NCBI RefSeq assembly: GCF_014874095.1
Contig: NZ_JADBEB010000001.1
Location: 3,224,001-3,288,000 of the forward strand
DNA from: Plantactinospora soyae
GTDB taxonomy: Bacteria > Actinomycetota > Actinomycetes > Mycobacteriales > Micromonosporaceae
DNA length: 64,000 nucleotides
Direction of reading: 5' to 3'
In this document: positions 1 to 64,000 of the stretch, in pieces
Layout of the letters: each line of letters starts with the position of its first letter
How positions within the stretch are numbered: position 1 is the stretch's first letter
Notes under the pieces: generated by a model
Told to the model about the DNA's origin: nothing
Databases searched by the model: none
The model's input: the letters and a program-made list of their open reading frames with translations, nothing else
Translations under genes and position numbers: made by a program

Positions 1-425
1 GCGCCGAGGCAGAGAAGCTGGTCCGGCCGGTGGTCGACTCCGGCGAGTACGGCTTCGAGCGGGTCAACGTCACCGCGCAGCGGCACGATCCGATGTCCCT
101 GCTGGCGTGGTTCGAGCGGATGACCCGGACCCTGCGGGAGTCCCCGGAGGTCGGCTCCGGCACCTGTACGCACGTCGACCAGGAACTGCCGCCGGGCGTG
201 CTCGCGCACCGCGCCGACGGCCCGACCGGTTGCATGCTCTTCCTGCACAACCTCGGTACCAAGCCGGTCATCGTCAACCTGGCGTCGTTGTTCCCGGAGG
301 CGGACCTGCCCGGTGACGTGCTCGCCGACCGCGAGTACGACCCGGTCGCCAAGTTCGACGCCCTGCACCTGGCCGGGTACGGCTACCGCTGGATCCGGTT
401 GCGCCGCAGCGACGCGGTCGAGTGA
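1..425 (+). CDS. C-terminal end of GH13 trehalose synthase/alpha-amylase-like enzyme (5' truncated)
   Basis: The reading frame is open from position 3 and enters from outside the window, so only the last 141 or so residues are present. The motif SLLAWFERMTRTLRESPEVG resembles the region after the GH13 catalytic barrel in trehalose synthase (maltose alpha-glucosyltransferase) and its relatives. It is followed by a beta-sandwich-like C-terminal domain (LFLHNLGTKPVIVNL). GH13 trehalose synthases interconvert maltose and trehalose in the cytoplasm. The catalytic residues lie upstream of the window, so the exact substrate cannot be decided; another GH13 alpha-glucosidase is possible. The internal GTG at 30 is not taken as a real start. 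The next gene converges from the minus strand 28 bp downstream. Confidence 0.7.
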   Translation, partial: AEAEKLVRPVVDSGEYGFERVNVTAQRHDPMSLLAWFERMTRTLRESPEVGSGTCTHVDQELPPGVLAHRADGPTGCMLFLHNLGTKPVIVNLASLFPEADLPGDVLADREYDPVAKFDALHLAGYGYRWIRLRRSDAVE

Positions 426-453
426 GCGGATCGGGCGCCGGTCGTCGGCGCGA

Positions 454-924
454 TCACGCGGTGACGGCGGACCGGGTGCGGCGCAGCCAGAGCAGGCCGA
501 GCACCGGCAGCACCAGCGGGATGTAGCCGTAGCCGCCGCCGAAGTCCGACCACACCGTGTCGTCGGGGAAGAGGGCGGGGTCGAGCAGGCTCAACGCGCC
601 CACCGCCAGTACGCCGACCAGCTCGACGGTGCAGCAGACGATCGCGGTCCGGCGCCCGATCCGGTCGCCCCGGGCCAGGCCCACGGTCGCCACGATGTAG
701 ATCACGGCGGCGAACGCGGAGAGCAGGTACGCCACCGGGGCCTCGTGGAACTTGGTGGCGATCTGCAACCCGGCCCGGGATGTGGCGGCGATCGCGAACA
801 GGATGTAGACCGCTACCAGCACCCGCCCCGGACCGCTGTTCACCCGGCGTCCGCCCGGCGGCGGTGGGACCGGCGGTACCGGGTTGAGCGGCGACGGCTT
901 CCGGGGCCGGTTCGGGTCAGACAC
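454..924 (-). CDS. small four-helix membrane protein, function unknown
   Basis: This 156-residue protein has a Pro-rich cytoplasmic N-terminus (residues 1-30) and four hydrophobic segments at about 35-52, 65-82, 95-115 and 130-147, so it is an integral membrane protein. No catalytic motif is visible. It starts with GTG at 924, inside the stop region of the upstream membrane protein gene (8-bp overlap), and has only a weak ribosome site, so translation is probably coupled. The pair looks like a lineage-specific two-gene membrane unit. No function is assigned. Confidence 0.75.
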   Translation of the reverse strand: MSDPNRPRKPSPLNPVPPVPPPPGGRRVNSGPGRVLVAVYILFAIAATSRAGLQIATKFHEAPVAYLLSAFAAVIYIVATVGLARGDRIGRRTAIVCCTVELVGVLAVGALSLLDPALFPDDTVWSDFGGGYGYIPLVLPVLGLLWLRRTRSAVTA

Positions 925-1282
925 CGGGAATCTGCCAGGTCTGTTGCAGGCGGACGACGACTACCGGAACCACCAGGCAGACGACGGTGACGATCACCGA
1001 GCCCCAGCGGGTGGGCTCCATCCGGGCCAGCACCCCGGCCAGCGGCGGCAGGCAGATCAGCGTGACGAGGTAGCCGGCGAACGTCCCGGCCTCGGCGGGC
1101 TGCTCGCCGCCGATCCAGCTGGCGATGGCGGTGGCGGCGAGCGCCAGCAGGGCCAGCTCCAGCACGGCCAGGCCGGCGAGATGGGACCGGTCCGGCGGCC
1201 GGTTGCGCATCGTGGTGACCAGGCTCCACACCGCGAGTACGAGCGACAGCACGATCGTCAGCGTGACGAGGTAGTCGTTCAT
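917..1282 (-). CDS. small membrane protein, function unknown
   Basis: A 121-residue protein with four predicted membrane helices (about 5-22, 35-57, 66-85 and 95-113) and no soluble domain. The ATG at 1282 was chosen because GGAGGGTCGAGCG stands directly before it; the frame can be extended upstream to 1666, but that part looks non-coding. It overlaps the next membrane gene (454-924) by 8 bp, so the two are one transcript. Possible roles include transport accessory or membrane scaffold, but nothing in the sequence decides this. Confidence 0.75.
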   Translation of the reverse strand: MNDYLVTLTIVLSLVLAVWSLVTTMRNRPPDRSHLAGLAVLELALLALAATAIASWIGGEQPAEAGTFAGYLVTLICLPPLAGVLARMEPTRWGSVIVTVVCLVVPVVVVRLQQTWQIPGV

Positions 1283-1347
1283 CGCTCGACCCTCCGGGTC
1301 GGCCCGGTGGTCGGCACGGCGATCCGTGGCTGGCTCACCGGCGCAGT

Positions 1348-1366
1348 CTACTAATCGGTGTAGTAG
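1348..1366. promoter_or_regulatory. short inverted repeat, possible operator
   Basis: CTACTA (1348-1353) and TAGTAG (1361-1366) form a 6-bp inverted repeat about 65 bp upstream of the membrane gene starting at 1282. It is AT-rich for this genome. TACTA...TAGTA resembles BlaI/MecI-type operators, but no BlaI gene is nearby, so this is only a candidate site. Confidence 0.3.
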
Positions 1367-1474
1367 CTCCGACCTCCGCCACCCCCGAGCGGATGCCGGA
1401 CGCCAGCGGAACCCGCCACCGACCAGGGACGCGATCGCGTCCACTCGTGAGTGGGCGGTCTCCGAGACGGACCA

Positions 1475-1502
1475 GCCCCCGATCCGCCGGACGATCGGGG
1501 GC
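1475..1502 (-). terminator. hairpin terminator after the 1554-1835 gene
   Basis: GCCCCCGATC and GATCGGGGGC form a perfect 10-bp stem with an 8-nt loop about 50 bp past the stop codon of the minus-strand gene at 1554. There is no T-run, as is usual for actinobacterial terminators. Confidence 0.5.
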
Positions 1503-1553
1503 CGGCGGTCTGTCGGGTCAGCATCGGGCAGCCAGGGTGACCAACTCGCGGGC

Positions 1554-1835
1554 CTACAAGATCGGCGCGTCAGGCCTGAGGTCCCGTAACCGGTCCGGTT
1601 CGGCGTACAGCGCTGCCCGGACCGCTGCCCAGGCCACCCCGGGAGCCCGTCTGCACCGGGCGTCATCTCCGACGATCTTCGAGATCAGCCCGAGTCGCCC
1701 CCGGGCCTCGGCAAGCCGGGACTGCATGTCGATCATCGTGGTCTGGCAGCTCGCCAACTCTTGCTTGAGTCGCTCGACGTGCTGCTCAGGGGTCATCCGG
1801 GGTCGCTCGGGCGGATTGAACGCGTGGTGAAGCAC
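1554..1835 (-). CDS. small coiled-coil protein, unknown function
   Basis: A 93-residue protein with a heptad-like helical segment at about residues 15-55 (HVERLKQELASCQTTMIDM), which suggests a coiled coil or an oligomerising helix. The GTG start at 1835 is well supported by AAGGAG six bases upstream. It is divergent from the HTH gene at 2047, and a hairpin follows its stop. It resembles the small accessory proteins found beside XRE or AlpA-type regulators in actinomycetes, but that is inference from neighbourhood. No enzyme motif is present. Confidence 0.55.
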   Translation of the reverse strand: MLHHAFNPPERPRMTPEQHVERLKQELASCQTTMIDMQSRLAEARGRLGLISKIVGDDARCRRAPGVAWAAVRAALYAEPDRLRDLRPDAPIL

Positions 1836-2016
1836 GGGGGTCTCCTTGGCACTCGGGGGTGGGGGCTGCCACCGGGCGCCGGAGGAACTGGAGAGGACCG
1901 GCGACAGCCCCCGGGTTCGGCACCCCGCCCGACCGCCTGGCTGGCCACCCGGGCGAGGGCCTGCTCGGATCCTCTCCCGGGCCTTACCCCCGAGTCAAGA
2001 CAGAGGGCAGCCCACA

Positions 2017-2040
2017 TGTGGTAGACCACAGGGGGTAGAC
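2017..2040 (+). promoter_or_regulatory. palindrome plus repeated half-site just upstream of HTH gene
   Basis: TGTGGT-AG-ACCACA (2017-2030) is a 14-bp palindrome. Its core GGTAGACC recurs as GGTAGACC at 2033-2040, ending 6 bp before the ATG of the HTH gene at 2047. The position and repetition suggest an operator, perhaps for autoregulation. Confidence 0.45.
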
Positions 2041-2046
2041 CGCGTG

Positions 2047-2289
2047 ATGGCTACCTTGCCGGGCATGGCCGAGTTGCCCCCACCCGATGAACTGGTCGGT
2101 GCGCAGGAGATCGGGAAGCTGCTGGGCACGGCTAAGGGCCGGACCAAGCAGCTCATGGCATCCCGCACGTTCCCGGAGCCCTACGTCCGGCTGGCCGGTG
2201 GCGGAGTCTGGTTGAAGTCCGAGGTCATGGCCTGGGCTGCGAAGCACCGGAGACCACGACCAGGCAGCGACGAGGACGACCAGGCGTAG
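2047..2289 (+). CDS. AlpA/MerR-like helix-turn-helix DNA-binding protein
   Basis: An 80-residue protein with the pattern of small excisionase/AlpA-type winged helices: ELVGAQEIGKLLGTAKGRTK (helix-turn-helix, about residues 13-33), then a FPEPYVRLAGGGVWLKSEV wing, then AWAAKHRR. It should bind DNA; in actinomycetes such proteins are usually stand-alone regulators. ATG 2047 is taken as the start; an in-frame GTG lies 3 bp upstream. No integrase is near, so it is not obviously an excisionase. A second, shorter relative occurs at 10735-10893. Confidence 0.75.
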   Translation: MATLPGMAELPPPDELVGAQEIGKLLGTAKGRTKQLMASRTFPEPYVRLAGGGVWLKSEVMAWAAKHRRPRPGSDEDDQA

Positions 2290-2303
2290 CCCCCGGGGCA
2301 GTG

Positions 2304-2328
2304 GCCCGACGATCCGGTGCGGTCGGGC
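2304..2328 (+). terminator. weak hairpin after HTH gene
   Basis: GCCCGAC and GTCGGGC form a 7-bp stem with an 11-nt loop starting 15 bp past the stop codon of the HTH gene. The position is right for a terminator, but the stem is short. Confidence 0.35.
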
Positions 2329-2427
2329 GGCAGCGATCTTGGGTGGTGCCCCTTCGTGGCTGGATCATCAGCCTTCTTCTATGATTGACCGGACTTGTTC
2401 CGACGCCTACTCCGGGGAGTCGAAGGC

Positions 2428-3147
2428 GTGGACGCGACGGGGGTCACTGCGGTCTCCGCGTTGCTGATCGGCGGCGGCGTGGTGTTCCTGGCGCTCGTCG
2501 TACTCGCGGTGATGACGGACCGACCTCGGACCCCGCGCCCGGATCCGGTCCGGTTGCGCGCCGCCGCCGAGCAGCTCGAGGCGCATGCGCTGGCGACCCA
2601 GACCGAGGCCGGCCGTGCCGCCGCGATCGCGAGCCAGGCCAGGGCGGTGCTGGCGGTGGCCGAACGGGCCCGCGACGAGGCATGGGCGGCACAGGAGACG
2701 GCGGAACGGGACTACCGCCAGGCATGGGAGTCGGCATCCGCCGGGCGGGAGGCGGTCGCCAGCGCCCCGAAACCTGAACCGGTGCCGGGCGTGGACCGCG
2801 ATCGGGAGGTGTCCCGGGCAGCGCTGGCGGCCTATCGGCGCGGCGACATCTCGCTCCAGGAGCTCCGCGAGGTCTTCCGGCGGGCCGGGGACTGGGATCC
2901 GGTGCAGGAGGACCGGGAACGGCTCCTCGACCGTGGCGGGATGCGCCTGACCATGGCCCGTCGGGCGTACGACCAGGCTGCGGCGCTGGCCCGGCGTGCC
3001 GAGCAGGAGGCCCGGCTGGCCGAGGCGACCGCCCAGGAACTGCTGACCGAGGCGACCGAGTCCGCCGCCGAGGCGCGGGAGGCGTACCTGACGGCACAGC
3101 GGTTCACCCGGCGCCGCCGGCCTCGACGCGGCAGACGCGCCGGATAG
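2428..3147 (+). CDS. membrane-anchored coiled-coil protein, unknown function
   Basis: About 239 residues. One membrane helix (ALLIGGGVVFLALVVLAVM, about residues 9-28) is followed by a long Ala/Glu/Arg-rich alpha-helical region with coiled-coil character. The tail is strongly basic (RRRRPRRGRR). The GTG at 2428 is preferred over an upstream TTG at 2395 because GGGGAG lies 8 bp before it. With a short outside part and a long cytoplasmic coiled coil, the layout resembles cell-envelope or division scaffold proteins, but no family is recognised. It stands alone between the HTH gene and the oxidoreductase. Confidence 0.65.
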   Translation: MDATGVTAVSALLIGGGVVFLALVVLAVMTDRPRTPRPDPVRLRAAAEQLEAHALATQTEAGRAAAIASQARAVLAVAERARDEAWAAQETAERDYRQAWESASAGREAVASAPKPEPVPGVDRDREVSRAALAAYRRGDISLQELREVFRRAGDWDPVQEDRERLLDRGGMRLTMARRAYDQAAALARRAEQEARLAEATAQELLTEATESAAEAREAYLTAQRFTRRRRPRRGRRAG

Positions 3148-3263
3148 CCGGAGCCGGGTCGGGCAGCCGGAGGGCGGGGCCGGGACAGGTCGCCCGAGTT
3201 GGCCGTGAGTGGATGTGTTAGGAAGAACTCCCTGCTCAAAGCGGAACAAAGAGGGGCCTCGCC

Positions 3264-4169
3264 TTGCTCACGTTCGGAATGTTCGGCACCGGTCACTGGG
3301 CGGCCGAGGTGCACGCCGCCGCGCTCGCCGGGCATCCCGGGGCCCGCCTCGCCGGGGTCTGGGGCCGCGATCCGGTCAAGGCCCGCGCGCTGGCGCAGCG
3401 GTACGACGTACCGGCCTTCGACGACGCCGACGCGCTGATCGAGGCCGTGGACGCGGTGGCGGTGGCGCTGCCGCCGGACGTACAGGCCGACCTGGCCGTG
3501 CGGGCCGCCAACGCCGGCCGGCACCTGTTGCTGGACAAGCCGATCGCGTTGAGCCTGCCCGAGGCGGACCGGGTGGTGGCCGCCGCCGAACTGAGCGGCG
3601 TCGCCTCGGTGGTCTTCTTCACCAACCGGTTCCATCCGAACGTCGCCGGATTCCTGGCCGCCGCCGCGGCGACCGGTGGCTGGCACGGTGCCCGGGGAGT
3701 GATGTACTCGTCGATCTTCCAGCCGGGCAACCCGTACGGCCGGTCGCCCTGGCGCCGGACCCATGGTGGCCTCTGGGACGTGGGCCCGCACGCGCTCTCG
3801 CTGATCCTGCCGGTGCTCGGCCGGGTGACCCAGGTCGCCGCGCTGGGTGGCCCCGGCGACAGCGTCCACCTGATGTTGGCGCACGGGGAGACGGCGGCGA
3901 GCACCCTGTCGCTGGCCCTGGACGCCCCGCCCGCGTCGACCACCTTCGAGTTCGCCTTCCACGGTGAGAGTGGCATAGACACCGTTCCGCGCGGCGACGG
4001 CAGTGCGGTCGACGCGTTCCGGCTGGCCGTGGACCAACTGGTCGCGGAGGTCGACTCCGGAACCCGCGACCAGTTGGTCGACGTACGCTTCGGTCGCGAC
4101 GTGGTGGCGGTGCTCGCCGCCGCCCAGGCCGCCCGCGAGCAGGGCCGCACGGTCACGCTCCCCGGCTGA
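3264..4169 (+). CDS. Gfo/Idh/MocA family NAD(P)-dependent oxidoreductase
   Basis: A 301-residue protein, short for the family. The N-terminal Rossmann fold has the dinucleotide motif MFGTGHWAAEVH near the start and the family's (E)KP signature as DKP near residue 90. The C-terminal alpha/beta domain carries WDVGPHALS, where Asp and His are the usual catalytic pair. These enzymes oxidise or reduce sugars, inositols or similar polyols; the substrate cannot be read from the sequence. The start is TTG at 3264. It stands alone, 116 bp after the previous gene, and is probably monocistronic. Confidence 0.85.
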   Translation: MLTFGMFGTGHWAAEVHAAALAGHPGARLAGVWGRDPVKARALAQRYDVPAFDDADALIEAVDAVAVALPPDVQADLAVRAANAGRHLLLDKPIALSLPEADRVVAAAELSGVASVVFFTNRFHPNVAGFLAAAAATGGWHGARGVMYSSIFQPGNPYGRSPWRRTHGGLWDVGPHALSLILPVLGRVTQVAALGGPGDSVHLMLAHGETAASTLSLALDAPPASTTFEFAFHGESGIDTVPRGDGSAVDAFRLAVDQLVAEVDSGTRDQLVDVRFGRDVVAVLAAAQAAREQGRTVTLPG

Positions 4170-4291
4170 CCGGTTGCGGTCGGGCCCGTCGGCCTCCGCT
4201 GCCGAGGGCGGGTGGGGTGTAGCTAACCCCACCCCCTCAGGGAGCCTTCCGCCAGTGCCGTTCCGGCCGGGAGCGGGCCAGACTTACCCCC

Positions 4292-6223
4292 ATGACAACC
4301 AAGGGGGTACGCGGATCCGCCGTCGCCCTGGTCCGGGGACTGGCGCTGGCCGGGCTCGGCCTGGCCGGGGTGGTTTCGCTCGCGCTGCACCTGGCGTTCT
4401 TGGTTCCCGGCTTCGGACTCGGTTTGATCTTCCTGCTGCCCCTGCCGATCCTGGCCGGCCGTCCCCTGACCAACCTGGTGCGGCGGCTCACCGGAGCCTG
4501 GTCGGGACTGCCGGTCGCGACGCCGTACCGGCCGCGCCCGCCGGCACCGGTTCCGGACGCGGACGGCCGATATCCGCACGTCAACCGGCTCTACCGCCGA
4601 CCCTGGTTCCCGGCCTTCATGACCCAGTTGGACTGGCTGCTCGGCGATCCGGCGAGCTACCGCGACCTGGGTTGGATGATCGTCAACCCGCTGCTCGGAG
4701 TGCCGCTGGCCGGGCTGCCGGCCGCACTGGTCGGCGCCGGCGGCTGGTACGCGGTCAGCCAGGCCGGCCGGCACTGGTGGGCGGTACCCGTCGGCGTCGC
4801 CGCCGCGCTCGCCGGACTGGCCGTCGCGCCCGCACTCGTCGCCCTGCACGCCCGGTGGACCCGGCTGCTGCTACGCCCGCCGTCGCCCGGACCGGTCGGG
4901 CGGGTCCGCCGCTGGTACGCCCGGCAGCTGCTGCTCCTGGTCCGGTTGCTCGCGCTGCTCGGACTGAGCCTGCTCGCCCTGCCGCTGGCGATGGTCAGCG
5001 TGGTCGGCCTCCTCGCGTACGGCCTGGGGCTCGTCGTCGTACTGCCCCCGTTGATCGAGAACTTCCGTTGGCTGCCGGAGCTGCGCCGCACGCTGGCCGG
5101 GCGGTGGAGCGGAATCGACGTACCGTCGCCGTACCTGTCCCGGGACGAGGTGCCGCACCGTCGGCCGGACGGCCGCTACCAGGTCGGCAGCGCCCTGTAC
5201 CGGACCGAGCGGTGGGCGGCCTACAACCTGCGGCTGCGTCGGCTCACCCGGGACCGGGCGACCTGGCGGGACTTCCTGTGGCTGCTCGTCGACCCGATCG
5301 TCGGCGGCCTGTCGCTGGGGGCCACCCTCGCCGCGATCGGGTACGGCCTCTTCGGCCTGCTGGTGCCCGGACTGTCGGTGCTGGCCGGGGTCAGGTCCGA
5401 CGGCGGCACCGACTGGTACGGCGCGGTCGCCGGCTCCACCGTGGCGGCGATCCCGGTCGGCCTGGCTCTCGCCGTACTCGGCCTGGTGGCCGCCCCGGTC
5501 GTGCTACGCGGAAACGGCCGCTGGACCGCGCTGCTGCTCGCCCCGACCGCTCGGGCCCAGCTCGCGCTCCGGGTCCAGCGGCTCACCGAGACCCGGTCCG
5601 ACGCCACCGACACGCAGGCCGCCGAACTGCGCCGGATCGAGCGCGACCTGCACGACGGGGCGCAGGCCCGACTGGTCGCGATGGGGATCAACCTCGGCAA
5701 CATCGAGCATCTGCTCGACCGGGATCCGCAGGCCGCCCGGGCGCTGCTGGCGCAGGCGCGGGAGGCGTCGGCAAAGGCCCTGACCGAGCTGCGCGACCTG
5801 GTCCGGGGGATCCATCCTCCGGTGCTCGCCGAGCGGGGACTCGTCGACGCCGTCCGGGCGCTGGCCCTGGACATCCCGCTCCGGACCGAGGTCACCGTCG
5901 CGCTGGCCGGCCGCCCCGAGGCGCCGGTCGAGTCCGCCGCCTACTTCGCGGTCAGCGAACTCCTCACCAACGCGGTGAAGCACGCCCGCGCGACCCGGGC
6001 CACGGTGGCCCTGTCGTACGCCGGCGGTCGGCTGCGGATCGTCGTCACCGACGACGGGCGGGGCGGTGCGGAGCCGGCCCGGGGGAGTGGACTGCGCGGC
6101 CTCGAACGCCGGCTCGGTACATTCGACGGCGTCGTCGAGATGAGCAGTCCACCGGGCGGCCCGACGACGGTGATCCTGGAGGTGCCGTGCGCGTTGTTCT
6201 CGCCGAGGACCTCTATCTCCTGA
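4292..6223 (+). CDS. sensor histidine kinase with duplicated membrane sensor domain
   Basis: A 643-residue kinase of the HisKA_3 (NarL-partner) type. The N-terminal two thirds hold two copies of a four-helix membrane sensor module (about residues 10-200 and 210-410), each followed by a conserved DGRYPHVNRLYR-like or DGRYQVGSALYR segment. The phosphoacceptor is in ERDLHDGAQARLVAMG (His about 454), followed by an HATPase domain with LLTNAVKHA and VTDDGRGG. It autophosphorylates and passes phosphate to the response regulator whose start lies inside its last 37 bp. The signal is unknown; the membrane-embedded sensor points to envelope or lipid stress. Confidence 0.92.
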   Translation: MTTKGVRGSAVALVRGLALAGLGLAGVVSLALHLAFLVPGFGLGLIFLLPLPILAGRPLTNLVRRLTGAWSGLPVATPYRPRPPAPVPDADGRYPHVNRLYRRPWFPAFMTQLDWLLGDPASYRDLGWMIVNPLLGVPLAGLPAALVGAGGWYAVSQAGRHWWAVPVGVAAALAGLAVAPALVALHARWTRLLLRPPSPGPVGRVRRWYARQLLLLVRLLALLGLSLLALPLAMVSVVGLLAYGLGLVVVLPPLIENFRWLPELRRTLAGRWSGIDVPSPYLSRDEVPHRRPDGRYQVGSALYRTERWAAYNLRLRRLTRDRATWRDFLWLLVDPIVGGLSLGATLAAIGYGLFGLLVPGLSVLAGVRSDGGTDWYGAVAGSTVAAIPVGLALAVLGLVAAPVVLRGNGRWTALLLAPTARAQLALRVQRLTETRSDATDTQAAELRRIERDLHDGAQARLVAMGINLGNIEHLLDRDPQAARALLAQAREASAKALTELRDLVRGIHPPVLAERGLVDAVRALALDIPLRTEVTVALAGRPEAPVESAAYFAVSELLTNAVKHARATRATVALSYAGGRLRIVVTDDGRGGAEPARGSGLRGLERRLGTFDGVVEMSSPPGGPTTVILEVPCALFSPRTSIS

Positions 6224-6834
6224 GGGACGGGCTGTCCCGGATGCTGACCGCCCACGGCTTCGATGTGGTGGCAGCGGTGGAGACCGGTCCGGAACTGCTG
6301 GAGGCGTTGCTCGGGATGCGCCCCGACGTGGCCGTGGTGGACGTACGGCTGCCGCCGACCCAGACCGACGAGGGTCTACAGGCAGCGCTCGCGGCCCGCC
6401 GGGAGGTGCCCGGAATGCCGGTCCTGGTGCTGTCCCAACACGTCGAGCAGCTCTACGCCCGGGAGTTGCTCGCCGACGGGACCGGCGGGGTCGGCTACCT
6501 GCTCAAGGACCGGGTCTTCAACGCGGAGCAGTTCATCGACGCGGTTCGCCGGGTGGCCGGCGGCGGAATGGCGATGGATCCCGACGTGATCGCCAAACTC
6601 CTCGCCCGGAGCAGCCGCGACGCCCCGATGACCCGGCTGACCCCCCGCGAACGCGAGGTACTCGAACTCATGGCCGAGGGCCGCTCCAACAGCGCCATCG
6701 GCCAGCGCCTCTTCCTCTCCGAGAGCGCGGTCGGCAAGCACACCGCGAGCATCTTCGGCAAGCTCGACCTGACGCAGTCCGACGACGACAACCGCCGCGT
6801 CCTCGCCGTCCTCGCCTACCTCAACGGCATGTAA
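6187..6834 (+). CDS. NarL/LuxR-type response regulator
   Basis: A 215-residue regulator: receiver domain with phosphoacceptor Asp about residue 52 (VAVVDVRLP) and conserved Lys in GYLLKD, then a LuxR HTH (LTPREREVLELMAEGRSNSA) near the C-terminus. GTG 6187 was chosen because GGAGG lies 4 bp upstream and the protein then begins VRVVLAED, the standard receiver start. It overlaps the kinase gene, so the two form a coupled pair. Its target genes are not evident in the window. Confidence 0.93.
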   Translation: MRVVLAEDLYLLRDGLSRMLTAHGFDVVAAVETGPELLEALLGMRPDVAVVDVRLPPTQTDEGLQAALAARREVPGMPVLVLSQHVEQLYARELLADGTGGVGYLLKDRVFNAEQFIDAVRRVAGGGMAMDPDVIAKLLARSSRDAPMTRLTPREREVLELMAEGRSNSAIGQRLFLSESAVGKHTASIFGKLDLTQSDDDNRRVLAVLAYLNGM

Positions 6835-6884
6835 GGAAGGGCCCCTTCCTATCGTTTTCTGTAGAAGAAGGGGCCCTTCCTAAC
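6835..6884. repeat. 50-bp GGAAGGGCCCC palindromic element, copy 1
   Basis: GGAAGGGCCCCTTC (6835-6848) and GAAGGGGCCCTTCC (6867-6880) form a perfect 14-bp stem around CTATCGTTTTCTGTAGAA. The second copy at 21661-21710 matches at 44 of 50 positions in the same orientation. It starts right at the response regulator's stop codon, between convergent genes, so it may act as a bidirectional terminator. Such elements are dispersed repeats in Micromonosporaceae genomes. Confidence 0.75.
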
Positions 6885-6894
6885 GCCTCAGGGG

Positions 6895-7086
6895 TCAGGA
6901 GAGCTCGATGATCGCGTCGCCGATGTCGGCGGGGGACTGGAACTGGTCGGCCGGCAGCGAGCGCAGCAGTTGCAGGGTCTGGGTGTCGAGGCCGGTCTCC
7001 TGGGCCCAGCGGACCAGGTCCTCCTTGGAGACCGGGTAGTCCAGGCCGGCGAGCGACTCCTGCAACTGCATCGCGTTCGATCCCAT
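6895..7086 (-). CDS. DUF2795 family small protein
   Basis: A 63-residue acidic helical protein with the DUF2795 pattern: MQLQESLAGLDYPVSKEDLV then WAQETG, ending in ADIGDAIIEL. Family members are short stand-alone actinobacterial proteins of unknown function. ATG 7086 is taken as the start; the frame continues further upstream, and a later ATG (MQLQ, residue 6) is possible. It is convergent with the response regulator and divergent from the esterase-family gene. Confidence 0.75.
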   Translation of the reverse strand: MGSNAMQLQESLAGLDYPVSKEDLVRWAQETGLDTQTLQLLRSLPADQFQSPADIGDAIIELS

Positions 7087-7162
7087 ACCCGTACTGGTAC
7101 CCGGTCCGGGCCCGGCCACACCCGGCGGGTTTGTCCGGCCGCCCAGCCGGGTAGGCGCCGGC

Positions 7163-8422
7163 ATGCAGGTTCACCGGCTCGGGGGCCCGGGCGACTTCGA
7201 CCCGCTGCTGGAACAGGCCCGATCGGCCCGGGTGGTGATGCTGGGCGAGGCGAGCCACGGGACCTATGACTACTACCGGCTGCGGGAGCAGGTGACCCGC
7301 CGGTTGATCGCCGAATGCGGGTACTCCTTCGTGGCGGTCGAGGGGGACTGGCCCGACTGCGACATGGTGCACCGGTCGGTCACCGGCGCCCCGGACGGCG
7401 ACGCCGATCCGCAGACCGCGCTGGAACGCTTCACCCGGTGGCCGACCTGGATGTGGGCGAACACCGAGGTGGCCCGGTTCTGCCGGTGGCTGCGGGCCTG
7501 GAATCTGGACCAGCCGGAGCCGGGCCGGGCCGGATTCCACGGGCTCGACGTCTACAGCCTCTGGGAGTCGATGCAGGCCATCCTCGACTTTCTGGGCGAG
7601 GAGGACCCGGCGTCGCTGGAACTGGCCCAGGAGGCGTACCAGTGCTTCGAGCCGTACGGCACCCGGGTCGAGGAGTACGGCCTGGCGAGTCGGTTCGTCT
7701 CGGCCCGCTGTGAGGACGAGGTGGTACGGCTGTTGGCGCGTACCCGGGAACGGGCCGCGCACGACGGCGCGGGCAGCTTCTCCGCCTGGCAGAACGCGGA
7801 GGTCCTGGTCGGGGCGGAGAAGTACTACCGGGCGATGGTGGGTGGTGGTCCGCAGTCCTGGAACGTCCGGGACACGCACATGGCCGACACCCTGGACCGG
7901 CTGCTGGAGCGGTACGGCCCGGACGCGAAGGCGGTGGTCTGGGCGCACAACACGCACATCGGCGACGCCCGGGCCACCGAGATGAACCGCGACGGCATGG
8001 TGAACATCGGCCAGTTGGCCCGGCAGCGGCACGGTGCCGAGAACGTCGTCCTGGTCGGCTTCGGCAGTTACCAGGGAACCGTGGTCGCCGCGTCCCGCTG
8101 GGGTTCGCCGGCCGAGGTGATGACGGTCCCGCCGGGCCGGGCGGGATCGCTGGAGGAGCGGCTGCACACCCTGCTACCCGAGCGGGCCCTGTTGATCCTG
8201 TCCCAGAGTGACCGGCCGGACTGGCTGACCGACGAGGCCGACCACCGGGCGATCGGGGTGGTCTACGACCCGTCGTTCGAGGCGTGGGGCAACTACGTAC
8301 CGACCCGGCTCGGCGACCGGTACGACGCGTTCGTCTGGTGTGACGACACCACCGCGCTGCATCCGCTGCCGGCCTCCCCCAGCACGCCCGGCGAGATGGA
8401 GACGTACCCCGCCGGGGTCTGA
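7163..8422 (+). CDS. erythromycin esterase family protein
   Basis: A 419-residue protein with the hallmark motifs of the family: VVMLGEASHGTYDYYRLRE near residues 24-42, FVAVEGDWPDC near 55-65, and VWAHNTHIGDA near 259-269, which carry the conserved Glu and His residues of the active site. Characterised members open the macrolactone ring of erythromycin, but most actinomycete homologues are of unknown function and several sit beside phosphoribosyltransferases. With no macrolide genes nearby, a resistance role is not supported. ATG 7163 is the start; the gene is monocistronic. Confidence 0.88.
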   Translation: MQVHRLGGPGDFDPLLEQARSARVVMLGEASHGTYDYYRLREQVTRRLIAECGYSFVAVEGDWPDCDMVHRSVTGAPDGDADPQTALERFTRWPTWMWANTEVARFCRWLRAWNLDQPEPGRAGFHGLDVYSLWESMQAILDFLGEEDPASLELAQEAYQCFEPYGTRVEEYGLASRFVSARCEDEVVRLLARTRERAAHDGAGSFSAWQNAEVLVGAEKYYRAMVGGGPQSWNVRDTHMADTLDRLLERYGPDAKAVVWAHNTHIGDARATEMNRDGMVNIGQLARQRHGAENVVLVGFGSYQGTVVAASRWGSPAEVMTVPPGRAGSLEERLHTLLPERALLILSQSDRPDWLTDEADHRAIGVVYDPSFEAWGNYVPTRLGDRYDAFVWCDDTTALHPLPASPSTPGEMETYPAGV

Positions 8423-8451
8423 GGCACGGCCAGCCGTCCCCGGTCGCTCGC

Positions 8452-9210
8452 TCAGGCGCCCTTGGGCTGGTTGGCGGCGAGCCAGTCGGCGAAGTGGGTG
8501 CCGCCGACCCGGGCCGGGCCGGTGGGGACCAGGGCGTCGTCGGTCACGTGGGCACCGAAGTAGCCCGCGTCGGGGTCGGTGACCACCTGCCGGGTGTCCT
8601 GCTTGGCGGCCAGGAACTGGCGTACGAGGTCGTCCTGACCGATCCGCTCCGGGCCGGCCAACTCGATCGTCCCGTTCACCGGCTTCTCGACGGCGATCTC
8701 GGCCAGCGCGGCGGAGACGTCGGCGGCCGCGATGGGCTGCATGGGCGCGGGTGGCAGGCGGACCGTGTCGCCGTCGGCGGCGCCCTCGGCGATGCTGCTG
8801 GTGAACTCGAAGAACTGCGGCGCGCGGACGATCGTGTACGGCGTCGTCGCGTTCTTGATCAGCTCCTCCTGGGCGGCCTTGGCGCGCATGTACCCGCTGT
8901 CGGGCAGCAGGTCGGCGCCGACGACCGACAGTGCGACGTGGTGGCGTACCCCGGCGGTTGCCTCGGCGGGCAGCAGGTTGCGCCCGGAGGTCTGGAAGAA
9001 CTCCATGACGGCCTTGTCCTCGAAGGACGGCGAGTTCGCCACGTCGACGACGACCTCGGCGCCTTGCAGCGCTTCGGCCAGGCCGGCGCCCGTGATGGTG
9101 TTGACGCCGCTGGAGGGCGAGGCGGCGCTCACGTCGTGGCCGCTCTCCCGGAGCTTGGTCACCAGGACCGAACCGATGAGCCCGGTACCGCCGATAACCA
9201 CGATCTTCAT
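8452..9210 (-). CDS. NmrA-like SDR family NAD(P)-binding oxidoreductase
   Basis: A 252-residue Rossmann protein beginning MKIVVIGGTGLIGSVLVTKL, with the GGTGxIG nucleotide-binding loop at about 7-13. It lacks the Tyr-x-x-x-Lys catalytic pair of classical SDRs, which fits the atypical NmrA/YtfG (quinone reductase or redox sensor) group. ATG 9210 has GGGATGAAGAC upstream; the frame extends to 9285 but without a start signal. It is divergent from an Rrf2 regulator with two strong palindromes between them, so it is almost certainly controlled by that regulator, probably in response to a redox or electrophile signal. Confidence 0.88.
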   Translation of the reverse strand: MKIVVIGGTGLIGSVLVTKLRESGHDVSAASPSSGVNTITGAGLAEALQGAEVVVDVANSPSFEDKAVMEFFQTSGRNLLPAEATAGVRHHVALSVVGADLLPDSGYMRAKAAQEELIKNATTPYTIVRAPQFFEFTSSIAEGAADGDTVRLPPAPMQPIAAADVSAALAEIAVEKPVNGTIELAGPERIGQDDLVRQFLAAKQDTRQVVTDPDAGYFGAHVTDDALVPTGPARVGGTHFADWLAANQPKGA

Positions 9211-9232
9211 GTCTTCATCCCTGTCGCTTCGA

Positions 9233-9282
9233 ACTCGGACTTGTCTTGTCCGAGATATTACTCGGATGCTTCCTGTCCGAGT
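9233..9282. promoter_or_regulatory. double 23-bp palindromic operator between SDR and Rrf2 genes
   Basis: Two copies of the same palindrome: ACTCGGAC-N7-GTCCGAGA (9233-9255) and ACTCGGAT-N7-GTCCGAGT (9260-9282), with centres 27 bp apart. They fill the 89-bp space between the divergent starts at 9210 and 9300. Rrf2 proteins bind palindromes of this size as dimers, so this is very likely the operator for both the regulator and the SDR gene. Confidence 0.85.
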
Positions 9283-9299
9283 CAAGTTAGGATGTGCTG

Positions 9300-9788
9300 G
9301 TGAAGATGTCTGCCGGGGTCGAATGGGCGCTGCACTGCTGCGTGGTGCTGACCGCCGCGCGGCGCCCCGTACCCGCCGCGCGGCTGGCCGAGCTGCATGA
9401 CGTGTCAGGTACCTACCTAGCCAAGCAGCTACAGGAGTTGTCTCGCGCCGGTTTCGTCCGATCTGTCCAGGGCAAATCAGGCGGGTACGTCCTCACTCGG
9501 CCGGCAGATGAGATCACCATGCTCGACGTGGTGGAGGCGGTCGACGGCGCCGCGTCGGCGTTCGTCTGCACCGAGATCCGCCAACGCGGCCCGCTTGCCA
9601 CCCCGGCTGAGGCCTGCACCACGCCGTGCCCGATCGCCCGCGCCATGGGCGAGGCCGACAGCGCCTGGCGGGCGGCGCTGCGGTCGGTGACCATCGCCGA
9701 CCTCGCCCGCAACGTCCGCGCCGACAGCGGCCCTGAGGCGTTCGACGTGATCCGCGACTGGCTGAACACCCCTACGGCCCGAGCCTGA
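9300..9788 (+). CDS. Rrf2 family transcriptional regulator
   Basis: A 162-residue Rrf2 regulator. The winged HTH covers about residues 5-75 (VEWALHCCVVL, ARLAELHDVSGTYLAKQLQ, SVQGKSGGYVLTRP). The C-terminal half has three Cys spaced C-x15-C-x3-C (VCTEI...EACTTPCPI), in the region where Fe-S cluster or redox-sensing Cys lie in IscR, NsrR and RsrR. GTG 9300 has AGGA 8 bp upstream and gives the usual MKMSAGVEWALH start. It likely represses itself and the divergent SDR gene through the double palindrome at 9233-9282. Whether it binds a cluster or uses thiol chemistry is unknown. Confidence 0.92.
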   Translation: MKMSAGVEWALHCCVVLTAARRPVPAARLAELHDVSGTYLAKQLQELSRAGFVRSVQGKSGGYVLTRPADEITMLDVVEAVDGAASAFVCTEIRQRGPLATPAEACTTPCPIARAMGEADSAWRAALRSVTIADLARNVRADSGPEAFDVIRDWLNTPTARA

Positions 9789-9814
9789 CGTCGCTATCGC
9801 GCTTCAACTCAAAA

Positions 9815-9876
9815 GATCCGCGATCTTGGAGCCGAACCGTCGTTACCGCGACGGTCCGGCTCCAAGATCCCGGATC
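9815..9876. terminator. long bidirectional hairpin between convergent genes
   Basis: Two 28-nt arms (9815-9842 and 9849-9876) match at 26 of 28 positions around a 6-nt loop; both contain GATCTTGGAGCCG or its complement. It lies between the stop of the Rrf2 gene and the stop of the minus-strand gene at 9890, so it can terminate both. The extreme length suggests it may also be a dispersed palindromic repeat. Confidence 0.8.
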
Positions 9877-9889
9877 CTCGTCACTCCGG

Positions 9890-10150
9890 TCAGCGTCCGT
9901 CGGGCGGCGGGTGGTCGGAGAGCAGCAGCTGGTTCTGCTGGCACCAGCGCGCGGCGACGACGCCCTTGAAACACCGGCTCTCCGGGCCGGCCCGCTCGCC
10001 GCACGTTTGGCAGACGCCGCCGAGAATCCGGTGCCGCCGGAGTACGTCCACCAGGTGCGCCCACACCGTCTCGCTCGGGATCGGCGGGCCGCTGGTCGTG
10101 AAGTCGTGGCAACCGCTGAGGATCAGGGCCTCCCGCGAGCCGAGCCTCAT
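9890..10150 (-). CDS. small Cys-rich protein, function unknown
   Basis: An 86-residue protein with a cluster of Cys residues (GGVCQTCGE, ESRCFKG, ARWCQQ) that could form a small zinc ribbon. ATG 10150 overlaps the stop codon of the preceding gene as ATGA, which supports this start over the longer frame to 10243. It is the last of three overlapping minus-strand genes (10570 to 9890). Similar Cys-pair proteins occur beside small HTH or XRE genes in Micromonosporaceae, as also seen at 43.9-44.5 kb. No function is assigned. Confidence 0.6.
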   Translation of the reverse strand: MRLGSREALILSGCHDFTTSGPPIPSETVWAHLVDVLRRHRILGGVCQTCGERAGPESRCFKGVVAARWCQQNQLLLSDHPPPDGR

Positions 10151-10299
10151 CGCCAGCCCTTCATCTCCGTATCCCGGTGCACCGAACGGTGGCCAGGCGG
10201 CGGGACGCAGGTGTGCCCGTTCTTCGGGTTGGCAGCGCCACACTCAGGGTCCGGAGTGCGCGGCGGGTCGGCGCCCTCAACCACGTCGCCAGACGTCAC
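10147..10299 (-). CDS. 50-residue Cys/His-containing peptide
   Basis: The product starts VTSGDVVEGADPP and ends in a His/Cys-rich segment (CGAANPKNGHTCVPPPGHRS). The GTG at 10299 has AAGGAATCAGC directly upstream, a good ribosome site. It overlaps the upstream gene by 23 bp and its stop overlaps the ATG of the downstream gene, so the three are translationally coupled. The paired Cys and several His suggest metal binding. This is too short for a confident family call. Confidence 0.5.
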   Translation of the reverse strand: MTSGDVVEGADPPRTPDPECGAANPKNGHTCVPPPGHRSVHRDTEMKGWR

Positions 10300-10570
10300 G
10301 CTGATTCCTTCCGCTCGGGTCGATGGGCAACGGTGATGCGTCGGACCGGGCCGGCTGGGCCGGTGCTCGCTCGGCGGCGCGCAACCGCTGCTCGGCGACC
10401 TCGCGGATCCAGCACCACCCCGAGGCACCCACGGCCGCGCGACAGTCCAGGCAGTGACCATCCAGGGGTACGTGCCGAGCGGCGACCTCGGTCATGGCCG
10501 CCAACTCGACCCGGGTGGGCACGGAAGCAGGCTCGCAGAGCAGCGCGATGGCGTCGGTCGTCATCCGCAT
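10277..10570 (-). CDS. small protein with CxxC motif, function unknown
   Basis: A 97-residue product: a helical N-terminal part (MRMTTDAIALLCEPASVPTR), then LDGHCLDCRAAVGASGWCW with a CxxC pair, then a charged helix. ATG 10570 is preceded by GGGGA at about 9 bp. It is first in a three-gene overlapping unit and is divergent from the short HTH gene at 10735. The arrangement resembles regulatory gene sets of actinomycetes, in which small Cys proteins travel with a DNA-binding protein. Confidence 0.5.
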   Translation of the reverse strand: MRMTTDAIALLCEPASVPTRVELAAMTEVAARHVPLDGHCLDCRAAVGASGWCWIREVAEQRLRAAERAPAQPARSDASPLPIDPSGRNQRDVWRRG

Positions 10571-10655
10571 CGCCGGAGTCCCCGCCGTCGTCCCGGTCCC
10601 GATCGACCTGGTTCCGGGCTGGGAGTGCGCATGCCCCACCTCCGATGTCGTGGCT

Positions 10656-10717
10656 GGTGGCCCGGCTCCGGCCGCGTGGATGGGTGGCGAGCGCTGACGG
10701 AGCGGAGCCGGGCCACC
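10656..10717. repeat. 15-bp perfect inverted repeat in the divergent promoter region
   Basis: GGTGGCCCGGCTCCG (10656-10670) and CGGAGCCGGGCCACC (10703-10717) are perfect complements separated by 32 nt. The repeat lies between the minus-strand operon starting at 10570 and the HTH gene starting at 10735, ending 17 bp before its ATG. It could be an operator for the HTH protein or an RNA hairpin in its leader. Confidence 0.55.
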
Positions 10718-10734
10718 ACTCACCCTTTCGAACC

Positions 10735-10893
10735 ATGCTGGGCGGCCTCAGTCGGCAGCGAACGGCAGAGATCGTCTCCCGCAAGGGCTTTCCGGACCCG
10801 TTGGCCGTGCTCGCCGCCGGCCGGATCTGGGACAAGGACGAGGTAGCCGACTGGATCGCCAAGCATCGACCGAGCAAAGCCGCTGAGGAGTAG
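10735..10893 (+). CDS. short AlpA-like HTH protein, possibly N-terminally truncated
   Basis: The product (52 residues) is MLGGLSRQRTAEIVSRKGFP then DPLAVLAAGRIWDKDEVADW and IAKHR. It covers the recognition helix and wing of the AlpA/excisionase-like fold. The usual first helix (ELVGxxEIAxML), present in the relative at 2047, is missing: the frame upstream reads HHSPFRT, which is not homologous, and no ribosome site stands before the ATG. This may be a decayed copy, or the true start may have been lost to a small rearrangement around the 15-bp inverted repeat just upstream. Confidence 0.5.
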   Translation: MLGGLSRQRTAEIVSRKGFPDPLAVLAAGRIWDKDEVADWIAKHRPSKAAEE

Positions 10894-11248
10894 GGCGGCT
10901 TCACGTCGTACCCCGATGTCCGGGCCGGGTCGGATCTCGTCGACTGCCAACTTCTGTGGCCGGGGCTAAGGGAGCACGAACCAAGACAGGCGCCACGCAG
11001 AAAAGTGTTCTAGTCCAATGACAATTGAACTAGTACACCTTCCACCATGGGGCCCGTCGTCACCCACTTCCTGCCTGCTGGTAATAGCCAGTTCGGAGTT
11101 CAGTCGATGCCATCCCCACCAAGTTGGCCGCGCATCCGCCGTCCTATTAGGATCCCGACAACGTCCAATTGGCCCACGGGCGCAGTGGATCGGTTGGCAC
11201 CATCGTTCCCGCCGACAGGCACCGTGGCCACGTTCGATCGGGGAAATT
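10894..11248. other. intergenic region with AT-rich inverted repeat
   Basis: About 355 bp without a convincing gene. It is noticeably richer in A+T than its surroundings around 11000-11060. CTAGTCCAAT (11010-11019) and ATTGAACTAG (11024-11033) form an inverted repeat with one mismatch, which may be an operator or promoter element. Open frames here lack codon bias and start signals. The region upstream of the secreted protein at 11249 may carry its promoter. Confidence 0.45.
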
Positions 11249-12337
11249 TTGAGTCTGCAACGCTGGGTCCGAATGGCGACAGCCGGCGGTCTTCTATTCG
11301 GACTAGCCGCAGTGTCGGTGCCACCCGCGCAGGCGGGGGAGAACAGCGCAAACCCGTTAGTGGTGCCCGGTAACTGGAACGTGACGGAGATCAGTGAGAT
11401 CCCGCCGGGGTTGCGCGGCCTCACGGGGTACGAGTTTGCCGAACCGACTTCCTCGGGTGACGTACTGGTGGCAGCGGACGACCACCCTTACCAGCCCGAC
11501 GACCGGCAGCCTATCCGGTGTTGGAACGGCACGACCTGGACCGAGATCCCGAAGCCGGCCTTGACAGGCACGATAGGGACGCAGTACCGGGCGCTCGGCG
11601 GCGCCTCCTGCACCGACTTCTATGTCTTCGACAGCGGGGACGTCCCGCAGCGGTGGCACTGGAACGGCAGTTCGTGGCGGAACGTTCCGACGGGAAGTAA
11701 GTACGCCGTCAAAACGGTTCGGGCCTTCGCCGCCAACGACATCTGGGCCTTCAGTGGCAGCGCCAGCCAGGGCTTCCACTTCAACGGCACCAGTTGGCGT
11801 CAGATCAGCATCCCGGTGATGGATGTCCACACCCTGGTGGGTACGTCGAGTAGCGACTTCTGGCTGCTGGGCGCGGTGCCGAGGTCGACCACCCTCGTGG
11901 CGTACCGCTGGAACGGGACGACCTGGACGAAGGGTTCCCTACCGGCGACCTACAAGGGGTTCTTGAGCTCCACCGCAGCGGCCGCGTCCAACAACCTCTA
12001 CGTCTTCAGCTCCACCACGACACCCGGTTACCTCCGCTGGAACGGGACGAGTTGGCGCCATGAGCAGGTGCCAAGTGGCCTGACGGGCTACGCACAGGAC
12101 ATCGCCTACGCGGCCAACACCCTGTGGGTCACCTCCGGGCGCGATTTCCTCCGGCTCAGCAACGGTCAATGGAGTAAGCAACCGTACCCCGTGGTCGACG
12201 ACCGGAACGGTCTGCGGATCTTCGACCTGGCCACCGACCCACGTACCCAGACGGTCTTCGGTGCCGGGTGGGTGGGGGAAGGAGAGGTCGGCGATATTCG
12301 CAAGGCAATCAGCGAGAACGTCGCGCAGGCCGGCTGA
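11249..12337 (+). CDS. secreted WNGTxW-repeat protein, function unknown
   Basis: About 362 residues, starting at TTG 11249 with GGGGA just upstream. A signal peptide is visible (QRWVRM, a hydrophobic stretch, then a VPPAQAG cleavage site near residue 29). The mature protein holds at least five copies of a W-N-G-(T/S)-(T/S)-W motif (CWNGTTWTEI, HWNGSSWRNV, HFNGTSWRQI, RWNGTTWTKG, RWNGTSWRHE) spaced 40-60 residues apart, alternating with NDIWAF or SDFWLL-like strands. This is the pattern of a beta-propeller with one motif per blade. No catalytic residues are evident; surface binding or adhesion is plausible. An ATG at 11273 is an alternative start. Confidence 0.7.
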   Translation: MSLQRWVRMATAGGLLFGLAAVSVPPAQAGENSANPLVVPGNWNVTEISEIPPGLRGLTGYEFAEPTSSGDVLVAADDHPYQPDDRQPIRCWNGTTWTEIPKPALTGTIGTQYRALGGASCTDFYVFDSGDVPQRWHWNGSSWRNVPTGSKYAVKTVRAFAANDIWAFSGSASQGFHFNGTSWRQISIPVMDVHTLVGTSSSDFWLLGAVPRSTTLVAYRWNGTTWTKGSLPATYKGFLSSTAAAASNNLYVFSSTTTPGYLRWNGTSWRHEQVPSGLTGYAQDIAYAANTLWVTSGRDFLRLSNGQWSKQPYPVVDDRNGLRIFDLATDPRTQTVFGAGWVGEGEVGDIRKAISENVAQAG

Positions 12338-12359
12338 CTCTCGACTGACCTCGGACGGC

Positions 12360-12392
12360 GCCCCGCACGCCTGCACCTCCGGCGTGCGGGGC
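12360..12392. terminator. bidirectional hairpin terminator
   Basis: GCCCCGCACGCC and GGCGTGCGGGGC form a perfect 12-bp stem with a 9-nt loop, 22 bp after the stop of the secreted protein gene and about 80 bp beyond the stop of the convergent MarR-GNAT gene. Confidence 0.8.
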
Positions 12393-12471
12393 GGGTGAGG
12401 TCAATCCGCGATCGTCAGCCCATGCCAGCAGATGGCAACTTAAGCAGCGGTGGACCCGACCGGGGCGGTGG

Positions 12472-13719
12472 CTAGCCGACCTCCTCGACCACGCTGGTGC
12501 CGGAACCCTCGCGGGACTCCCAGGACCAGGTCTCGTCGAGGCGCAGCCGGCCGTCGGGGAGCGCGGAGAGGGTGCTGACGCAGTGCCCACTGGAGGTCTG
12601 GCCCGAGCGGTTGAGCTGGACGTAACGGAAGTCCAGCGTGTTCCCCTCCCGGGTGCCGACGAGGTACCCGGTTCGGATGCCACCCCCGGCGTACGTCGCC
12701 GAGATCTCCCCGTCGCGTTCCCGGTAGTCGAACCGGGTCTCGGTGCCGACCTCGCCGCCGTCGACCTCGCCGACCGCCCGGAACCGGCGGCCGTCGAGCG
12801 AGGGCAGCCGGTCCCCGGGTACGGCCGACCGGTCCTCACCGGAGACGACGCGCACGAAGCAGAGCTGGTTATACGGGCTGTCGCCGTACAGCGGGATCTC
12901 CTGGTAGCCGGCCGAGCGGTAGAGCGTCGCCGCCTCGGCGAGCGCGCGGTGGGTACCCAGTCGCACGGTGTGCAGGCCACGGACTGTCGCCTGCTGTTCC
13001 AGCTCGCCGAGCAGCCGGCGGCCGAGCCCCAGTCCGCGTGCGTCGGAGTGCACCCACAGGTGACAGAGTTCCCCGACACCCGCCGCGTACGTCCGCATCC
13101 CGCCACAGCCGACCGGACGGCCCTGTTCGTACGCCACCACGAAGGCGCCGCCGTCGCCGCTGACCTCGGCTCCGGTCACCAGCGCCGAGCTGTCGTACCC
13201 CTCGGGGAATCGGGTCGACAGCTCGGCGGCGTACTCGGAAAGGCAGTGCCGGGCGTCGGCCGAGTCGGGGTCGACCACCTCGACGGTGACGGCGGCCAGC
13301 CGGAGCAGCCGGCGGGTCTGCCGCTGCGCGGCGATCAGCCTGTCCCGTTGGGCGGCGCTGAGTGGCGCCAGCAGTTCGCTGGCGGCGGCGCTGGACCGCC
13401 GGTCGAGTTCGGCGAGTTCGGCGTTGCCGGCCTCGGTCGGTTCGACGACCCGGACCCGACCGTCCGTCTCGGACGGACGCAGCCGCACCAGGCCCTGTGC
13501 TTCGAGCGAGCGCAGCGACCTGCTCAGGTAGCCGGAGTCCCAGTCGAGTCGGGTCCGCAGGTCGCGTACTGACGCACCGGTGCCGATCTCGAAGAGCAGC
13601 CGGGCCTCGCTCAGTGGTCGCGCCTGCCCGAGGTACCGGTCGGTGAGCAGCCCGATCCGGCCGGAGTAGTAGCGGTTGAAGTCGCGGACCAGTTCGGCCT
13701 GTTCGATCAGCGCTGCCAT
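12472..13719 (-). CDS. MarR-GNAT fusion with a third beta-rich C-terminal domain
   Basis: A 415-residue three-part protein. Residues 1-140 are a MarR winged helix (LFEIGTGASVRDLRTRLDWD, SLRSLEAQGLVRLRPSETDG). Residues about 145-295 are a GNAT acetyltransferase with the acetyl-CoA loop ARGLGLGRRLL. Residues about 300-415 (LDGRRFRAVGEV ... YAGGGIRTGYLVG ... RLDETWSWESREG) match small stand-alone proteins that databases often label 'n-acetylglutamate synthase' without good cause. MarR-GNAT fusions are known; the third domain is unusual. The ATG at 13719 abuts the palindrome at 13723-13736 with no ribosome site, so the mRNA may be leaderless and autoregulated. Confidence 0.85.
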   Translation of the reverse strand: MAALIEQAELVRDFNRYYSGRIGLLTDRYLGQARPLSEARLLFEIGTGASVRDLRTRLDWDSGYLSRSLRSLEAQGLVRLRPSETDGRVRVVEPTEAGNAELAELDRRSSAAASELLAPLSAAQRDRLIAAQRQTRRLLRLAAVTVEVVDPDSADARHCLSEYAAELSTRFPEGYDSSALVTGAEVSGDGGAFVVAYEQGRPVGCGGMRTYAAGVGELCHLWVHSDARGLGLGRRLLGELEQQATVRGLHTVRLGTHRALAEAATLYRSAGYQEIPLYGDSPYNQLCFVRVVSGEDRSAVPGDRLPSLDGRRFRAVGEVDGGEVGTETRFDYRERDGEISATYAGGGIRTGYLVGTREGNTLDFRYVQLNRSGQTSSGHCVSTLSALPDGRLRLDETWSWESREGSGTSVVEEVG

Positions 13720-13722
13720 TAG

Positions 13723-13736
13723 CTGACTATAGTCAG
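13723..13736 (-). promoter_or_regulatory. MarR-type palindromic operator overlapping promoter
   Basis: CTGACTATAGTCAG is a perfect 14-bp palindrome ending 4 bp before the start codon at 13719. It contains TATAGT on the minus strand at the right distance to be the -10 box of a leaderless transcript. A MarR dimer bound here would block its own promoter. Confidence 0.7.
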
Positions 13737-13746
13737 AGATATCTCG

Positions 13747-14922
13747 TCAGTGGTAGAGGTCGGTCAACCGGCCGGTCCGGAACTCCGGCGGGTCGTGCAT
13801 CAGGAAGTCGCGGTGGCTGATGTTCCAGGCGTACGCCCCGGCCATCCCGAACGCGATCGTGTCGCCGACCGCGATCCGGCCCGGCGCCGGCAGGTGACCG
13901 CCGCCGTCCGGAATCCGGGCCAGCACGTCCTTGGGAGTGCAGAGCTGCCCGACGATCGTCACCGGTCCGGGGCCGGTGACCGGCCGGGCAAACGGGTACG
14001 CCCAGTCCGGGCGGGGCAGCACCGTGAACGGCTGCGAATGCTGCTTCGCCGCCGGGGTACGAAGATGGTGCGTGCCGCCGGCCACCACCACGAACCACTC
14101 GCCGCCGGCCTCCTTCACGTCCAGCACCTCGGTGAGGTACCAGCCGCAGTGGACGGTCATCGCCCGGCCCGGCTCGATCCGCAGCGTCCGACCGGGGTAC
14201 GCGGACAGCAGGTCGTCGAGGGCCGAGCCGTACCCGACCCAGTCGAAGCGCGCCTCCGGATCGGTGTAGTCCACCGCCATGCCACCGCCGACGTTCACCT
14301 CACTGGCGTCGAGTTCGGCCACCGCCCAGTCGACGACCGCCCGGGCCACCGCGGCCGCAGCCGGTGCCGACAGTCCACTGCCCAGATGCGCGTGCACGCC
14401 CCGGACCCGTACCCCGGGAACGTCGAGCCGGGCGGTCTCCCGGGCCTGCTCCGGCGACATCCCGAACGGCGTCGCCCGACCGCCCATCACCAGGACGGCA
14501 CCGTCGACCGGCACCGGCAGGTTGACCCGGAGCAGCACGTCGGCGACCACGCCCCGGGCCTGCGCGAGCAGACCGAGCCGACGCAGTTCGGTGGGCGACT
14601 CGACGTGGAACCGGCGCACCTCGGCGGCAAGCCCGGCGGCCAACTCCGGGTCGGTCTTGCCCGGTCCACCGAACGCGGCCGGTGCGGAACCGGGGAGGAC
14701 CTCGGCCAGATGGCGTAACTCCCCACCGCTCGCCGCCTCGAACCCGTGCACGTACGGCGCCAGGGTGCGCAGGATCCCCGGGTCGGGATTCGCCTTCATC
14801 GCGTACAGCAACTCGACGCCGGCCGGCAGCGCGGACCGGATCGCCGCCGCCGACCCGGCCAGCCCGGCCAGGTCGTAGATGTACGTCGGAGACTGCGGCG
14901 CGGCCGGCACGTGCGTGGTCAC
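13747..14922 (-). CDS. PLP-dependent decarboxylase of siderophore synthesis (PvsE/SbnH-like)
   Basis: A 391-residue fold-type III (alanine racemase-like) decarboxylase. The Schiff-base Lys is residue 43 in YAMKANPDPG; HAHLGSG and EPGRAM hold phosphate-binding and active-site residues, and QLCTPKDVLA supplies the catalytic Cys and Asp. In vibrioferrin synthesis the homologue PvsE decarboxylates a citryl-serine intermediate to the ethanolamine ester; SbnH acts on a diaminopropionate intermediate. It starts at GTG 14922 overlapping the stop of the upstream synthetase gene (GTGA), so it is coupled. It is the last gene of the siderophore operon. Substrate is inferred from gene order, not proven. 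Confidence 0.88.
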   Translation of the reverse strand: MTTHVPAAPQSPTYIYDLAGLAGSAAAIRSALPAGVELLYAMKANPDPGILRTLAPYVHGFEAASGGELRHLAEVLPGSAPAAFGGPGKTDPELAAGLAAEVRRFHVESPTELRRLGLLAQARGVVADVLLRVNLPVPVDGAVLVMGGRATPFGMSPEQARETARLDVPGVRVRGVHAHLGSGLSAPAAAAVARAVVDWAVAELDASEVNVGGGMAVDYTDPEARFDWVGYGSALDDLLSAYPGRTLRIEPGRAMTVHCGWYLTEVLDVKEAGGEWFVVVAGGTHHLRTPAAKQHSQPFTVLPRPDWAYPFARPVTGPGPVTIVGQLCTPKDVLARIPDGGGHLPAPGRIAVGDTIAFGMAGAYAWNISHRDFLMHDPPEFRTGRLTDLYH

Positions 14923-16490
14923 CAGCGGTCTCCGATGGGGTTGGGGAACGGCAGGTAGCCGGCGTGCCGGTCGGCGGCCCGGCGCCAGCGCACCAGCAGG
15001 TTGGCCTTGACCGGCAGCGGTACGCCGGCGAGCAGGGCGCGCAGCCGGGGCGGGTCACCGAGCCGGGCCGACGTCTCCGCGACCACCTCACGCAGTGCCG
15101 CCCACAGCTTCGCCTCGACCCCCGGATGGGCGTCGGCCAGGGCGCCGGCCAACTCGACCAGATGGTTGACGAACAGGCAGTAGCTGACCCGGTTGAACGC
15201 CTGCTCGGGTTCGTAGCCGATCGCCGACGGCAGCCCGGCGAGCCAGTCGGCCCGGCGATCGACGTCGAGCTTGACGCCCTCCAGGTCGCGCAGCAGCATC
15301 CTGACCGGCCAGCGGTCGGCGTTCAGCACGGCGACGACGTTCTGCAGGTGCGCCTCGTGCGCGACGCCGTGAGTCCACCAGAGTTCGAGCACGGCCGGGA
15401 CCAGTAGTCGGGTGTAGGCGTCCCACCAACCGACCGGATCGGTCACGGCCAGCGGCCCGGCGGCCAGGGCGGCGGCGATCAGCGGCGTCTCACCGTCGGC
15501 GAGGTGCGGGCGCAGGCCACCCCGCAGGATCACCCCGTACGTCTCGTCCAGCACCGGCAGGTCGACCGTCCGGTACGCGGGTTCGGGCAGCAGCGCCACG
15601 CCGGCCGGCAGGGGCAGGTCGGCGAGGAGTCGGGTGAGCGCGACCGCTCCGGTGAGCTCGTACCGGGCGTTCTTGCGCAGGCAGTTGGTGATCCGTACGT
15701 GCAGACTCGTCTTCACGAACAGGTCGGCCCGGGGCGCGTAGAGGGTGCGTACGCTCGCCGTCGGCCGGAGCGTGGCGCCGCTGACACCGAGGTCGCGCAG
15801 GCGCGGGTCGAGCGGCCCGGACAGCTCGTACTGCCACGGGTGCACCGGCAGTACGGCGTACCCGGCCGGTGCCGTCGGCGGATCGAGTACGCCGATCAGC
15901 TCGTCGAACGGCCCGTCGGAGGCGAGCAGCGATCGGGGTACGGCGATCCAGCGCAGCCGTACGCTGGTCCGCAGTTCGGGCGCGTACGTGTTCCAGGACT
16001 CGACGTCCCCGGTCCGCCACTTCGGCGCCGGATGCCGGGGGTGCCCGTGTACGAGCGACTGCTCCGAGTCCACGTAGGAATCGATCACGGCGTCCCCGGT
16101 CGGGTCCGGATCGGCGGCCGGACGCAGCCGGAGTACCCGGTCCAGCGCGTCCCGGCTGGCCACCACCTGCCCGGTGAACTCCTCGTTCGGCACCCCGGTA
16201 CGCAGGGTCAGTTCGTCGGCGACCAGTGTCGCCAGCCCGGCCGCGTCGACCGGCGACCACGTCCCGCCGGAGAGCCGCTGCACCGGCCCCTCGTAGCGGT
16301 GCGCGCCCACCTCCGAGACCCGGGCCACCGCACAGCGCAGCAGTACGGCGCTGCGGGGGAGCCGTACCAGGGCATGCCCGTCGGCGAGGCTGGTCTGCCG
16401 TTCCGGGCCGGCGACTTCCCGGGCGACGCAGCCGAGCAACGTGTGTGTGCTGGCGACGTCGGCCGCGGGTCGGGACACTGCGGCGGTCAT
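14919..16490 (-). CDS. IucA/IucC family siderophore synthetase (PvsD-position)
   Basis: A 523-residue NIS synthetase. Such enzymes adenylate a carboxylate, often citrate, and join it to an amine or alcohol. Typical signatures are LVHGHPRHPAPKWRTGD (the HPxxK nucleotide motif, about residues 145-160), LPVHPWQ, a central HVRITNCLRKNARYEL segment, and HEAHLQN for metal and ATP contacts. ATG 16490 has AAGGAG 7 bp upstream. The gene lies 40 bp after the other synthetase and overlaps the decarboxylase. By position it corresponds to pvsD, which in vibrioferrin synthesis joins citrate and serine. Confidence 0.92.
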   Translation of the reverse strand: MTAAVSRPAADVASTHTLLGCVAREVAGPERQTSLADGHALVRLPRSAVLLRCAVARVSEVGAHRYEGPVQRLSGGTWSPVDAAGLATLVADELTLRTGVPNEEFTGQVVASRDALDRVLRLRPAADPDPTGDAVIDSYVDSEQSLVHGHPRHPAPKWRTGDVESWNTYAPELRTSVRLRWIAVPRSLLASDGPFDELIGVLDPPTAPAGYAVLPVHPWQYELSGPLDPRLRDLGVSGATLRPTASVRTLYAPRADLFVKTSLHVRITNCLRKNARYELTGAVALTRLLADLPLPAGVALLPEPAYRTVDLPVLDETYGVILRGGLRPHLADGETPLIAAALAAGPLAVTDPVGWWDAYTRLLVPAVLELWWTHGVAHEAHLQNVVAVLNADRWPVRMLLRDLEGVKLDVDRRADWLAGLPSAIGYEPEQAFNRVSYCLFVNHLVELAGALADAHPGVEAKLWAALREVVAETSARLGDPPRLRALLAGVPLPVKANLLVRWRRAADRHAGYLPFPNPIGDRW

Positions 16491-16530
16491 CGACTGCTCC
16501 TTGGGGCGACACGGCCGGCCCGGACGGCGA

Positions 16531-18426
16531 TCACCGGTCGGACCGCAGGTAGTTGGGGCCGGTGCGCAGGTAGTACTTGTTGATGTCGGCACAACCGGTG
16601 CGATGTTTGGGCAGCAGCGTGCCGGCGGTGACCATCGCCTTGACGGGCAGGCGGTCGGCCGTCAGGACGCGCTCGGTGAGCAGGTCGGCGGCGGCGGTCA
16701 CGTCCCAGTCGGCCGGTCCACCCGGTCCACCCGGTCCACCCGGTCCACCCGGTCCACCCGGTCCACCCGGTCCACCCGGTCCACCCGGTCCACCCGGTCC
16801 ACCCGGTCCACCCGGTCCACCCGGTCCGGCCGGTCTGTCCGGTCCACCCGGTCCGGCCTGAGTGGCGGTCCAGCGGTCGCGGGTGGCAACCAGGCGGGTA
16901 CGCAACGCGGGACCGGGCGCCGGTACCGGCACACCCCGCTCGGCGAGCGCGCGCAGCGGTGCCGCCGCGGCCAGGTGGAGGGTGATCGTGGTGAAGACGT
17001 CGGCCAACTCGGTCGGGTCCGTGATCCACATCCGCGCGTCGTGCAGCTCCGGCCCGGTCCGCCGGGCCAGCCTGGCCCCGTCGTTGTCCTTGTAGAGCAG
17101 CCGCAGCCCGCCCCCGGTGCCGACAGGATCGAGGACGAGATGGATGTTCTGTTGGTGCGCCTCCAGCGCGATCCCGTGCCGCAGCCAGAGATAGCCGTGC
17201 CAGTCGATCAGCAGGTCCAGATAGGCCTCGAGCAGGTGCCCCGGATCCGGTCCGCCGACCCGCTGCGCGACCGTTCCCGCGTCGGGGTCCTCGGCGGCCA
17301 GACCGGCGACGGGTACCACCTGGTGACCGGCCAACCCGCTCGGATAGCGGCGGAGCAGGAACGAGCGGACCTCGTTTCCCGCGTGCCCGTGACAGCTCTC
17401 GTCGGCGTGCAGGATCCGACCCGCGAACGCCGGTTCGGCGGCGGCGATCCCGGCCAGCAGCCGGTGCAGTTCGGCGCCGTCGACCAGGGTGCCGGGAGCG
17501 ATCGTCCGGATGTTGCGGGCGCCGAGCGTCGCCGTGGCCAGGGGCAGCTTCAGATGCGTGTACGGGTCGTCCACCAGCGACACCGTCCGGGTCGACAGGG
17601 TCGGCCGGACGAGTACCTCGGGCCCGTTTCCGCGTACCGGCAGGCTCAGTCGGTCGGCGGTGACCGGGTGCACCGGCAGCAGCACGGTGTCCGGCGTACC
17701 GGCCGGTGGCCACCACAGGGGCAGGGTGCCGGTGAGGGTCACCTCGGTACGCGGCACCGGCAGCCAGCACAGGGCGAACCGGGGGGCGTGCTCCGGGGCG
17801 TACCGGAGCAGGTCGGTGTTGCCGAAACCGTGCCGGCACCGGCTGGTCGGATAGACCGGATGGTCGCCACGGGCGGCGAGTACGTCGTCGAGCAGCGCAC
17901 CCGCCATCCCGGTCGGACCGCCAGGTACGGCGTTCCGGCGCGCGGCGAGGATTTCGGCGTACACCCGGGGGCGGGTCTGGTCGGCGAGCCGCCGCGCGGC
18001 GAGGTCGTGCCGGCACTCGGCGCGGAACGCGAGCCAGCCCGCCTCGGCCTCCGGATCGTCGGTCGGGCCGAGGACGTCCAGCAGCCCGTCGAGGGTGTTG
18101 ACCAGCCGTTTCGTTCCGGTCCCGTCCTCGACCACGAACTCCGGCCGGGCCGTGCGCAGGTCGTGCTGGAATCCGTCCGGCCGGACCGGCAGCCGCAGCC
18201 GACCAGCGGCGGTACGGGTCAGCCACCAGCCGTCGCCATCGTGCCGACCGTTGCCGGCCAGGCCGAGATGGTCCTCGCGGAGCAGCGCGTCGAGCACCCG
18301 TCGGAAGAGTTCGCGCTCGGGTTCATCGGCTCCGGCTCCGGCTCCGGTCCCCGTCCCGGCCTCGGCTCCGGCTTCGGTCCCGGTCCGGGTTTCGGCGTCG
18401 GCTCTGGGGTCGGTGCTTCCCGTCAT
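16531..18426 (-). CDS. IucA/IucC family siderophore synthetase (PvsB-position) with Gly-Gly-Pro tract
   Basis: A 631-residue second NIS synthetase. Key motifs are [15 protein letters not shown] (H-P-x4-R variant of the nucleotide motif, about residue 190), [37 protein letters not shown] and [10 protein letters not shown]. The N-terminus (residues 10-32) is a Gly/Thr/Ala repeat and the C-terminal domain is interrupted near residues 523-570 by a collagen-like (GGP)n tract encoded by a 9-bp minisatellite. The ATG at 18426 has AGGAG upstream. It is second in the biosynthetic operon, 25 bp after the ATP-grasp gene. By position it matches pvsB, which adds the final amide. Confidence 0.9.
16715..16858. 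repeat. 9-bp coding minisatellite (GGTCCACCC)n
   Basis: Twelve perfect tandem copies of GGTCCACCC run from 16715 to 16822, followed by four variant units to 16858. On the minus strand they encode (Gly-Gly-Pro) inside the second IucA/IucC synthetase, so copy changes keep the reading frame. Perfect identity of twelve units suggests recent or ongoing slippage. Confidence 0.95.
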
Positions 18427-18451
18427 TCCGGGCTCCTGTGCTGCCGCCCGC

Positions 18452-19642
18452 TCATTCGCGGATCTCCCAGTGCAGCGCGACCCGGAAGTCCCGCAGGGCC
18501 TCCTCGACCGTCTCCGGATCGGGCCCGATGGCGTGCAGCGCCGCCAGGTAGTCGCGGTTCGTCCGGGTCAGCGGTGCGGTGGCGCCGATCGGGCGCAGCG
18601 GCCGGCAGCCGAGCCGGACGCCGGCCGGGCCAGGCGTGTCGACTATTCCGGGCGCGGCCAGGAGGGTGCCCGGGCGGTCGGCGCAGACGTACTCGACCCG
18701 GGCGTGCCGGGCCAGGGTCGCGGGGTCGGGCAGCGGCGGCAGCGCCGTACCGGCGTGTACCCCGATGACGTACTCGAAGAGGGGCACGTCGAGCAGTTCG
18801 GCGAGGACCAGATCCATCCGGTCGCCGATCAGTCGGTAGTTCACCTCGACGAGCCGGGCCCGCCCGTCGGCGACGACGAACTCGGTGTGGCAGGCGCCGA
18901 AACCGACGCCGAGCGCGTCGAGTTGGGCGCGTACCTGGTCGAGCACTGTCGACGGTAGCCGCGGTGCCCATTCGAGACTGGCCTCGATGAACGTCGGTGG
19001 TGGGCCGAGGCCGGTCCGCCAGGTGCCGAGTACCGCGAGGTCGCTGCCGTCGCCGAGGGTTTCCAGGGTGTGCAGCTCGCCGGTGAGGTACTCCTCGACC
19101 AGCAGCGGCAGGTCGGGGCGTCGGGCACGGATCTTGGCGACCCGGTGGCGCAGCTCGGCCGGGTCGCCGACCAGGTAGACGTCCTCGCTCGCCACGCCCT
19201 CCCGGGGTTTTACCACTGCGGGGAACGGGATGTTTCCGGCACGCTCGGGGTCGTCGTCCGGGTCGAGGGCCACCGCGGCCACCGTGTCCAGCCCCGCGTC
19301 GCCGATGGTACGCCGGGTCAGCCGCTTGTCCTTGGCCCGCAGAGTCGCCCGCCAGTCCTTTCCGGGCAGTCCGAGATACTGCGCGGCGAGCGCGGTGGGC
19401 GTCTGGAGGTGGTCGCTGTTGGAGAGCAGAGCGGTGGGCGGATCTGTCCGGTACACCGCGTCGAGTACGGCCCGCACGTCGCGCACGTCCGCTCCGGCCA
19501 CCTCCGCGTCGCCCGGCAGCGCCGGCCAGGCTCCGGGTTGATCGGTCAGCACCGTCACCGGCAGCCCGAGTCGGGCCGCCGCCGGCAGGAAGCCGTCGAG
19601 CACCGAATCGGTGGGATTGAGCGCGGTCAGGTAGAGCCGCAC
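18452..19642 (-). CDS. ATP-grasp ligase of siderophore synthesis (PvsA-like)
   Basis: A 396-residue ATP-grasp enzyme: N-terminal alpha/beta domain, then ATP-binding segments (FPAVVKPREGVASEDVYLV, PLLVEEYLTGELHTLETLG) and the metal-binding VEVNYRLIGDRMD. ATP-grasp ligases make peptide-like bonds through acyl phosphates. In vibrioferrin synthesis PvsA joins alanine with 2-oxoglutarate; this gene holds the same first place in a collinear operon. GTG 19642 has GGAGGAGG 7 bp before it. A strong hairpin at 19661-19707 separates it from the binding-protein gene, so expression may be reduced relative to uptake. Confidence 0.87.
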   Translation of the reverse strand: MRLYLTALNPTDSVLDGFLPAAARLGLPVTVLTDQPGAWPALPGDAEVAGADVRDVRAVLDAVYRTDPPTALLSNSDHLQTPTALAAQYLGLPGKDWRATLRAKDKRLTRRTIGDAGLDTVAAVALDPDDDPERAGNIPFPAVVKPREGVASEDVYLVGDPAELRHRVAKIRARRPDLPLLVEEYLTGELHTLETLGDGSDLAVLGTWRTGLGPPPTFIEASLEWAPRLPSTVLDQVRAQLDALGVGFGACHTEFVVADGRARLVEVNYRLIGDRMDLVLAELLDVPLFEYVIGVHAGTALPPLPDPATLARHARVEYVCADRPGTLLAAPGIVDTPGPAGVRLGCRPLRPIGATAPLTRTNRDYLAALHAIGPDPETVEEALRDFRVALHWEIRE

Positions 19643-19660
19643 GGATCAGCCTCCTCCGGC

Positions 19661-19707
19661 GCTGCCGCCCGGGTGCCCGGTGGATCGATCCGGGGCCGGG
19701 CGGCAGC
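19661..19707 (-). terminator. intercistronic hairpin between binding-protein and ATP-grasp genes
   Basis: GCTGCCGCCCGG (19661-19672) and CCGGGCGGCAGC (19696-19707) form a perfect 12-bp stem whose 23-nt loop can itself pair CCCGG with CCGGG. It sits just past the stop of the lipoprotein gene in the leftward operon and probably acts as a partial terminator or mRNA stabiliser. Confidence 0.6.
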
Positions 19708-19724
19708 GGCGGTCCGCTGGGTGT

Positions 19725-20723
19725 CTACTTCGCGGCGTCGACCTGGAAGGTCCGCGAGATGTCGTCGAGGACGAAGTGTGCGCCCTGGACCGAGACCGAG
19801 GTCATCCAGAGCTCGTCCTTGACCTCGTACAGCCGCTTGGCCTGCACTGCCGCCAGCCGGGTCCAGAGCGGGTTGGCCTCGAACTTCGCCTTGTAGCTCT
19901 CCCCGCCGGAGTAGGTGGTGAGGAAGATGTGGTCGCCCTCGGCCAACTCGATCTGTTCCTCGCTGATCTCGGTGGAGAAGGTGTCCTTGTCCTGCGAGGC
20001 GGGACGCTTCAGCCCGGCGTCGGCCAGGATGATGCCAATGAACGACGCCTTCGCCATCAGCCGGGTCGGGCCGTCGACGAACCGGACCACCGAGATCGAC
20101 GGGTTGCCGGCCTTGGCGTTCACCTCGTCGCCGATCTTCTTGGCCCGGGCCTCGTACGCGGAGAGCTGCTGCGCGGCCAGGGTCTCCTCGCCGAGGGCCT
20201 GGGCCAGCAGGGTGATGTTGGCCTTCCAGGTCGGGCCGGTGGTCTCGACGAAGACGGTGGGCGCGATCGCGGAGAGCTTGTCGTACAGCGCGTCGTGCCG
20301 GACGGTCGCCGAGACGATCAGGTCGGGCCGGAGCGAGGCGATCAGTTCGAGGTTCGGGTTGTCCAGCGGGCCGATGTCCTTGGTGTCCTTGACGGCGTCG
20401 CCCAGGTAGTCCGGGAACGTCTTCTGGTTCCGGTAGCTGGCGATGCCGCCGACCAGCGGCCGGCCGAGCAGGACAACCGCCTCCACCAGGCTGTTGTCCA
20501 GCGCCACGATCCGCTGCGGCTTGGCCTTGATCTCGGTGCTGCCCTTGTGGTGGGCCACCGTACGGGGGAAGCCGGCGTCGGCGGTGGCGTTGCCCGAGCC
20601 CGCCTCGGCCTCTCCACCGGAGTTCGACGAACCGCAGGCCGACAGCCCGACGGCCAGGGCCAGCCCGGTCAGGCCGGCGGCAAGCCGGAAGGCCACCCCG
20701 CGACCGCGCGCGAATCGACGCAT
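19725..20723 (-). CDS. iron-siderophore ABC transporter substrate-binding lipoprotein
   Basis: A 332-residue FecB/FhuD-type protein with a lipoprotein signal peptide: basic MRRFARGRG, hydrophobic core, lipobox LSAC with Cys 30. The mature domain carries QRIVALDNSLVEAVVLLGRP and NLELIASLRPDLIVSAT, the usual periplasmic-binding pattern for iron chelates, with bent two-lobe architecture joined by a helix. It captures ferric siderophore outside the cell and delivers it to the permeases at 21730-23996. ATG 20723 has GAGGAA upstream; an iron-box-like site at 20744-20762 lies just before it, so it probably responds to iron limitation. Confidence 0.93.
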   Translation of the reverse strand: MRRFARGRGVAFRLAAGLTGLALAVGLSACGSSNSGGEAEAGSGNATADAGFPRTVAHHKGSTEIKAKPQRIVALDNSLVEAVVLLGRPLVGGIASYRNQKTFPDYLGDAVKDTKDIGPLDNPNLELIASLRPDLIVSATVRHDALYDKLSAIAPTVFVETTGPTWKANITLLAQALGEETLAAQQLSAYEARAKKIGDEVNAKAGNPSISVVRFVDGPTRLMAKASFIGIILADAGLKRPASQDKDTFSTEISEEQIELAEGDHIFLTTYSGGESYKAKFEANPLWTRLAAVQAKRLYEVKDELWMTSVSVQGAHFVLDDISRTFQVDAAK

Positions 20724-20743
20724 GAAACGTTCCTCATCTCTAC

Positions 20744-20762
20744 TAAGGTAAGGCTCTCCTAC
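20744..20762 (-). promoter_or_regulatory. iron-box (IdeR/DmdR1-like) site upstream of binding-protein gene
   Basis: TAAGGTAAGGCTCTCCTAC matches the IdeR/DmdR1 consensus TTAGGTTAGGCTAACCTAA at 14 of 19 positions by eye. A second partial site, TTAGGTTAGCCT, begins at 20770. Both lie 20-65 bp upstream of the ATG at 20723, where a repressor would block transcription when iron is plentiful. Confidence 0.75.
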
Positions 20763-20848
20763 TTCGCAGTTAGGTTAGCCTTGCTCGCCGGGGAAAGAAA
20801 ACTCGTTGACGATGGAAAAGTGCGAAGCCGATCACGTGTCACCCCTGG

Positions 20849-21637
20849 TCAGCGCCGAGGACGCCCTTCCGGTACGACGATCGGCGTACCGGCGACCGGG
20901 CAGGTGATGATCCGGCAGTCGAGGCCGAACACCTCCCGTACCAGCTCCGGGGTCACCACTTCGGAGGGCGGTCCGGCCGCCACGACTCTGCCGGCCCGCA
21001 TCGCGACCAGATGGTCCGCGTACCGGCACGCCTGGTTCAGGTCGTGCAGCACCATCACCACCGTGGTGCCGTCCCGGTGGTTCAACTCGGCGACCAGCTC
21101 CAGCACGTCCACCTGGTACGCCAGATCCAGATAGGTGGTCGGCTCGTCCAGCAGCAGTACCCGGGTGTCCTGGGCCAGCGCGAGGGCGATCCAGACCCGC
21201 TGCCGCTGCCCACCGGAGAGCTCGTCGAGACTCCGGTCCGCCAACTCGGTGGTACCGGTGGCGGCGAGTGCCTCGTCGACGATCCGCTCGTCGGCCCGGG
21301 ACCACTGCCGCCACCAGTGCTGATGCGGCGTACGCCCCCGGGCCACCAGGTCCCGCACCGTGATCCCGTCCGGCGCGATCGGCGACTGCGGCAACAGCGC
21401 CAGCCGACGCGCCAGCTCCCGGCCGGCAAGTCCGGCGATCGGCTCCCCGTCCAACAGCACCGTGCCGGCGCTCGGCGACAGGAGCCGGGCCAGCGCGCGC
21501 AGTGCGGTGGACTTCCCACACGCGTTCGGCCCGACCAGTGCGCTGACCTTGCCCGCCGGCACCGCGATGTCCAGCCCCTCGGCCACCACCCGGTCGCCGT
21601 AGGCCAACCGGAGATCGCTGCCCAGCAATGCCGTCAT
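20849..21637 (-). CDS. iron-siderophore ABC transporter ATP-binding protein
   Basis: A 262-residue FecE/FepC-type ATPase with Walker A GPNACGKST (about residues 35-43), Q-loop LLPQSP, signature LSGGQRQRVWIALALAQD, Walker B VLLLDEPTTYLDL and H-loop VLHDLNQA. It powers the two FecCD permeases. ATG 21637 has TGGAGGATGAG immediately upstream. It is third in the leftward importer operon, but 92 bp and a palindromic repeat element separate it from the preceding permease gene, a larger gap than elsewhere in the locus. Confidence 0.95.
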   Translation of the reverse strand: MTALLGSDLRLAYGDRVVAEGLDIAVPAGKVSALVGPNACGKSTALRALARLLSPSAGTVLLDGEPIAGLAGRELARRLALLPQSPIAPDGITVRDLVARGRTPHQHWWRQWSRADERIVDEALAATGTTELADRSLDELSGGQRQRVWIALALAQDTRVLLLDEPTTYLDLAYQVDVLELVAELNHRDGTTVVMVLHDLNQACRYADHLVAMRAGRVVAAGPPSEVVTPELVREVFGLDCRIITCPVAGTPIVVPEGRPRR

Positions 21638-21660
21638 CTCATCCTCCAGGTTGGCGGTAA

Positions 21661-21710
21661 GGAAGGGCCCCTTGTTATCGCTTTCTGTATAAGAAGGGCC
21701 CCCTCCTAAC
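21661..21710. repeat. 50-bp GGAAGGGCCCC palindromic element, copy 2
   Basis: Matches the copy at 6835-6884 at 44 of 50 positions, including GGAAGGGCCCCTT, TTTCTGTA, AAGAAGGG and CCTAAC. The arms here pair imperfectly (about 13 of 16). It lies between the second permease gene and the ATPase gene of the same operon, so it may cause partial termination or mRNA processing. Confidence 0.75.
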
Positions 21711-21729
21711 ACCTCGGGTGTCGAGTTCA

Positions 21730-22923
21730 TCAGCCGGCCCGGCCGACTCGGTTCGCCCGGGTCAGCAGCCACATCAGGTAGGGGGCGCCGACCGCGCCGG
21801 TGACCACTCCGACCGGTAGCTCGATCGGGGCGAGCAGCAGCCGGGCCGCCAGATCGGCGCCGAGCATCAGCGCCGCGCCGACGCAGCCGCTGGTCAGCAA
21901 CGGCAGGTTCGCGGTACCGGTGAGGCGGCGGGCGATCTGCGGCGCGGCGAGCGCCACGAACCCGATCGGACCGGCCGCCGCGGTGGCCACCGCCGCCAGG
22001 ACGACCGAGGCGAGCAGCAGCACCACCCGGGCCCGATCCACCGGCAAGCCCAGCGCCCGCGCGGTGTCGTCGCCGTACTGGAGCAACTGGTACGGCCGGA
22101 TCAGGGCGAGCACCACGGGCAGCGTCACCAGCAGGGCCAGCCCGGCCCACCAGGCGTGCTCGAAGCCGCGTCCGTTCAGGCTGCCGGTCAACCACACCAT
22201 CGCCCGGGACGCCTCGTTGATGTCGGCGCGGGCCAGCAGCCAACTGGTCAGCGCGGTGAGCGCACCCTGCACGCCGATCCCCACCAGTACGAAGCGGAAG
22301 CCGGTGATCGCGCCGTCCCGGAACGCCATCGCGTAGATCACTCCGGCGGCCACCAGCGCCCCGACCAGCGCACCGAGCGGCACGCTCGCGTACGACCCGG
22401 CGCCGGCAGCGGTCACGCCGCCGATCAGGATCGCGGCCACCCCGCCGGTGCTCGCCCCGGCGGAGATGCCGATCAGGTCCGGACTGGCCAGCGGGTTGCG
22501 GGTGACGGCCTGCATCAGCGCCCCGGCCAGCCCGAACGCGAAGCCGACCAGCAGGCCGGTGAGGGCCCGGGGCAGCCGCAGTTCGCGCACGATCAGGGTC
22601 GCGTCGGCACCGCCGGTACCGGTCAGGGCGCGGACCACGTCGCCGGCCGGGATCGGGAACTCGCCGATCGAGACCGAGGCGACCAGTCCGGCGGCGGCGA
22701 GCACCAGCACGACGGCGAGGACCCCGAGCACCCGGGGCCGGGCGATCCCGCCGAGCCCGGCCACCTCCCAGCCGATCCGGCCGCGCTGTCGTACCGCCCG
22801 CTCGCCGGTCGGTGCGGTAGCCGGCGTACCGGTCGGTGTTCCAGCCCGCTCGCCGGTCGGTGCCGTGACGGGCGTACCGGTCGGTCGGGTGCTGCCCGGC
22901 TGCTCGGGGAGCCGGAGGCTCAT
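21730..22923 (-). CDS. FecCD family iron-siderophore permease (second)
   Basis: A 397-residue polytopic permease with about nine or ten helices starting near residue 65. Family motifs are RALTGLLVGFAFGLAGALMQ, TRNPLASPDLIGISAGAS and GPIGFVALAAPQIARRLTG. The cytoplasmic N-terminus is extended by an imperfect 20-residue repeat (TGTPVTAPTGERA, TGTPATAPTGERA) encoded by repeated DNA at about 22800-22885, absent from typical FepG. ATG 22923 overlaps the stop of the first permease gene (ATGA). It pairs with that permease to form the channel. Confidence 0.93.
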   Translation of the reverse strand: MSLRLPEQPGSTRPTGTPVTAPTGERAGTPTGTPATAPTGERAVRQRGRIGWEVAGLGGIARPRVLGVLAVVLVLAAAGLVASVSIGEFPIPAGDVVRALTGTGGADATLIVRELRLPRALTGLLVGFAFGLAGALMQAVTRNPLASPDLIGISAGASTGGVAAILIGGVTAAGAGSYASVPLGALVGALVAAGVIYAMAFRDGAITGFRFVLVGIGVQGALTALTSWLLARADINEASRAMVWLTGSLNGRGFEHAWWAGLALLVTLPVVLALIRPYQLLQYGDDTARALGLPVDRARVVLLLASVVLAAVATAAAGPIGFVALAAPQIARRLTGTANLPLLTSGCVGAALMLGADLAARLLLAPIELPVGVVTGAVGAPYLMWLLTRANRVGRAG

Positions 22924-23996
22924 CGGGTCTGCTCCCGGAACCTGCCGCGCTTGACCAGCATGATCAGGAATGGTGCGCCGATCATCGCGGTCACCACGCC
23001 GGCCTGTACCTCGCCGGGGTGGTCGAGCAGCCGCCCGAGTGTGTCGGCGCCGAGCAGCAGCGCCGCGCCGGCCAGCCCGGCACCGGGCAACAGCCAGCGC
23101 AGGTCGGGACCGGTGAACGGCCGGACCAGGTGCGGCACGACCAGCCCGACGAAGGTCACCGGACCGGCGGCGGCGACCGCCGCACCGGTCAGCAGTACGA
23201 CGGCGACGGCACCCAGCAGGCGGGTCACCCCGACCCGTACGCCGAGCGAGCCGGCCAGCTCGTCGCCGAGCGCGAGCGCGTTCATCCGGGGAACGATGAC
23301 CGCGGTGAGCACCAACGCGGCGAGCACGAACGGGGCGAGTTGGCCGGCGAGCGCGCCGTCGCGGCCGGCGAGCGAGCCGACCGCCCAGAACCGGTACTGG
23401 TCGAAGGTCCGTACGTCGAGCAGCACCAGCGCGTGGGTGAGACTCATCAGCAGCGCGGTGACCGCCGCTCCGGCCAGGGCGAGCTTGACCGGGGAGGCGC
23501 CGCCGCTGTGCGCCGACGCCCGGGCCGCACCGCCGATGGCGTAGACGAGCGCACCCGCCAGGGCGGCTCCGATGAACGCGAACCAGACGTACTGGTAGGG
23601 CGAGGTCAGGCCGAACACTCCGATGCTGGCCGCGACGGAGAGGGCGGCACCGGCCGAGACACCGAGCAGACCCGGGTCGCCGAGCGGGTTGCGGGTCAAC
23701 TCCTGGGCCAGGGTGCCGGCCACCCCCAGGGCGATTCCGACCAGCAGCCCGAGCAGCGTACGCGGGAAGCGGAGCTCGGCGACCAGCAACGCGTCCCCGC
23801 TCCGGTCACCGGTCAGCGCCCGCAGGGCCTCGCCCGGCGGTACGTTCTTGGCGCCGATCAGCACGCTCGCCAGGCAGGCGAGTACGACGGCGGCGAACAG
23901 CACCAGCACGATCCCGGTGTGTCGGGCGGCCGTACTCCGGGTCGGTTCCGGTGGCGCCTGGCCCGGCGGCGCAGGTTCGCTGATGGTTAGGGGCAC
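22920..23996 (-). CDS. FecCD family iron-siderophore permease (first)
   Basis: A 358-residue FepD-like permease. Motifs are RTLLGLLVGIALGVAGTLAQ, TRNPLGDPGLLGVSAGAALS and GPVTFVGLVVPHLVRPFTG; the last contacts the ATPase. GTG 23996 is the apparent start; no ribosome site precedes it, but TATCTT lies 6 bp upstream of the codon, fitting a leaderless transcript. It heads the leftward importer operon, and the iron-box-like sequence at 24002-24020 overlaps its presumed promoter. Confidence 0.92.
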   Translation of the reverse strand: MPLTISEPAPPGQAPPEPTRSTAARHTGIVLVLFAAVVLACLASVLIGAKNVPPGEALRALTGDRSGDALLVAELRFPRTLLGLLVGIALGVAGTLAQELTRNPLGDPGLLGVSAGAALSVAASIGVFGLTSPYQYVWFAFIGAALAGALVYAIGGAARASAHSGGASPVKLALAGAAVTALLMSLTHALVLLDVRTFDQYRFWAVGSLAGRDGALAGQLAPFVLAALVLTAVIVPRMNALALGDELAGSLGVRVGVTRLLGAVAVVLLTGAAVAAAGPVTFVGLVVPHLVRPFTGPDLRWLLPGAGLAGAALLLGADTLGRLLDHPGEVQAGVVTAMIGAPFLIMLVKRGRFREQTR

Positions 23997-24001
23997 CTAA
24001 G

Positions 24002-24020
24002 TAAGATAAGCCACGCCTAA
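24002..24020 (-). promoter_or_regulatory. iron-box-like site at the head of the importer operon
   Basis: On the minus strand TTAGGCGTGGCTTATCTTA matches TTAGGTTAGGCTAACCTAA at 13 of 19 positions by eye. It lies 6 bp upstream of the GTG of the first permease gene and overlaps its likely -10 box. It is weaker than the 20744 site. Confidence 0.55.
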
Positions 24021-24057
24021 GCAGCAGCTCAGCGGGGTGCCGACGACGTAACGATCA

Positions 24058-24098
24058 CGGCCGGCGGGCGCCCCAAGATCAGGGGCGCCCGCCGGCCG
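24058..24098 (-). terminator. strong hairpin terminator after the CsbD-like gene
   Basis: Two perfect 17-nt complementary arms (24058-24074 and 24082-24098; CGGCCGGCGGGCGCCCC and its complement) with a 7-nt loop. It begins 18 bp past the stop of the minus-strand gene at 24116 and isolates it from the importer operon. Confidence 0.85.
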
Positions 24099-24115
24099 GT
24101 TGAGCGTGTCGGTAC

Positions 24116-24310
24116 TCAGGGCTTGAACGCGTCCCGGGTGTCGCGGGCGGCGTCACCGACGTGGTCACCGGCCTGCTTGACGTTGGCCTCGGTCTGCTCG
24201 GTCGCGCCCTCAGCCTGGAGCCGCTCGTTGTCGGTCTTGTCCCCGACCTTCTCCTTGGCCATCCCGGCGACTTCCTCGACCTTGTGCCGGATCTTGTCTC
24301 CCAAGCTCAT
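24116..24310 (-). CDS. CsbD-like small stress protein
   Basis: A 64-residue highly charged helical protein: MSLGDKIRHKVEEVAGMAKE, KVGDKTDNERLQAEGATEQT and a terminal DAARDTRDAFKP. This is the CsbD pattern, a general-stress protein of unknown mechanism under SigB control in Bacillus. ATG 24310 has GGAGGACACG directly upstream; the longer frame starting at 24346 is not used. It is divergent from a group of three envelope/stress-type genes (24564-26376), which suggests shared stress control. Confidence 0.85.
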   Translation of the reverse strand: MSLGDKIRHKVEEVAGMAKEKVGDKTDNERLQAEGATEQTEANVKQAGDHVGDAARDTRDAFKP

Positions 24311-24563
24311 CGTGTCCTCCAGGCGTTGCTGAGATACCGTCCGCACCTCGCTGACCTGTTAGTGCCCGGTCGTGCCGGCGCCGAAACGGGCGGGTGCGGG
24401 GCGGACGTGGCCGGTGGTCGAAGGAACCGGGCCAGTGCCGAGCGGCCGCGTCGCAGCAGGTCGACCGGCGGTTCTCGTCCGGGCGACGGCATAACTACCG
24501 ATCGGCGGGGTAGCCACCGACATCGACTCTCTGTCGACAAGGCGTAGAGCTGAGGGGCCCGTG

Positions 24564-25265
24564 ATGACGCGTGACACGAATGCCGGCCCGAGTGGCGACG
24601 GGCACCGGTCGAAGACCGAGGTCGCCCGGCAGGGCGCCACCGAAGCCGGACAGCGATTTTCCCAGACAGGCAGCGGGTTGGCGCACAGTGCGGCGGACCG
24701 GGGCCGGGACGTAGCTTCGGAAGCCTCCCGACAGGCCCAGGAGCTGATGGGCCAGGCCTCTTCGCAACTGAAGGAACAGGCCGAGGCGCAGCAGCACCGG
24801 GCGGCCTCCGGGCTGCACTCGCTCGGCGAGGAACTGCGGGCGATGTCCGACCGTACCGACCGACCGGGTGTCGCCACCGACCTGGTCCGGCACGCGGCCG
24901 ACCGGGTAAACCAGGCGGCCCAGTGGCTCGACCAGCGGGAACCCGGGATGGTGATGAGCGACGTCCGGGACTATGCCCGCCGCAATCCGGGTCTGTTCCT
25001 GGCCGGGGCCGCGGTGGTCGGGGTACTCGCCGGCCGGCTGACCCGGAGTCGGGACGCCCTCCAGGGCGACGGCGGCCAGCCCGACGGCGGGCAGGGCCAT
25101 CCGGACGGCATGGGCGGTCGGTCCGACAACATGGGCGCCAGGCCGGACGGCATGCGCGGCCAGCCGCAGGTCAGCCCGCCGAATCCCGGTACGTTGCCCG
25201 ACGCGGAGGCGGGCCAACGGCGCGGATCCGCCGGGGACGGTCGGGCCAACGAGGTACGACGATGA
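24564..25265 (+). CDS. helical membrane protein of the DUF3618-associated group, unknown function
   Basis: A 233-residue protein. Residues 15-80 are Ala/Gln-rich helices (LAHSAADRGRDVASEASRQA). A membrane helix follows near 140-160 (NPGLFLAGAAVVGVLAGRLT), and the C-terminus is a low-complexity Gly/Asp/Met repeat (GGQPDGGQGHPDGMGGRSDN). ATG 24564 is preferred over GTG 24561 because GAGGGG then sits 6 bp upstream. It overlaps the next gene by ATGA. In actinomycetes this three-gene set (this protein, a DUF1469 protein, a DUF3618 protein) recurs and is thought to be envelope or stress related; mechanism unknown. Confidence 0.8.
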   Translation: MTRDTNAGPSGDGHRSKTEVARQGATEAGQRFSQTGSGLAHSAADRGRDVASEASRQAQELMGQASSQLKEQAEAQQHRAASGLHSLGEELRAMSDRTDRPGVATDLVRHAADRVNQAAQWLDQREPGMVMSDVRDYARRNPGLFLAGAAVVGVLAGRLTRSRDALQGDGGQPDGGQGHPDGMGGRSDNMGARPDGMRGQPQVSPPNPGTLPDAEAGQRRGSAGDGRANEVRR

Positions 25266-25705
25266 GCGTCTCGGCAGGCGGACTGGGCGCCGACCGGGAG
25301 CGGGACCCGTCGCAGGCCTCGATCGGGGAACTGCTCGGCGCGATCACCCGAGACACCTCGACCCTTGTCCGGCAGGAAATCCAACTGGCCAAGGTGGAAC
25401 TGCGGCAGGAGGTGCGTACCGCGACCCGGGTCGCCGGAATGTTCGGCGGCGCGGCGCTGGGGGCGCTGATGGTGCTGCTGTTCCTGTCGTACGCCCTGTG
25501 GTGGGGGTTGGCGAACGTGATGGACCAGGGCTGGGCGGCGTTGGTCGTCGCGGCGGTCTGGGCACTGATCGCCGGAGTCCTGGTGGCGGTGGCCCGACGA
25601 CAGGTCCGTGGCCTACAGACCCTGCCGCAGACGGCGGAGACGATCCGGCGGGTACCGGCTGCGGTCCGGGGCCGGACACAGCAGCGATCGGGGGGAGAAC
25701 GATGA
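25262..25705 (+). CDS. DUF1469 (phage holin superfamily-like) membrane protein
   Basis: A 147-residue protein with an amphipathic N-terminal half (SIGELLGAITRDTSTLVRQE, IQLAKVELRQEV) and two membrane helices at about 60-82 and 90-110. This is the actinobacterial Phage_holin_3_6/DUF1469 pattern; despite the family name these chromosomal proteins are not lysis proteins. The start ATG overlaps the previous stop codon and its own stop overlaps the next start, so all three genes are one coupled operon. Confidence 0.87.
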   Translation: MSVSAGGLGADRERDPSQASIGELLGAITRDTSTLVRQEIQLAKVELRQEVRTATRVAGMFGGAALGALMVLLFLSYALWWGLANVMDQGWAALVVAAVWALIAGVLVAVARRQVRGLQTLPQTAETIRRVPAAVRGRTQQRSGGER

Positions 25706-26376
25706 GTACCGACCCGAGTCAGATCCGGGCGAACATCGAGAGGACCCAGGATGATCTGGGCGGCAACGTGAACGCGCTCGGCGACCGGATGAACCCGCGC
25801 GCCGCCGCGCGCCGACAGGCAGGCAAGGTGCGCGGCACCTGGCAGCGGATCAGGGACAACGTCATGGGCAGCGCCTCACACGCCCGGGAGGACATGATGG
25901 GCGCCGGATCGCAGGCCAGAGAGGGCGCCCAGCACGCCCGCGAGGGTGTGCGGCACGCCAGCGAAGCCTCCCGGGACCGGATCTCCGCCGCCTCCGCGTC
26001 GGCCGGTGACCGGATGCACACGATGGGGCAGCAGGCAAGGCAGCAGACCGAGGGTCATCCGCTGGCCGCCGGTCTGGTCGCGTTCGGGCTCGGTGTGCTC
26101 GCCTCGTCGCTGCTGCCGGCGAGCCAGCCGGAACGCCGGATGGCCGGGCAGCTCCGGAACAAGGTCGCCGAGCACTCCGACGAGCTGAAGCAGCAGGCCA
26201 CCGGGATGGCCCGGCAGACGCAGGAGAATCTCCGCGAGCCGGCCCAACGGGCTGCGGAGTCGGTCAAGTCCAAGGCCAGCCAGCATGCGAGCGGCATGCG
26301 TGACCAGGCCCGCTCATCGGCGCAGGACCTCCGTGGCCAGGCCCAGGAAACCGCGAGCGAGGTACGACGCCACTGA
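25702..26376 (+). CDS. DUF3618 domain protein
   Basis: A 224-residue protein. The N-terminal DUF3618 motif is plain: QIRANIERTQDDLGGNVNAL then DRMNPRAAARRQ. An Ala/Arg/Gln helical region follows, then one membrane helix near residues 115-135 (PLAAGLVAFGLGVLASSLLP), and a long charged helix to the end, rich in KxxA and QA repeats like LEA or apolipoprotein-type helices. It may coat or link membrane. It is last in the three-gene operon; a tandem repeat and hairpin follow it. Confidence 0.87.
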   Translation: MSTDPSQIRANIERTQDDLGGNVNALGDRMNPRAAARRQAGKVRGTWQRIRDNVMGSASHAREDMMGAGSQAREGAQHAREGVRHASEASRDRISAASASAGDRMHTMGQQARQQTEGHPLAAGLVAFGLGVLASSLLPASQPERRMAGQLRNKVAEHSDELKQQATGMARQTQENLREPAQRAAESVKSKASQHASGMRDQARSSAQDLRGQAQETASEVRRH

Positions 26377-26396
26377 TCGGACGAGCACGCCTCGAC

Positions 26397-26508
26397 CCAG
26401 CCGCAGCTGGAACGTGATGAGTGCCCAGCCGTAGCTGGAACGCGACGAGTCTCCAGCCGCAGCTGGAACGCGACGAGTGCCCGGCCGAACCGGAACGTGA
26501 CGAGTGCC
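26397..26508. repeat. four tandem copies of a 28-bp sequence
   Basis: Copies begin at 26397, 26425, 26453 and 26481. The shared core is CCAGCCGCAGCTGGAACG followed by YGAYGAGTG; the first three contain the palindrome CAGCTG (or TAGCTG) flanked by CCAGCC, the fourth is CCGGCCGAACCGGAACG. No reading frame with coding bias spans them. They lie between the DUF3618 stop and a strong hairpin. Confidence 0.85.
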
Positions 26509-26534
26509 CGCCACGCTGCTGCCGTGGCGGGCAC
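26504..26534 (+). terminator. hairpin terminator after the tandem repeats
   Basis: GTGCCCGCCACG and CGTGGCGGGCAC form a perfect 12-bp stem with a 7-nt loop, directly abutting the fourth 28-bp repeat. It probably ends the transcript of the 24564-26376 operon. Confidence 0.75.
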
Positions 26535-26648
26535 GCGGCTCTCCGTACCCGGTGCGGGAGGGCCGCCCGGTGACACCCTCCTCGGATAGGCTCCCGACGA
26601 TTGGTTGTGGCCGACAACGCCGCCGGGGGTGGCGACCGGGAGGCGTCG

Positions 26649-28307
26649 ATGTCCTGGCCGGACGGTGGACCGTGGGTGCTCGCCGCGACCTCGACGAACG
26701 CGAACTGGGAGGTGGCGGCCGCCGCCCTCTGCGCCGCCGCCGCCGGACGTACGGCGGTGCTCCGGATCGTCGGGCCCGGACCGGGCCACCGCGGCGGGGA
26801 CGACGGCTCACCGGTCTCCGCCGACGACACCGACCAGAGTGGACAGGGCGAGGACGCCTCCCCGGGCACGCCGCTGCACGACACCGTCGACACGTACGTC
26901 GAGGTGGCGGCCGGTGGGGGCGGCGGGCTGCCGGCCGAGGACGTCGTCGGACTCGTCCAGGCCCTGACCCGGACCCACGGCCTCGTCCTGGTCGGTGGCG
27001 GGCACGGTCTCGCCGTACCGCTGGGTCGGGGTGGCTGGACCCTCGCGGACCTCGCCTGGGCGCTGCCGGCCCCGGTGGTGCTGCTGACCGGCTCGGGACC
27101 GGACGCGGTCAACCACACCACATTGGCTCTGGAGGTTGTCGCCGGTCGTGGCCTCACCGCCTCGGTCGTCGCGATCGGCCCGGACGACGAACTCGGCGCG
27201 CTGCCGGTCACGCTGGCGGGCCGAATTCCGGCGGACGCGGCCGACCGGCCGGCGCGGCTCCGGGCGGAGGCGGCGGGCTGGCTCGATCCGCTGCTGCACG
27301 CCACCCGAGGCCGGCCGGCGACCGGAAGCGCCACCGCCACCGTCCCAGCCACCACCGCCGACCCCACCGCCACCGGCCGCACCTCCTCCTCCGGCGATGC
27401 GCCGGGGTCAGGGTCGGAGCCGGGGTCGGGGGTGGTGGTCATGGTGGACCGGTCGACCACGAGGTCGACGGTCAGTGGCAAGCGGGTGCTGGTCGTCCTC
27501 GTCGGGGTCTTTGTGGTGTCGCTGCTGCTGCTCTGCGGCCTGACCCTGGCTGGCGGCCCGGCGACGGAGATCAGGGAGGTACGGGTCTACTCCAGCCCGG
27601 CCCGGGTGGGTACCGGACGCCCGGTACCGAGCGGACATGTCGTACCCCAGCCGACCGGCGTGCTGCGCGCGACCGGCCTGCCGGCGAGGGTCGCCTGCCC
27701 GCAGTACGCCGGAAGGGTGGCCGGCACCGAACCCGATTCGGCGACGACCGCCCGGGTCAACGCCGTCTGGAGCCGGATCGAACGCTGGTTGGCGGCGAAG
27801 GCACCGCGTACGCACGCCGCGTTGCGGCCGCCGGCATCCCGGGCCCGGATCGCCGCCGCACAGACCCGGATGTCGGTCGCCTTTCCGGCCGACCTGGTCG
27901 CGTCGCTGCGTCGGCACGACGGGGCCAGCGCGATCGACGGCTTCGACCTGCCGCCCTTCTACCGGCTGCTGAACCTCGACGAGATGAGGCTCGACTGGGA
28001 GACCAGTTGTGAGGTGTTGGCTGCTGACGCGCCCGAGGACGACTGGTGGCACCGCGCCTTCGTGCCGTTCGCGTCGGCCGGCGACGGCGGTTGCCTACTG
28101 GTCGACCAGCGGCCCGGCGGACACGGCAGGGTCGGCGAGTTCTATCCGGACGAGGGCACGGGCTTCGACCGCTGGCCGGCGTCGGTCACGGAACTTCTGG
28201 AGGACGTGGCGAGGTCGCTGGAGACCGGCGAGCCGTACGCCGGACAGTACCGGCCCACCGTCGATGCCGAACGCCGACTTGACTGGACGATCGAGAAGTC
28301 GCGCTGA
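26649..28307 (+). CDS. membrane protein with P-loop-like N-domain and SMI1/KNR4 (SUKH) C-domain
   Basis: About 552 residues from ATG 26649, chosen for GGGAGG 5 bp upstream. Residues 1-215 resemble a degenerate dethiobiotin-synthetase-type P-loop domain: GPWVLAATSTNANWEVAAAA, then PAPVVLLTGSGPDAVNHTTL and SVVAIGPDDE, with no intact Walker A. A Thr/Ala/Ser linker leads to one membrane helix (about 278-301). Residues about 375-545 are SMI1/KNR4-like (PADLVASLRRHDGAS, DLPPFYRLLNLDEM, RAFVPFASAGDGGCLLVDQR). SUKH domains are often immunity modules. Basic residues before the helix place the SUKH domain outside, which is unusual. It stands alone. Confidence 0.8.
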   Translation: MSWPDGGPWVLAATSTNANWEVAAAALCAAAAGRTAVLRIVGPGPGHRGGDDGSPVSADDTDQSGQGEDASPGTPLHDTVDTYVEVAAGGGGGLPAEDVVGLVQALTRTHGLVLVGGGHGLAVPLGRGGWTLADLAWALPAPVVLLTGSGPDAVNHTTLALEVVAGRGLTASVVAIGPDDELGALPVTLAGRIPADAADRPARLRAEAAGWLDPLLHATRGRPATGSATATVPATTADPTATGRTSSSGDAPGSGSEPGSGVVVMVDRSTTRSTVSGKRVLVVLVGVFVVSLLLLCGLTLAGGPATEIREVRVYSSPARVGTGRPVPSGHVVPQPTGVLRATGLPARVACPQYAGRVAGTEPDSATTARVNAVWSRIERWLAAKAPRTHAALRPPASRARIAAAQTRMSVAFPADLVASLRRHDGASAIDGFDLPPFYRLLNLDEMRLDWETSCEVLAADAPEDDWWHRAFVPFASAGDGGCLLVDQRPGGHGRVGEFYPDEGTGFDRWPASVTELLEDVARSLETGEPYAGQYRPTVDAERRLDWTIEKSR

Positions 28308-28332
28308 CCGCGCCGGGCGAAGTGGTCGGGTG

Positions 28333-28357
28333 GCGCCGGCCCGCGCCGGGCCGGCGC
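28333..28357. terminator. bidirectional hairpin between convergent genes
   Basis: GCGCCGGCCCG and CGGGCCGGCGC form an 11-bp perfect stem with a 3-nt loop, between the SMI1-type gene stop (28307) and the CBM2 gene stop (28386). Confidence 0.65.
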
Positions 28358-28385
28358 TGCCGGGCGGAGCCCCGACGAACGCGTC

Positions 28386-29135
28386 TCAGCCGCTGGCCGT
28401 GGTCATCTCGCAGGGCCGCTTGTTGACGGTGCACGCCGTCGGCGCCGAGTCGAAGAGCGACCCGTCGACCCGGAACCGCACCTGGACCGAGCCGTCCGCC
28501 GGAACCCGACGGGTGGTCTGGTCCGGCACGAACGTCCAGGTGTTCCCGTCCCGACTGGTCGTGGCTCCGGAGACCTCGCCGACCGCCTGCGTCGACCGGG
28601 GCAGCGTGATCGTCAGGGTCCAACCCGTGACCGGCCCGGGGCCGGGATTGCTGATCGCCACCGAGGCGGTGTAGTTGAGCAGGTTCGCCCCCTCCGAGGC
28701 GTACCGGCCGGCGAGGGTGGGCGGGGGTGCCGGCGACCGGGGCACCGGCGGTCGCGGCCGCTCGCGGGGGCCGGTGGACGACTCCGGCGGCGGCAGGGCG
28801 AGCGGCGACGACGCGGGTGGGGTCGCGCTGCCGTCGGCGTCGTCCGGCCCGCCTCCGGTGCTCTCCTCGGCGGCGGGGGTGGCCGGCGGCGCCACGCCCA
28901 ACGGGGCGAGCTGATCCGGTGTCCGCAGCAGCGCGGCGACCAGGAATCCGGTGCCGACGACCGCGACCAGCGCCGCGGCGACGATGACGGTCGCCAGGGC
29001 CCGGTCCCCGCGCCGGACCGGCAGCACCCGGGCCACCCGGCGGATCAGACCACGGACCGCCGCCACCCCGGCGAGCAGCAGATCGAGTACGGCGACCGGC
29101 AGCGTACGCGCCGGGCGTTGTCGAACCTTGGTCAC
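28386..29135 (-). CDS. membrane-tethered CBM2-like carbohydrate-binding protein
   Basis: A 249-residue protein: basic cytoplasmic N-terminus, membrane helix at about 45-68 (TVIVAAALVAVVGTGFLVAA), a long Pro/Ser linker (75-145), and a C-terminal domain with the CBM2 pattern: YTASVAISNPGPGPVTGWTL, SGATTSRDGNTWTFVPDQ, then a Cys-bounded end (ACTVNKRPC). CBM2 domains bind cellulose, chitin or other polysaccharides through surface Trp. GTG 29135 has AAGGGA 6 bp upstream. It is the last gene of the leftward unit with the conservon genes (61 bp gap) and could act as a cell-surface glycan sensor or anchor. Confidence 0.82.
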   Translation of the reverse strand: MTKVRQRPARTLPVAVLDLLLAGVAAVRGLIRRVARVLPVRRGDRALATVIVAAALVAVVGTGFLVAALLRTPDQLAPLGVAPPATPAAEESTGGGPDDADGSATPPASSPLALPPPESSTGPRERPRPPVPRSPAPPPTLAGRYASEGANLLNYTASVAISNPGPGPVTGWTLTITLPRSTQAVGEVSGATTSRDGNTWTFVPDQTTRRVPADGSVQVRFRVDGSLFDSAPTACTVNKRPCEMTTASG

Positions 29136-29196
29136 TTGTAATCCCTTCGCTGCGCCCCGGCGCGGCGTTCCGCCCCCGGAACGGCCGGCACCGGGT

Positions 29197-29580
29197 TCAG
29201 AGCGCCCGCAGCCCGGCGAGCACCGCTTCCAGCAGGTCTTCCGAGGGAGCGTCCAGCACCGCCGGCTCGTGGGTCTCGATCAGTCCCGCGTCCAGCAGGT
29301 CGCCGAGCAACACCCGGACAGTACCCACGGGCAGGTCGAGCGCGGCGGCTATCTCGGCCACCGAGAGCGGTCGGCGGCAGGAGACGAGGATCTCGGACTG
29401 TTCCGGCGTCAGATCGGACCGTTCCGGTGCCGGCCCACGGGACACGACCAGGGAGATCAGGTCGAACTGTCCACGGATCGGCTGCGTCCTGCCCCGCGTC
29501 ATCGCGTACGGACGGACCACCGGCCCGGCGTCCTGGTCGTACCAGGCATCGTCGCTGCGACCGCCTCCACCGGTGCGCAC
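29197..29580 (-). CDS. DUF742 conservon protein (CvnC-like)
   Basis: A 127-residue DUF742 protein with VVRPYAMTRGRTQP then FDLISLVV, and a winged-helix-like core (LSVAEIAAALDLPVGTVRVL, DLLDAGLIETHEP). In Streptomyces conservons the order is CvnA kinase, CvnB roadblock, CvnC DUF742, CvnD GTPase. Here the gene follows the roadblock gene after only 6 bp, as expected, but the next gene downstream is the CBM2 protein rather than a CvnD GTPase. The start is GTG 29580. Confidence 0.92.
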   Translation of the reverse strand: MRTGGGGRSDDAWYDQDAGPVVRPYAMTRGRTQPIRGQFDLISLVVSRGPAPERSDLTPEQSEILVSCRRPLSVAEIAAALDLPVGTVRVLLGDLLDAGLIETHEPAVLDAPSEDLLEAVLAGLRAL

Positions 29581-29586
29581 CGCGCA

Positions 29587-30006
29587 TCACCCCCCGGTCA
29601 GGTCATCGGCCGGCACCGGAAAGGTGGGCAGGTGCGAATCCGCCCGACCTGCGGCCAGTGCCACTTCGTAGGCCATCTCGTCGACGTCGGCGTCCCCCTC
29701 GAACCGGACGGCGAGGATCGCGCCGCCCCGGGTCGCGGCGACGAAGAGGAACGCCCGGTGCATCTGCACGATGACCTGACGTACCCCGCCGGGGCCGGAG
29801 TGCCGGGCGGCGGCCTGGGAGAGCGCCTGGAGGCCGGCGACCACACTGGAGAGCTGGTCGGCGAGTTCGCGACCGACCCCCCGGGAGACGCCGAGCAACA
29901 GCCCGTCGGGGGAGAGTGCCACGGCATGTTCGGCCGCCGAGACCCGGTCCACGAACTCGTCGAGTATCCGGACCAGGTTATCCGTCGTGACCACTGCGTG
30001 AGTCAC
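29587..30006 (-). CDS. roadblock/LC7 domain protein (CvnB-like)
   Basis: A 139-residue roadblock/LC7 protein: DNLVRILDEFVDRVSAAEHA, VALSPDGLLLGVSRG, RQVIVQMHRAFLFVA and AILAVRFEGDADVDEMAYEV. Proteins of this fold (such as MglB for MglA) act as partners or activating proteins of small GTPases. Its start at 30006 lies inside the end of the kinase gene (29-bp overlap), showing co-translation. No small Ras-like GTPase is encoded next to it; the nearest GTPases are the dynamin-like pair at 38082-41752. Confidence 0.93.
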   Translation of the reverse strand: MTHAVVTTDNLVRILDEFVDRVSAAEHAVALSPDGLLLGVSRGVGRELADQLSSVVAGLQALSQAAARHSGPGGVRQVIVQMHRAFLFVAATRGGAILAVRFEGDADVDEMAYEVALAAGRADSHLPTFPVPADDLTGG

Positions 30007-32692
30007 CTGTCGTCCTCTCGCTGCTTTCGGGTTGGTCGTCGATGGGCGTCGGCATGGACACCGGCAGCTCCATCGTCACCGACCAGTCGGTTTCGGCGGG
30101 CCGTACCGGCGCGCCGTTCGGGTGCGGATTGGCCGCCCGGGTGGTGGCGGTGGCCGCGTTGCCCTCGTGGGGCCGGCGGACCCGCACCGGAAGGGCCGGA
30201 GGCGCGGCGCCCGGACGCGCCGTACCACCCGGTCGGCCCACTGCGTTGTCGGCCGGCCGTCCTGTCGGGGTGCTGCCGCCCGGGGTGCTTCCCGGGCCGG
30301 ACGCGGGTGCGTCGACCAGCAGGCTATCGGGGACGAGCACGATTGCGGTCGTGCCGCCCCGGGCCCCGGCGGTCATCTCGACCGTTATGCCGTGCCGGCG
30401 GGCGAGCCGGCCGACCACGTACAGGCCGACCGAGCCGCCGAGGGGTGCGGTGGTGGGCGTGTCCCGGATCAGCTCGTTGACGGTGTCCAGCTCCGCCGGA
30501 CCACGGCCCGCGCCGTCGTCATTGACCATGATCACCGCGGCGCCGTTCCGGAATTCGCCGCTGATCCGCACCGTGGTGGTCGACGGCGATCCGGCGAGGG
30601 CGGCCTCGATCACCTCGGCGAGCAGGTGGATCAGGTCCGGCAGGGCCCGCCCCGCCACCGAGCCCGACCAGTTCGGGGCCACCAGCACGCGCGGGTAGTC
30701 CGACGCCTCCGCCACCGCCCCGCGTACGACGTCGACGAGCGGCACCGGCCGTCGCCAGCGCCGCCCCGGAGTACCGCCGGAGAGGCTGATCATCTGCTCG
30801 ACGTTGCGCCGCATCTGGGTGGACAGGTGGTCGAGCTGGAACAGTTCGGCCAGCTCGTCGGTGTCGGTCTCCCGACGCTCCATCGCGTCGAGTAGACCGA
30901 TCTGCCGGTGCAGCAGGCTCTGGTTGTCCCGGGTCAGCCGTACGAAGACCTCCCGGATCCGTTGGTGCGCGGCCAACCGTGCCGCCATCTGGGCGGCCCG
31001 CTCCGTCACCCGCTCGGCCTCGGCCTGTCGCCGGCCGGTCTGGGCCACCAACTGCTCCCGCTGCGTCGCCAACCGCTTGCGCTGGGCCGACAGTTGCGCG
31101 GCCTGCGCGGTCAGCCGCGCGGTCCGCTCCCGCTGGGCGGCCAGTTCGGCCGTCAACCCGTCCCGGGCCGTGCCGAGCGCGGCATGCTCCGCGCCGAGCT
31201 GGTCGAGTCGGCCGACCATCCGTCGGGTGCTCCGGATCGTCAGTACCGCCGCCGCCACCACCGTGACGAGCCCGAGGCCGCCGACCAGGCCGGCCCGGGT
31301 GACGACGCCGACCGCGCCCGGTGTGGCCCGGTCGACGCTGTGCCGTACCCCGCTGGCGACGAGGTTGCGCAGCTCGGACAGGGCCGGCTCGGTCGCCGCC
31401 TGCCACCGCGCCGGCTGGATCGGGACGCTTCCCGCGCTCCGGTCGGCGGCGAGCAGTTCCGCTTCGACGGCGTACAGCGCCCCGAAGACCGGGCCGGTGA
31501 TCAGACGGTCGTACTCGGCCCGCTCGGCGGACGGCAGTCCGGCCGCCGCCTCGGCCCGGGCGAACCGCGCCACGGCGACGAGGTCGACCAGTTGCCGGTG
31601 TTCCGCCTCGGTCAACCGGGTCGCGGCGAGTGCCCCGGCCATCAGGGCGTCCTCCCGGGCGAGCAGCTCGGTGGCCCGGGCCAGGGCGACGAGGGACCGG
31701 GTCTCCTCGATCAGGTCGGTCCGCCGGCTGGCCCACTGTGAGCCGTACACGGCGAAGCCGGCGTCGATGATCTGCCCGTACGACGCGGCGGCGGTGGCCC
31801 GGTCGACCGTGCCGCCGTCGACGGTGTCCCGGAGCGGCCCGATCGCGTCGAGCCGGCGGACCAGTTCGGCCGCCCGCTCCCGGACCGTGCCGACGGTGAG
31901 CAGCCGGAGGTCGGTCTCGCCGACGAACCGCCGCAGCGCCCCGGTCGCGGCGTCGGTCCGGGCCCGTGCCTGGGTCAGGGCGGCCGGGCGCCGGCCCGGG
32001 GCACCCAGCTGCACCATGCTCAGTCGACGTTCCGTCTGGAGGCCGAGGATCAGTGCCTCGGTCGGCCGGCCGAGTTCCGTACCGAGGGTGCGGACGGCGA
32101 GCAGGTCCATCGTCTCCCGGGCGGTCAGGAAGGCGGCGTATCCCCAGAGCACGACCAGCACCAGCAGCAGGGCGGCCGCCTTCTGCACCACCCGGGTGGG
32201 AGCGGCCTCCGTCGTGGACCGACCCGCCGCCGCACCGTCGCCCGGCCGGTTCGCCGCACCGGGGTCGCCGGAACCGTTCGCCCGGCCGGGCCCGCTGGCC
32301 GTACCGGGTCTGCTCGCCGTGCCGGGGCCCTGCGCCGTGCCGGGGCCCTGCGCCGTGCCGGGGCCCTGCGCCGTGCCGGGGCCCTGCGCCGTGCCGGGGC
32401 CCTGCGCCGTGCCGGGGCCCTGCGCCGTGCCGGGGCCCCGCGCCGTGCCGGGGCCCCGCGCCGTGCCGGGTCCGCTCGCCCTGGCGGGCCCGTTCGCCGT
32501 ACCAGCTCCGTTCGTCCTTCCGGAGCTGTTCATCTGACCTGTGCCGGTCGCCGGGTCGGGGCCGGTTGCCCGGACCGGTCCGCCCGCACGGGTCGACCGG
32601 CCGTTGCCGGCGCTGCCGAACACCCGTCCCACCCGGGTCATCCGACGCAGCCCGGCCCGCAACGCGGCCGTACGCCGCACCGCCGGACTCAC
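29978..32692 (-). CDS. NIT-domain sensor histidine kinase (CvnA-like)
   Basis: A 904-residue kinase. The cytoplasmic N-terminus (1-165) contains a GPGTAQ repeat tract. Membrane helices lie near 171-192 and 462-485, enclosing an outside nitrate/sulfonate-sensing-like helical domain (LGTELGRPTEALILGLQTER). A long coiled coil (500-590) leads to the atypical H-box FQLDHLSTQMRRN (His about 622) and an HATPase domain ending GGSVGLYVVGRLARRHGITV, then a Pro-rich tail. GTG 32692 overlaps the stop of the LuxR gene (GTGA), so it is coupled to that regulator. The signal is unknown; NIT domains bind small ligands. Confidence 0.93.
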   Translation of the reverse strand: MSPAVRRTAALRAGLRRMTRVGRVFGSAGNGRSTRAGGPVRATGPDPATGTGQMNSSGRTNGAGTANGPARASGPGTARGPGTARGPGTAQGPGTAQGPGTAQGPGTAQGPGTAQGPGTAQGPGTASRPGTASGPGRANGSGDPGAANRPGDGAAAGRSTTEAAPTRVVQKAAALLLVLVVLWGYAAFLTARETMDLLAVRTLGTELGRPTEALILGLQTERRLSMVQLGAPGRRPAALTQARARTDAATGALRRFVGETDLRLLTVGTVRERAAELVRRLDAIGPLRDTVDGGTVDRATAAASYGQIIDAGFAVYGSQWASRRTDLIEETRSLVALARATELLAREDALMAGALAATRLTEAEHRQLVDLVAVARFARAEAAAGLPSAERAEYDRLITGPVFGALYAVEAELLAADRSAGSVPIQPARWQAATEPALSELRNLVASGVRHSVDRATPGAVGVVTRAGLVGGLGLVTVVAAAVLTIRSTRRMVGRLDQLGAEHAALGTARDGLTAELAAQRERTARLTAQAAQLSAQRKRLATQREQLVAQTGRRQAEAERVTERAAQMAARLAAHQRIREVFVRLTRDNQSLLHRQIGLLDAMERRETDTDELAELFQLDHLSTQMRRNVEQMISLSGGTPGRRWRRPVPLVDVVRGAVAEASDYPRVLVAPNWSGSVAGRALPDLIHLLAEVIEAALAGSPSTTTVRISGEFRNGAAVIMVNDDGAGRGPAELDTVNELIRDTPTTAPLGGSVGLYVVGRLARRHGITVEMTAGARGGTTAIVLVPDSLLVDAPASGPGSTPGGSTPTGRPADNAVGRPGGTARPGAAPPALPVRVRRPHEGNAATATTRAANPHPNGAPVRPAETDWSVTMELPVSMPTPIDDQPESSERTTGDSRSGHDG
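32316..32459. repeat. 18-bp coding minisatellite in the kinase gene
   Basis: Eight tandem units of GCCGTGCCGGGGCCCTGC: six identical (32316-32423) and two with CCCGC at the end (32424-32459). On the minus strand each encodes Gly-Pro-Gly-Thr-Ala-Gln (or Arg). The unit is a multiple of three, so copy changes only alter the length of the cytoplasmic N-terminal tract. Confidence 0.95.
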
Positions 32693-35322
32693 CGCGTCGT
32701 CCGTTCCGGCCAGGGAGTTCCGCCCGGCCGGCCGCCGGACCGCTCCTCGACGATGGTCCGCAGCCGGGCCAGCAACTCGCTGCGGTTCGCGCAGTTGAGC
32801 CGTTGCCGCATCCGCGCCACGTGGTGCTCGACGGTCTTGGCCGAGATGAACAGTCGATCGCCGATCTGCTTGTAGGTCAGGCCGGAGAGCACCAGTTCGG
32901 CGACCTCCCGCTCACGCTCGCTGAGCCGGTCCTCGGCCGGTACGGCGATCGCGTCCGCCACCTGCGCCGCACCGGTACCCGTCGGTCGGGTCGTCCCCTT
33001 GACGCCGGCCGGCCGGCCCTGGAGCATCCGCGCACAGTCGAGCAGGGTGGTCATCGCCCGCCGGTCCGAGGTCCGGATCGCGGCCTGGCCGGCGAGTCGG
33101 GCACCGTCCCAGCAGAGTCCGATCCCGTGCAGGCCCCGGGCCGCGGCCTCCACCCGGATCGGGTCGACCACGCCACGCAGCACCTCGACCCAGCTCTGCC
33201 CGGCGGCGGCCACCACGGAGGCGTACGGGGTGTGGCCGGTGGTCGCGGCGAGCGCGGCGACGTGCTCGTCGGCGACGTTCGGCCGGTCGGCCAGGATCGC
33301 CGCGTGCAGGCAGCTCCAGTGCAGTGGAGTCGCCCACAGTGGAGGATCGCCGAGCAGGCCCAGCAGGTTCCGGGCCTCGCCCAGGTACGGCGCCAGCCGG
33401 TCCAGCTCGCCGAGCCGGGCGGCGGCGATCGCGAACTCGCCCAGTGGCAGCAGCGTGAACAGGTCCACCGGATGCCGTACCACCGCTTCCCGGGCCCGCT
33501 CCCAGCCGCGTTGCAGCGCCGGAAGGTCGCTGTTGCGGCGGGCGACACCCAGCTCCAACGCGGTGGCGAAGAGCAGGTCGCGGGACTCCAACGGCAGTCC
33601 GCCGGCGGTCACCGTCGCCAACTGCCGACCGGCCTCGGCGGTCCGGCCCCGCACCATCAGCAGCCAGGTCTGCAACAGCCGGTGCCGGCGCGCCATCAGG
33701 GCGGCACCGAGGCCGGCCGAGGCGGCCCGGTCGAGCGCCCGCTCGCCGATGTCCAGCTCGCCGCAGTGCAGCGCGACCAGCGCGGCGAGCACCGCCGGGC
33801 TCTCCGGCAGCAGCACCGACCGTCCGGCCGGTTCGAGCAGCGCGGACGCCTGCACCAGGGTGGAGAGGGCGGCGGTCGGTGGGCCGGACAGCGTCTCCCG
33901 CAGCCCCCGGGCCATCAACTGCGCGGCACTGGCGAGCAGGGTCGGCGGGCCGTCCGTCGGCGGGTCGGCCAGTACCCGGTCGAGCAACTCCGACCGGCCG
34001 GCACCGACCGCGCCGATCGCCGCGAACGCCACCGACGCGGGCGTACCCGACCAGCGGTAGAGCTCGACGGCGCGGTCGGTGTGGCCCCGGTGTACGAGCG
34101 CGGTCGCGGCGACCGCCGCCCCCTCCGCCCGGTACGGCGAGTCGGGCGTGGCGATCAGCCGGTCGGCCAGCCGCAACGCGGAGTCCAGGTCGGCGGAGAG
34201 CGCGGCGGCCATGGCGCGGCGGGCCGCCGCCGGTCGACCGGCGGCCTCGGCCACGGCGAAGAGCCGGGCCGCGAGCGCCGGCTCGTCGGTCAGCGCCTCG
34301 TCCCCGGCAGCCTCGGCGACGGCGGCCGGACAGCTGCCGCCGAATCCGCCGTCGAGCAGCGAACGGACCAGCGGAAGCACCCGGCCGCCGCGCTGGAGCT
34401 GGAGTTCGGCGAGGCGCTGCCAGACCGCGGCCCGCTGGCTCGCCGGGCTCAGCGCGACGATGGCGCGCCGGACGATCGGCGCGAGCCGGTCGTCCGGGCC
34501 GAGCAGTCCGGCGGCACGGGCTGCGGCCAGCGGTTCGTCCAGCTCGTCCGGGTGCCGGGACAGCAGCGCGCCGAGCAGGTCGGTCGGCAGGGTCACCCCG
34601 GCCGACATCGCCAGCAGCAGCCGGCGTACCTCAAGGTCCAGGCTCTCCAACTCGGGCGCGAACTGGAGCAGCACCGACCGGGGAATCTCGAAGGGCGATC
34701 CGGCGGGTGCCGGGCCGCCGCTGCCCGGGCGGTCCGCGGCGGCGGGCCGCTCGCTCCGGACCTGCCGGCGGTCGCCCGGGCGCAGCGCCCGGGCCAGCCA
34801 CTCGACGAACCTGGGTACGCCGGCGGTCTGCTCGTGTACCAGCCGGACGTTGGCCGGCGACACCGTCGTCCCGTACGTCGTGTTCAGGTACGCGGCCGTG
34901 CGCTGCTCGGTGAACGGGCCGAGTGGTACCGGCGGTCCGCCCCGGTGCAGCAGCTCCGCCAGGTCCACCAGCTCCACCGGTCGGGGCCAGGGCCGGAACG
35001 CGACCACCAGCCGGACCCGGCCGGTCTCGGCCAGCCGGCGCAGTTCGGTCAGCGCGGCGGCGTCGAGCAGGTGCGCGTCGTCGACGAGCAGGACCTGGCC
35101 CGGATCGTCGGAGTCTGTCAGGTCCCGCCAGTTGTCGAGTACCGGGACTCCCGCCTGCTGGTATCCGCGTCGCAACCGGGCCAGCAGGGCGGTCTTGCCG
35201 TGCCCGCCGCTGGCCTGCACGGCGGTGCTCAGCGGGGCCTGCGGGTCGGCCTCCACCCGGGCCAGGAAGGCCATGGTCTGCTCGTCGAGCACGAGCGGGG
35301 TGTCGGTGTCGGTACGCAGCAT
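32689..35322 (-). CDS. LuxR family regulator with AAA ATPase domain (IniR-like position)
   Basis: An 877-residue MalT/LAL-type regulator. The N-terminal ATPase has Walker A SGGHGKT (38-44) and Walker B VLLVDDAH (about 76-83), followed by long helical TPR-like repeats. A C-terminal LuxR HTH covers LSEREREVAELVLSGLTYKQ and KTVEHHVARMRQRLN. In mycobacteria a LuxR-type AAA protein (IniR) activates iniBAC. Here the gene is 11 bp after the Hsp70 gene, overlaps the kinase gene, and is divergent from iniB-, iniA- and iniC-like genes, which makes control of that operon likely. The longer frame to 36411 runs antisense-like through the Hsp70 gene and is rejected. Confidence 0.9.
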   Translation of the reverse strand: MLRTDTDTPLVLDEQTMAFLARVEADPQAPLSTAVQASGGHGKTALLARLRRGYQQAGVPVLDNWRDLTDSDDPGQVLLVDDAHLLDAAALTELRRLAETGRVRLVVAFRPWPRPVELVDLAELLHRGGPPVPLGPFTEQRTAAYLNTTYGTTVSPANVRLVHEQTAGVPRFVEWLARALRPGDRRQVRSERPAAADRPGSGGPAPAGSPFEIPRSVLLQFAPELESLDLEVRRLLLAMSAGVTLPTDLLGALLSRHPDELDEPLAAARAAGLLGPDDRLAPIVRRAIVALSPASQRAAVWQRLAELQLQRGGRVLPLVRSLLDGGFGGSCPAAVAEAAGDEALTDEPALAARLFAVAEAAGRPAAARRAMAAALSADLDSALRLADRLIATPDSPYRAEGAAVAATALVHRGHTDRAVELYRWSGTPASVAFAAIGAVGAGRSELLDRVLADPPTDGPPTLLASAAQLMARGLRETLSGPPTAALSTLVQASALLEPAGRSVLLPESPAVLAALVALHCGELDIGERALDRAASAGLGAALMARRHRLLQTWLLMVRGRTAEAGRQLATVTAGGLPLESRDLLFATALELGVARRNSDLPALQRGWERAREAVVRHPVDLFTLLPLGEFAIAAARLGELDRLAPYLGEARNLLGLLGDPPLWATPLHWSCLHAAILADRPNVADEHVAALAATTGHTPYASVVAAAGQSWVEVLRGVVDPIRVEAAARGLHGIGLCWDGARLAGQAAIRTSDRRAMTTLLDCARMLQGRPAGVKGTTRPTGTGAAQVADAIAVPAEDRLSEREREVAELVLSGLTYKQIGDRLFISAKTVEHHVARMRQRLNCANRSELLARLRTIVEERSGGRPGGTPWPERTTR

Positions 35323-35333
35323 CAACGGGGACC

Positions 35334-36761
35334 TCACCGAACCGACCCGATCGGGGCCGCGACGGTCAGTGCGTCGGGGCCGGCGGCGACACTGAGCAGC
35401 CCGGCGAGGCCGATCGCCAGGACCGCCAGCGCCACCGTCATGGTGCCGCGCCCGGACGCGAGGCGGGACAGCGCCCGGCTCGGCATCTCCAGCGGGGTGA
35501 TCCGGATCGGTGGCCGGGGCGGCAGTTGGGTCCGCTCCTCGTCGTACCGGCCTGGTTCCCGGCCGGTTCCGTCCGGCTGCTGACCGGACCGGCCCCGCTG
35601 TCGTCGGGCCGGCGGCTCGCCGCGCTGGAATCCCGGTCGGGGCGGTCGCATCACGGGTGGCCGGGGCGGCGGACGGTTGCCCCGTTGGTGGTCCAGGATC
35701 TGGCAGCCGGAGAGTGCGGCACCCGAGGCGACGGTGAGCTGCGGATCGGCCTCGACCGCGACCGGCACCGGGAACCGGTCGGCGAGCAGTTCCCGGACCA
35801 GTGGGATCCGGGCCGACCCGCCGGCCAGCAGGACGCCGTCGAGCTGGCCCGGGGCCAGGCCGCAGGAGCGCACCGTACGGGCCAGTTCGTCCACGGTCAT
35901 CGCCACGACGGGCCGGATCAGTTCCTCGAACTCGGAACGGGTCACCGGCACCCGGGTGTCCCGGCGCGGCAACCGGACCAGCACGTCCGTGCTGCCGGCG
36001 ACGCTCAGCGCCGTCTTGGCCCGCCGGCACTCGCGCCGCAGGTCGACCAGTGCCTGCCGGACCAGTGGGTCGGTCAGGTCGGACAGTTCCTTGCTGAGGC
36101 CGGTGCGGACGTGCTCGACCAGTACCTCGTCGAAGTCGGCTCCGCCGAGCGGCTCGGTGTCGGAACGGCCGGCCCGCAGTTCGAAGCCGAGTGGCTGGGC
36201 CCGGTCGACCACCGCGGCTTCGAAGCCGTGGCCGCCGAGGACGTAGACCGCGAGGGTCCGGCCGGTGAAGCCGTGCGCGGCGTGGCTGGCGGCCGCGACC
36301 ACCGGCGTGGGCAGCAGCGTGACGTCGGTCAGGCCGGCGTCCCAGAGCGCCTCGGCGAGCAGGTGCCGGCGGTGGCCGCCCCAGCCCGCCGGGTGGCGCA
36401 GGACGATCCACTCAGGACGTTCGCCCTCCTGGTCCACCACCCGCTCGACCACCCACATCGCCAGCATCGCGGTGAGGGCCTGCGCCGAGCACGCCTCGCC
36501 GCCCACCAGCAGGGGTACGTCGTCGCCGATCCGGCGGGTGAACCCGCGCGCGATCCAGCCGCTGTCGACCTGCCCGTGGTACTCGTCGGGGTCGTCGACC
36601 GTGATCGACCGGTTGCTGGACATCAGCAGTACGGACGGCGCGGTGTGCTCGACCGCGCCCAGTCGGACGGGTTCGGGCGGATCCCAGGCGTTGCCCCGGA
36701 GTCGGACGACAGCGGCAGCCGTGGTGGTGCTACCGATGTCGATTCCGAGGACGTAGGGCAT
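35334..36761 (-). CDS. Hsp70-like ATPase with C-terminal membrane anchor
   Basis: A 475-residue protein. The actin-fold ATPase domain has phosphate loop 1 (VLGIDIGSTTTAAAVV, residues 4-19), phosphate loop 2 in YVLGGHGFEAAVV, and the adenosine motif VLLAGGSARIPLVRELL near 330. The substrate-binding domain of DnaK is absent; instead there is a Pro/Arg-rich linker (375-440) and one membrane helix (about 444-463). ATG 36761 has GGAGG 9 bp upstream. It heads the leftward six-gene unit and is divergent from the IniB-like gene. It probably works as a membrane-bound ATP-dependent switch rather than a classical folding chaperone. Confidence 0.88.
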   Translation of the reverse strand: MPYVLGIDIGSTTTAAAVVRLRGNAWDPPEPVRLGAVEHTAPSVLLMSSNRSITVDDPDEYHGQVDSGWIARGFTRRIGDDVPLLVGGEACSAQALTAMLAMWVVERVVDQEGERPEWIVLRHPAGWGGHRRHLLAEALWDAGLTDVTLLPTPVVAAASHAAHGFTGRTLAVYVLGGHGFEAAVVDRAQPLGFELRAGRSDTEPLGGADFDEVLVEHVRTGLSKELSDLTDPLVRQALVDLRRECRRAKTALSVAGSTDVLVRLPRRDTRVPVTRSEFEELIRPVVAMTVDELARTVRSCGLAPGQLDGVLLAGGSARIPLVRELLADRFPVPVAVEADPQLTVASGAALSGCQILDHQRGNRPPPRPPVMRPPRPGFQRGEPPARRQRGRSGQQPDGTGREPGRYDEERTQLPPRPPIRITPLEMPSRALSRLASGRGTMTVALAVLAIGLAGLLSVAAGPDALTVAAPIGSVR

Positions 36762-37116
36762 CCGACCATTCCTCCACCGCGAGTCATTGTCCCGGTACGG
36801 CGAGTGGGGTGATGTCGCCCCACCGGGGCCCGGCCCGGGCACTTGGCATCGCCCGGTGGGCCGTTAGGGAGTCATCTTTTCGTACCAGAGATCTATCCGC
36901 CATCAGGACCCTAACTCTGACGGAACGCATCCCCTATTCCCCTAACGCAGATCTAAGGTCCGGCCCTAGCGTGAACGGTCTGAAACCCGGCCTCGTCCCC
37001 GATGTCCGGTGCGGCGTTCCCCGCCTACCGTCGGCTACGACATTCGAACCGCGACGCGCCGGTTCACTGCACCCAGTCCACGGACCGGGCGAGGATCGCA
37101 ACGAGGAGACCGGCAC
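36762..37116. promoter_or_regulatory. divergent promoter region between Hsp70 and IniB-like genes
   Basis: 355 bp without a gene. It is less GC-rich than its neighbours and holds repeated motifs: GTTAGGGAGTC near 36863, ACCCTAACTC near 36909 (its near-complement), CCCCTAACGC near 36939 and CCCTAGCG near 36965. GTTAGGG/CCCTAAC half-sites in both orientations are a plausible binding array for the LuxR regulator encoded at 32689-35322. Promoters for both directions must lie here. Confidence 0.55.
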
Positions 37117-37980
37117 ATGGGCTCGCCCCAGACCTTGCACGATTTCGTGCTCAACCTGCTGACCAACCCGGATGCCCGGTCGGCGTTCGAGATCGATCCG
37201 GAGGGGACCCTGCGGGAGGCGGGCCTGTCCGACATCAGCGTCGCGGACGTGCAGGACGTGGTGCCGCTGGTGGTGGACTACGCGCCGGTCCAGGGCCTCA
37301 CCTCGCTGGTTCCGGTCGGTGACGATTTCGGACTGGGGCAGTTCCAGCTCGACCCGAGTGGCGTGATCGGCCAGTTGCAGAGCGTCGCGCAACACATCCC
37401 GGTGGGTACGCACACCACGGGTTCCGACATCAACGCGGCGACGCTCGGTGCGATCAGCGTCGCGCCGAGCAGCCTCGGCATGGTTGGTTCGGTCCTGCCG
37501 GGTCTCGGGATCGAGAACGACCCCCTCGCGGATCCGCTGGGCCCGACCGGGGTGGACGTCGCCGAGACTCTCGACGCGGACGTCGCGGACCCGGTGCTCA
37601 CCGTCCCGACCGATGCGGTCGGCACCACCGACGGTCTGGTCGGCGACACTGTGGACGGCAGCGGACTGGGCGTGGTCGACTTCGCCGGTGACACGGTGCG
37701 GGGCACCCTGGACGGGGTCACCGGGCTGGTCGACTCGCTGGGCGTGAGCGGCACCGTCGGTGGCGTCGGCGATGCCCTGGACCTCGACCAGCTCGGTTCC
37801 GCCGACGCGCCCATACTCGGCGAACTCGACGCCACCTCGCCGGTGACCGGCCTCACCGACCAGGTCGGCGACACCCTGCACGGGACCACCTCGGGTGTCC
37901 TCGGTGACAGCGGCCTGACCGGAGACGAAGACGCCTCCACCTCCGGCGGCCTTCTGGGAATCACGGACGGCCTTCTCTGA
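37117..37980 (+). CDS. IniB N-terminal domain protein
   Basis: A 287-residue protein. The first 60 residues carry the IniB-type motif: TLHDFVLNLLTNPDARSAFE, then DPEGTLREAGLSDISVADVQ. The rest is a Gly/Asp/Val/Thr-rich low-complexity domain with repeats such as VGDTVDGSG, LGVVDFAGDT and LTDQVGDTL. No signal peptide is seen. In mycobacteria iniB leads the iniBAC operon induced by cell-wall inhibitors. ATG 37117 has GAGGAG 8 bp upstream. A strong hairpin follows the gene, so the downstream dynamin genes may receive less transcript. Confidence 0.88.
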   Translation: MGSPQTLHDFVLNLLTNPDARSAFEIDPEGTLREAGLSDISVADVQDVVPLVVDYAPVQGLTSLVPVGDDFGLGQFQLDPSGVIGQLQSVAQHIPVGTHTTGSDINAATLGAISVAPSSLGMVGSVLPGLGIENDPLADPLGPTGVDVAETLDADVADPVLTVPTDAVGTTDGLVGDTVDGSGLGVVDFAGDTVRGTLDGVTGLVDSLGVSGTVGGVGDALDLDQLGSADAPILGELDATSPVTGLTDQVGDTLHGTTSGVLGDSGLTGDEDASTSGGLLGITDGLL

Positions 37981-38003
37981 GCGCGGGAAGTCCGTGAGGC
38001 CCA

Positions 38004-38041
38004 CCGAAGGCCGGACCGTGGTCCCACGGTCCGGCCTTCGG
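38004..38041 (+). terminator. strong hairpin between iniB-like and iniA-like genes
   Basis: Two perfect 18-nt complementary arms (38004-38021 and 38024-38041; CCGAAGGCCGGACCGTGG and its complement) separated by 2 nt, followed by the T-richer TCCTCTTGATAATT. This is a strong intrinsic terminator or attenuator 23 bp after the IniB stop and 40 bp before the IniA start. Confidence 0.85.
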
Positions 38042-38081
38042 TCCTCTTGATAATTCCGGCGCAACCGGCACACTTGGTGCG

Positions 38082-40166
38082 GTGACGGCGCCCCTCTGGC
38101 TTGATGTCCTCGACGAGATCGTTCGGGTCTCCGGTGCGCACGGTCGTGGCGACCTCATCCAGCGGCTCCGGCGCAGGCGGGCCCAACTGCTGGATCCGAG
38201 GTTGCGGGTGCTGGTGCTCGGCGAGCCCAAACAGGGCAAGAGTCAACTCGTCAACGCGTTGCTCAACGCCTCGGTCTGCCCGGTGGGCGAGGGCGTCAGC
38301 ACCACCATCCCGACCGTCGTGGCGCACGCCGCGGCGCCGACCGCCGCCCTGGTCTGGAGCCCGCTGCCCAGCCATCCGGAACCGACCCAGCGGCGGTCAG
38401 CGGACGAGCGGCGATCACCGGACGGCCGGTCGGCGCAGCGGCGCGGTCCCGACGGCCGGTCGGCGCAGCGGCGTACTCCGGAGGATCGGCTCGGGACGTC
38501 CCGCGCCGCCGCCCCGGTCGCCGCGCAGGCGGCCGGCCCGGCCCGGCGGGTCACCGTACCGATCGAGCAGGTCACCGCCCGGATCAGTGGTCGTGGCGCC
38601 GGGATCGCCGACGTCGTCGCCGCAGCGGAGGCCACCGGTACGACAACGGGTGCCGGCCGTACGACCGGGATCGGGGACACCTCCGGGCGGCGTCCCGGCG
38701 GTGCCGAACACGCGGAGATCGGCATCCCCCGGGAACTGCTCGCCTCCGGGGTGGTGCTGATCGACACCCCGGGTGCGGGCGGCACCGACCCGGGCCGGGA
38801 GATCAGTCCGGCCGCCATTCCGGGCCACGCCGATCTGGTGCTGCTGGTCTCCGACGTGACCCGGGAACTCTCGGTCACCGAGTTGAACCTGCTGCTGCAC
38901 ATCGCCGGGTCGCAGGCCAACCTGGTCATCGTGCAGAGCAAGATCGACATGGTGCCGCACTGGCGTACGGTGGTCGAGCGCAACCGGCAGCACCTGGCCG
39001 ACGCGGGTGTGCCGGCGACGCTGATCCCGGTCTCCGCGACGCTGCGGTTGCAGGCGGCCCGGAGCAACGACAAGGAGCTCAACGCCGAGTCGCACTTCCC
39101 CGAGCTGATCAACCGGCTGAAGCGGGACCAGGCCGGCAAGTCCGAGAACCTGGCCCGCGCCGCGGTGGCGCTGAGCGCCCGGACCGTCATCGAGCAGCTC
39201 GCCGCGCCGCTGCGGGCCGAACTCGCCGTCTCGACCGCCGTGGAGTCCTCCGGCCCGATCTCCAAACTGCACGCGGCGCAACGGGAGGTGGACGAGCTAC
39301 GCCGGTGCTCCGTGCGCTGGCAGAACACCCTCAACGACGAGATGGCGGACCTGATGTCCGACGTCGAGTACGACCTGCGCGACCGTACCCGGCAGATCCT
39401 GCGCAAGGTGGACGAGGCGTTCGACAAGGCCGACCCGCTGACCGGCTGGGACACCTTCCAGGACTGGCTGACGGAGAACCTGACCGACGCGGCGGAGGCG
39501 AACTACGCCTGGCTGGCCGAGCGCTGCGGCTGGATCACCCAGCGGGTCGCGAGCCGGTTCGACCGGTACGACTTCGACGCGCTGCCGAGCTGGTCCGTAC
39601 GGGTGCCGGAGAACCTGGCCGACCGGATCCAGGTGATGGACCAGCCGTCGGTCGAGCGGTTCACCCGGACCCAGAAGCTGGTCACCGGACTCCGCGGTTC
39701 GTACGGCGGGGTGCTGATGTTCGGCCTGGCCACCACGTTGGCCGGAATGCCGCTGATCAACCCGATCTCGCTGGGTGCCGGTGCGCTGTTCGGCGGCAAG
39801 AGCGTGCGCGACGAGGGCAAGTCGCTACTGAAGCGGCGCCAGGCGGCGGTCAAGACGGCGACCCAGCGGCACGTCGACGACTTCTTCCTCCGGCTGAGCA
39901 AGGACTGCAAGGACACCGCCCGGCAGGTGCAGCGGATGCTCCGGGACCACTTCACCGGGCTGACCGAGGAGTTGCAGGAGGGGATCGTGCGGTCGTTCCG
40001 CAGCGCCAAGCAGGCGGCGGAGGCCGACGCGGCAGAGCGTGACCAGCGGCACCGGCGGATCGCGCTGGAGATGAAGCGCCTCGCGGACCTCTACGAGCAG
40101 TCCCAGGCGCTGGTCGGCGCCCAGAGCGTCGCCGCCGGGCCGACCGGCCTGGAGCCGGGGCCGTGA
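38082..40166 (+). CDS. dynamin-like GTPase, IniA type
   Basis: A 694-residue bacterial dynamin-like protein. GTPase motifs: P-loop GEPKQGKS (47-54), G3 DTPGAGG (from 228), G4 SKID (from 286). Between P-loop and G3 there is an unusually long insertion (about 100-200) rich in Arg/Ser with a repeated DGRSAQRR block. A helical bundle follows, and a hydrophobic patch near 538-575 (GVLMFGLATTLAGMPLINPI) may be the membrane paddle. Dynamins bend or fuse membranes; mycobacterial IniA is linked to plasma-membrane maintenance under drug stress. GTG 38082 is the start. It overlaps the IniC-like gene (GTGA). Confidence 0.92.
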   Translation: MTAPLWLDVLDEIVRVSGAHGRGDLIQRLRRRRAQLLDPRLRVLVLGEPKQGKSQLVNALLNASVCPVGEGVSTTIPTVVAHAAAPTAALVWSPLPSHPEPTQRRSADERRSPDGRSAQRRGPDGRSAQRRTPEDRLGTSRAAAPVAAQAAGPARRVTVPIEQVTARISGRGAGIADVVAAAEATGTTTGAGRTTGIGDTSGRRPGGAEHAEIGIPRELLASGVVLIDTPGAGGTDPGREISPAAIPGHADLVLLVSDVTRELSVTELNLLLHIAGSQANLVIVQSKIDMVPHWRTVVERNRQHLADAGVPATLIPVSATLRLQAARSNDKELNAESHFPELINRLKRDQAGKSENLARAAVALSARTVIEQLAAPLRAELAVSTAVESSGPISKLHAAQREVDELRRCSVRWQNTLNDEMADLMSDVEYDLRDRTRQILRKVDEAFDKADPLTGWDTFQDWLTENLTDAAEANYAWLAERCGWITQRVASRFDRYDFDALPSWSVRVPENLADRIQVMDQPSVERFTRTQKLVTGLRGSYGGVLMFGLATTLAGMPLINPISLGAGALFGGKSVRDEGKSLLKRRQAAVKTATQRHVDDFFLRLSKDCKDTARQVQRMLRDHFTGLTEELQEGIVRSFRSAKQAAEADAAERDQRHRRIALEMKRLADLYEQSQALVGAQSVAAGPTGLEPGP

Positions 40167-41752
40167 GCCGGGCGAACGGGCTGGACGAGTCGACCTGGGA
40201 TCTCCTGCACGAGGCGCTGGAGCTGTATCGGGACCATCCTCGGGCCGTCGACCAGTTGAACCGTCAGCTCGGCCGGTTCTCCGAGCCGCTGCGGATCGCC
40301 GTCGCCGGCCCGTGGCGGTCGGGCAAGTCCACCCTGCTCAACGCGATCATGGGCGAGGAGGTCGCCCCGGTCGAGGTGGCGGACGGCCGCCAGGTCTTCA
40401 CCTGGTACGAGGACGGGCCGGCACCCCGGGTCACCGCGTACCCGGCCACCGGCTCGCCCCGGGACCTCGCGGTGAGCCGGAGCGGCGGCGGCATCCGGGT
40501 CGACCTGGGTGGTGGCCGGTGGGACCAGGTCGACGACATCGTGGTGCAGTGGCCGGCCCGGGCCCTGCGGCACGCCATCCTGATCGATACCCCGGCGGTG
40601 ACTCCCGGGATCGACGACGTCCTGGCTGGCGGCGACGACGAGCACTCAGGTGACGGCCGCTCCGGCGAGCGGCGGCTGGCGCTCGGTGCCGGGCCGGCCG
40701 CCAACGCGATCGCGGGGCTGCCCGGTGGCGGTGGTGCCGGGCTGTCCGACGGCGGCTCGGCGACGATAGACCGGATCGTCCGCGAGGCCGACGCGGTGCT
40801 CTACCTGAGCCGGGACGGCCGGGGCGACGACCTGCGGCTGCTCCAGACCGCGCTGCCGGGCACGGTCGCCCGGGCGGCGCCGGTCAACGTACTCCTGGTG
40901 CTGTCCCGGGTCGACGAACTCGCCGGTGGTCGGGTGGACGCGCTGCTGACCGCCCGGCAGCTCGCCCGGCGGCACCGGCGCGATCCGAGGATCAACTCGC
41001 AGTGCCTGAGTGTGGTCGCGCTCGGTGGTCTCGTCGCGCTGGCGGGGCGGATGCTGAGCGAGCCGGAGTTCGCCGCGCTGGCCGTACTGGCCGGGCTCGA
41101 ACGGGCGGAGACGGACCGGGTTCTGCTCTCCACCGACCGGTTCACCGCCGCCGACTTCCCGGTCCCGCTCGACGTCGAGACCCGGCGTGGGCTGCTGGAC
41201 CGGCTGGGCATCTTCGGGGTACGCCTCTCCACCACCCTGATCCGGACCGGTTGCGACAGCCGGGGCAAGCTCGCCGCCGAACTGGTCCGGCGGAGCGGGC
41301 TGACCGAGCTGCGGGAGTCGATCACCCGGTACTTCGTGGACCGGGCGCCGGTGCTCAAGTCCCGGGCTGCGTTGCTGGCGCTGGAGTCGCTGCTGCTGTC
41401 CGAACCTCGGCCGGGCGCGAAGGAGTTGCTGGCCCGACTGGAGCAGGTGCTGACCGGCGCGCACGAGTTTCGGGAGTTGCGACTGTCGGCCGCGCTGCTC
41501 GGCGGCCAGGTCCGGTTCGATCCGGAGCTGACCGCCGAGGCGAATCGGCTGATCGGGGCGGACGGCACCAGCGTGGCGGCCCGGCTGGGTGTCGAGCACG
41601 ACGCCGGGGTGGACGAGTTGTGGGCCCGTGGTTCGGCGGCGGTACGCGACTGGCAGGAACTGGCCGAGGATCCGGTACGCGGTCTCGACCAGCGCCGGGC
41701 GGCCCGGGTCGTGGTCCGCAGCTGCGAGGGCATGCTCGCCGACCTCTCCTGA
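40163..41752 (+). CDS. dynamin-like GTPase, IniC type
   Basis: A 529-residue partner GTPase. Motifs: P-loop GPWRSGKS (49-56), G3 DTPAVT (from 142), G4 SRVDE (248-252). It is shorter than the IniA-like protein and lacks an obvious hydrophobic paddle, as is common when two bacterial dynamins work as a heteromeric pair. The GTG start overlaps the IniA stop codon, giving 1:1 coupled synthesis. A Gly-rich low-complexity insertion lies between G3 and G4 (about 150-190). It probably assembles with the upstream dynamin on the membrane. Confidence 0.9.
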   Translation: MSRANGLDESTWDLLHEALELYRDHPRAVDQLNRQLGRFSEPLRIAVAGPWRSGKSTLLNAIMGEEVAPVEVADGRQVFTWYEDGPAPRVTAYPATGSPRDLAVSRSGGGIRVDLGGGRWDQVDDIVVQWPARALRHAILIDTPAVTPGIDDVLAGGDDEHSGDGRSGERRLALGAGPAANAIAGLPGGGGAGLSDGGSATIDRIVREADAVLYLSRDGRGDDLRLLQTALPGTVARAAPVNVLLVLSRVDELAGGRVDALLTARQLARRHRRDPRINSQCLSVVALGGLVALAGRMLSEPEFAALAVLAGLERAETDRVLLSTDRFTAADFPVPLDVETRRGLLDRLGIFGVRLSTTLIRTGCDSRGKLAAELVRRSGLTELRESITRYFVDRAPVLKSRAALLALESLLLSEPRPGAKELLARLEQVLTGAHEFRELRLSAALLGGQVRFDPELTAEANRLIGADGTSVAARLGVEHDAGVDELWARGSAAVRDWQELAEDPVRGLDQRRAARVVVRSCEGMLADLS

Positions 41753-41776
41753 TCCGGGCGTACGGACTCAGTCGTG

Positions 41777-41825
41777 CGGGTGGCCCGCCCCGCCGCAGGG
41801 AAGAGCGGCGGGACAGGCCACCCGC
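41777..41825. terminator. hairpin between convergent iniC-like and amidase genes
   Basis: GCGGGTGGCC (41777-41786) and GGCCACCCGC (41816-41825) are perfect complements, with further inner pairing between CCGCCGC and GCGGCGG. It lies 25 bp after the dynamin stop and just before the amidase stop (41829), so it can serve both strands. Confidence 0.7.
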
Positions 41826-41828
41826 CGA

Positions 41829-43511
41829 TCAGGTTTCGTCGGTCGCGTCGTACTCGGCGGGAACCTTGTACGCACCGGCCCGGCGGGCGCCGGCGGTGAC
41901 CGTCGGGTCCGGCGGGCGCCGGAGGTGGTGCTCGGTGACGGCCTGGTACGCGGCGACGACCGCGAGCAGCCGCTCCTCGCCGAACGGCGGCGCGCCGAGG
42001 GTCGTGCCCCGGGGTACGGTCAGCCCGGTCGTGCCGTCCACCCCGGTCCCGTACGGGAAGGCGATCAGCGGCAGGCCGATCCCATCGAAGACGGTGCCGG
42101 TGAGGAACACGTCGCACCTGTCGAAGATGCCGGTGAGCACCAGGTGCAGGAACTGGTAGCGGGCCTGGAGCATCTTCATGTAGTTGTCGGAGCTGCGGAA
42201 CATCCCGTTGAGGAAGCCCGGCAGCCGGTCGGCGAAGAGGCTGACGTCCCGGCGTAGCTGTGGCAGGAACATGTTGGTGGCCTCGCCAGCGGTGCTGGAG
42301 AGCCCGGAAAGCAGGTCCCAGTCGGCCGGGTAGGGCAGCTCGCTGACCCGACAGCCGACCGAGGTGAGGGTCTGCAACAGTTGCTGCCGCAGCGCCAGGG
42401 TCTCCGGGTTCGACCCGTCGAGGAAGTCCGGCGGGTAGCCGACGGTGGTCGCCCAGCGCACCTTCGGCCGCCCCCTGTACCGGTGGACGGTGGCCGCCTT
42501 GACCAGGTTCGGCACCGGCGGCATCCCGAGGGTACGCGGATCGTTACGGTCCGGTCCGGCGAATGACTGCAACATGATGGCGGCATCCATCGCGTCCCGG
42601 GCCAGCGGGCCGGGATGATCCCGGGTGAAGGTCAGCGGGATGATGCCGTACAGCGAGGCCCGACCGAAGGTCGGCTTCAGTCCGGTGAGGTTCTGCGCGG
42701 TCGACGGGCTGGTGATCGAGCCACCGGTCTGGGTGCCGGTGCCGGAGGTGGCGAGCCGACCGGCGACGGCGGTGGCGGTGCCGCCGCTGGACCCGCTCGG
42801 GCTGTACCGGATGTCGTCGGGGGTCCAGGCGTTCACCGTGGTCGCCGTGCCGTCGGGGAGCCGGGCCCGGCCGGAGGCGAGTGGGCCCATCGCCGCCTTG
42901 CCCATCATGATCGTGCCGGCGGCCCGAAGTCGGGCGTGCACGGTCGAGTCGTACTCGGGGACGAAGCCGGCATAGACCGGGGACATTCCGGTGGTCGGAA
43001 TGTCCTTGGTGTAGAAGTTGTCCTTCTCCGCCGTGACGATGCCGGCCAGCGGCGTCGACCTCGACGTGATCTTCACCCGGCGGGCCGAGGCGAGCAGTTC
43101 CGCGTTGCCGGGGCGCCACAGGTATGCCTGGTAGACGCTGTCGTACCGGTCCAGCCGGTCCAGATAGGACTCCATCAGCTCGACCGGGTCGAGCAGCCGG
43201 CGCCGGAACGCCGCAGCGGCCTCGCTGATGGTCAGCTCGGTCGGGTCGAGCAGCGCGGCCCGACGGATCGTCGGCGCGTACGCCGTCTCCCAGACACTGC
43301 CGGCGGACCCGCCGCCGCCGTGCGCGAGCACGGGCGCGGCGAGGGCCCCGGCGCCGAGGGCGCCGCCGGCTCCGGCCGCGGCCCACACCCCGGCCATCCG
43401 GGACAGGAACCAGCGCCGGTCGACGGTCAGATCCTGGGGTACGGCCTCGGCGTCGTCGCCAGCCGTGCTGGACGTGACCGGAGTGGTGGGTGTGATCGGA
43501 GTCGTCGTCAC
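41829..43511 (-). CDS. amidase signature enzyme with Tat-like signal
   Basis: A 560-residue amidase. The N-terminus carries a Tat motif (DRRWFLSRMAG, about residues 31-41) and hydrophobic region ending APVLAHG, so the enzyme is exported folded. Amidase signature residues are in place: Lys in TAEKDNF (about 162), cis-Ser in YSPSGSSGGTATAV (about 240) and nucleophile Ser in TQTGGSITSPS (about 264); the usual Asp before TGGS is Gln here. It hydrolyses an unknown amide outside the cell. The start at 43511 overlaps the stop of a small upstream gene (ATGA or GTGA type), indicating a two-gene unit. Confidence 0.9.
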   Translation of the reverse strand: MTTTPITPTTPVTSSTAGDDAEAVPQDLTVDRRWFLSRMAGVWAAAGAGGALGAGALAAPVLAHGGGGSAGSVWETAYAPTIRRAALLDPTELTISEAAAAFRRRLLDPVELMESYLDRLDRYDSVYQAYLWRPGNAELLASARRVKITSRSTPLAGIVTAEKDNFYTKDIPTTGMSPVYAGFVPEYDSTVHARLRAAGTIMMGKAAMGPLASGRARLPDGTATTVNAWTPDDIRYSPSGSSGGTATAVAGRLATSGTGTQTGGSITSPSTAQNLTGLKPTFGRASLYGIIPLTFTRDHPGPLARDAMDAAIMLQSFAGPDRNDPRTLGMPPVPNLVKAATVHRYRGRPKVRWATTVGYPPDFLDGSNPETLALRQQLLQTLTSVGCRVSELPYPADWDLLSGLSSTAGEATNMFLPQLRRDVSLFADRLPGFLNGMFRSSDNYMKMLQARYQFLHLVLTGIFDRCDVFLTGTVFDGIGLPLIAFPYGTGVDGTTGLTVPRGTTLGAPPFGEERLLAVVAAYQAVTEHHLRRPPDPTVTAGARRAGAYKVPAEYDATDET

Positions 43512-43768
43512 GGCTGGTACGCCCCCGTCCAGATCGACATCGGAGCGGGGTAGAGGACTGCGGCATGCGCCTGCTGGTCGGGGACGTAGTCGGCGTAGCT
43601 GACTTCCTGCCGGATGGTGCTCCGGGCGTTGGTCATCACCCGCGCCTGGTCCATCGGTGCGCTCGGATCGTTCTCGGGCAGGGTGGACAGGTCGATGCCG
43701 ATGAGGGCGAACCGGGTCCTGATGTAGACGTCCAGTTCCGCGTCGGTGGGGGGCGGTGGAATCGCCAT
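43508..43768 (-). CDS. small partner protein upstream of amidase, unknown function
   Basis: An 86-residue soluble acidic protein (PTDAELDVYIRTRFALIGID, ARVMTNARSTIRQEVSYADY). It has no signal peptide or membrane helix. ATG 43768 has GGAAGGAATGGC directly upstream, and its stop overlaps the amidase start, so the two are coupled. Its sequence is rich in Asp and Tyr toward the C-terminus. A role as amidase-specific folding or Tat-escort partner is possible but only inferred from the gene pairing. Confidence 0.75.
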   Translation of the reverse strand: MAIPPPPTDAELDVYIRTRFALIGIDLSTLPENDPSAPMDQARVMTNARSTIRQEVSYADYVPDQQAHAAVLYPAPMSIWTGAYQP

Positions 43769-43895
43769 GCCATTCCTTCCTCGCTCAGGAACAGTGCGAG
43801 GAGTCAAGGCGCCGATTGTTTCGGCGCCACGCGTCACCGGTTGCGGCATGGTCAACAACTGTTTCCGGCCGAGGACGCGGGTGAGACGCGGGCAG

Positions 43896-44144
43896 TCAGG
43901 GATCCGGCGGTATCCAATCGAGAAACCGCACTGCCAGGTCAGCCGGGTCGATCCGTGGCTGGTCCGCCACGGCGACCGCGAGCCGGCTGGACAGGAAGTC
44001 TCGCAGCCCTCGTGGATCGCCCCGGTAGCAGACCAGCAACGCCAGCCGCGCGGGTTGGCATGGCCACGCCGCGCCGCATTCGCGGCACAGGAACAGCGGC
44101 CTGGTGTGGGTGTGCGCCCGGAACCTCTCGAATGGCCGGCGCAT
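43896..44144 (-). CDS. small Cys-containing protein of the XRE/DUF397 neighbourhood
   Basis: An 82-residue protein: MRRPFERFRAHTHTRPLFLC, RECGAAWPCQPARLALLVCY, then a charged C-terminus (FLDWIPPDP). The C-x2-C and later Cys suggest a zinc ribbon. The start is uncertain: ATG 44144 is taken; GTG 44147 or ATG 44207 would overlap or approach the upstream gene more closely. Proteins of this look occur beside XRE/DUF5753 and DUF397 gene pairs in Micromonosporaceae. Confidence 0.6.
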   Translation of the reverse strand: MRRPFERFRAHTHTRPLFLCRECGAAWPCQPARLALLVCYRGDPRGLRDFLSSRLAVAVADQPRIDPADLAVRFLDWIPPDP

Positions 44145-44184
44145 CACGAGCCGGCCGGTCTGGATTGGTCGGGCACGATGTGGC

Positions 44185-44517
44185 TCAGCCCTGGACGCGC
44201 TTGACATGCCGTGCCCGGTCACCCTGCGCGGGCGTCGATCGCCCCGGCCGCTCCGCGAGATGCCCTGTGGTGCACTGGTTCGTCGCCCGCCTGCGGGCTG
44301 GCGGGGGTAGGGCGTCCGGGCCCACGATCGAGGGTGCCGACGTACGGACGACCGCCCGGTAGGTCGCGCGGTCGAGCGGGGGCACAACGGGCTCGTACGG
44401 CCTCGGAACCAGCTCCACCGAGTCGGGGCAGCGCCAGCGGTACCCACAGCGGCAGCGCAGCCACAGGCGGCGCCAGTCCCGGCGGTGATGTGGGCGGATG
44501 CGTCGTCGCGGTCTCAT
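44185..44517 (-). CDS. small basic protein with Cys motif, unknown function
   Basis: A 110-residue product. The N-terminal 35 residues are strongly basic and hold three Cys (RRLWLRCRCGYRWRCPDS), followed by a Pro-rich remainder. ATG 44517 has GGGAGGAAAC immediately upstream, a strong start. It is divergent from the XRE regulator at 44735 and followed by the small Cys gene at 43896. The C-terminal half overlaps no other gene but is low in complexity, so the true stop region is less certain in functional terms. Confidence 0.6.
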   Translation of the reverse strand: MRPRRRIRPHHRRDWRRLWLRCRCGYRWRCPDSVELVPRPYEPVVPPLDRATYRAVVRTSAPSIVGPDALPPPARRRATNQCTTGHLAERPGRSTPAQGDRARHVKRVQG

Positions 44518-44734
44518 GTTTCCTCCCGTCGCCGGAATGGGGCGGGGGCGGGGCCCAGATCTGACCAAGGACCCGGCACCACCCCCGCCGCAACACCCGT
44601 CCGTCCTTCAGATGCCTTGCCGTGGCGGGATCCGAGCGGGTGTGCTGAAGCGATCCTGCATTCCGTGATGGAACAATCACACCGCGCTCCGCTATGGTTT
44701 GGCTACGTTCAGTACGTTCCGGTGGGGAGGCGGA
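44518..44734. promoter_or_regulatory. divergent promoter region before the XRE gene
   Basis: 217 bp between divergent starts. Near the XRE start is the direct repeat ACGTTC-AGT-ACGTTC (44705-44719), and further upstream GGAACAATCACACCG. The direct repeat lies where an XRE-family repressor could bind to control its own gene. Confidence 0.35.
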
Positions 44735-45502
44735 ATGAACCACGCCCTGCAAGTCGCCATGGTCGAGGCGGGCGAGACGGCCGAATCACTCGCGGGCCAG
44801 ATAGGCGTAGACCCGAAGACGGCGGCCCGCTGGGTAACCCCCGGACGGATTCCGCAGACGCGGCATCGTGCCCAGGTCGCGGCGGCCGTCGGACGGGACG
44901 TAGGGGACCTTTGGCCGGACGTTCTGCGACGTCGCGAACCGATCTGGCTGCGCGAGTGGATCGAATTCGAGCGCGAGGCGCGGTTGCTCCGGTGGTTCGA
45001 GCCGGCGTTGGTGCCGGGACTGCTCCAGACCGAGGCGTACGCGCGGGCTGTCCTCGGTTGGGGCGGGCTGTTCAACGCCGACGAGGTGGAGCAGCGTACG
45101 CGGTCGCGGATGGAGCGGCAGGCGATCCTGTCCGGGGCGAAGCCGCCACAGTTCTTCGCCATGGTTGACGAGGCCGTTCTCCGTCGCTGTGTCGGCGGGC
45201 CGGCGGTCATGGTCGAGCAGTGCGCGCATCTCGTCCGGCTCGCCGAACGGCCGCACGTGAACATCCAGTCGGTGCCGGCCAGCGCCGGGGGACATGTTGG
45301 TCTCGCCGGGGGATTCATCCTGGCGAAGGGGCCGAACGGCGAGGCCGCGCACCTTGACGATCGGCTCCGCGCGCACGTCGTCAGCCAGCAGGAAGACATT
45401 GATAACCTGGGTGAGGCGTGGGAAGCCATCCGGGCCGTAGCCCTGCCCACGGAACAGACCCTCAGCCTGATCAAGGAAGTGGCAGCGACATGGCAGACCT
45501 GA
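44735..45502 (+). CDS. XRE family regulator with DUF5753 domain
   Basis: A 255-residue protein. The N-terminal HTH is AESLAGQIGVDPKTAARWVT (about residues 14-33). Residues about 85-250 are DUF5753 (LLRWFEPALVPGLLQTEAYA, FFAMVDEAVLRRCVGG, HVNIQSVPASAGGHVGLAGG). Such proteins (WhiJ-like) pair with DUF397 proteins, and several pairs affect development or antibiotic production in Streptomyces. ATG 44735 has GGGGAGG 4 bp upstream. It overlaps the DUF397 gene by 13 bp. Confidence 0.93.
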   Translation: MNHALQVAMVEAGETAESLAGQIGVDPKTAARWVTPGRIPQTRHRAQVAAAVGRDVGDLWPDVLRRREPIWLREWIEFEREARLLRWFEPALVPGLLQTEAYARAVLGWGGLFNADEVEQRTRSRMERQAILSGAKPPQFFAMVDEAVLRRCVGGPAVMVEQCAHLVRLAERPHVNIQSVPASAGGHVGLAGGFILAKGPNGEAAHLDDRLRAHVVSQQEDIDNLGEAWEAIRAVALPTEQTLSLIKEVAATWQT

Positions 45503-45684
45503 CCGGCGCGATCTGGCGGAAGTCGACCCGCAGCAGTAACGGCGGGTCGACCTGCGTGGAAGTGGCGAAGAACCTTCCTGGCGTCGTGGGCGTACGGGAC
45601 AGCAAGGATCGGCAGGGGCCGGCGTTGACGTTCGGTCCGTCTGCCTGGCGCACCTTCGTCGCCGAGGTTGCCCGGCGCCCCTAG
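45490..45684 (+). CDS. DUF397 domain protein
   Basis: A 64-residue DUF397 protein with all landmarks: AIWRKSTRSSNGGSTCVEVA, VVGVRDSKDRQGPALTF and SAWRTFVAEV. In known pairs the DUF397 protein binds or modulates the partner XRE regulator, in a way likened to antitoxin or antagonist. The start lies inside the 3' end of the XRE gene, so both are co-translated. Confidence 0.95.
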   Translation: MADLTGAIWRKSTRSSNGGSTCVEVAKNLPGVVGVRDSKDRQGPALTFGPSAWRTFVAEVARRP

Positions 45685-45732
45685 CGGGCGGGCTCTGTCA
45701 CGGACGGCGGAGACGCGTGGTGTGATGGCGCG

Positions 45733-46125
45733 GTGAGCAGCGCCGCCGAGGAGACCAACCGCCGGATGCTCCGGGCCCGGGACGCGATGGACCGGGCCTA
45801 CGCGCAGCCGCTGGACGTTCCGACCCTGGCCCGGATCGCCCACGTGTCGGAGGCGCACTTCACCCGTACCTTCCGGGCCACGTTCGGCGAGACGCCGCAC
45901 CGCTACCTCCAGCGCCGCCGGGTCGAGCGGGCGATGTTCCTGCTGCGGGAGACGGACCGGAGTGTGACCGACATCTGCTTCCAGGTCGGCTTCGGCAGCC
46001 TGGGCACCTTCAGTCGTACGTTCCGCGGCATCATCGGCCGGTCCCCGAGGACGTACCGGAAGGAAGCGGTGGCTGCGGACGTACCGACGTGCTTCACGAT
46101 GGCCTGGCTGCGGCCGAGCGCCTGA
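45733..46125 (+). CDS. AraC family regulator (DNA-binding domain only)
   Basis: A 130-residue regulator consisting almost only of the two-HTH AraC domain: LDVPTLARIAHVSEAHFTRT, ETPHRYLQRRRVERAMFLL, and VTDICFQVGFGSLGTFSRTF. No effector domain is present. GTG 45733 is the start. It is followed 67 bp later by a VOC protein gene in the same direction; this pairing is common and suggests that the AraC protein controls the VOC gene. Confidence 0.93.
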   Translation: MSSAAEETNRRMLRARDAMDRAYAQPLDVPTLARIAHVSEAHFTRTFRATFGETPHRYLQRRRVERAMFLLRETDRSVTDICFQVGFGSLGTFSRTFRGIIGRSPRTYRKEAVAADVPTCFTMAWLRPSA

Positions 46126-46192
46126 CCTGCCGGTACCGTCCGACGGCTGAGCGGTTTTGGATAAGTTTCCGGCCGGCTCGCCCCGTAGCGTC

Positions 46193-46612
46193 ATGGACAT
46201 GCTCAACGCCATCACGCACTCGCAGATATACGTCCTCGACCAGGACGAGGCCCTCGACTTCTACGTCGGCAAGCTTGGTCTGGAAGTCAACGCCGACGTC
46301 GATATGGGCTTTATGCGCTGGCTGACCGTCAACGTCCCCGGTCACCCGGAGCGTCAGATCCTGCTGGAGAAGCCGGGCGGTCCGGCGATGTCCGAGGAGA
46401 CGGCGCGGCAGGTCCGGGAGCTGGTGACCAAGGGCGCGATGGGCGGCCACCTCATCTTCAGCACCGACGACTGCCGCAAGACGTACGAGACGCTCTTGGC
46501 CTTGGGCGTCGAGTTCACCGAGGAGCCCACCGAGCGCCCGTACGGGATCGACTGCGGCCTTCGTGACCCCTTCGGCAACAGCATCCGCTTCACCCAGCCG
46601 AAGGCGCAGTAG
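46193..46612 (+). CDS. VOC (glyoxalase/dioxygenase fold) family protein
   Basis: A 139-residue single VOC domain: ITHSQIYVLDQDEALDFYVG, DMGFMRWLTVNVPGHPERQI, and CGLRDPFGNSIRFTQP. The His and Glu positions of a metal site appear as H (ITHSQ) and later residues, but the exact metal ligands are not certain. Family members include glyoxalases, resistance proteins and dioxygenases; the function here is unknown. ATG 46193 is taken; ATG 46199 is possible. It is likely controlled by the upstream AraC protein. Confidence 0.9.
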   Translation: MDMLNAITHSQIYVLDQDEALDFYVGKLGLEVNADVDMGFMRWLTVNVPGHPERQILLEKPGGPAMSEETARQVRELVTKGAMGGHLIFSTDDCRKTYETLLALGVEFTEEPTERPYGIDCGLRDPFGNSIRFTQPKAQ

Positions 46613-46721
46613 TCCGGATCTCGCACTCGGTCCGGGCCTTCGTCAGTCGGTAGGTGCGCAACGCGCTGGCCCGGGCCGGAGTCGACCCGGGCCAGCGCGG
46701 CAGATACGACCGCGACGCTGG

Positions 46722-48473
46722 TTACATCCGGTTCGGGGCGGCGATACCGAGCAGGTACAGGCCCTGCCGGAGGACCCGGGCGGTGAGGTCGCAGAGCGCG
46801 AGCCGGCTGTCCCGTACCTCGGCCTCGGCGCGCAGCACCGGACAGTGCTCGAAGAAGCCGTTGAAGGCGACCGCGACCGCGTGCAGGTGCCCGGCCAGCC
46901 GGTGGAACTCCAGGGTCTGCTCCACGGTACCGATGACCGCGCCGAAGTCGAGCAGTTCGATGGCGAGGGCCCGTTCGGCCGGCTCGGTGACCGAGATCGG
47001 GCCGCCGCTGGTTGGTGCACCGCTGGTCGTACCGCTGCCGCCGAGCTGCGTACTGCCCGCGCGCCGGAAGATGGACTGGATCCGGGCGTGCGCGTACTGG
47101 AGGTACGGGGCGGTGTTGCCGTTGAGCGCGAGCATCCGGTCCCAGTCGAAGACGTAGTCCCTGGTCCGGTCGTTGGAGAGGTCGGCGTACTTGACCGCAC
47201 CGATCCCGACGGCCCGAGCGACCTCGGCGACCGTTGCCGGGTCCAGGTCGGGATTCTTCTGTCGGGCGAGGTCGCCGGCCCGGGTCACCGCCTCGTCGAG
47301 CAGGTTGACGAGTTTGACGGAGTCACCGGCCCGGCTGGCCAGCATCTTGCCGTTCGCGCCGAGCACCGAGCCGAAGCCGACGAACTCGGCCCGAGCCGGT
47401 GGCCGCAACCAGCCGGCCTGCCGGGCAACCGCGTACACCATCTCGAAGTGCTGCCGCTGGGGCAGGCCGACGACGTAGAGCAGCCGGGTGGCGCCGAGGT
47501 CCCGGAGCCGGTACCGGATCGCGGCGAGGTCGGTGGCGGGATAGCCGTACCCGCCGTCGCGCTTGCGGACGATGAGCGGCAGCGGCTCGCCGTCCCTGCC
47601 GACGAATCCGGTCGGGAAGACGCAGGCGGCGTCGCCGCTGTCGGTGAGCAGGCCGAGCCGGTCGAGTTCGTCGGTGACCGGGCCCAGCCGTTCGTTGTAG
47701 TAGCTCTCGCCGACGAAGTCCCGTTGGCTCAGCAGGACGCCGAGCCGGTCGTAGACGGCCAGGAAGTACGCCTCCGACTCGGCCACGAGCAGCCGCCACA
47801 ACCGCAGCGTCTCCTCGTCACCGCCCTGTAGCGCGACCACCCGGTGCCGGGACCGCTGCCGGAACGCCTCGTCGGCGGTGAACTTGACCCGGGCGGCCTT
47901 GTAGAACGAGTCGAGATCGCCGATCGACAGTTCGTGAGCCGCTGAGGACTCGCCCAGGTCGAGCAGGTGCTCGATCAGCAGCCCGAACGGCGTACCCCAG
48001 TCGCCCAGGTGGTTGGCCTTGATCACCCGGTGCCCGAGCCAGTCCAGCAGCCGTACGGTCGCGTCGCCGATGATGCTCGACCGTAGATGCCCGACGTGCA
48101 TCTCCTTGGCGACGTTCGGCCCGGAGTAGTCCACCAGCACCGTTTCCGGGGCGCCGGCCGGGGCGGCGCCGAGCCGGGAGTCGCCGGCCATCCCGGAGAG
48201 CAGCGAGCCGAGCAGTTCGTCGGCCACCGTCAGGTTGACGAACCCGGGGCCGGAGACCCGCGCCGCCGAACAGAGGTCGGTCAGCTCGGCCCGGTCGAGG
48301 ACCTCGGCGGCGATCTCCCGGGGTGCCCGGTCGAGCCGGCGGGCCAGGGCCAGTGCCCCCTCGGCCTGGAAGTCGGCGTGCCGCGACCGCCGGACCACCG
48401 GGTCCACCGGCTCGTCGGCCACGGCCGCGAACGCCTGTGTCAACCGCTCGGTCAGCAGGTCCTTCAGATTCAT
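46722..48473 (-). CDS. argS: arginyl-tRNA synthetase
   Basis: A 583-residue class I synthetase charging tRNA-Arg with arginine. The N-terminal ArgRS-specific domain is followed by the HIGH motif as HVGHLRS (about 124-130), the Rossmann catalytic core, and a KMSK-region variant (NGKMLASRAG, about 368-377) rather than canonical KMSKS, as in many ArgRS. The C-terminal anticodon-binding helices end QGLYLLGIAAPNRM. ATG 48473 begins MNLKDLLTERL, the usual start. Whether this is the sole copy cannot be known from the window. No T-box or other leader was recognised upstream. Confidence 0.95.
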   Translation of the reverse strand: MNLKDLLTERLTQAFAAVADEPVDPVVRRSRHADFQAEGALALARRLDRAPREIAAEVLDRAELTDLCSAARVSGPGFVNLTVADELLGSLLSGMAGDSRLGAAPAGAPETVLVDYSGPNVAKEMHVGHLRSSIIGDATVRLLDWLGHRVIKANHLGDWGTPFGLLIEHLLDLGESSAAHELSIGDLDSFYKAARVKFTADEAFRQRSRHRVVALQGGDEETLRLWRLLVAESEAYFLAVYDRLGVLLSQRDFVGESYYNERLGPVTDELDRLGLLTDSGDAACVFPTGFVGRDGEPLPLIVRKRDGGYGYPATDLAAIRYRLRDLGATRLLYVVGLPQRQHFEMVYAVARQAGWLRPPARAEFVGFGSVLGANGKMLASRAGDSVKLVNLLDEAVTRAGDLARQKNPDLDPATVAEVARAVGIGAVKYADLSNDRTRDYVFDWDRMLALNGNTAPYLQYAHARIQSIFRRAGSTQLGGSGTTSGAPTSGGPISVTEPAERALAIELLDFGAVIGTVEQTLEFHRLAGHLHAVAVAFNGFFEHCPVLRAEAEVRDSRLALCDLTARVLRQGLYLLGIAAPNRM

Positions 48474-48834
48474 GACGGTACGCCGATCTCGCTCCGGCCC
48501 CGGGCGGGAGCCGGGGCACGTTCTCAAAGGGGGAGCGGATCGATCGGCAGACGGTCGCGGCGGCGGATCGGTCCGCCGGTCGCAACGGGATGGTCAGCGC
48601 AGGCGGTCGCGGAGGGCTCGGCGAGGAGCCACGGATCGCCGTCGGGGACTGGCCATGGAGCGCAGGCTACCGGCCCGGTGCCGCCAACGCCCGCGATTTA
48701 CCTCTCGCGCCGGTGCGACGCCGGGCAACGTCATGATTCTTGGCGAACTGGGGTCGGCAGCCAACCGCAGTTCGCCAAGAATCATGACAGCGTCGTTGAC
48801 GCGGACGACTCCTCGCGGCCGGGGCCGGCTGCGA
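48474..48834. other. intergenic region upstream of argS
   Basis: About 361 bp. It contains the 20-bp inverted repeat at 48730-48788 (entered separately). The rest (48474-48729) has no coding frame with clear bias and no recognised riboswitch; it should contain the argS promoter. The stretch GGGCGGGAGCCGGGG near 48508 could form a weak hairpin. Confidence 0.5.
48730..48788. terminator. 20-bp perfect inverted repeat, terminator or dispersed palindrome
   Basis: GTCATGATTCTTGGCGAACT (48730-48749) and its exact complement (48769-48788) flank a 19-nt loop. It lies 47 bp past the stop of the ABC membrane gene (48835-49539, minus strand), so it can terminate that operon. The AT-containing, highly regular arms suggest a mobile palindromic repeat rather than a simple terminator. 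Confidence 0.75.
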
Positions 48835-49539
48835 TCAGGAGACCTTGTTCGGCAGCGGTACGTCGCGGACGACCGTCCAGGTCAGCGCGAGGCCGATCAG
48901 GAAGGCCAGCAGGCCGGCGCCGATCACCAGTCCGAGCGGCTGTGGCGCGTCCGGGGACACCACCCGGTCGACGATCGGCAGATCCAGTTCGGTGCCGAGA
49001 ACGCCCTGGGTGAGTACGACCAGGGCGACGCCCACCGGAATCGTGAGCAGCCCACCGGCCCGCCATCGGTAGAAGCCGGCGCTGATGAATGTGCCCGCGG
49101 CCATCCAGGTCAGCAGTTCGAGCAGGTGTTCCAGGAAGACGAGGTGCAGTTGGGTGGGCTCGCTGAACAGGTGAGAGCGGTCCAGCACCTGTTCCCAGCC
49201 GACCAGGTGGTAGATCCCCCGCTCGGCCAGGTAGCCGAGTGTGATCATGGCGGCCACCGCCGGCGCCATCAGACTGACGGTGATGCCGGCATGTACGGCG
49301 AACCGGCGGCGGGTCTGCCCGTGCGCGACGTACATCGGCAGGAACGTGGTGATCAGTCCCACCCCGACGAACAGCGCGTACCAGCGGGGCGCCAGGCTGC
49401 CCTTCTCCCAGGCGCTCGAGGTGACCTCGCCGAAGATCGCGACACCCACCACGATCAGCGCGACGATCGTGACGAGGGCGCCCCAGAGCCACAGCGCGAC
49501 GTACAGGTTGGCGGCCAGGAGGCGGCTCGGGAATCTCAT
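48835..49539 (-). CDS. ABC transporter membrane subunit
   Basis: A 234-residue protein with about six helices (10-38, 50-70, 85-105, 130-155, 165-185, 200-225) and no soluble domain. It overlaps the ATPase gene by ATGA and belongs to the YtrA-type operon (regulator, ATPase, membrane protein). In Bacillus the related ytr operon responds to cell-wall antibiotics such as ramoplanin and bacitracin. The substrate is unknown. ATG 49539 begins MRFPSRLLAANLYVALWLWG. Confidence 0.82.
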   Translation of the reverse strand: MRFPSRLLAANLYVALWLWGALVTIVALIVVGVAIFGEVTSSAWEKGSLAPRWYALFVGVGLITTFLPMYVAHGQTRRRFAVHAGITVSLMAPAVAAMITLGYLAERGIYHLVGWEQVLDRSHLFSEPTQLHLVFLEHLLELLTWMAAGTFISAGFYRWRAGGLLTIPVGVALVVLTQGVLGTELDLPIVDRVVSPDAPQPLGLVIGAGLLAFLIGLALTWTVVRDVPLPNKVS

Positions 49540-50402
49540 CGGGGCCCTCCGGTGAGGTGGACGAACAGGTCCTGCATCGCGATCGGCTCCAGTTCCAGCC
49601 CGGCCTCGACGGCCTGGCGCCGCTGATCCTCGTCGAGGTCGCCGTAGACCATCGTCGACCTGGTCGGGCCGAGTTGGCGGGAGCCCAGCACGGTCAGTCC
49701 GCTGGTGAAGGCGTCGACCTGCTCGGCGGGCCCGGTCACGGCACGACCCCGGGACAGCAGCGTCTCGGTCTCCTCGTGCACCAACAGCTTGCCGCGATCG
49801 ATGATCAGGACCTCCTCGAACAGCGAACTGATCTCCTCGATCAGGTGTGCCGAGAGGATGATCGTGCGGGGGTGCAGCATGTAGTCGGCGAGCATCGCCT
49901 CGTAGAACGCGTACCGGGACGGCACGTCCATGCCCAGGTACGACTCGTCGAAGATCGTCAGCGGCGCCCGGCTGGCCAGCCCGATCACCACCCCCATCGC
50001 CGACTGCTGGCCCTTGGACATCTCGCTGACCTTCGACTTCGGCTTCAGCTCGAATCTGTCCATCAGGGATCGGGCGTAGTCGCCGTCCCAGTTCGGGCGC
50101 AGCCATTCGGCGAAGTAGACGGCGTCCTCGGCCGTGCCGATCTTCACCGTCTCACCGCCGTCCCGGATCATGATGATGTCCCGGGTGACCTCGCCGTTCT
50201 CGAAGACCGGTCGGCCGTCGACCCGTACGCTGCCGGCGGACTCCCGCCGGAAGGCGGCCAGTACGGAGAGCAGGCTCGTCTTGCCCGAACCGCTGCGACC
50301 GAGCAGCCCGTAGATCTTGCCGCCCGCCAGGTTGAAGGTCAGTCCGTCCAACGCGGTGGTGTCGCCGTAGCGCAGCACCAGACCCTCGACATCGATTCTC
50401 AT
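49536..50402 (-). CDS. ABC transporter ATPase with atypical signature
   Basis: A 288-residue ATPase. Walker A is GRSGSGKT (about 35-42), but the signature is MSKGQQSAMGV instead of LSGGQ, Walker B is LTIFDESYLGMD with Ser after DE in place of Pro, and the H-loop is LSAHLIEEI. This set is typical of the YtrB-like group, whose members export antibiotics or remodel the envelope. It starts at 50402, overlapping the GntR stop (ATGA), and is followed by the membrane subunit. Confidence 0.92.
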   Translation of the reverse strand: MRIDVEGLVLRYGDTTALDGLTFNLAGGKIYGLLGRSGSGKTSLLSVLAAFRRESAGSVRVDGRPVFENGEVTRDIIMIRDGGETVKIGTAEDAVYFAEWLRPNWDGDYARSLMDRFELKPKSKVSEMSKGQQSAMGVVIGLASRAPLTIFDESYLGMDVPSRYAFYEAMLADYMLHPRTIILSAHLIEEISSLFEEVLIIDRGKLLVHEETETLLSRGRAVTGPAEQVDAFTSGLTVLGSRQLGPTRSTMVYGDLDEDQRRQAVEAGLELEPIAMQDLFVHLTGGPR

Positions 50403-50758
50403 CGCTGCTCGTGCTCCTCGATCCGACGCACCACGTCCTGGAGCGGAATGCCGATGGCCCTGGCCTCGGTGATCATCGGCTCGACCACCTTGGCGAAGAA
50501 GCTCTCCCGGCGTTCGGCCCGGAGCGTGTCCCGGGCGTCCGGGCTGACGAACATGCCGATACCTCGTTTCTTGTAGAGGACGCCCTCGTCGACCAGCTGC
50601 TGGAACGCCTTGGCCGCGGTCGCCGGGTTGATCCGGTAGAAGGTGGCGTACTGGGTGGTGGACATGACCTGGTCGTCGCCCTTCAGTGCCCCGCTCAGCA
50701 CGTCAGCCTTGATCCGGCTGGCGATCTGTCGATAGATCGGACTCCGGTCGTCGAACAT
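50399..50758 (-). CDS. GntR family regulator, YtrA subfamily
   Basis: A 119-residue regulator: winged HTH SPIYRQIASRIKADVLSGAL, STTQYATFYRINPATAAKAF and DEGVLYKKRGIGMFV, then a short dimerisation helix. YtrA-type regulators lack a large effector domain and usually repress the ABC operon they belong to. ATG 50758 is the start. The 40-bp near-palindrome at 50767-50806 immediately upstream is the likely operator. It is first in the three-gene leftward operon. Confidence 0.95.
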   Translation of the reverse strand: MFDDRSPIYRQIASRIKADVLSGALKGDDQVMSTTQYATFYRINPATAAKAFQQLVDEGVLYKKRGIGMFVSPDARDTLRAERRESFFAKVVEPMITEARAIGIPLQDVVRRIEEHEQR

Positions 50759-50766
50759 GTCAACCC

Positions 50767-50806
50767 GCTTCTCTGGTTCTTTACTCTACCGAAGAACCAT
50801 AGAAGC
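50767..50806. promoter_or_regulatory. 40-bp near-palindromic operator of the GntR-ABC operon
   Basis: GCTTCTCTGGTTCTT (50767-50781) and AAGAACCATAGAAGC (50792-50806) are complementary at 14 of 15 positions around a 10-bp spacer. It starts 9 bp upstream of the GntR start codon, as expected for autorepression. Confidence 0.85.
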
Positions 50807-50944
50807 AGACCGCGCCGGACGTCAATCCCCGTCCCGGCGCCGGGTTGATGTCGGTGGTCGCGATGGCGGCGCCATCGAGATGCCGGTGGGCGGTGTCGCC
50901 CGAGCGGGGTTTACACATGTAGATCATCGTCATATGGTTATGGC

Positions 50945-51292
50945 GTGAGCATGCGAATGCGGGAACCGACGTACTTCATCCTGGCCGCGCTACAGGACGA
51001 GCCGTTGCACGGCTACGCGATCATGAGTCGGGTTCAGGAGGTGTCCCAAGGTCGGATCAGGCTGGCCACCGGGACGCTCTACGCCGCGCTCGACCGACTC
51101 TCCGGCGAGCAGCTCGTCCGAGTCGTCGACGAGCAGGTGGTCAACGGCCGGGCCCGGCGCTACTACGAGCTGACCGACGAGGGTCGGGTGGCACTGCGCG
51201 CCGAGGCGGACCGGATGGTCGAGGCGGCCCGGATCGTCACCGAACACCGCGGCCGTCCGTCACTGGTACGCCCGACGGTGGCACCGGCATGA
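50945..51292 (+). CDS. PadR family transcriptional regulator
   Basis: A 115-residue PadR protein: EPTYFILAALQDEPLHGYAI, IRLATGTLYAALDRLSGEQL and GRARRYYELTDEGRVAL. PadR regulators often control transporters or membrane proteins and pair with them. GTG 50945 is the start. TACA-CA-TGTA at 50912-50921 and nearby ATAT steps upstream may be part of a PadR operator (ATGT/ACAT half-sites). The stop overlaps the membrane protein start (ATGA). Confidence 0.93.
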   Translation: MSMRMREPTYFILAALQDEPLHGYAIMSRVQEVSQGRIRLATGTLYAALDRLSGEQLVRVVDEQVVNGRARRYYELTDEGRVALRAEADRMVEAARIVTEHRGRPSLVRPTVAPA

Positions 51293-52209
51293 CCGGCCGG
51301 GACGACGAGCGATTCGCGTCGGGCCACGAACCCGGCGGGCGCGCCGGCCAACGACGGGAGAGGCGTTATCAGCGACTCCTGTTGCTGTACCCGAGGTGGT
51401 ACCGCGAGGAGCGGGGCGCGGAGATGCTCGCGACACTGACGCAGGCCGCCGAGTCGGGGTCGGCGCCTCCGGCCCGGCGGGAGATCGGGGCGCTGGTACT
51501 GGGTGCGCTGCGTACCCGGGTCGGAGCGAACATGACCGGATCCCCGGGGCAGCTCTGGCTCTCGGCGTTGCGGGTGGCGGTCCTGCTGCTGGTGGCGTAC
51601 GCGACGGCCTCCTCGGTGCCTCCTGCCGGCGGCGGTCTCGCCGGTCTGCTGGCGAACTGGGACCTGTTCGAGCTCGGCGCCGTGACAGTTGGGGCGTTCG
51701 CCGTCGCCGCATTGGCCCAGGGCCGTTACCGACTCGGGCTCGTCCTCGCCGTGGCGATGGTCGTCCTCGAGCGGTGGCAGGGCCTCTGGATCGGGTTCGG
51801 CTTCCTGCTGCGGAGTGACGGGGTCTGGCTTGTCCTGGTGGCGACGCTGCTGACGCTGCCGCTGCTCCGGCGTCCTCCCGCCGTGGGCCGACAGCCGCTG
51901 GCCTGGCTGCTCGCCATCCCGCTCACGCTGGTCTTCCTACCGACGGCGTTCTCCGCGTCGACCTACCTGCACCCGATCTACCTGGTGGCCGTCGGGGTCG
52001 GCCTGCTGCTCTGGTCGGTGGTCGACGTGCGGGCCCTGATCGGCTCGGCCGCGATCCTGCTCGCCACCGCCCTGTCGCTGGTCAGCCACAGCCTCTCGCA
52101 AGAGCCGGGCGGGCGGACCTGGACGCCACTCTGGCTCGGCTATCTCGGCGTGACCGCCGTGCTGGTCGGCATCGGGGCCGTGCGGATCCGGCAGCAGGCC
52201 CGGCTGTAA
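51289..52209 (+). CDS. PadR-linked membrane protein, unknown function
   Basis: A 306-residue protein: a 75-residue cytoplasmic N-terminus with RRYQRLLLLYPRWYREERGA (a motif shared by PadR-associated membrane proteins), then seven to eight helices from about 90 to 300. It overlaps the PadR gene by ATGA. Such pairs are common in actinomycetes; the membrane protein is thought to be the regulator's target or partner, but the function is unknown. Confidence 0.82.
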   Translation: MTGRDDERFASGHEPGGRAGQRRERRYQRLLLLYPRWYREERGAEMLATLTQAAESGSAPPARREIGALVLGALRTRVGANMTGSPGQLWLSALRVAVLLLVAYATASSVPPAGGGLAGLLANWDLFELGAVTVGAFAVAALAQGRYRLGLVLAVAMVVLERWQGLWIGFGFLLRSDGVWLVLVATLLTLPLLRRPPAVGRQPLAWLLAIPLTLVFLPTAFSASTYLHPIYLVAVGVGLLLWSVVDVRALIGSAAILLATALSLVSHSLSQEPGGRTWTPLWLGYLGVTAVLVGIGAVRIRQQARL

Positions 52210-52304
52210 CGGCTGGGCCTCGTACTCACCCCCGGGTAGAGCCCCCGCTACCTTCGACAGGTGGGGTGGGGACGGTCTGGATCATCCGCCCGTACGGTGG
52301 GGCG

Positions 52305-53144
52305 ATGACGGACCGGTTGCGCGTACTGATCTCCGCCGACCTGGAGGGCGTCTCCGGGATCGTGCACGTCGTCGAGACCAACCCCGGGGGCTACGACTAC
52401 GAACGCGGTCGAGCACTGATGACGGCCGAGGTCAACGCCGCCGTCGCCGGGGTGCTGGACGCCGTACCGGACGCCGACGTTCGGGTCGCGGACGCGCACG
52501 GGACGTTCCGGAACCTGCTGCCCGAGGAACTGGACCGGCGGGTCCGGCTGATCCGCGGCAAGCCCCGTCCACTGGGCATGATGGCCGGACTCGAAGCCGG
52601 CGTCGACGCGGTGCTGTTCATCGGGTACCACGCCAGGGCCGGCGCCGGTCCTGGCGTACTGGCCCACACGATCAGTGATGCCGTGCTCGACGTACGGCTC
52701 CAGGGGGCGTCGGTGGGGGAGATCGGACTCAACGCCGCCCTCGCCGGCCACTTCGGCGTACCTGTCGTGCTGGGCAGCGGCGACGACGCCGCCTGCGCCG
52801 AACTCCGGGCCCTGGTGCCGGCCGCCGTCACGGTCGAGGTCAAGCGGGCGCTCGGCCAGGCCGCGGCCGAGACGCTGCATCCGCAGGAGGCCCGGGACCG
52901 GATCCGCCGGTCCGCCGCCGAGGCGATCGGTCGACGGAACCGGGTACGGCCGGTGCCGACCGGTGGACCGGTCGAAACCGAGATCGACCTGTACGGCCCG
53001 TACACCGTCGACCTCGCCACGCTGGTGCCCGGGGTCTCGCGCGCCCCCGGAGGCCGGACGGTCACCTTCACCGGCGAGGACATCGTGGCGGCGTACCGGC
53101 TGATCCAGCTCGTGGTCCAGCTCGGCCAGATCAAACCCGGCTGA
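52305..53144 (+). CDS. M55 family D-aminopeptidase (DppA-like)
   Basis: A 279-residue zinc peptidase. Motifs: RVLISADLEGVSGI (metal Asp and Glu at the start), DAHGTFRNL, FIGYHARAGAGPGVLAHTIS (metal His), and VVLGSGDDAA. DppA of Bacillus is a self-compartmentalising decameric D-aminopeptidase that frees D-amino acids from peptides, such as cell-wall fragments. ATG 52305 has GGTGGGG upstream and starts at MTDRLRVLISADLEG; the frame extends to 52266 but without family similarity. It stands alone. Confidence 0.9.
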   Translation: MTDRLRVLISADLEGVSGIVHVVETNPGGYDYERGRALMTAEVNAAVAGVLDAVPDADVRVADAHGTFRNLLPEELDRRVRLIRGKPRPLGMMAGLEAGVDAVLFIGYHARAGAGPGVLAHTISDAVLDVRLQGASVGEIGLNAALAGHFGVPVVLGSGDDAACAELRALVPAAVTVEVKRALGQAAAETLHPQEARDRIRRSAAEAIGRRNRVRPVPTGGPVETEIDLYGPYTVDLATLVPGVSRAPGGRTVTFTGEDIVAAYRLIQLVVQLGQIKPG

Positions 53145-53302
53145 CCGGCCCTGTCCCGGCGCCGGACCAGCGGGGAAAATCTGTAATCCGCAGGCCGCCA
53201 CCGCGTCTCCTGATCGGAAGCGCCACGGCGGCGGGTGCGCCGGGGCGGGATGGTCTCCGGCGCGGCCCGGCGACGTCGGCAAGCGATGGAAGTGAGGCAA
53301 CC

Positions 53303-55270
53303 ATGTCCGGAACCGGCCGGATCGGGCCCGACACCCGGATGGTCGTCGCGGCCCGTGCGGGCGATCCGCGTGCCCTCGACGCGCTGGTGGCCAGCTCGCT
53401 GCCGCTCGTCTACAACATCGTCGGGCGGGCGATGAACGGGCACGCCGACACCGACGACGTGGTCCAGGAGACCCTGCTCAGGTTGGTGCGGCACCTGTCC
53501 GAACTGCGCGATCCGGCAGCCTTCCGCTCCTGGCTCGTGGCCATCGCCGTCCGGCAGGTCCGGGACTGGCAGCAGCGCTGGACGACCACCCAGGCCAGTC
53601 AGGCCACCGGGGCCGTGCCGGGCAGCCCGGACGACGTACCCGACCCGGGCGCCGACTTCGCCGAGGTGACCATCCTCCGGCTCGGTCTCACCGACCAGCG
53701 CCGCGAGGTCGCCGAGGCGACCCGCTGGCTCGACCCGGACGACCGGGAACTGCTCGCCCTGTGGTGGCTGGAGGAGACCGGCGAACTGAACCGCGCCGAC
53801 CTCGCCGCGGCGCTCGGACTCTCCGGCGAGCACACGGCCGTCCGGGTACACCGGATGAAGGAACAACTGCACACCGCCCGTACGGTCGTCCGCGCGCTGC
53901 GGGCCCGACCCGGCTGCCCCGACCTGTACGCCGCCACGGCCGATTGGACCGGCGAGCCCGGCCCGCTGTGGCGCAAGCGGCTGTCCCGGCACATCCGGGA
54001 CTGCGTCCGGTGCCTGCGCCAGGACGCCGACCTGCTCCCCGTCGACCGCCTGCTCGCCGGGCTGCCGCTGCTGCCCCTGCCGGCGGGACTCGCCGAGCAG
54101 TTGTCGGCCGTGACCGCCGGTTCCACCGCCGGCACCGTCGTCGGCCCGGTTTCCGGACCGACCGCTGCCTATCCGAGCATCGGGCAGTCGGGCGCGTCGC
54201 ATTCCGGTGCCGCGCCGTCCGCAGCCTCGCACGCGGCGCCGTCGGGCGGGCTCGGCAAGGTGTTCGGGATGGGGGCACACGGGGTGGCCGGGCCCGTGAC
54301 GGTCGCGGCGGCGGTCGCCGGCCTCGTCGTGGCGGTCCTGCTGGCGGTGCAGATGACCAAGCCCTCGGCACCGGAGAGCACGGCCGCCGACCAGGCGGGC
54401 GGCGCCACCGCCACGGCCAGCCCGACGCCGACCCCCACGGTCAGCGGGGTCACCCCGACACCACGCCGGGCCACCCCGACGCCGACGGCCCGGACCTCGA
54501 CCCGGGCCGCCGTACCCGCCGGACCGGCCCGGACCTCGGACAAGAAGGGCGTCGCGGTCTGGAACTTCTCCGGGGTCAGCCAGGCGCTCGGCCAGTCGAA
54601 GGCGAGTTGGTACTACACCTGGTCCACGCACCACCAGGGGATCAGCACCCCGAGCGGGGTGGACTTCGTGCCGATGATCTGGGGCCGGGACAACGTCGAC
54701 AGCCGCAGCATCGCCCAGGCCAAGAGCGCCGGGCCGTACCTGCTCGGCTTCAACGAGCCGGACATGGCCGGCCAGGCGAACATGAGCGTGGACGAGGCGC
54801 TGACCCTGTGGCCGAAGCTCGCCGCCACCGGAAGCACCCTCGGCAGTCCGGCCGTCGCCTTCGGCGGCGCCACCCCGGGCGGCTGGCTCGACCGGTTCAT
54901 GTCCGGTGCGAAGTCGCGCGGCCACCGGGTCGACTTCATCGCACTGCACTGGTACGGCGGAGACTTCGTCACCGCCAACGCCGTGTCCCAGCTCAAGCAG
55001 TACCTACAGGCGGTGTACCAGCGCTACCGGCTACCGATCTGGCTCACCGAGTACGCCCTGATCGACTTCTCCGACGGAAAGGTGCGGTTCCCGAGCCAAC
55101 AGCAGCAGGCGGCCTTCGTCACCGCCTCCACCAAAATGCTGGGCGGCCTGTCGTACCTGCACCGGTACGCCTGGTTCGGCCTGCCCGCCACGGACAAGGA
55201 CCTCAGTGGACTGTTCCGCAGCGGCACCCAGCCGACGGAGGTGGGGCGGGCCTTCCGGGCGGCCGGCTGA
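53303..55270 (+). CDS. ECF-type sigma factor fused to membrane helix and GH128-like glycoside hydrolase
   Basis: A 655-residue fusion. Residues about 10-90 are sigma region 2 (DDVVQETLLRLVRHLSELRD, AFRSWLVAIAVRQVRDWQQR); about 130-200 are region 4; HIRDCVRCLRQ near 226-236 may bind metal. One membrane helix lies near 327-352. A Thr/Pro linker (about 354-410) leads to an extracellular glycoside hydrolase of the GH128/Asl1 type (412-655): AVWNFSGVSQ, LLGFNEPDMAG with candidate acid/base Glu 485, ALHWYGG, and WLTEYAL with candidate nucleophile Glu 583. GH128 enzymes cut beta-1,3-glucan. ATG 53303 has GAGG upstream. Release of the sigma part by proteolysis is plausible but inferred. Confidence 0.88.
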   Translation: MSGTGRIGPDTRMVVAARAGDPRALDALVASSLPLVYNIVGRAMNGHADTDDVVQETLLRLVRHLSELRDPAAFRSWLVAIAVRQVRDWQQRWTTTQASQATGAVPGSPDDVPDPGADFAEVTILRLGLTDQRREVAEATRWLDPDDRELLALWWLEETGELNRADLAAALGLSGEHTAVRVHRMKEQLHTARTVVRALRARPGCPDLYAATADWTGEPGPLWRKRLSRHIRDCVRCLRQDADLLPVDRLLAGLPLLPLPAGLAEQLSAVTAGSTAGTVVGPVSGPTAAYPSIGQSGASHSGAAPSAASHAAPSGGLGKVFGMGAHGVAGPVTVAAAVAGLVVAVLLAVQMTKPSAPESTAADQAGGATATASPTPTPTVSGVTPTPRRATPTPTARTSTRAAVPAGPARTSDKKGVAVWNFSGVSQALGQSKASWYYTWSTHHQGISTPSGVDFVPMIWGRDNVDSRSIAQAKSAGPYLLGFNEPDMAGQANMSVDEALTLWPKLAATGSTLGSPAVAFGGATPGGWLDRFMSGAKSRGHRVDFIALHWYGGDFVTANAVSQLKQYLQAVYQRYRLPIWLTEYALIDFSDGKVRFPSQQQQAAFVTASTKMLGGLSYLHRYAWFGLPATDKDLSGLFRSGTQPTEVGRAFRAAG

Positions 55271-55395
55271 ACCGGACGACCGCCACCGTACGGGTGCACC
55301 GGATGCCTCCCCGCTATCGTTGAACCTGCCTTGAGACTTATCCTGGGTGTGGACCTGGCCTTCATCCGGCCAACTTTCAAACAGCGGGGGATACC

Positions 55396-56115
55396 GTGCC
55401 CGGTGGGCGACTTCGGCCGGTCGATCTGGCCCGCGAACACGGCCTCTCCACCCAGGCGATCCGGAACTACGAGGACGCGGGCATCCTGCCACCGGCGGAC
55501 CGGACACCGAACGGCTACCGGATCTACACCCCGCTGCACGCCCAGGCGCTCCGGGTCTTCGGGGCCCTGGTACCGGCACACGGCCACGCAACCGCGACGG
55601 AGATCATGCGGGCCGTGAACCAGGACTCCGTACAGGACGCGCTCACGCTGGTCGACGAGAGCCACGCGCAGTCGCTACAGGACCGGCACACGTTGCTGGC
55701 GGTCGAAAGGGCCCTGCACGACCTGACGGCGACGGAACTGCCCGTTCCGACCCAGGCCGGGGTGACGTTCGTCGGCCCTCTCGCCCGGCGACTGGGGATC
55801 CGCCCCGCCACCCTGCGCAAGTGGGAGCGGGCCGGCCTGGTCCACCCGCACCGGGAGCCGAGGACGGGCTACCGCGTCTACGCCCCGGCGGACGTCCGCG
55901 ACGCCCAGTTGACACACCAGCTGCGTCGCGGCGGATATCTTCTCCGCCAGATCGCCCCGCTGCTGGACCAGGTGCGGGCGGCCGGCGGGGTGGGTCCGCT
56001 GGAGACCGCCCTGACCGCGTGGCGGGACCGGTTGACCACGCGCAGCGTCGCCATGCTGGCGGCTGCCGGGGAACTCCACACCTACCTGGCGCAGCGGCCC
56101 TCGGCATCGCGTTGA
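55396..56115 (+). CDS. MerR-type regulator with two HTH domains (TioE-like)
   Basis: A 239-residue protein with two MerR winged helices. The first (LRPVDLAREHGLSTQAIRNY, ILPPADRTPNGYRIYTP, residues 5-45) and the second (VGPLARRLGIRPATLRKWER, GLVHPHREPRTGYRVYAP, about 122-165) are separated by a helical segment. This layout matches the TioE family of actinomycete regulators. MerR proteins usually act as dimers with one HTH each; two in one chain suggests a pseudo-dimer. GTG 55396 is the start. No effector domain is seen. Confidence 0.85.
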   Translation: MPGGRLRPVDLAREHGLSTQAIRNYEDAGILPPADRTPNGYRIYTPLHAQALRVFGALVPAHGHATATEIMRAVNQDSVQDALTLVDESHAQSLQDRHTLLAVERALHDLTATELPVPTQAGVTFVGPLARRLGIRPATLRKWERAGLVHPHREPRTGYRVYAPADVRDAQLTHQLRRGGYLLRQIAPLLDQVRAAGGVGPLETALTAWRDRLTTRSVAMLAAAGELHTYLAQRPSASR

Positions 56116-56164
56116 GGACCCGAATCGACTTGCCCGGCGGCGACTCCGTACCCATTCTGCTGCG

Positions 56165-56857
56165 GTGGACATGACGCTCGGGAAGAACGCGATGCCGCGT
56201 ACGGTGGCCGAGGCGGAAGCCGTACAGGATCGGCTACGGCCGTTGGTCGATCTGGTGGGGCCGGGGCCGACCGCGCCCCGGACGGTGGCCGGCCTCGACG
56301 TGGCGTACGCCGAGGACGGCGACCGGCTCGCCGCCGCCGTGACGGTGCTCGACGCCGACACCCTGGCCGTGCTGGACACGGCGGTGACCATCGGTCGGGC
56401 CGCCTTCGACTACGTTCCCGGGCTGTTCGCGTTCCGGGAACTGCCGGCGCTGCTGACGGCGCTGGACCGGTTGACGGTGCAGCCGGACCTGCTGGTCTGC
56501 GACGGTCACGGGCTCGCCCATCCACGCCGCTTCGGGTTGGCCTGCCACCTGGGCGTGCTCACCGGTCGACCGGCGATCGGGGTGGGCAAGACCCCGCTGA
56601 TCGGGGACTGGACCGAACCGGGCCGGCCACGCGGCTCCTGGACGCCGCTGGTCGACGGGACCGAGCCGGTCGGTCGGGTGCTGCGTACCCAGGACGGCGT
56701 CAAGCCGGTCTTCGTCTCGGTCGGCCACCGGATGGACCTGGACAACGCCTGCGCGCAGGTGCTCAGGCTGGCTTCCCGGTACCGGTTGCCGGAGACCACC
56801 CGGTCCGCCGACCGGCTGTGCCGCGACGAGCTGCGCAGATCCGCCGGACGGGGCTGA
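56165..56857 (+). CDS. nfi: endonuclease V (deoxyinosine-specific DNA repair)
   Basis: A 230-residue endonuclease V. Conserved elements: TVAGLDVAYAED (metal-binding Asp), FDYVPGLFAFRELPALL (Tyr wedge and Glu), LLVCDGHGLAHPRRFGLACH (second metal Asp), and GVGKTPLIG. The enzyme cuts the second phosphodiester 3' to deoxyinosine and starts repair of deaminated adenine. GTG 56165 is used; ATG 56171 is equally possible. It stands alone downstream of the MerR gene. Confidence 0.93.
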   Translation: MDMTLGKNAMPRTVAEAEAVQDRLRPLVDLVGPGPTAPRTVAGLDVAYAEDGDRLAAAVTVLDADTLAVLDTAVTIGRAAFDYVPGLFAFRELPALLTALDRLTVQPDLLVCDGHGLAHPRRFGLACHLGVLTGRPAIGVGKTPLIGDWTEPGRPRGSWTPLVDGTEPVGRVLRTQDGVKPVFVSVGHRMDLDNACAQVLRLASRYRLPETTRSADRLCRDELRRSAGRG

Positions 56858-57011
56858 TCCCATCGGCTCGCCGGCCGGTAGCCGACCGCCGACCCGACCC
56901 GTCCGGGCAGATCCGAGGATTCGTTCGATGGCTGGCCGGGCATGACAGAGGTCGGCGTCGGGGCCCCCGGTAGCCTGTGCCCGGACCTGCACTGCGACGA
57001 GCGAGGTGAGC

Positions 57012-58505
57012 ATGTCGGTACGGCGTGGAGCGACCTGGCTGGCGACCGTCTGCGTGGCGTTCGGCGCGACGGTGTCGCTGGGTGCGGCTCCGGCCGCCGC
57101 CGAGGGTGAGACGGTCCGGGTCCGGGCCCCCAGTGCGTTGAACGCGGGCGGCTCGCCCGGGTCGGTGACGGTGAACGTCTCGATGCGCGGCGGCGACTGT
57201 GTGAACGTCCGTACCGGACTCGGCATCCGACTGCCGGGGCTGACCGCCGATCGGGTCGAGGTGCGGGTCGCGGCGGACGGTGACTGGCGTCCGGTACAGG
57301 TCTCCGACGGTGCCGACGGGCTGGTCGCCACCCAGCGCACCGCGCCGGACCGACCCGTGCTCTGCGCCCGGAAGAGCGTCTCCAGCCGGTACCGGGTGAG
57401 CCTGCTGGCCGGTGCGCCGGCCGGCCGGGTGACGGTGGTGGCGGAGGCGTACACCGCAGCCGGCAGGTTGCTCGGCCGGGACTCCGACACGGCCCGCGTC
57501 GGCGGCCGGACCGGGACGACCCCCTCGCCAACCAGGAAGAGTCCCACTACGGAGCCGGTCGAGAGCCCGGTGGCCACCGAGGAGGCTGTGGTGCCAACCC
57601 AGGAGGTGGCCGCCGCGCTGCCGAACCAGACCGCCGCGGCGTCGGATTCCGGAACTTCGCTCGGCATCGGTGCGATGGTGATGATCGTCGGCGTCGTGAT
57701 GGTCGTGATCGGAATCGCCCTGCTGGTGCTGCTCATCCGGCGCGGCCGGACGGATCGCCGTGCTCCGGCCGCTGAGCCGGCCACCGCTGGGCCGCCGGCC
57801 GGTGGATGGCAGACCCGCGTTCCGCCGACCCCACGACCGGCGGCGGTGTACGGCGGCGGCGCTGCGAGCGGTGGCGGCGATCCGACGATGATGCTGCCCG
57901 GAGGCGGTGACCGGACCGTCGCGCTGCCGACCGGTGCCGATCCGACCATGATGCTGCCCTCGGGCGGCGGTGACCGGACCGTGGCGTTGCCCGGCGCTGG
58001 CCGCCCGACTCCGGGGCGACCCGGTGCTGCCGGCCCGACTCCGGGGCGACCCGGTGGCGGCACCCCGACCCTGATCCCCGATCCGAGCGCGGGGCGACCC
58101 GGTGGCGGTGACCCGACCCTGATCCTGCCCGCCCGTACGCCGCCCCGGCAGCCCCGCCCGGCCCCGCCGACCCCGTCCGCTTCCGGCTCGCCGACCCCGT
58201 CCGCTTCCGGCTCGCCGACCCCGTCCGCTTCCGGGTCGCCGACCCCGTCCGGTCCCGGCTCGCCGATCCCGTCGGCTTCCGGCTCGCCGATCCCGTCGGC
58301 TTCCGGCTCGCCAGCCCCGTCCGGTCCCGGCTCGCCGGCTCCCTCCGGTGCCGCGTCGCCGGCTCCGTCGGGCTCCGGGGCGTCGGCCCCCGCCGGTTCC
58401 GGGTCACCGACGGCGTCCGATTCCGGTTCGCCGGGGCAGCCGCCGACGGCTCCCGGTCCGGACGCCACCCTGATCCTGCCCACCAATCCGCCGAAGCCGC
58501 GCTGA
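57012..58505 (+). CDS. secreted-domain membrane protein with cytoplasmic T-x-x-L-P repeats and Pro/Ser tail
   Basis: A 497-residue protein. Signal peptide (1-35; cleavage near APAAAEG), extracytoplasmic beta-like domain (about 36-165) with two Cys (GDCVNVRTG, VLCARK), Thr/Pro linker, membrane helix (about 219-244), then a cytoplasmic tail. The tail repeats a short motif: DPTMMLP, DRTVALP, DPTMMLP, DRTVALP, TPTLIPD, DPTLILP and DATLILP. Between the last two is a Pro/Ser minisatellite region. The threonines with Leu at +3 fit the FHA-domain ligand pattern (pT-x-x-I/L/V/D), suggesting phosphorylation by Ser/Thr kinases. ATG 57012 has AGGTGAGC upstream. No enzyme domain is seen. Confidence 0.8.
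   Translation: MSVRRGATWLATVCVAFGATVSLGAAPAAAEGETVRVRAPSALNAGGSPGSVTVNVSMRGGDCVNVRTGLGIRLPGLTADRVEVRVAADGDWRPVQVSDGADGLVATQRTAPDRPVLCARKSVSSRYRVSLLAGAPAGRVTVVAEAYTAAGRLLGRDSDTARVGGRTGTTPSPTRKSPTTEPVESPVATEEAVVPTQEVAAALPNQTAAASDSGTSLGIGAMVMIVGVVMVVIGIALLVLLIRRGRTDRRAPAAEPATAGPPAGGWQTRVPPTPRPAAVYGGGAASGGGDPTMMLPGGGDRTVALPTGADPTMMLPSGGGDRTVALPGAGRPTPGRPGAAGPTPGRPGGGTPTLIPDPSAGRPGGGDPTLILPARTPPRQPRPAPPTPSASGSPTPSASGSPTPSASGSPTPSGPGSPIPSASGSPIPSASGSPAPSGPGSPAPSGAASPAPSGSGASAPAGSGSPTASDSGSPGQPPTAPGPDATLILPTNPPKPR
58167..58430. repeat. 24-bp coding minisatellite (11 units)
   Basis: Eleven 24-bp units in frame, consensus CCGACCCCGTCCGCTTCCGG plus CTCG. They encode eight-residue blocks: PTPSASGS three times, PTPSGPGS, PIPSASGS twice, PAPSGPGS, PAPSGAAS, PAPSGSGA, SAPAGSGS, PTASDSGS. 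The first units are nearly identical and later ones diverge. Confidence 0.92.
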
Positions 58506-58778
58506 GCCGGCCGCCGGCCCGGCAACCCGTCGGCCCGGCGGGGCGCCCCGTCCACCGCCGATGTCGGCCGGACCGCCGCCCTGCGGCAGCGGAGGCCGGC
58601 GGGGGACCCGCGGCCAGGACCCGACCAGCGAAAACCGGCACCCACCAGCGAAAATCAGCAGTACCCAGGCGCGTCGACCAGCTTGCGGCCGACCGGTCGA
58701 TCGCCTTGGGGCGGGCCACGGCGTTCGGCTCCGATACGCTCAGGCCGTTGACTGGGTGTCCGGGTGAGAGGCGAGATC

Positions 58779-60164
58779 TTGTCTGATTTGTCCGCTATCG
58801 TCAAGGCGTACGACGTCCGTGGCACCGTTCCCGGCCAGTGGGACGAGGCGGCCGCCGAGGCGTTGGGGGCGGCCTTCGCGCAACTCCTGCGTACCTCCGG
58901 GGAGCACCGCGACACGGTCGTGATCGCCCACGATATGCGGGAGTCGTCCCCGGGTCTCGCCGCCGCCTTCGCCGACGGGGTCCGGGCGGAGGGGCTGGGC
59001 GTGCTCGACGTCGGACTGGGCAGCACCGACCTGCTCTACTACGCCTCGGGCAGCCTCGACCTGCCGGGCGCCATGTTCACCGCCAGCCACAACCCGGCGG
59101 CGTACAACGGCATCAAGATGTGCCGGGCCGGGGCCAGGCCGATCGGGCAGGACACCGGCCTCACCGAACTGCGGGACCGGGCCCAGGCACTGCTGGACAA
59201 GGCGGAGCCGCGACCGGTCGAGGAGCCCCGCCCGCCACTGCGCCGCCGCGACCTGCTCGCCGAGTACGCCGCCCATCTGCGGACCCTGGTCGACCTGTCC
59301 GGGATCCGCCCGCTCAAGGTGGTCATCGACGCGGGGAACGGCATGGGCGGGCACACCGTACCGGCGGTGCTCGGCGCGACGGTTCTGCCGGCCCTGCCGC
59401 TGGACATCGTGCCGCTGTACTTCGAACTCGACGGCTCGTTCCCGAACCACGAGGCCAACCCGCTGGACCCGGCGAACCTGGTCGACCTCCAGGCGGCCGT
59501 CACCCGGCACGGCGCCGACCTCGGACTGGCCTTCGACGGGGACGCGGACCGCTGCTTCGTGATCGACGAACGGGGCGCGCCGGTCTCCCCGTCGGCGATC
59601 ACCGCCCTGGTCGCGGTCCGGGAACTGGCCAAGCACCCGGGCGCCACGATCATCCACAACCTGATCACGTCCAGCGCGGTACCGGAGATCGTCCGGGAGC
59701 ACGGTGGGCAGCCGGTGCGGAGCCGGGTCGGACACTCGTTCATCAAGGCCGACATGGCCCGGACCAACGCGGCCTTCGGCGGCGAGCACTCCGCGCACTA
59801 CTACTTCCGGGACTTCTGGTTCGCCGACACCGGAATGCTCGCCGCGATGCACCTGCTGGCGGCGCTGGGCGAGCAGGAGGCACCCCTGTCCGACCTGGCC
59901 CGGGCCTACCAGCGGTACGCCGCCTCCGGCGAGATCAACTCGACCGTACCGGACCAGCAGGTCAAGCTGGCCGACGTCCGGCGGGCGTACCCGGACGCGG
60001 AGACCGACGAGCTGGACGGTCTCACCATGCGCTTTCCCGACGGGGCCTGGATCAACCTGCGCCCCTCCAACACCGAACCGCTGCTCCGACTCAACGTCGA
60101 GGCGCCCACCCCGGAACGGATGGCAGCACTGCGCGACGACGTACTCGGGCTGGTTCGCCGATAA
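58779..60164 (+). CDS. manB: phosphomannomutase/phosphoglucomutase
   Basis: A 461-residue alpha-D-phosphohexomutase. The phosphoserine loop is TASHNPAAYNGIK (Ser near 101), the metal loop DGDADRC (near 254), the sugar loop GGEHSAHYYF, and the phosphate loop RPSNTEPLLRL near the end. It interconverts mannose 6-phosphate and mannose 1-phosphate for GDP-mannose and wall glycans. TTG 58779 is chosen because AGGCGAG lies just upstream and the protein then reads MSDLSAIVKAYDVRG; GTG 58764 is the alternative. The 273 bp upstream hold no gene, only a repeated ACCAGCGAAAA motif near 58622 and 58646. Confidence 0.94.
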   Translation: MSDLSAIVKAYDVRGTVPGQWDEAAAEALGAAFAQLLRTSGEHRDTVVIAHDMRESSPGLAAAFADGVRAEGLGVLDVGLGSTDLLYYASGSLDLPGAMFTASHNPAAYNGIKMCRAGARPIGQDTGLTELRDRAQALLDKAEPRPVEEPRPPLRRRDLLAEYAAHLRTLVDLSGIRPLKVVIDAGNGMGGHTVPAVLGATVLPALPLDIVPLYFELDGSFPNHEANPLDPANLVDLQAAVTRHGADLGLAFDGDADRCFVIDERGAPVSPSAITALVAVRELAKHPGATIIHNLITSSAVPEIVREHGGQPVRSRVGHSFIKADMARTNAAFGGEHSAHYYFRDFWFADTGMLAAMHLLAALGEQEAPLSDLARAYQRYAASGEINSTVPDQQVKLADVRRAYPDAETDELDGLTMRFPDGAWINLRPSNTEPLLRLNVEAPTPERMAALRDDVLGLVRR

Positions 60165-60230
60165 GATCCTCCGCGCCGGTCGGACACCGCCGTTCTCGAC
60201 CGCCCGCACGAACGTGGAAGGAGCCGCACA

Positions 60231-60449
60231 GTGGCCCTCGACCCGCAGTTGCTGGAGATTCTGGCCTGTCCGGACACGCATCACGCCCCGCTCGACTACG
60301 ACTCGGCGGCGCAGACCCTGACCTGCACCGAGTGCGGGCGGATCTTCGAGGTACGCGATGACGTACCGGTGCTGCTCCTGGACGAGGCGCGCGGTGGCCC
60401 CGCGGAACAGCCGGGTGGAGCCGCCAGCGGCACGACGGACCCCCGGTGA
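60231..60449 (+). CDS. Trm112-like zinc-ribbon protein
   Basis: A 72-residue Trm112-family protein: LDPQLLEILACPDTHHAPLD, TLTCTECGRIFEVRDDVPVL. Two Cys pairs (one as C-P-D-T-H with a missing partner Cys, the other CTEC) suggest a zinc ribbon with one degenerate pair. In other organisms Trm112 proteins activate methyltransferases; in actinomycetes this gene is regularly found between phosphomannomutase and the SIS isomerase. GTG 60231 has GAAGGAG upstream; the stop overlaps the next start. Confidence 0.9.
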   Translation: MALDPQLLEILACPDTHHAPLDYDSAAQTLTCTECGRIFEVRDDVPVLLLDEARGGPAEQPGGAASGTTDPR

Positions 60450-61639
60450 TGGACGGTACGGCCGGTCTGCGCGGCCGCCCGGTTGTCGACGACACGCTGC
60501 TCGACGACGTCGCCGCGCTGTCCGAGAGCGACCCGGGCGGCATGCTCCGGCACACCGCCGCCGCCGGAGCACAGGTCCGCGAGTCGGCGTCCCTGGCCGC
60601 CGAGGCCAACCTCGGGGTCCTCGCCGACGAGGGCCGTCCCCGGGCCGTCATCATCGCCGGCATCGGCACCGCGGCCCGGACCGGCGAGATCCTGGCCACG
60701 GTCGCCGGCCCGCGCTGCCCGGTTCCGGTCATCGGGCACCGAAGTGCCGGGGTTCCCGGCTGGGTCGGTGCGGCGGACGTGGTCATCGCGGTCAGCGCCT
60801 CGGGGCGCAGCCCGGAGGCGCTCGGCGCGGCCGAGGCCGCGGCCCGGCGCGGGGCCCGGCTGGTCGCGATCGGCGCGCCGGACTCGCAGCTCCAGTCGGT
60901 CGCCGAGGGCGCTCGGGCGCCGTTCATCCCGGTGCCCCGCCGGGCGCCGGCCCGGGCCAGCCTGTGGGCGCTGACCGTCCCGGTACTGCTCGCCGCCCGC
61001 GCGCTCGGCCTGGTCAAGGTGAACGAGGCGGACCTGGCCGAGACGGCGGCCCGGCTGGACGCCGAGGCCGACCGGTGCCGTCCCTCCGCCGAGTCCTTCG
61101 TCAACCCGGCCAAGTCCCTGGCGCTGGGGCTGGCCGGCTCGGTGCCGATCGTCTGGGGCTCGTCCCCGCTGGCGACGGTGGCGGCCCGACGGTTCGGCGA
61201 CACGCTCTCGGCGAACGCGCGGTACCCGGTGGTGGCCGGTGCGCTCGGCGAGGCGGGCCGGGGTCGGGTGGGCCTGCTCGACGGGGTCTTCGGCGGCCTC
61301 GCCGAAACGAGCCGGGACATCTTCGCCGACCCCGGGAACGAGCCGACGGGGACCAGGCTGCGGCTGGTGCTGCTCCGGGACGGCGGCCTCAACGCCGACG
61401 ACGACTCCGACGAGCCGTTCGTGGTGGAGGAGCGCCGGGCCGACGCGGTGCAGACCCTCGCCGAGCGGCGGGGTGTGCGCTGCGACGTGGTCACCGCCGA
61501 GGGCGGATCCGCCCTGGAGCGGCTCGCCTCGCTGACCGCGGTACCCGACTTCGCCTCGATCTATCTGGCCCTGGCCCACGGCCTCGACCCGATGGCGGTA
61601 CCGGCCATCACCGAGATGAAGGAGCTCTCCAACCCGTGA
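60446..61639 (+). CDS. SIS domain phosphoglucose/phosphomannose isomerase-like protein
   Basis: A 397-residue double-SIS protein. It shows VIIAGIGTAARTGEILATVA, ADVVIAVSASGRSPEALGAA (sugar-phosphate-binding Ser/Gly loop), and NPAKSLALGLAGSVPIVWG. It resembles bifunctional glucose/mannose-6-phosphate isomerases, which interconvert fructose 6-phosphate with glucose or mannose 6-phosphate. The catalytic Glu/His are not certain by eye, so it may be a regulatory or specialised relative. GTG 60446 overlaps the Trm112 stop; ATG 60449 follows. Confidence 0.87.
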   Translation: MMDGTAGLRGRPVVDDTLLDDVAALSESDPGGMLRHTAAAGAQVRESASLAAEANLGVLADEGRPRAVIIAGIGTAARTGEILATVAGPRCPVPVIGHRSAGVPGWVGAADVVIAVSASGRSPEALGAAEAAARRGARLVAIGAPDSQLQSVAEGARAPFIPVPRRAPARASLWALTVPVLLAARALGLVKVNEADLAETAARLDAEADRCRPSAESFVNPAKSLALGLAGSVPIVWGSSPLATVAARRFGDTLSANARYPVVAGALGEAGRGRVGLLDGVFGGLAETSRDIFADPGNEPTGTRLRLVLLRDGGLNADDDSDEPFVVEERRADAVQTLAERRGVRCDVVTAEGGSALERLASLTAVPDFASIYLALAHGLDPMAVPAITEMKELSNP

Positions 61640-61706
61640 GCGAGCAGACCACCTGGCCCGGCGCCGCCGTGGCCCAGGACCCCGCCCGACGGAGCGAGGT
61701 GGGGAC

Positions 61707-62678
61707 ATGAGCGCGGGCGGGGGTACCAGGGCGATCCTGGCCGCGCTCTTCGCCAACCTGGGCATCGCGGTCACCAAGCTCGTCGCGTGGGGTCTGACCG
61801 GCTCCTCGTCGATGCTCGCCGAGTCGATCCACTCGTTGGCCGACTCCGGCAACCAGGCGCTGCTGCTGCTCGGCGGGCGCCGGGCCACCCGCCGCGCCAC
61901 CCCGCAACACCCCTTCGGGTACGGCCGCGAGCGGTACATCTACGCGTTCATCGTCTCCATCGTGCTGTTCAGCGTCGGCGGGCTCTTCGCGCTCTACGAG
62001 GCGTACCACAAGTACCACGAGCAGCAGGTGGACGGCCCGCACGGCATCGACAGCTGGCACTGGGTGCCGCCGACCGTGCTGGTGATCGCGATCATCCTGG
62101 AGTCGTTCTCGTTCCGGACCGCGATCAAGGAGTCGAACCTGGTCCGGGGCAAGGCGTCCTGGAAGGAGTTCGTCCGCCGGGCGAAGGCCCCGGAGCTGCC
62201 GGTGGTGCTGCTGGAGGACCTCGGCGCGCTACTCGGTCTGATCTTCGCCCTGGTGGGTGTCTCGATGACCCTGGCCACCGACAACGGGTACTGGGACGCG
62301 GCCGGCACGGCGGCGATCGGCCTGCTGCTGGTCACCATCGCCGTCATCCTGGCGATCGAGACCAAGAGCCTGCTGCTCGGCGAGGCGGGCAGCCCGGAGG
62401 ACGTGAAGAAGATCGAGCAGGCGATCGTCGCGGGTTCCGAGGTCGAGCGGATCATCCACATGAAGACGCTGCACCTGGGTCCGGAGGAGCTGCTGGTGGC
62501 GGCCAAGGTGGCGGTACGGCCGTACGCCACGGCGGCCGAGCTGGCCGAGGGGATCAACTCGGTCGAGGCGCGGATCCGCAACTCCGTGCCGATCGCCCGG
62601 GTCATCTATCTGGAGCCGGACATCTACCGCAACGTGGAACAGCCCGCCGACGGGGTTCCGGAGCTCAAGGAGACCTGA
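61707..62678 (+). CDS. cation diffusion facilitator (CDF) transporter
   Basis: A 323-residue CDF protein. Helix 2 has AESIHSLADSGNQALLLLGG with the metal His and Asp; helix 5 region has VVLLEDLGALLGLIFALVG with Asp; the C-terminal cytoplasmic domain (about 225-310) has the usual beta-alpha-beta fold. There is an unusual extracellular loop (YHKYHEQQVDGPHGIDSWHW) rich in His, which may bind metal. It exports divalent cations such as zinc or manganese by proton exchange. It sits in the sugar-phosphate gene row, immediately before manA (adjacent stop and start). Confidence 0.92.
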   Translation: MSAGGGTRAILAALFANLGIAVTKLVAWGLTGSSSMLAESIHSLADSGNQALLLLGGRRATRRATPQHPFGYGRERYIYAFIVSIVLFSVGGLFALYEAYHKYHEQQVDGPHGIDSWHWVPPTVLVIAIILESFSFRTAIKESNLVRGKASWKEFVRRAKAPELPVVLLEDLGALLGLIFALVGVSMTLATDNGYWDAAGTAAIGLLLVTIAVILAIETKSLLLGEAGSPEDVKKIEQAIVAGSEVERIIHMKTLHLGPEELLVAAKVAVRPYATAAELAEGINSVEARIRNSVPIARVIYLEPDIYRNVEQPADGVPELKET

Positions 62679-63854
62679 GTGGAGCCGCTTCACGGCCGGA
62701 TCCGTGACTACGCGTGGGGATCGCGTACGGTGCTGGCGCAGTTGCAGGGCCGGCCCGCGCCGAGCGCGGGACCCGAGGCCGAACTGTGGCTCGGCGCCCA
62801 CCCCGGTGACCCGAGTACGGTGCACCGCGGCGGGGCGCCGCTGAGCCTGGTCGACGCGTTCGCCACCGACCCGGGGCGCTGGCTCGGCGCCGACGTGATC
62901 GACCGGTTCGGGCAGCGCCTGCCGTTCCTGCTCAAGGTGCTGGCCCCGGAGGCGCCGCTGTCGCTACAGGCGCATCCGGACGCCGAGCAGGCCCGGGCCG
63001 GTTACGCCGCCGAGATGACGGATCCGGAGCTGACCCACCGCAACTACGTCGATCCGTACCACAAGCCGGAGCTGCTGGTCGCGGTCTCGCCGTTCCAGGC
63101 CCTCTGCGGTTTCCGGGACCCGAAGCTCTCCGCCGACCTGCTCGACGCCTTCGGGGTGGCCGCGCTCGATCCGGTCGTCGACGCGCTGCGGGCCGGTACG
63201 GACGGGCTGCGCGAGGCCGTACGCACGTTGCTCGGCTGGCCGGTGCCGGACCGGGCGGCGCTGGTGGCGGCGGTCGTGGCGGCGGATCTTCCGGAGCAGT
63301 ACGCCCAGGCCGGTGCGTTGGTCCGCGATCTCGCCGGGCGGTATCCGGCCGACCCCGGTGTGCTGGTCGCGCTCCTGCTCAACCACGTCAGCCTCGCGCC
63401 GGGCGAGGCGATCTGGATGCCGGCCGGCAACCTGCACGCCTACCTGTACGGCGCCGGGGTGGAGATCCTGGCGGCCAGTGACAACGTGCTGCGGGGCGGA
63501 CTGACGCCGAAGCACGTCGACGTGCCGGAACTGCTCCGGGTGCTCCGCTTCGAGGTGCTCGTCGATCCGGTGGTTCCACCGGTCCCGGTCACGCCCGGAG
63601 TGGTCACCTGGCCGGTTCCGGTGGACGACTTCGCGCTGCACGGCGTACGCCTCGGCGAGGCGGTGGGGTCGGCCCGGATCGAACTCCGTGGCCCTCGGAT
63701 CGCGCTCTGCCTGGCCGGCGAGGTGACCGTGGCGGACGGGGCGGGCTCGGCCCGGCTCGGCCCCGGCCAGTCGGCGATCGGCCCGGCGGACGGCGGGCCG
63801 CTGACCGTGAGCGGAACCGGAGAGGTCTACGTCGCCTCGGTCGGGCTCGGCTGA
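62679..63854 (+). CDS. manA: mannose-6-phosphate isomerase, type I
   Basis: A 391-residue cupin-type isomerase converting mannose 6-phosphate to fructose 6-phosphate. Zinc-site regions: SLQAHPDAEQAR (Gln and His, about 95-106), DPYHKPELLVAV (Glu), and WMPAGNLHAYLYGAG with the conserved His and Arg region. The GTG start follows the CDF stop codon directly. Together with manB and the SIS isomerase it covers fructose 6-phosphate to mannose 1-phosphate for GDP-mannose. A duplicated 23-bp segment overlaps its stop codon. Confidence 0.94.
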   Translation: MEPLHGRIRDYAWGSRTVLAQLQGRPAPSAGPEAELWLGAHPGDPSTVHRGGAPLSLVDAFATDPGRWLGADVIDRFGQRLPFLLKVLAPEAPLSLQAHPDAEQARAGYAAEMTDPELTHRNYVDPYHKPELLVAVSPFQALCGFRDPKLSADLLDAFGVAALDPVVDALRAGTDGLREAVRTLLGWPVPDRAALVAAVVAADLPEQYAQAGALVRDLAGRYPADPGVLVALLLNHVSLAPGEAIWMPAGNLHAYLYGAGVEILAASDNVLRGGLTPKHVDVPELLRVLRFEVLVDPVVPPVPVTPGVVTWPVPVDDFALHGVRLGEAVGSARIELRGPRIALCLAGEVTVADGAGSARLGPGQSAIGPADGGPLTVSGTGEVYVASVGLG

Positions 63855-63888
63855 GGCAGGTTCCTTCGGGCTCGGCTGAGCCAGGTTC
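63841..63888. repeat. 25-bp-period duplication at the 3' end of manA
   Basis: TCGGGCTCGGCTGAG followed by GCAGGTTC (63841-63863) is repeated with one change (G to C) at 63866-63888. The first copy contains the last codons and stop of manA; the second copy repeats that stop in non-coding DNA. This points to a recent tandem duplication. Confidence 0.75.
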
Positions 63889-63970
63889 GTGCGGTACGGC
63901 CAGAACGCGAGTGCCCACGAAACGGAAATTTGCGGATCAGCTTGACACCTACCTTGCCCAGTGTGACGCT

Positions 63971-64000
63971 GTGAGTACGCAGCGTTATCGCGACCAAGGT
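63971..64000 (+). CDS. possible start of a gene cut by the window end
   Basis: GTG 63971 opens a frame VSTQRYRDQG that runs to the window end. TTGACA at 63942-63947 could be a -35 box, but no clear -10 or ribosome site is seen. Too short to assign. Confidence 0.25.
   Translation, partial: MSTQRYRDQG

What the first reader, a model, noticed from the sequence alone, without database searches (positions are those of the whole stretch)
28386..41752. Hsp70-LuxR-conservon operon divergent from an IniB/double-dynamin operon: a candidate membrane-stress system
Sequence: six minus-strand genes (membrane Hsp70, LuxR-AAA, NIT kinase, roadblock, DUF742, CBM2 protein) are packed with gaps or overlaps of +11, -4, -29, +6 and +61 bp, and are divergent from IniB, IniA-like and IniC-like genes over one 355-bp region. 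Known: mycobacterial iniBAC responds to wall inhibitors and is driven by a LuxR-type IniR; conservons normally encode a small CvnD GTPase. Inference: here the roadblock protein may serve the dynamin GTPases, giving one circuit from surface sensing (CBM2, NIT) through kinase and Hsp70 to membrane-remodelling dynamins.
Basis: partly seen in the sequence, partly recalled or inferred. Interest (0 to 1): 0.85.

Follow-up and report, generated by a model that had tools for sequence, protein, structure and literature searches.

The report
Expanded ini envelope-stress gene cluster
A soil actinomycete carries a relative of the gene cluster that mycobacteria switch on when their cell wall is damaged, here with an Hsp70-like gene that proves to be a usual companion, a shared candidate DNA switch site, and borrowed signalling genes that come and go among its relatives.

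Summary
Observation confirmed. The locus (genus Plantactinospora) is a homologue of mycobacterial iniR-iniBAC: full-length IniR-family activator, IniB-type protein, IniA-type dynamin and a second dynamin in IniC's place.

Two corrections. (1) Hsp70 is no local addition: it accompanies iniR, iniB and both dynamins in 48 of 48 testable Micromonosporaceae loci and lies in 37 of 38 other actinomycete stretches; ten tested proteins have only the ATPase domain. (2) The conservon genes are accessory: all four occur in 16 of 50 testable family loci, some in 23, none in 11, and 0 of 38 elsewhere. CvnD is absent although 7 of 8 DUF742 loci of this genome have it, and the kinase-like protein lost its N-box Asn in this genus.

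New: a tandem CCCCTAN-N-CCCCTAA site in the divergent region. Its only other exact copy in this genome precedes a second iniB-type gene; its presence follows iniR in Micromonosporaceae (32 of 53 against 2 of 107) and in a Mycobacterium-like genus (16 of 19 against 0 of 8). It is the likely IniR operator.

Likely working (inferred): IniR activates the ini operon; Hsp70 and conservon remnants tune IniR. Roadblock acting on dynamins is untested and not favoured.

The parts
35334..36761 (-). hsp70-like gene (ATG start; mechanical ORF from 36842): Hsp70 ATPase domain only, then linker and a C-terminal hydrophobic segment
   Evidence: Pfam HSP70 8e-29, profile positions 103-375 of 599; DnaK ATPase domain 3.3e-26; best 19-residue hydrophobic window 2.36 near the C-terminus
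32689..35322 (-). iniR-like gene, 877 aa: ATPase plus LuxR-type DNA-binding domain
   Evidence: NF038181 residues 18-859, 4.5e-141, 472 bits, cut-off 750 not met; only full-length match in the genome
29978..32692 (-). cvnA-like gene, 904 aa: NIT sensor plus HATPase_c; N-box Asn replaced by Ala
29587..30006 (-). cvnB-like roadblock gene, 139 aa
   Evidence: Robl_LC7 1.5e-15; solved relative named cvnB5, 3leq, 1.4e-16
29197..29580 (-). cvnC-like DUF742 gene, 127 aa
   Evidence: PF05331 2.5e-36
28386..29135 (-). membrane-anchored CBM2-fold protein, 249 aa
   Evidence: CBM_2 1.4e-7; model with two N-terminal helices, a low-confidence linker and a beta domain matching CBM2 6qfs, 1.0e-10
37117..37980 (+). 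iniB-like gene, 287 aa
   Evidence: IniB_NTERM 69.8 bits, cut-off 40
38082..40166 (+). iniA-like dynamin gene, 694 aa
   Evidence: M. smegmatis IniA 6j72, 6.4e-85
40163..41752 (+). second dynamin gene in the place of iniC, 529 aa
   Evidence: Dynamin_N 7.2e-5, under cut-off; model with weak matches to mitofusins and IniA; same profile found beside IniA-like genes in other families
36931..36945 (+). tandem CCCCTATTCCCCTAA, candidate IniR operator; further CCCTA units at 36909 and 36964 (+) and an inverted CTCCCTAAC facing hsp70 at about 36864
36879..36893 (.). conserved block TTCGTACCAGAGATC between hsp70 and the tandem site, role unknown
   Evidence: alignment; words of this block in up to 41 of 50 Micromonosporaceae intergenic regions

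Best explanation
The locus is an enlarged member of the ini envelope-stress systems. IniR, a signal-transduction ATPase of the MalT kind, binds tandem CCCCTAA units between hsp70 and iniB and turns on iniB-iniA-iniC, whose IniB-type repeat protein and two dynamins stabilise or cut damaged membrane. The Hsp70 ATPase-domain protein belongs to the system and most likely sets the activity of IniR, for instance by holding it at the membrane as MalK holds MalT (analogy recalled). The conservon-derived CvnA, CvnB, CvnC and the CBM2-fold membrane protein were added in Micromonosporaceae, work without CvnD, and are most likely optional surface inputs that also act on IniR, with which they share an operon. 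SHOWN here by sequence: gene identities, co-occurrence, absence of CvnD, patchy presence of the conservon genes, loss of the N-box Asn, conserved site and its link to iniR and iniB. INFERRED: IniR binding to the site in this genus, activation, Hsp70 acting on IniR, inputs of the conservon proteins.
For: IniR profile over the full length and one such gene in the genome. Hsp70, IniB and both dynamins with iniR in 48 of 48 testable family loci; in 38 other loci (stretches of up to 20 kb, counted anywhere in them) Hsp70 37, IniB 35, each dynamin 36, in different orders, e.g. all on one strand in L121 and with iniR after the dynamins in L113. Ten Hsp70 proteins from nine loci all match only the ATPase domain, ending at profile position 369-374 of 599. 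Site: CCCCTAR in 71 of 75 hsp70-iniB regions, 200 shuffles mean 6.1, maximum 13; 6.31 per kb inside against 0.056 per kb in the rest of the loci scanned. Exact tandem in 160 Micromonosporaceae genomes: 45 matches, reversed control 4; 30 at an ini locus, 1 before iniB on a split contig, 8 some 240-284 bp before a second IniB domain, all 7 Plantactinospora genomes among them. Genomes with a type-I iniR 32 of 53, without 2 of 107; Mycobacterium-like genus 16 of 19 against 0 of 8. In mycobacteria IniR is shown to bind directly in front of iniBAC and to activate it (PMC5760070, abstract and sections 10 and 11 read).
Against: IniR here is under NCBI's equivalog cut-off (472 against 750), so transfer of function is by homology, synteny and site. 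The exact tandem is missing from 21 of 53 genomes with type-I iniR, and the tandem from 43 of 75 hsp70-iniB regions, most of which carry single or differently spaced units. Of 45 family matches, 5 have no evident relation to ini genes; of 20 matches in the Mycobacterium-like genus 7 lie elsewhere, and 3 of its 16 positive genomes have the tandem only elsewhere. With one mismatch allowed the own genome gave 2 matches and the reversed control also 2. No promoter or terminator consensus was found. Nothing here measures binding or expression.
Confidence: 0.6

Rival explanations
1. One reading: the roadblock protein, having no CvnD, regulates the two dynamin GTPases directly, making one circuit from surface sensor to dynamins.
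For: No CvnD in the window or in any fetched ini locus apart from a separate conservon in L066. CvnB is the only conservon gene left in 3 testable loci (L038, L043, L068) and the only one seen in L045, which runs off its contig. MglB-type roadblock proteins act on a GTPase (PMC8510531, section 15 read).
Against: Dynamins are present in all 48 testable family loci, roadblock in 25 of 50; CvnA and CvnC are kept without CvnB in 10 of 50; no roadblock was found in 38 loci outside the family. The roadblock gene lies in the iniR operon, not the dynamin operon.
Confidence: 0.1
2. The conservon genes are a decaying conservon that was inserted behind iniR and rides on its promoter; it signals elsewhere or is being lost, and has nothing to do with ini output.
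For: Patchy, stepwise presence, no CvnD, N-box Asn lost in 7 of 7 Plantactinospora while 23 of 23 other ini-linked CvnA copies and 6 of 7 canonical ones of this genome keep it, the seventh not alignable.
Against: Remaining subsets lie behind iniR on the same strand (required by the count, but also seen); frames remain open across genera, with tight overlaps in the window; roadblock proteins are nearly identical within the genus.
Confidence: 0.2
3. Hsp70 serves the effectors rather than the regulator: it disassembles or loads the dynamins or IniB at the membrane.
For: It also accompanies the dynamin pair in 21 of 22 type II loci, and in some loci it lies next to the dynamins rather than iniR (L105, L107, L108, L074-L080).
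Against: In the window and most family loci it is co-directional with and directly upstream of iniR, divergent from the dynamins; it has no substrate-binding domain. Type II loci also hold an IniR-like gene, so they do not separate the two readings.
Confidence: 0.2
4. The CCCCTAA site belongs to another regulator or sigma factor of envelope stress, and IniR binds elsewhere.
For: Some copies lie away from ini genes; one lies about 90 bp before a complete conservon in G122.
Against: Presence follows iniR in two distant groups and position follows iniB-type genes in 39 of 45 family matches.
Confidence: 0.15

Closest known systems
Mycobacterial iniR-iniBAC (Rv0339c, Rv0341-Rv0343)
   Same: Divergent regulator of the same family, IniB-type protein, IniA dynamin and second dynamin in the same order; shared CCCCTAA units in the control regions of a Mycobacterium-like genus; a dnaK-like gene beside iniR is mentioned in one sentence for M. 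smegmatis (PMC5760070, section 10)
   Different: IniR under the equivalog cut-off; Hsp70 between iniR and iniB; CvnA, CvnB, CvnC and CBM2-fold genes behind iniR; wall chemistry differs, so trehalose need not be the cue
Conservons (cvnA-B-C-D)
   Same: CvnA with NIT and HATPase_c, roadblock CvnB, DUF742 CvnC in the usual order
   Different: No CvnD; N-box Asn lost in this genus; placed behind iniR; further reduced in relatives
MalT with MalK (recalled)
   Same: Large ATPase activator with a LuxR-type C-terminal domain next to a candidate membrane-associated ATPase partner
   Different: Hsp70 instead of an ABC ATPase; interaction not tested
Paired bacterial dynamins such as CjDLP1/2 and Leo proteins
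   Same: Two dynamin genes side by side; weak PADLOC match to LeoBC (1e-10) and LeoA (8.2e-6)
   Different: First dynamin is far closer to IniA (6.4e-85)

Membership tests
ini (iniR-iniBAC) envelope-stress system | IniR-family activator beside the operon | tested here: inconclusive
   Full-length profile match, 472 bits, equivalog cut-off 750 not met; a homologue, not an NCBI equivalog
ini (iniR-iniBAC) envelope-stress system | IniB N-terminal domain protein first in the operon | tested here: met
   IniB_NTERM 69.8 bits, cut-off 40
ini (iniR-iniBAC) envelope-stress system | IniA dynamin | tested here: met
   6j72 IniA, 6.4e-85
ini (iniR-iniBAC) envelope-stress system | IniC dynamin | tested here: inconclusive
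   No solved relative at 0.001, Dynamin_N under cut-off; place and profile agree with the gene after iniA in other loci
ini (iniR-iniBAC) envelope-stress system | Induction by wall inhibitors through IniR | not testable with these tools
   No expression data; only the shared site
Conservon | CvnA, CvnB, CvnC in order | tested here: met
Conservon | CvnD Ras-like GTPase | tested here: not met
   No CvnD found in the 64-kb window; 7 of 8 DUF742 loci of the genome have it
Conservon | CvnA ATPase residues | tested here: not met
   N-box Asn is Ala in the window and Ala, Ser or Thr in the other six Plantactinospora copies; the role of this Asn is recalled
CBM2 cellulose-binding module | CBM2 fold | tested here: met
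CBM2 cellulose-binding module | Exposed Trp residues of the binding face (roles recalled) | tested here: not met
   Two Trp of 1exg align with Ser and Thr; the third lies before the aligned part
Hsp70 chaperone | ATPase domain | tested here: met
Hsp70 chaperone | Substrate-binding domain | tested here: not met
   Pfam match ends at 375 of 599; same in 10 of 10 relatives tested

The most novel reading that the evidence does not exclude
Actinomycete ini systems are a five-part machine in which a membrane Hsp70 ATPase domain gates a MalT-like ATPase activator, and in Micromonosporaceae a conservon stripped of its GTPase has been rewired into this switch, so that roadblock, DUF742 and NIT proteins signal to an IniR-type regulator instead of a Ras-like GTPase.
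Probability: 0.3. Interest if true: 0.8.

Novelty: new variant of a known kind. Interest (0 to 1): 0.58.

Why it matters
How IniR is switched is not settled. A near-constant Hsp70 companion, mentioned for one species in the IniR paper that I read in part, gives a named candidate for a missing partner, and a short site shared between Plantactinospora and a Mycobacterium-like genus gives a defined operator to test in harmless soil strains. The conservon part is a natural case of CvnA, CvnB and CvnC without CvnD, useful for asking what these proteins do apart from a small GTPase.

Tried and rejected
Rfam: no match in the window. Promoter and terminator consensus scan: none. PADLOC: only weak Leo-type dynamin matches and one to the LuxR-type domain, so no defence system is claimed. 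The single genome-contig scan with Hsp70 returned 4 loci, 3 Plantactinospora and a distant deltaproteobacterial one; it named the genus but gave no breadth. Fold of the second dynamin: weak matches only (best 1.3e-4, TM-scores of the best 20 at most 0.36), not used as proof of IniC. First CvnA alignment failed because of wrong coordinates and was redone. The first count of conservon genes wrongly dropped CvnA (downstream part) and was replaced; the tag A on L040, L042, L067 and L069 in the tree rests on low scores and is not counted. The tree is of the quick kind, rooted at the midpoint for drawing, with 6 short rows left out, so 'gained once, then eroded' stays an inference: L048 and L063, both without conservon genes, branch first among 52 family rows, but support for the next fork is 82. 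Relocation of the ini-type roadblock was checked in the 11 genomes without conservon genes at the ini locus: best roadblock elsewhere 76.9-102.9 bits, near the 91 bits of the best other one in the own genome; only the two best were looked at and both are complete A-B-C-D conservons. Absence from print: searches. In one search none of the 6 papers with at least three of the five terms holds conservon or roadblock. One search gave one paper with conservon and dynamin, seen in the listing only. One search gave 85 papers, of which 10 were listed, none of them on ini genes; the other 75 were not seen, so absence of the site from print is not shown. Subscription papers, such as the iniBAC promoter paper of 2000, were not read.

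Full report
What is there. The window is 3224001-3288000 of a single-contig genome of 9,715,930 bases.

Identity. The LuxR-type gene matches NCBI's IniR profile over its whole length (4.5e-141, 472 bits) but not at the equivalog cut-off of 750; it is the only full-length match in the genome. The iniB product carries the IniB N-terminal domain, the first dynamin matches the solved M. smegmatis IniA at 6.4e-85, and the second dynamin has no solved relative at 0.001 and only weak fold matches, mitofusins and IniA among them. So this is an ini-type locus. In mycobacteria IniR activates iniBAC and binds directly in front of it, and IniA cuts membranes in vitro (PMC5760070, abstract, sections 10 and 11 and searched passages; PMC6715688, passages).

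How far it is conserved. IniR-family genes at 1e-30 occur in 73 of 160 Micromonosporaceae genomes and at 1e-50 in 41 of 393 genomes drawn from the class, 39 of them not fetched before. I fetched 73 and 39 neighbourhoods. Two kinds of loci appear. Type I, with IniB, comprises 52 fetched family loci plus the window and 38 of the 39 others. Of the 53 family loci, 48 had at least 7.5 kb of contig on the ini side, and all 48 hold Hsp70, IniB and both dynamins. Of the 38 others, Hsp70 is in 37, IniB in 35, each dynamin in 36; L112 and L118 run off their contigs, L119 and L123 lack a detectable IniB (counted anywhere in the stretch). Gene order varies, from all on one strand (L121) to iniR behind the dynamins (L113). 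Ten Hsp70 proteins from nine fetched loci, one of them type II, match Pfam HSP70 only over the ATPase domain. The Hsp70 is therefore a usual part of ini loci. The IniR paper mentions a dnaK-like gene beside iniR for M. smegmatis in one sentence.

The conservon part. Of 53 family loci 50 could be judged (3 run off their contigs). CvnA, CvnB, CvnC and the CBM2 gene (X) are all present in 16; other sets are ACX 5, AC 5, BX 4, B 3, AX 3, CX 1, BCX 1, BC 1; none in 11. Singly, CvnA 29, CvnB 25, CvnC 29, CBM2 30 of 50. None was found in the 38 loci outside the family or in the 22 type II loci (that call undercounts CvnA, but, without position filters, shows no CvnA score above 35 there either). The genome has 8 DUF742 loci; 7 have CvnD next door and the ini-linked one has not. 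No fetched ini locus has its own CvnD; L066 has one in a separate conservon. In the ATPase domain of CvnA the N-box Asn is replaced in 7 of 7 Plantactinospora copies, kept in 23 of 23 other ini-linked copies and in 6 of 7 canonical ones of this genome, the seventh not alignable. This suggests that ATP use by CvnA is dispensable here. The CBM2 protein is predicted to have membrane helices, a flexible linker and a CBM2 fold, but two of the Trp positions of 1exg are Ser and Thr, so cellulose is an unlikely ligand.

A candidate operator. Seven Plantactinospora hsp70-iniB regions align with long invariant blocks rich in CCCTAA units. The word CCCTAA is in 49 of 50 family regions and 24 of 25 others, where shuffles give 5.1 and 2.0. 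CCCCTAR is in 71 of 75 regions (200 shuffles: mean 6.1, maximum 13) and has a density of 6.31 per kb there against 0.056 in the rest of the loci scanned. The tandem with 8-bp period is in 32 of 75 regions; 15 further copies all lie in the Mycobacterium-like loci L093-L111, outside an hsp70-iniB region as I cut it. In the own genome the tandem with up to one mismatch occurs twice, both exact, once here and once before a second IniB gene; the reversed control also gave two, but none exact. In 160 family genomes there are 45 exact matches against 4 of the control: 30 at ini loci, 1 before iniB on a split contig (G073), 8 before a second IniB domain, 1 before a complete conservon in G122, and 5 with no evident relation. 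Genomes with type I iniR carry it in 32 of 53 cases, others in 2 of 107 (Fisher 2.7e-17); in the Mycobacterium-like genus 16 of 19 against 0 of 8 (7.4e-5), with 13 of 20 matches at the ini locus by comparison of coordinates, and 3 matches of the reversed control (tests). Relatedness of the genomes is not corrected for. That this genus is Mycobacterium is inferred from the IniR cut-off, which 19 of 393 genomes met, all of this genus.

How it works. Most likely IniR activates the ini operon from the tandem site, and an inverted unit facing hsp70 in Plantactinospora suggests that it also acts on its own operon. Hsp70, an ATPase domain with a C-terminal hydrophobic segment, is the best candidate for a membrane partner of IniR. 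The conservon remnants share the operon of iniR, and each can be lost while IniR and the dynamins stay, which fits optional inputs to IniR.

Verdict. It is a new variant of a known kind, with two general points of interest: Hsp70 as a standing member of ini loci and a testable operator.

Noticed in passing
G000:C1:4281041-4281441, L143 8021-9370 (-): A second IniB-domain gene (449 aa, repeat-rich) outside the ini locus has an exact tandem CCCCTATGCCCCTAA just upstream; all 7 Plantactinospora genomes and G007 have the same pairing.
   Followed up: partly
L072-L092 and L130: A second, type II kind of locus: IniR-like gene, Hsp70 and two dynamins in 21 of 22 (L089 is cut), with a repeat-rich protein in 20 that matched the IniB N-terminal domain only weakly in one of two tested.
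   Followed up: partly
L157 (G122:C10), about 5325: The tandem site lies about 90 bp before a complete CvnA-B-C-D conservon, the one non-iniB match with a plausible target.
   Followed up: no
L146 64-3099: A canonical conservon of the own genome is preceded by an Hsp70-domain protein of 1011 aa with a weak PQQ-type propeller match.
   Followed up: no
window 36879-36893: Block TTCGTACCAGAGATC, conserved in most Micromonosporaceae hsp70-iniB regions but not among the top words elsewhere.
   Followed up: no
window about 32300-32500 (-): The N-terminal part of CvnA holds a run of PGTAQG-type repeats, seen in the translation.
   Followed up: no
window 26601-28307 (+): Convergent neighbour with a SUKH (SMI1/KNR4) domain.
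   Followed up: no
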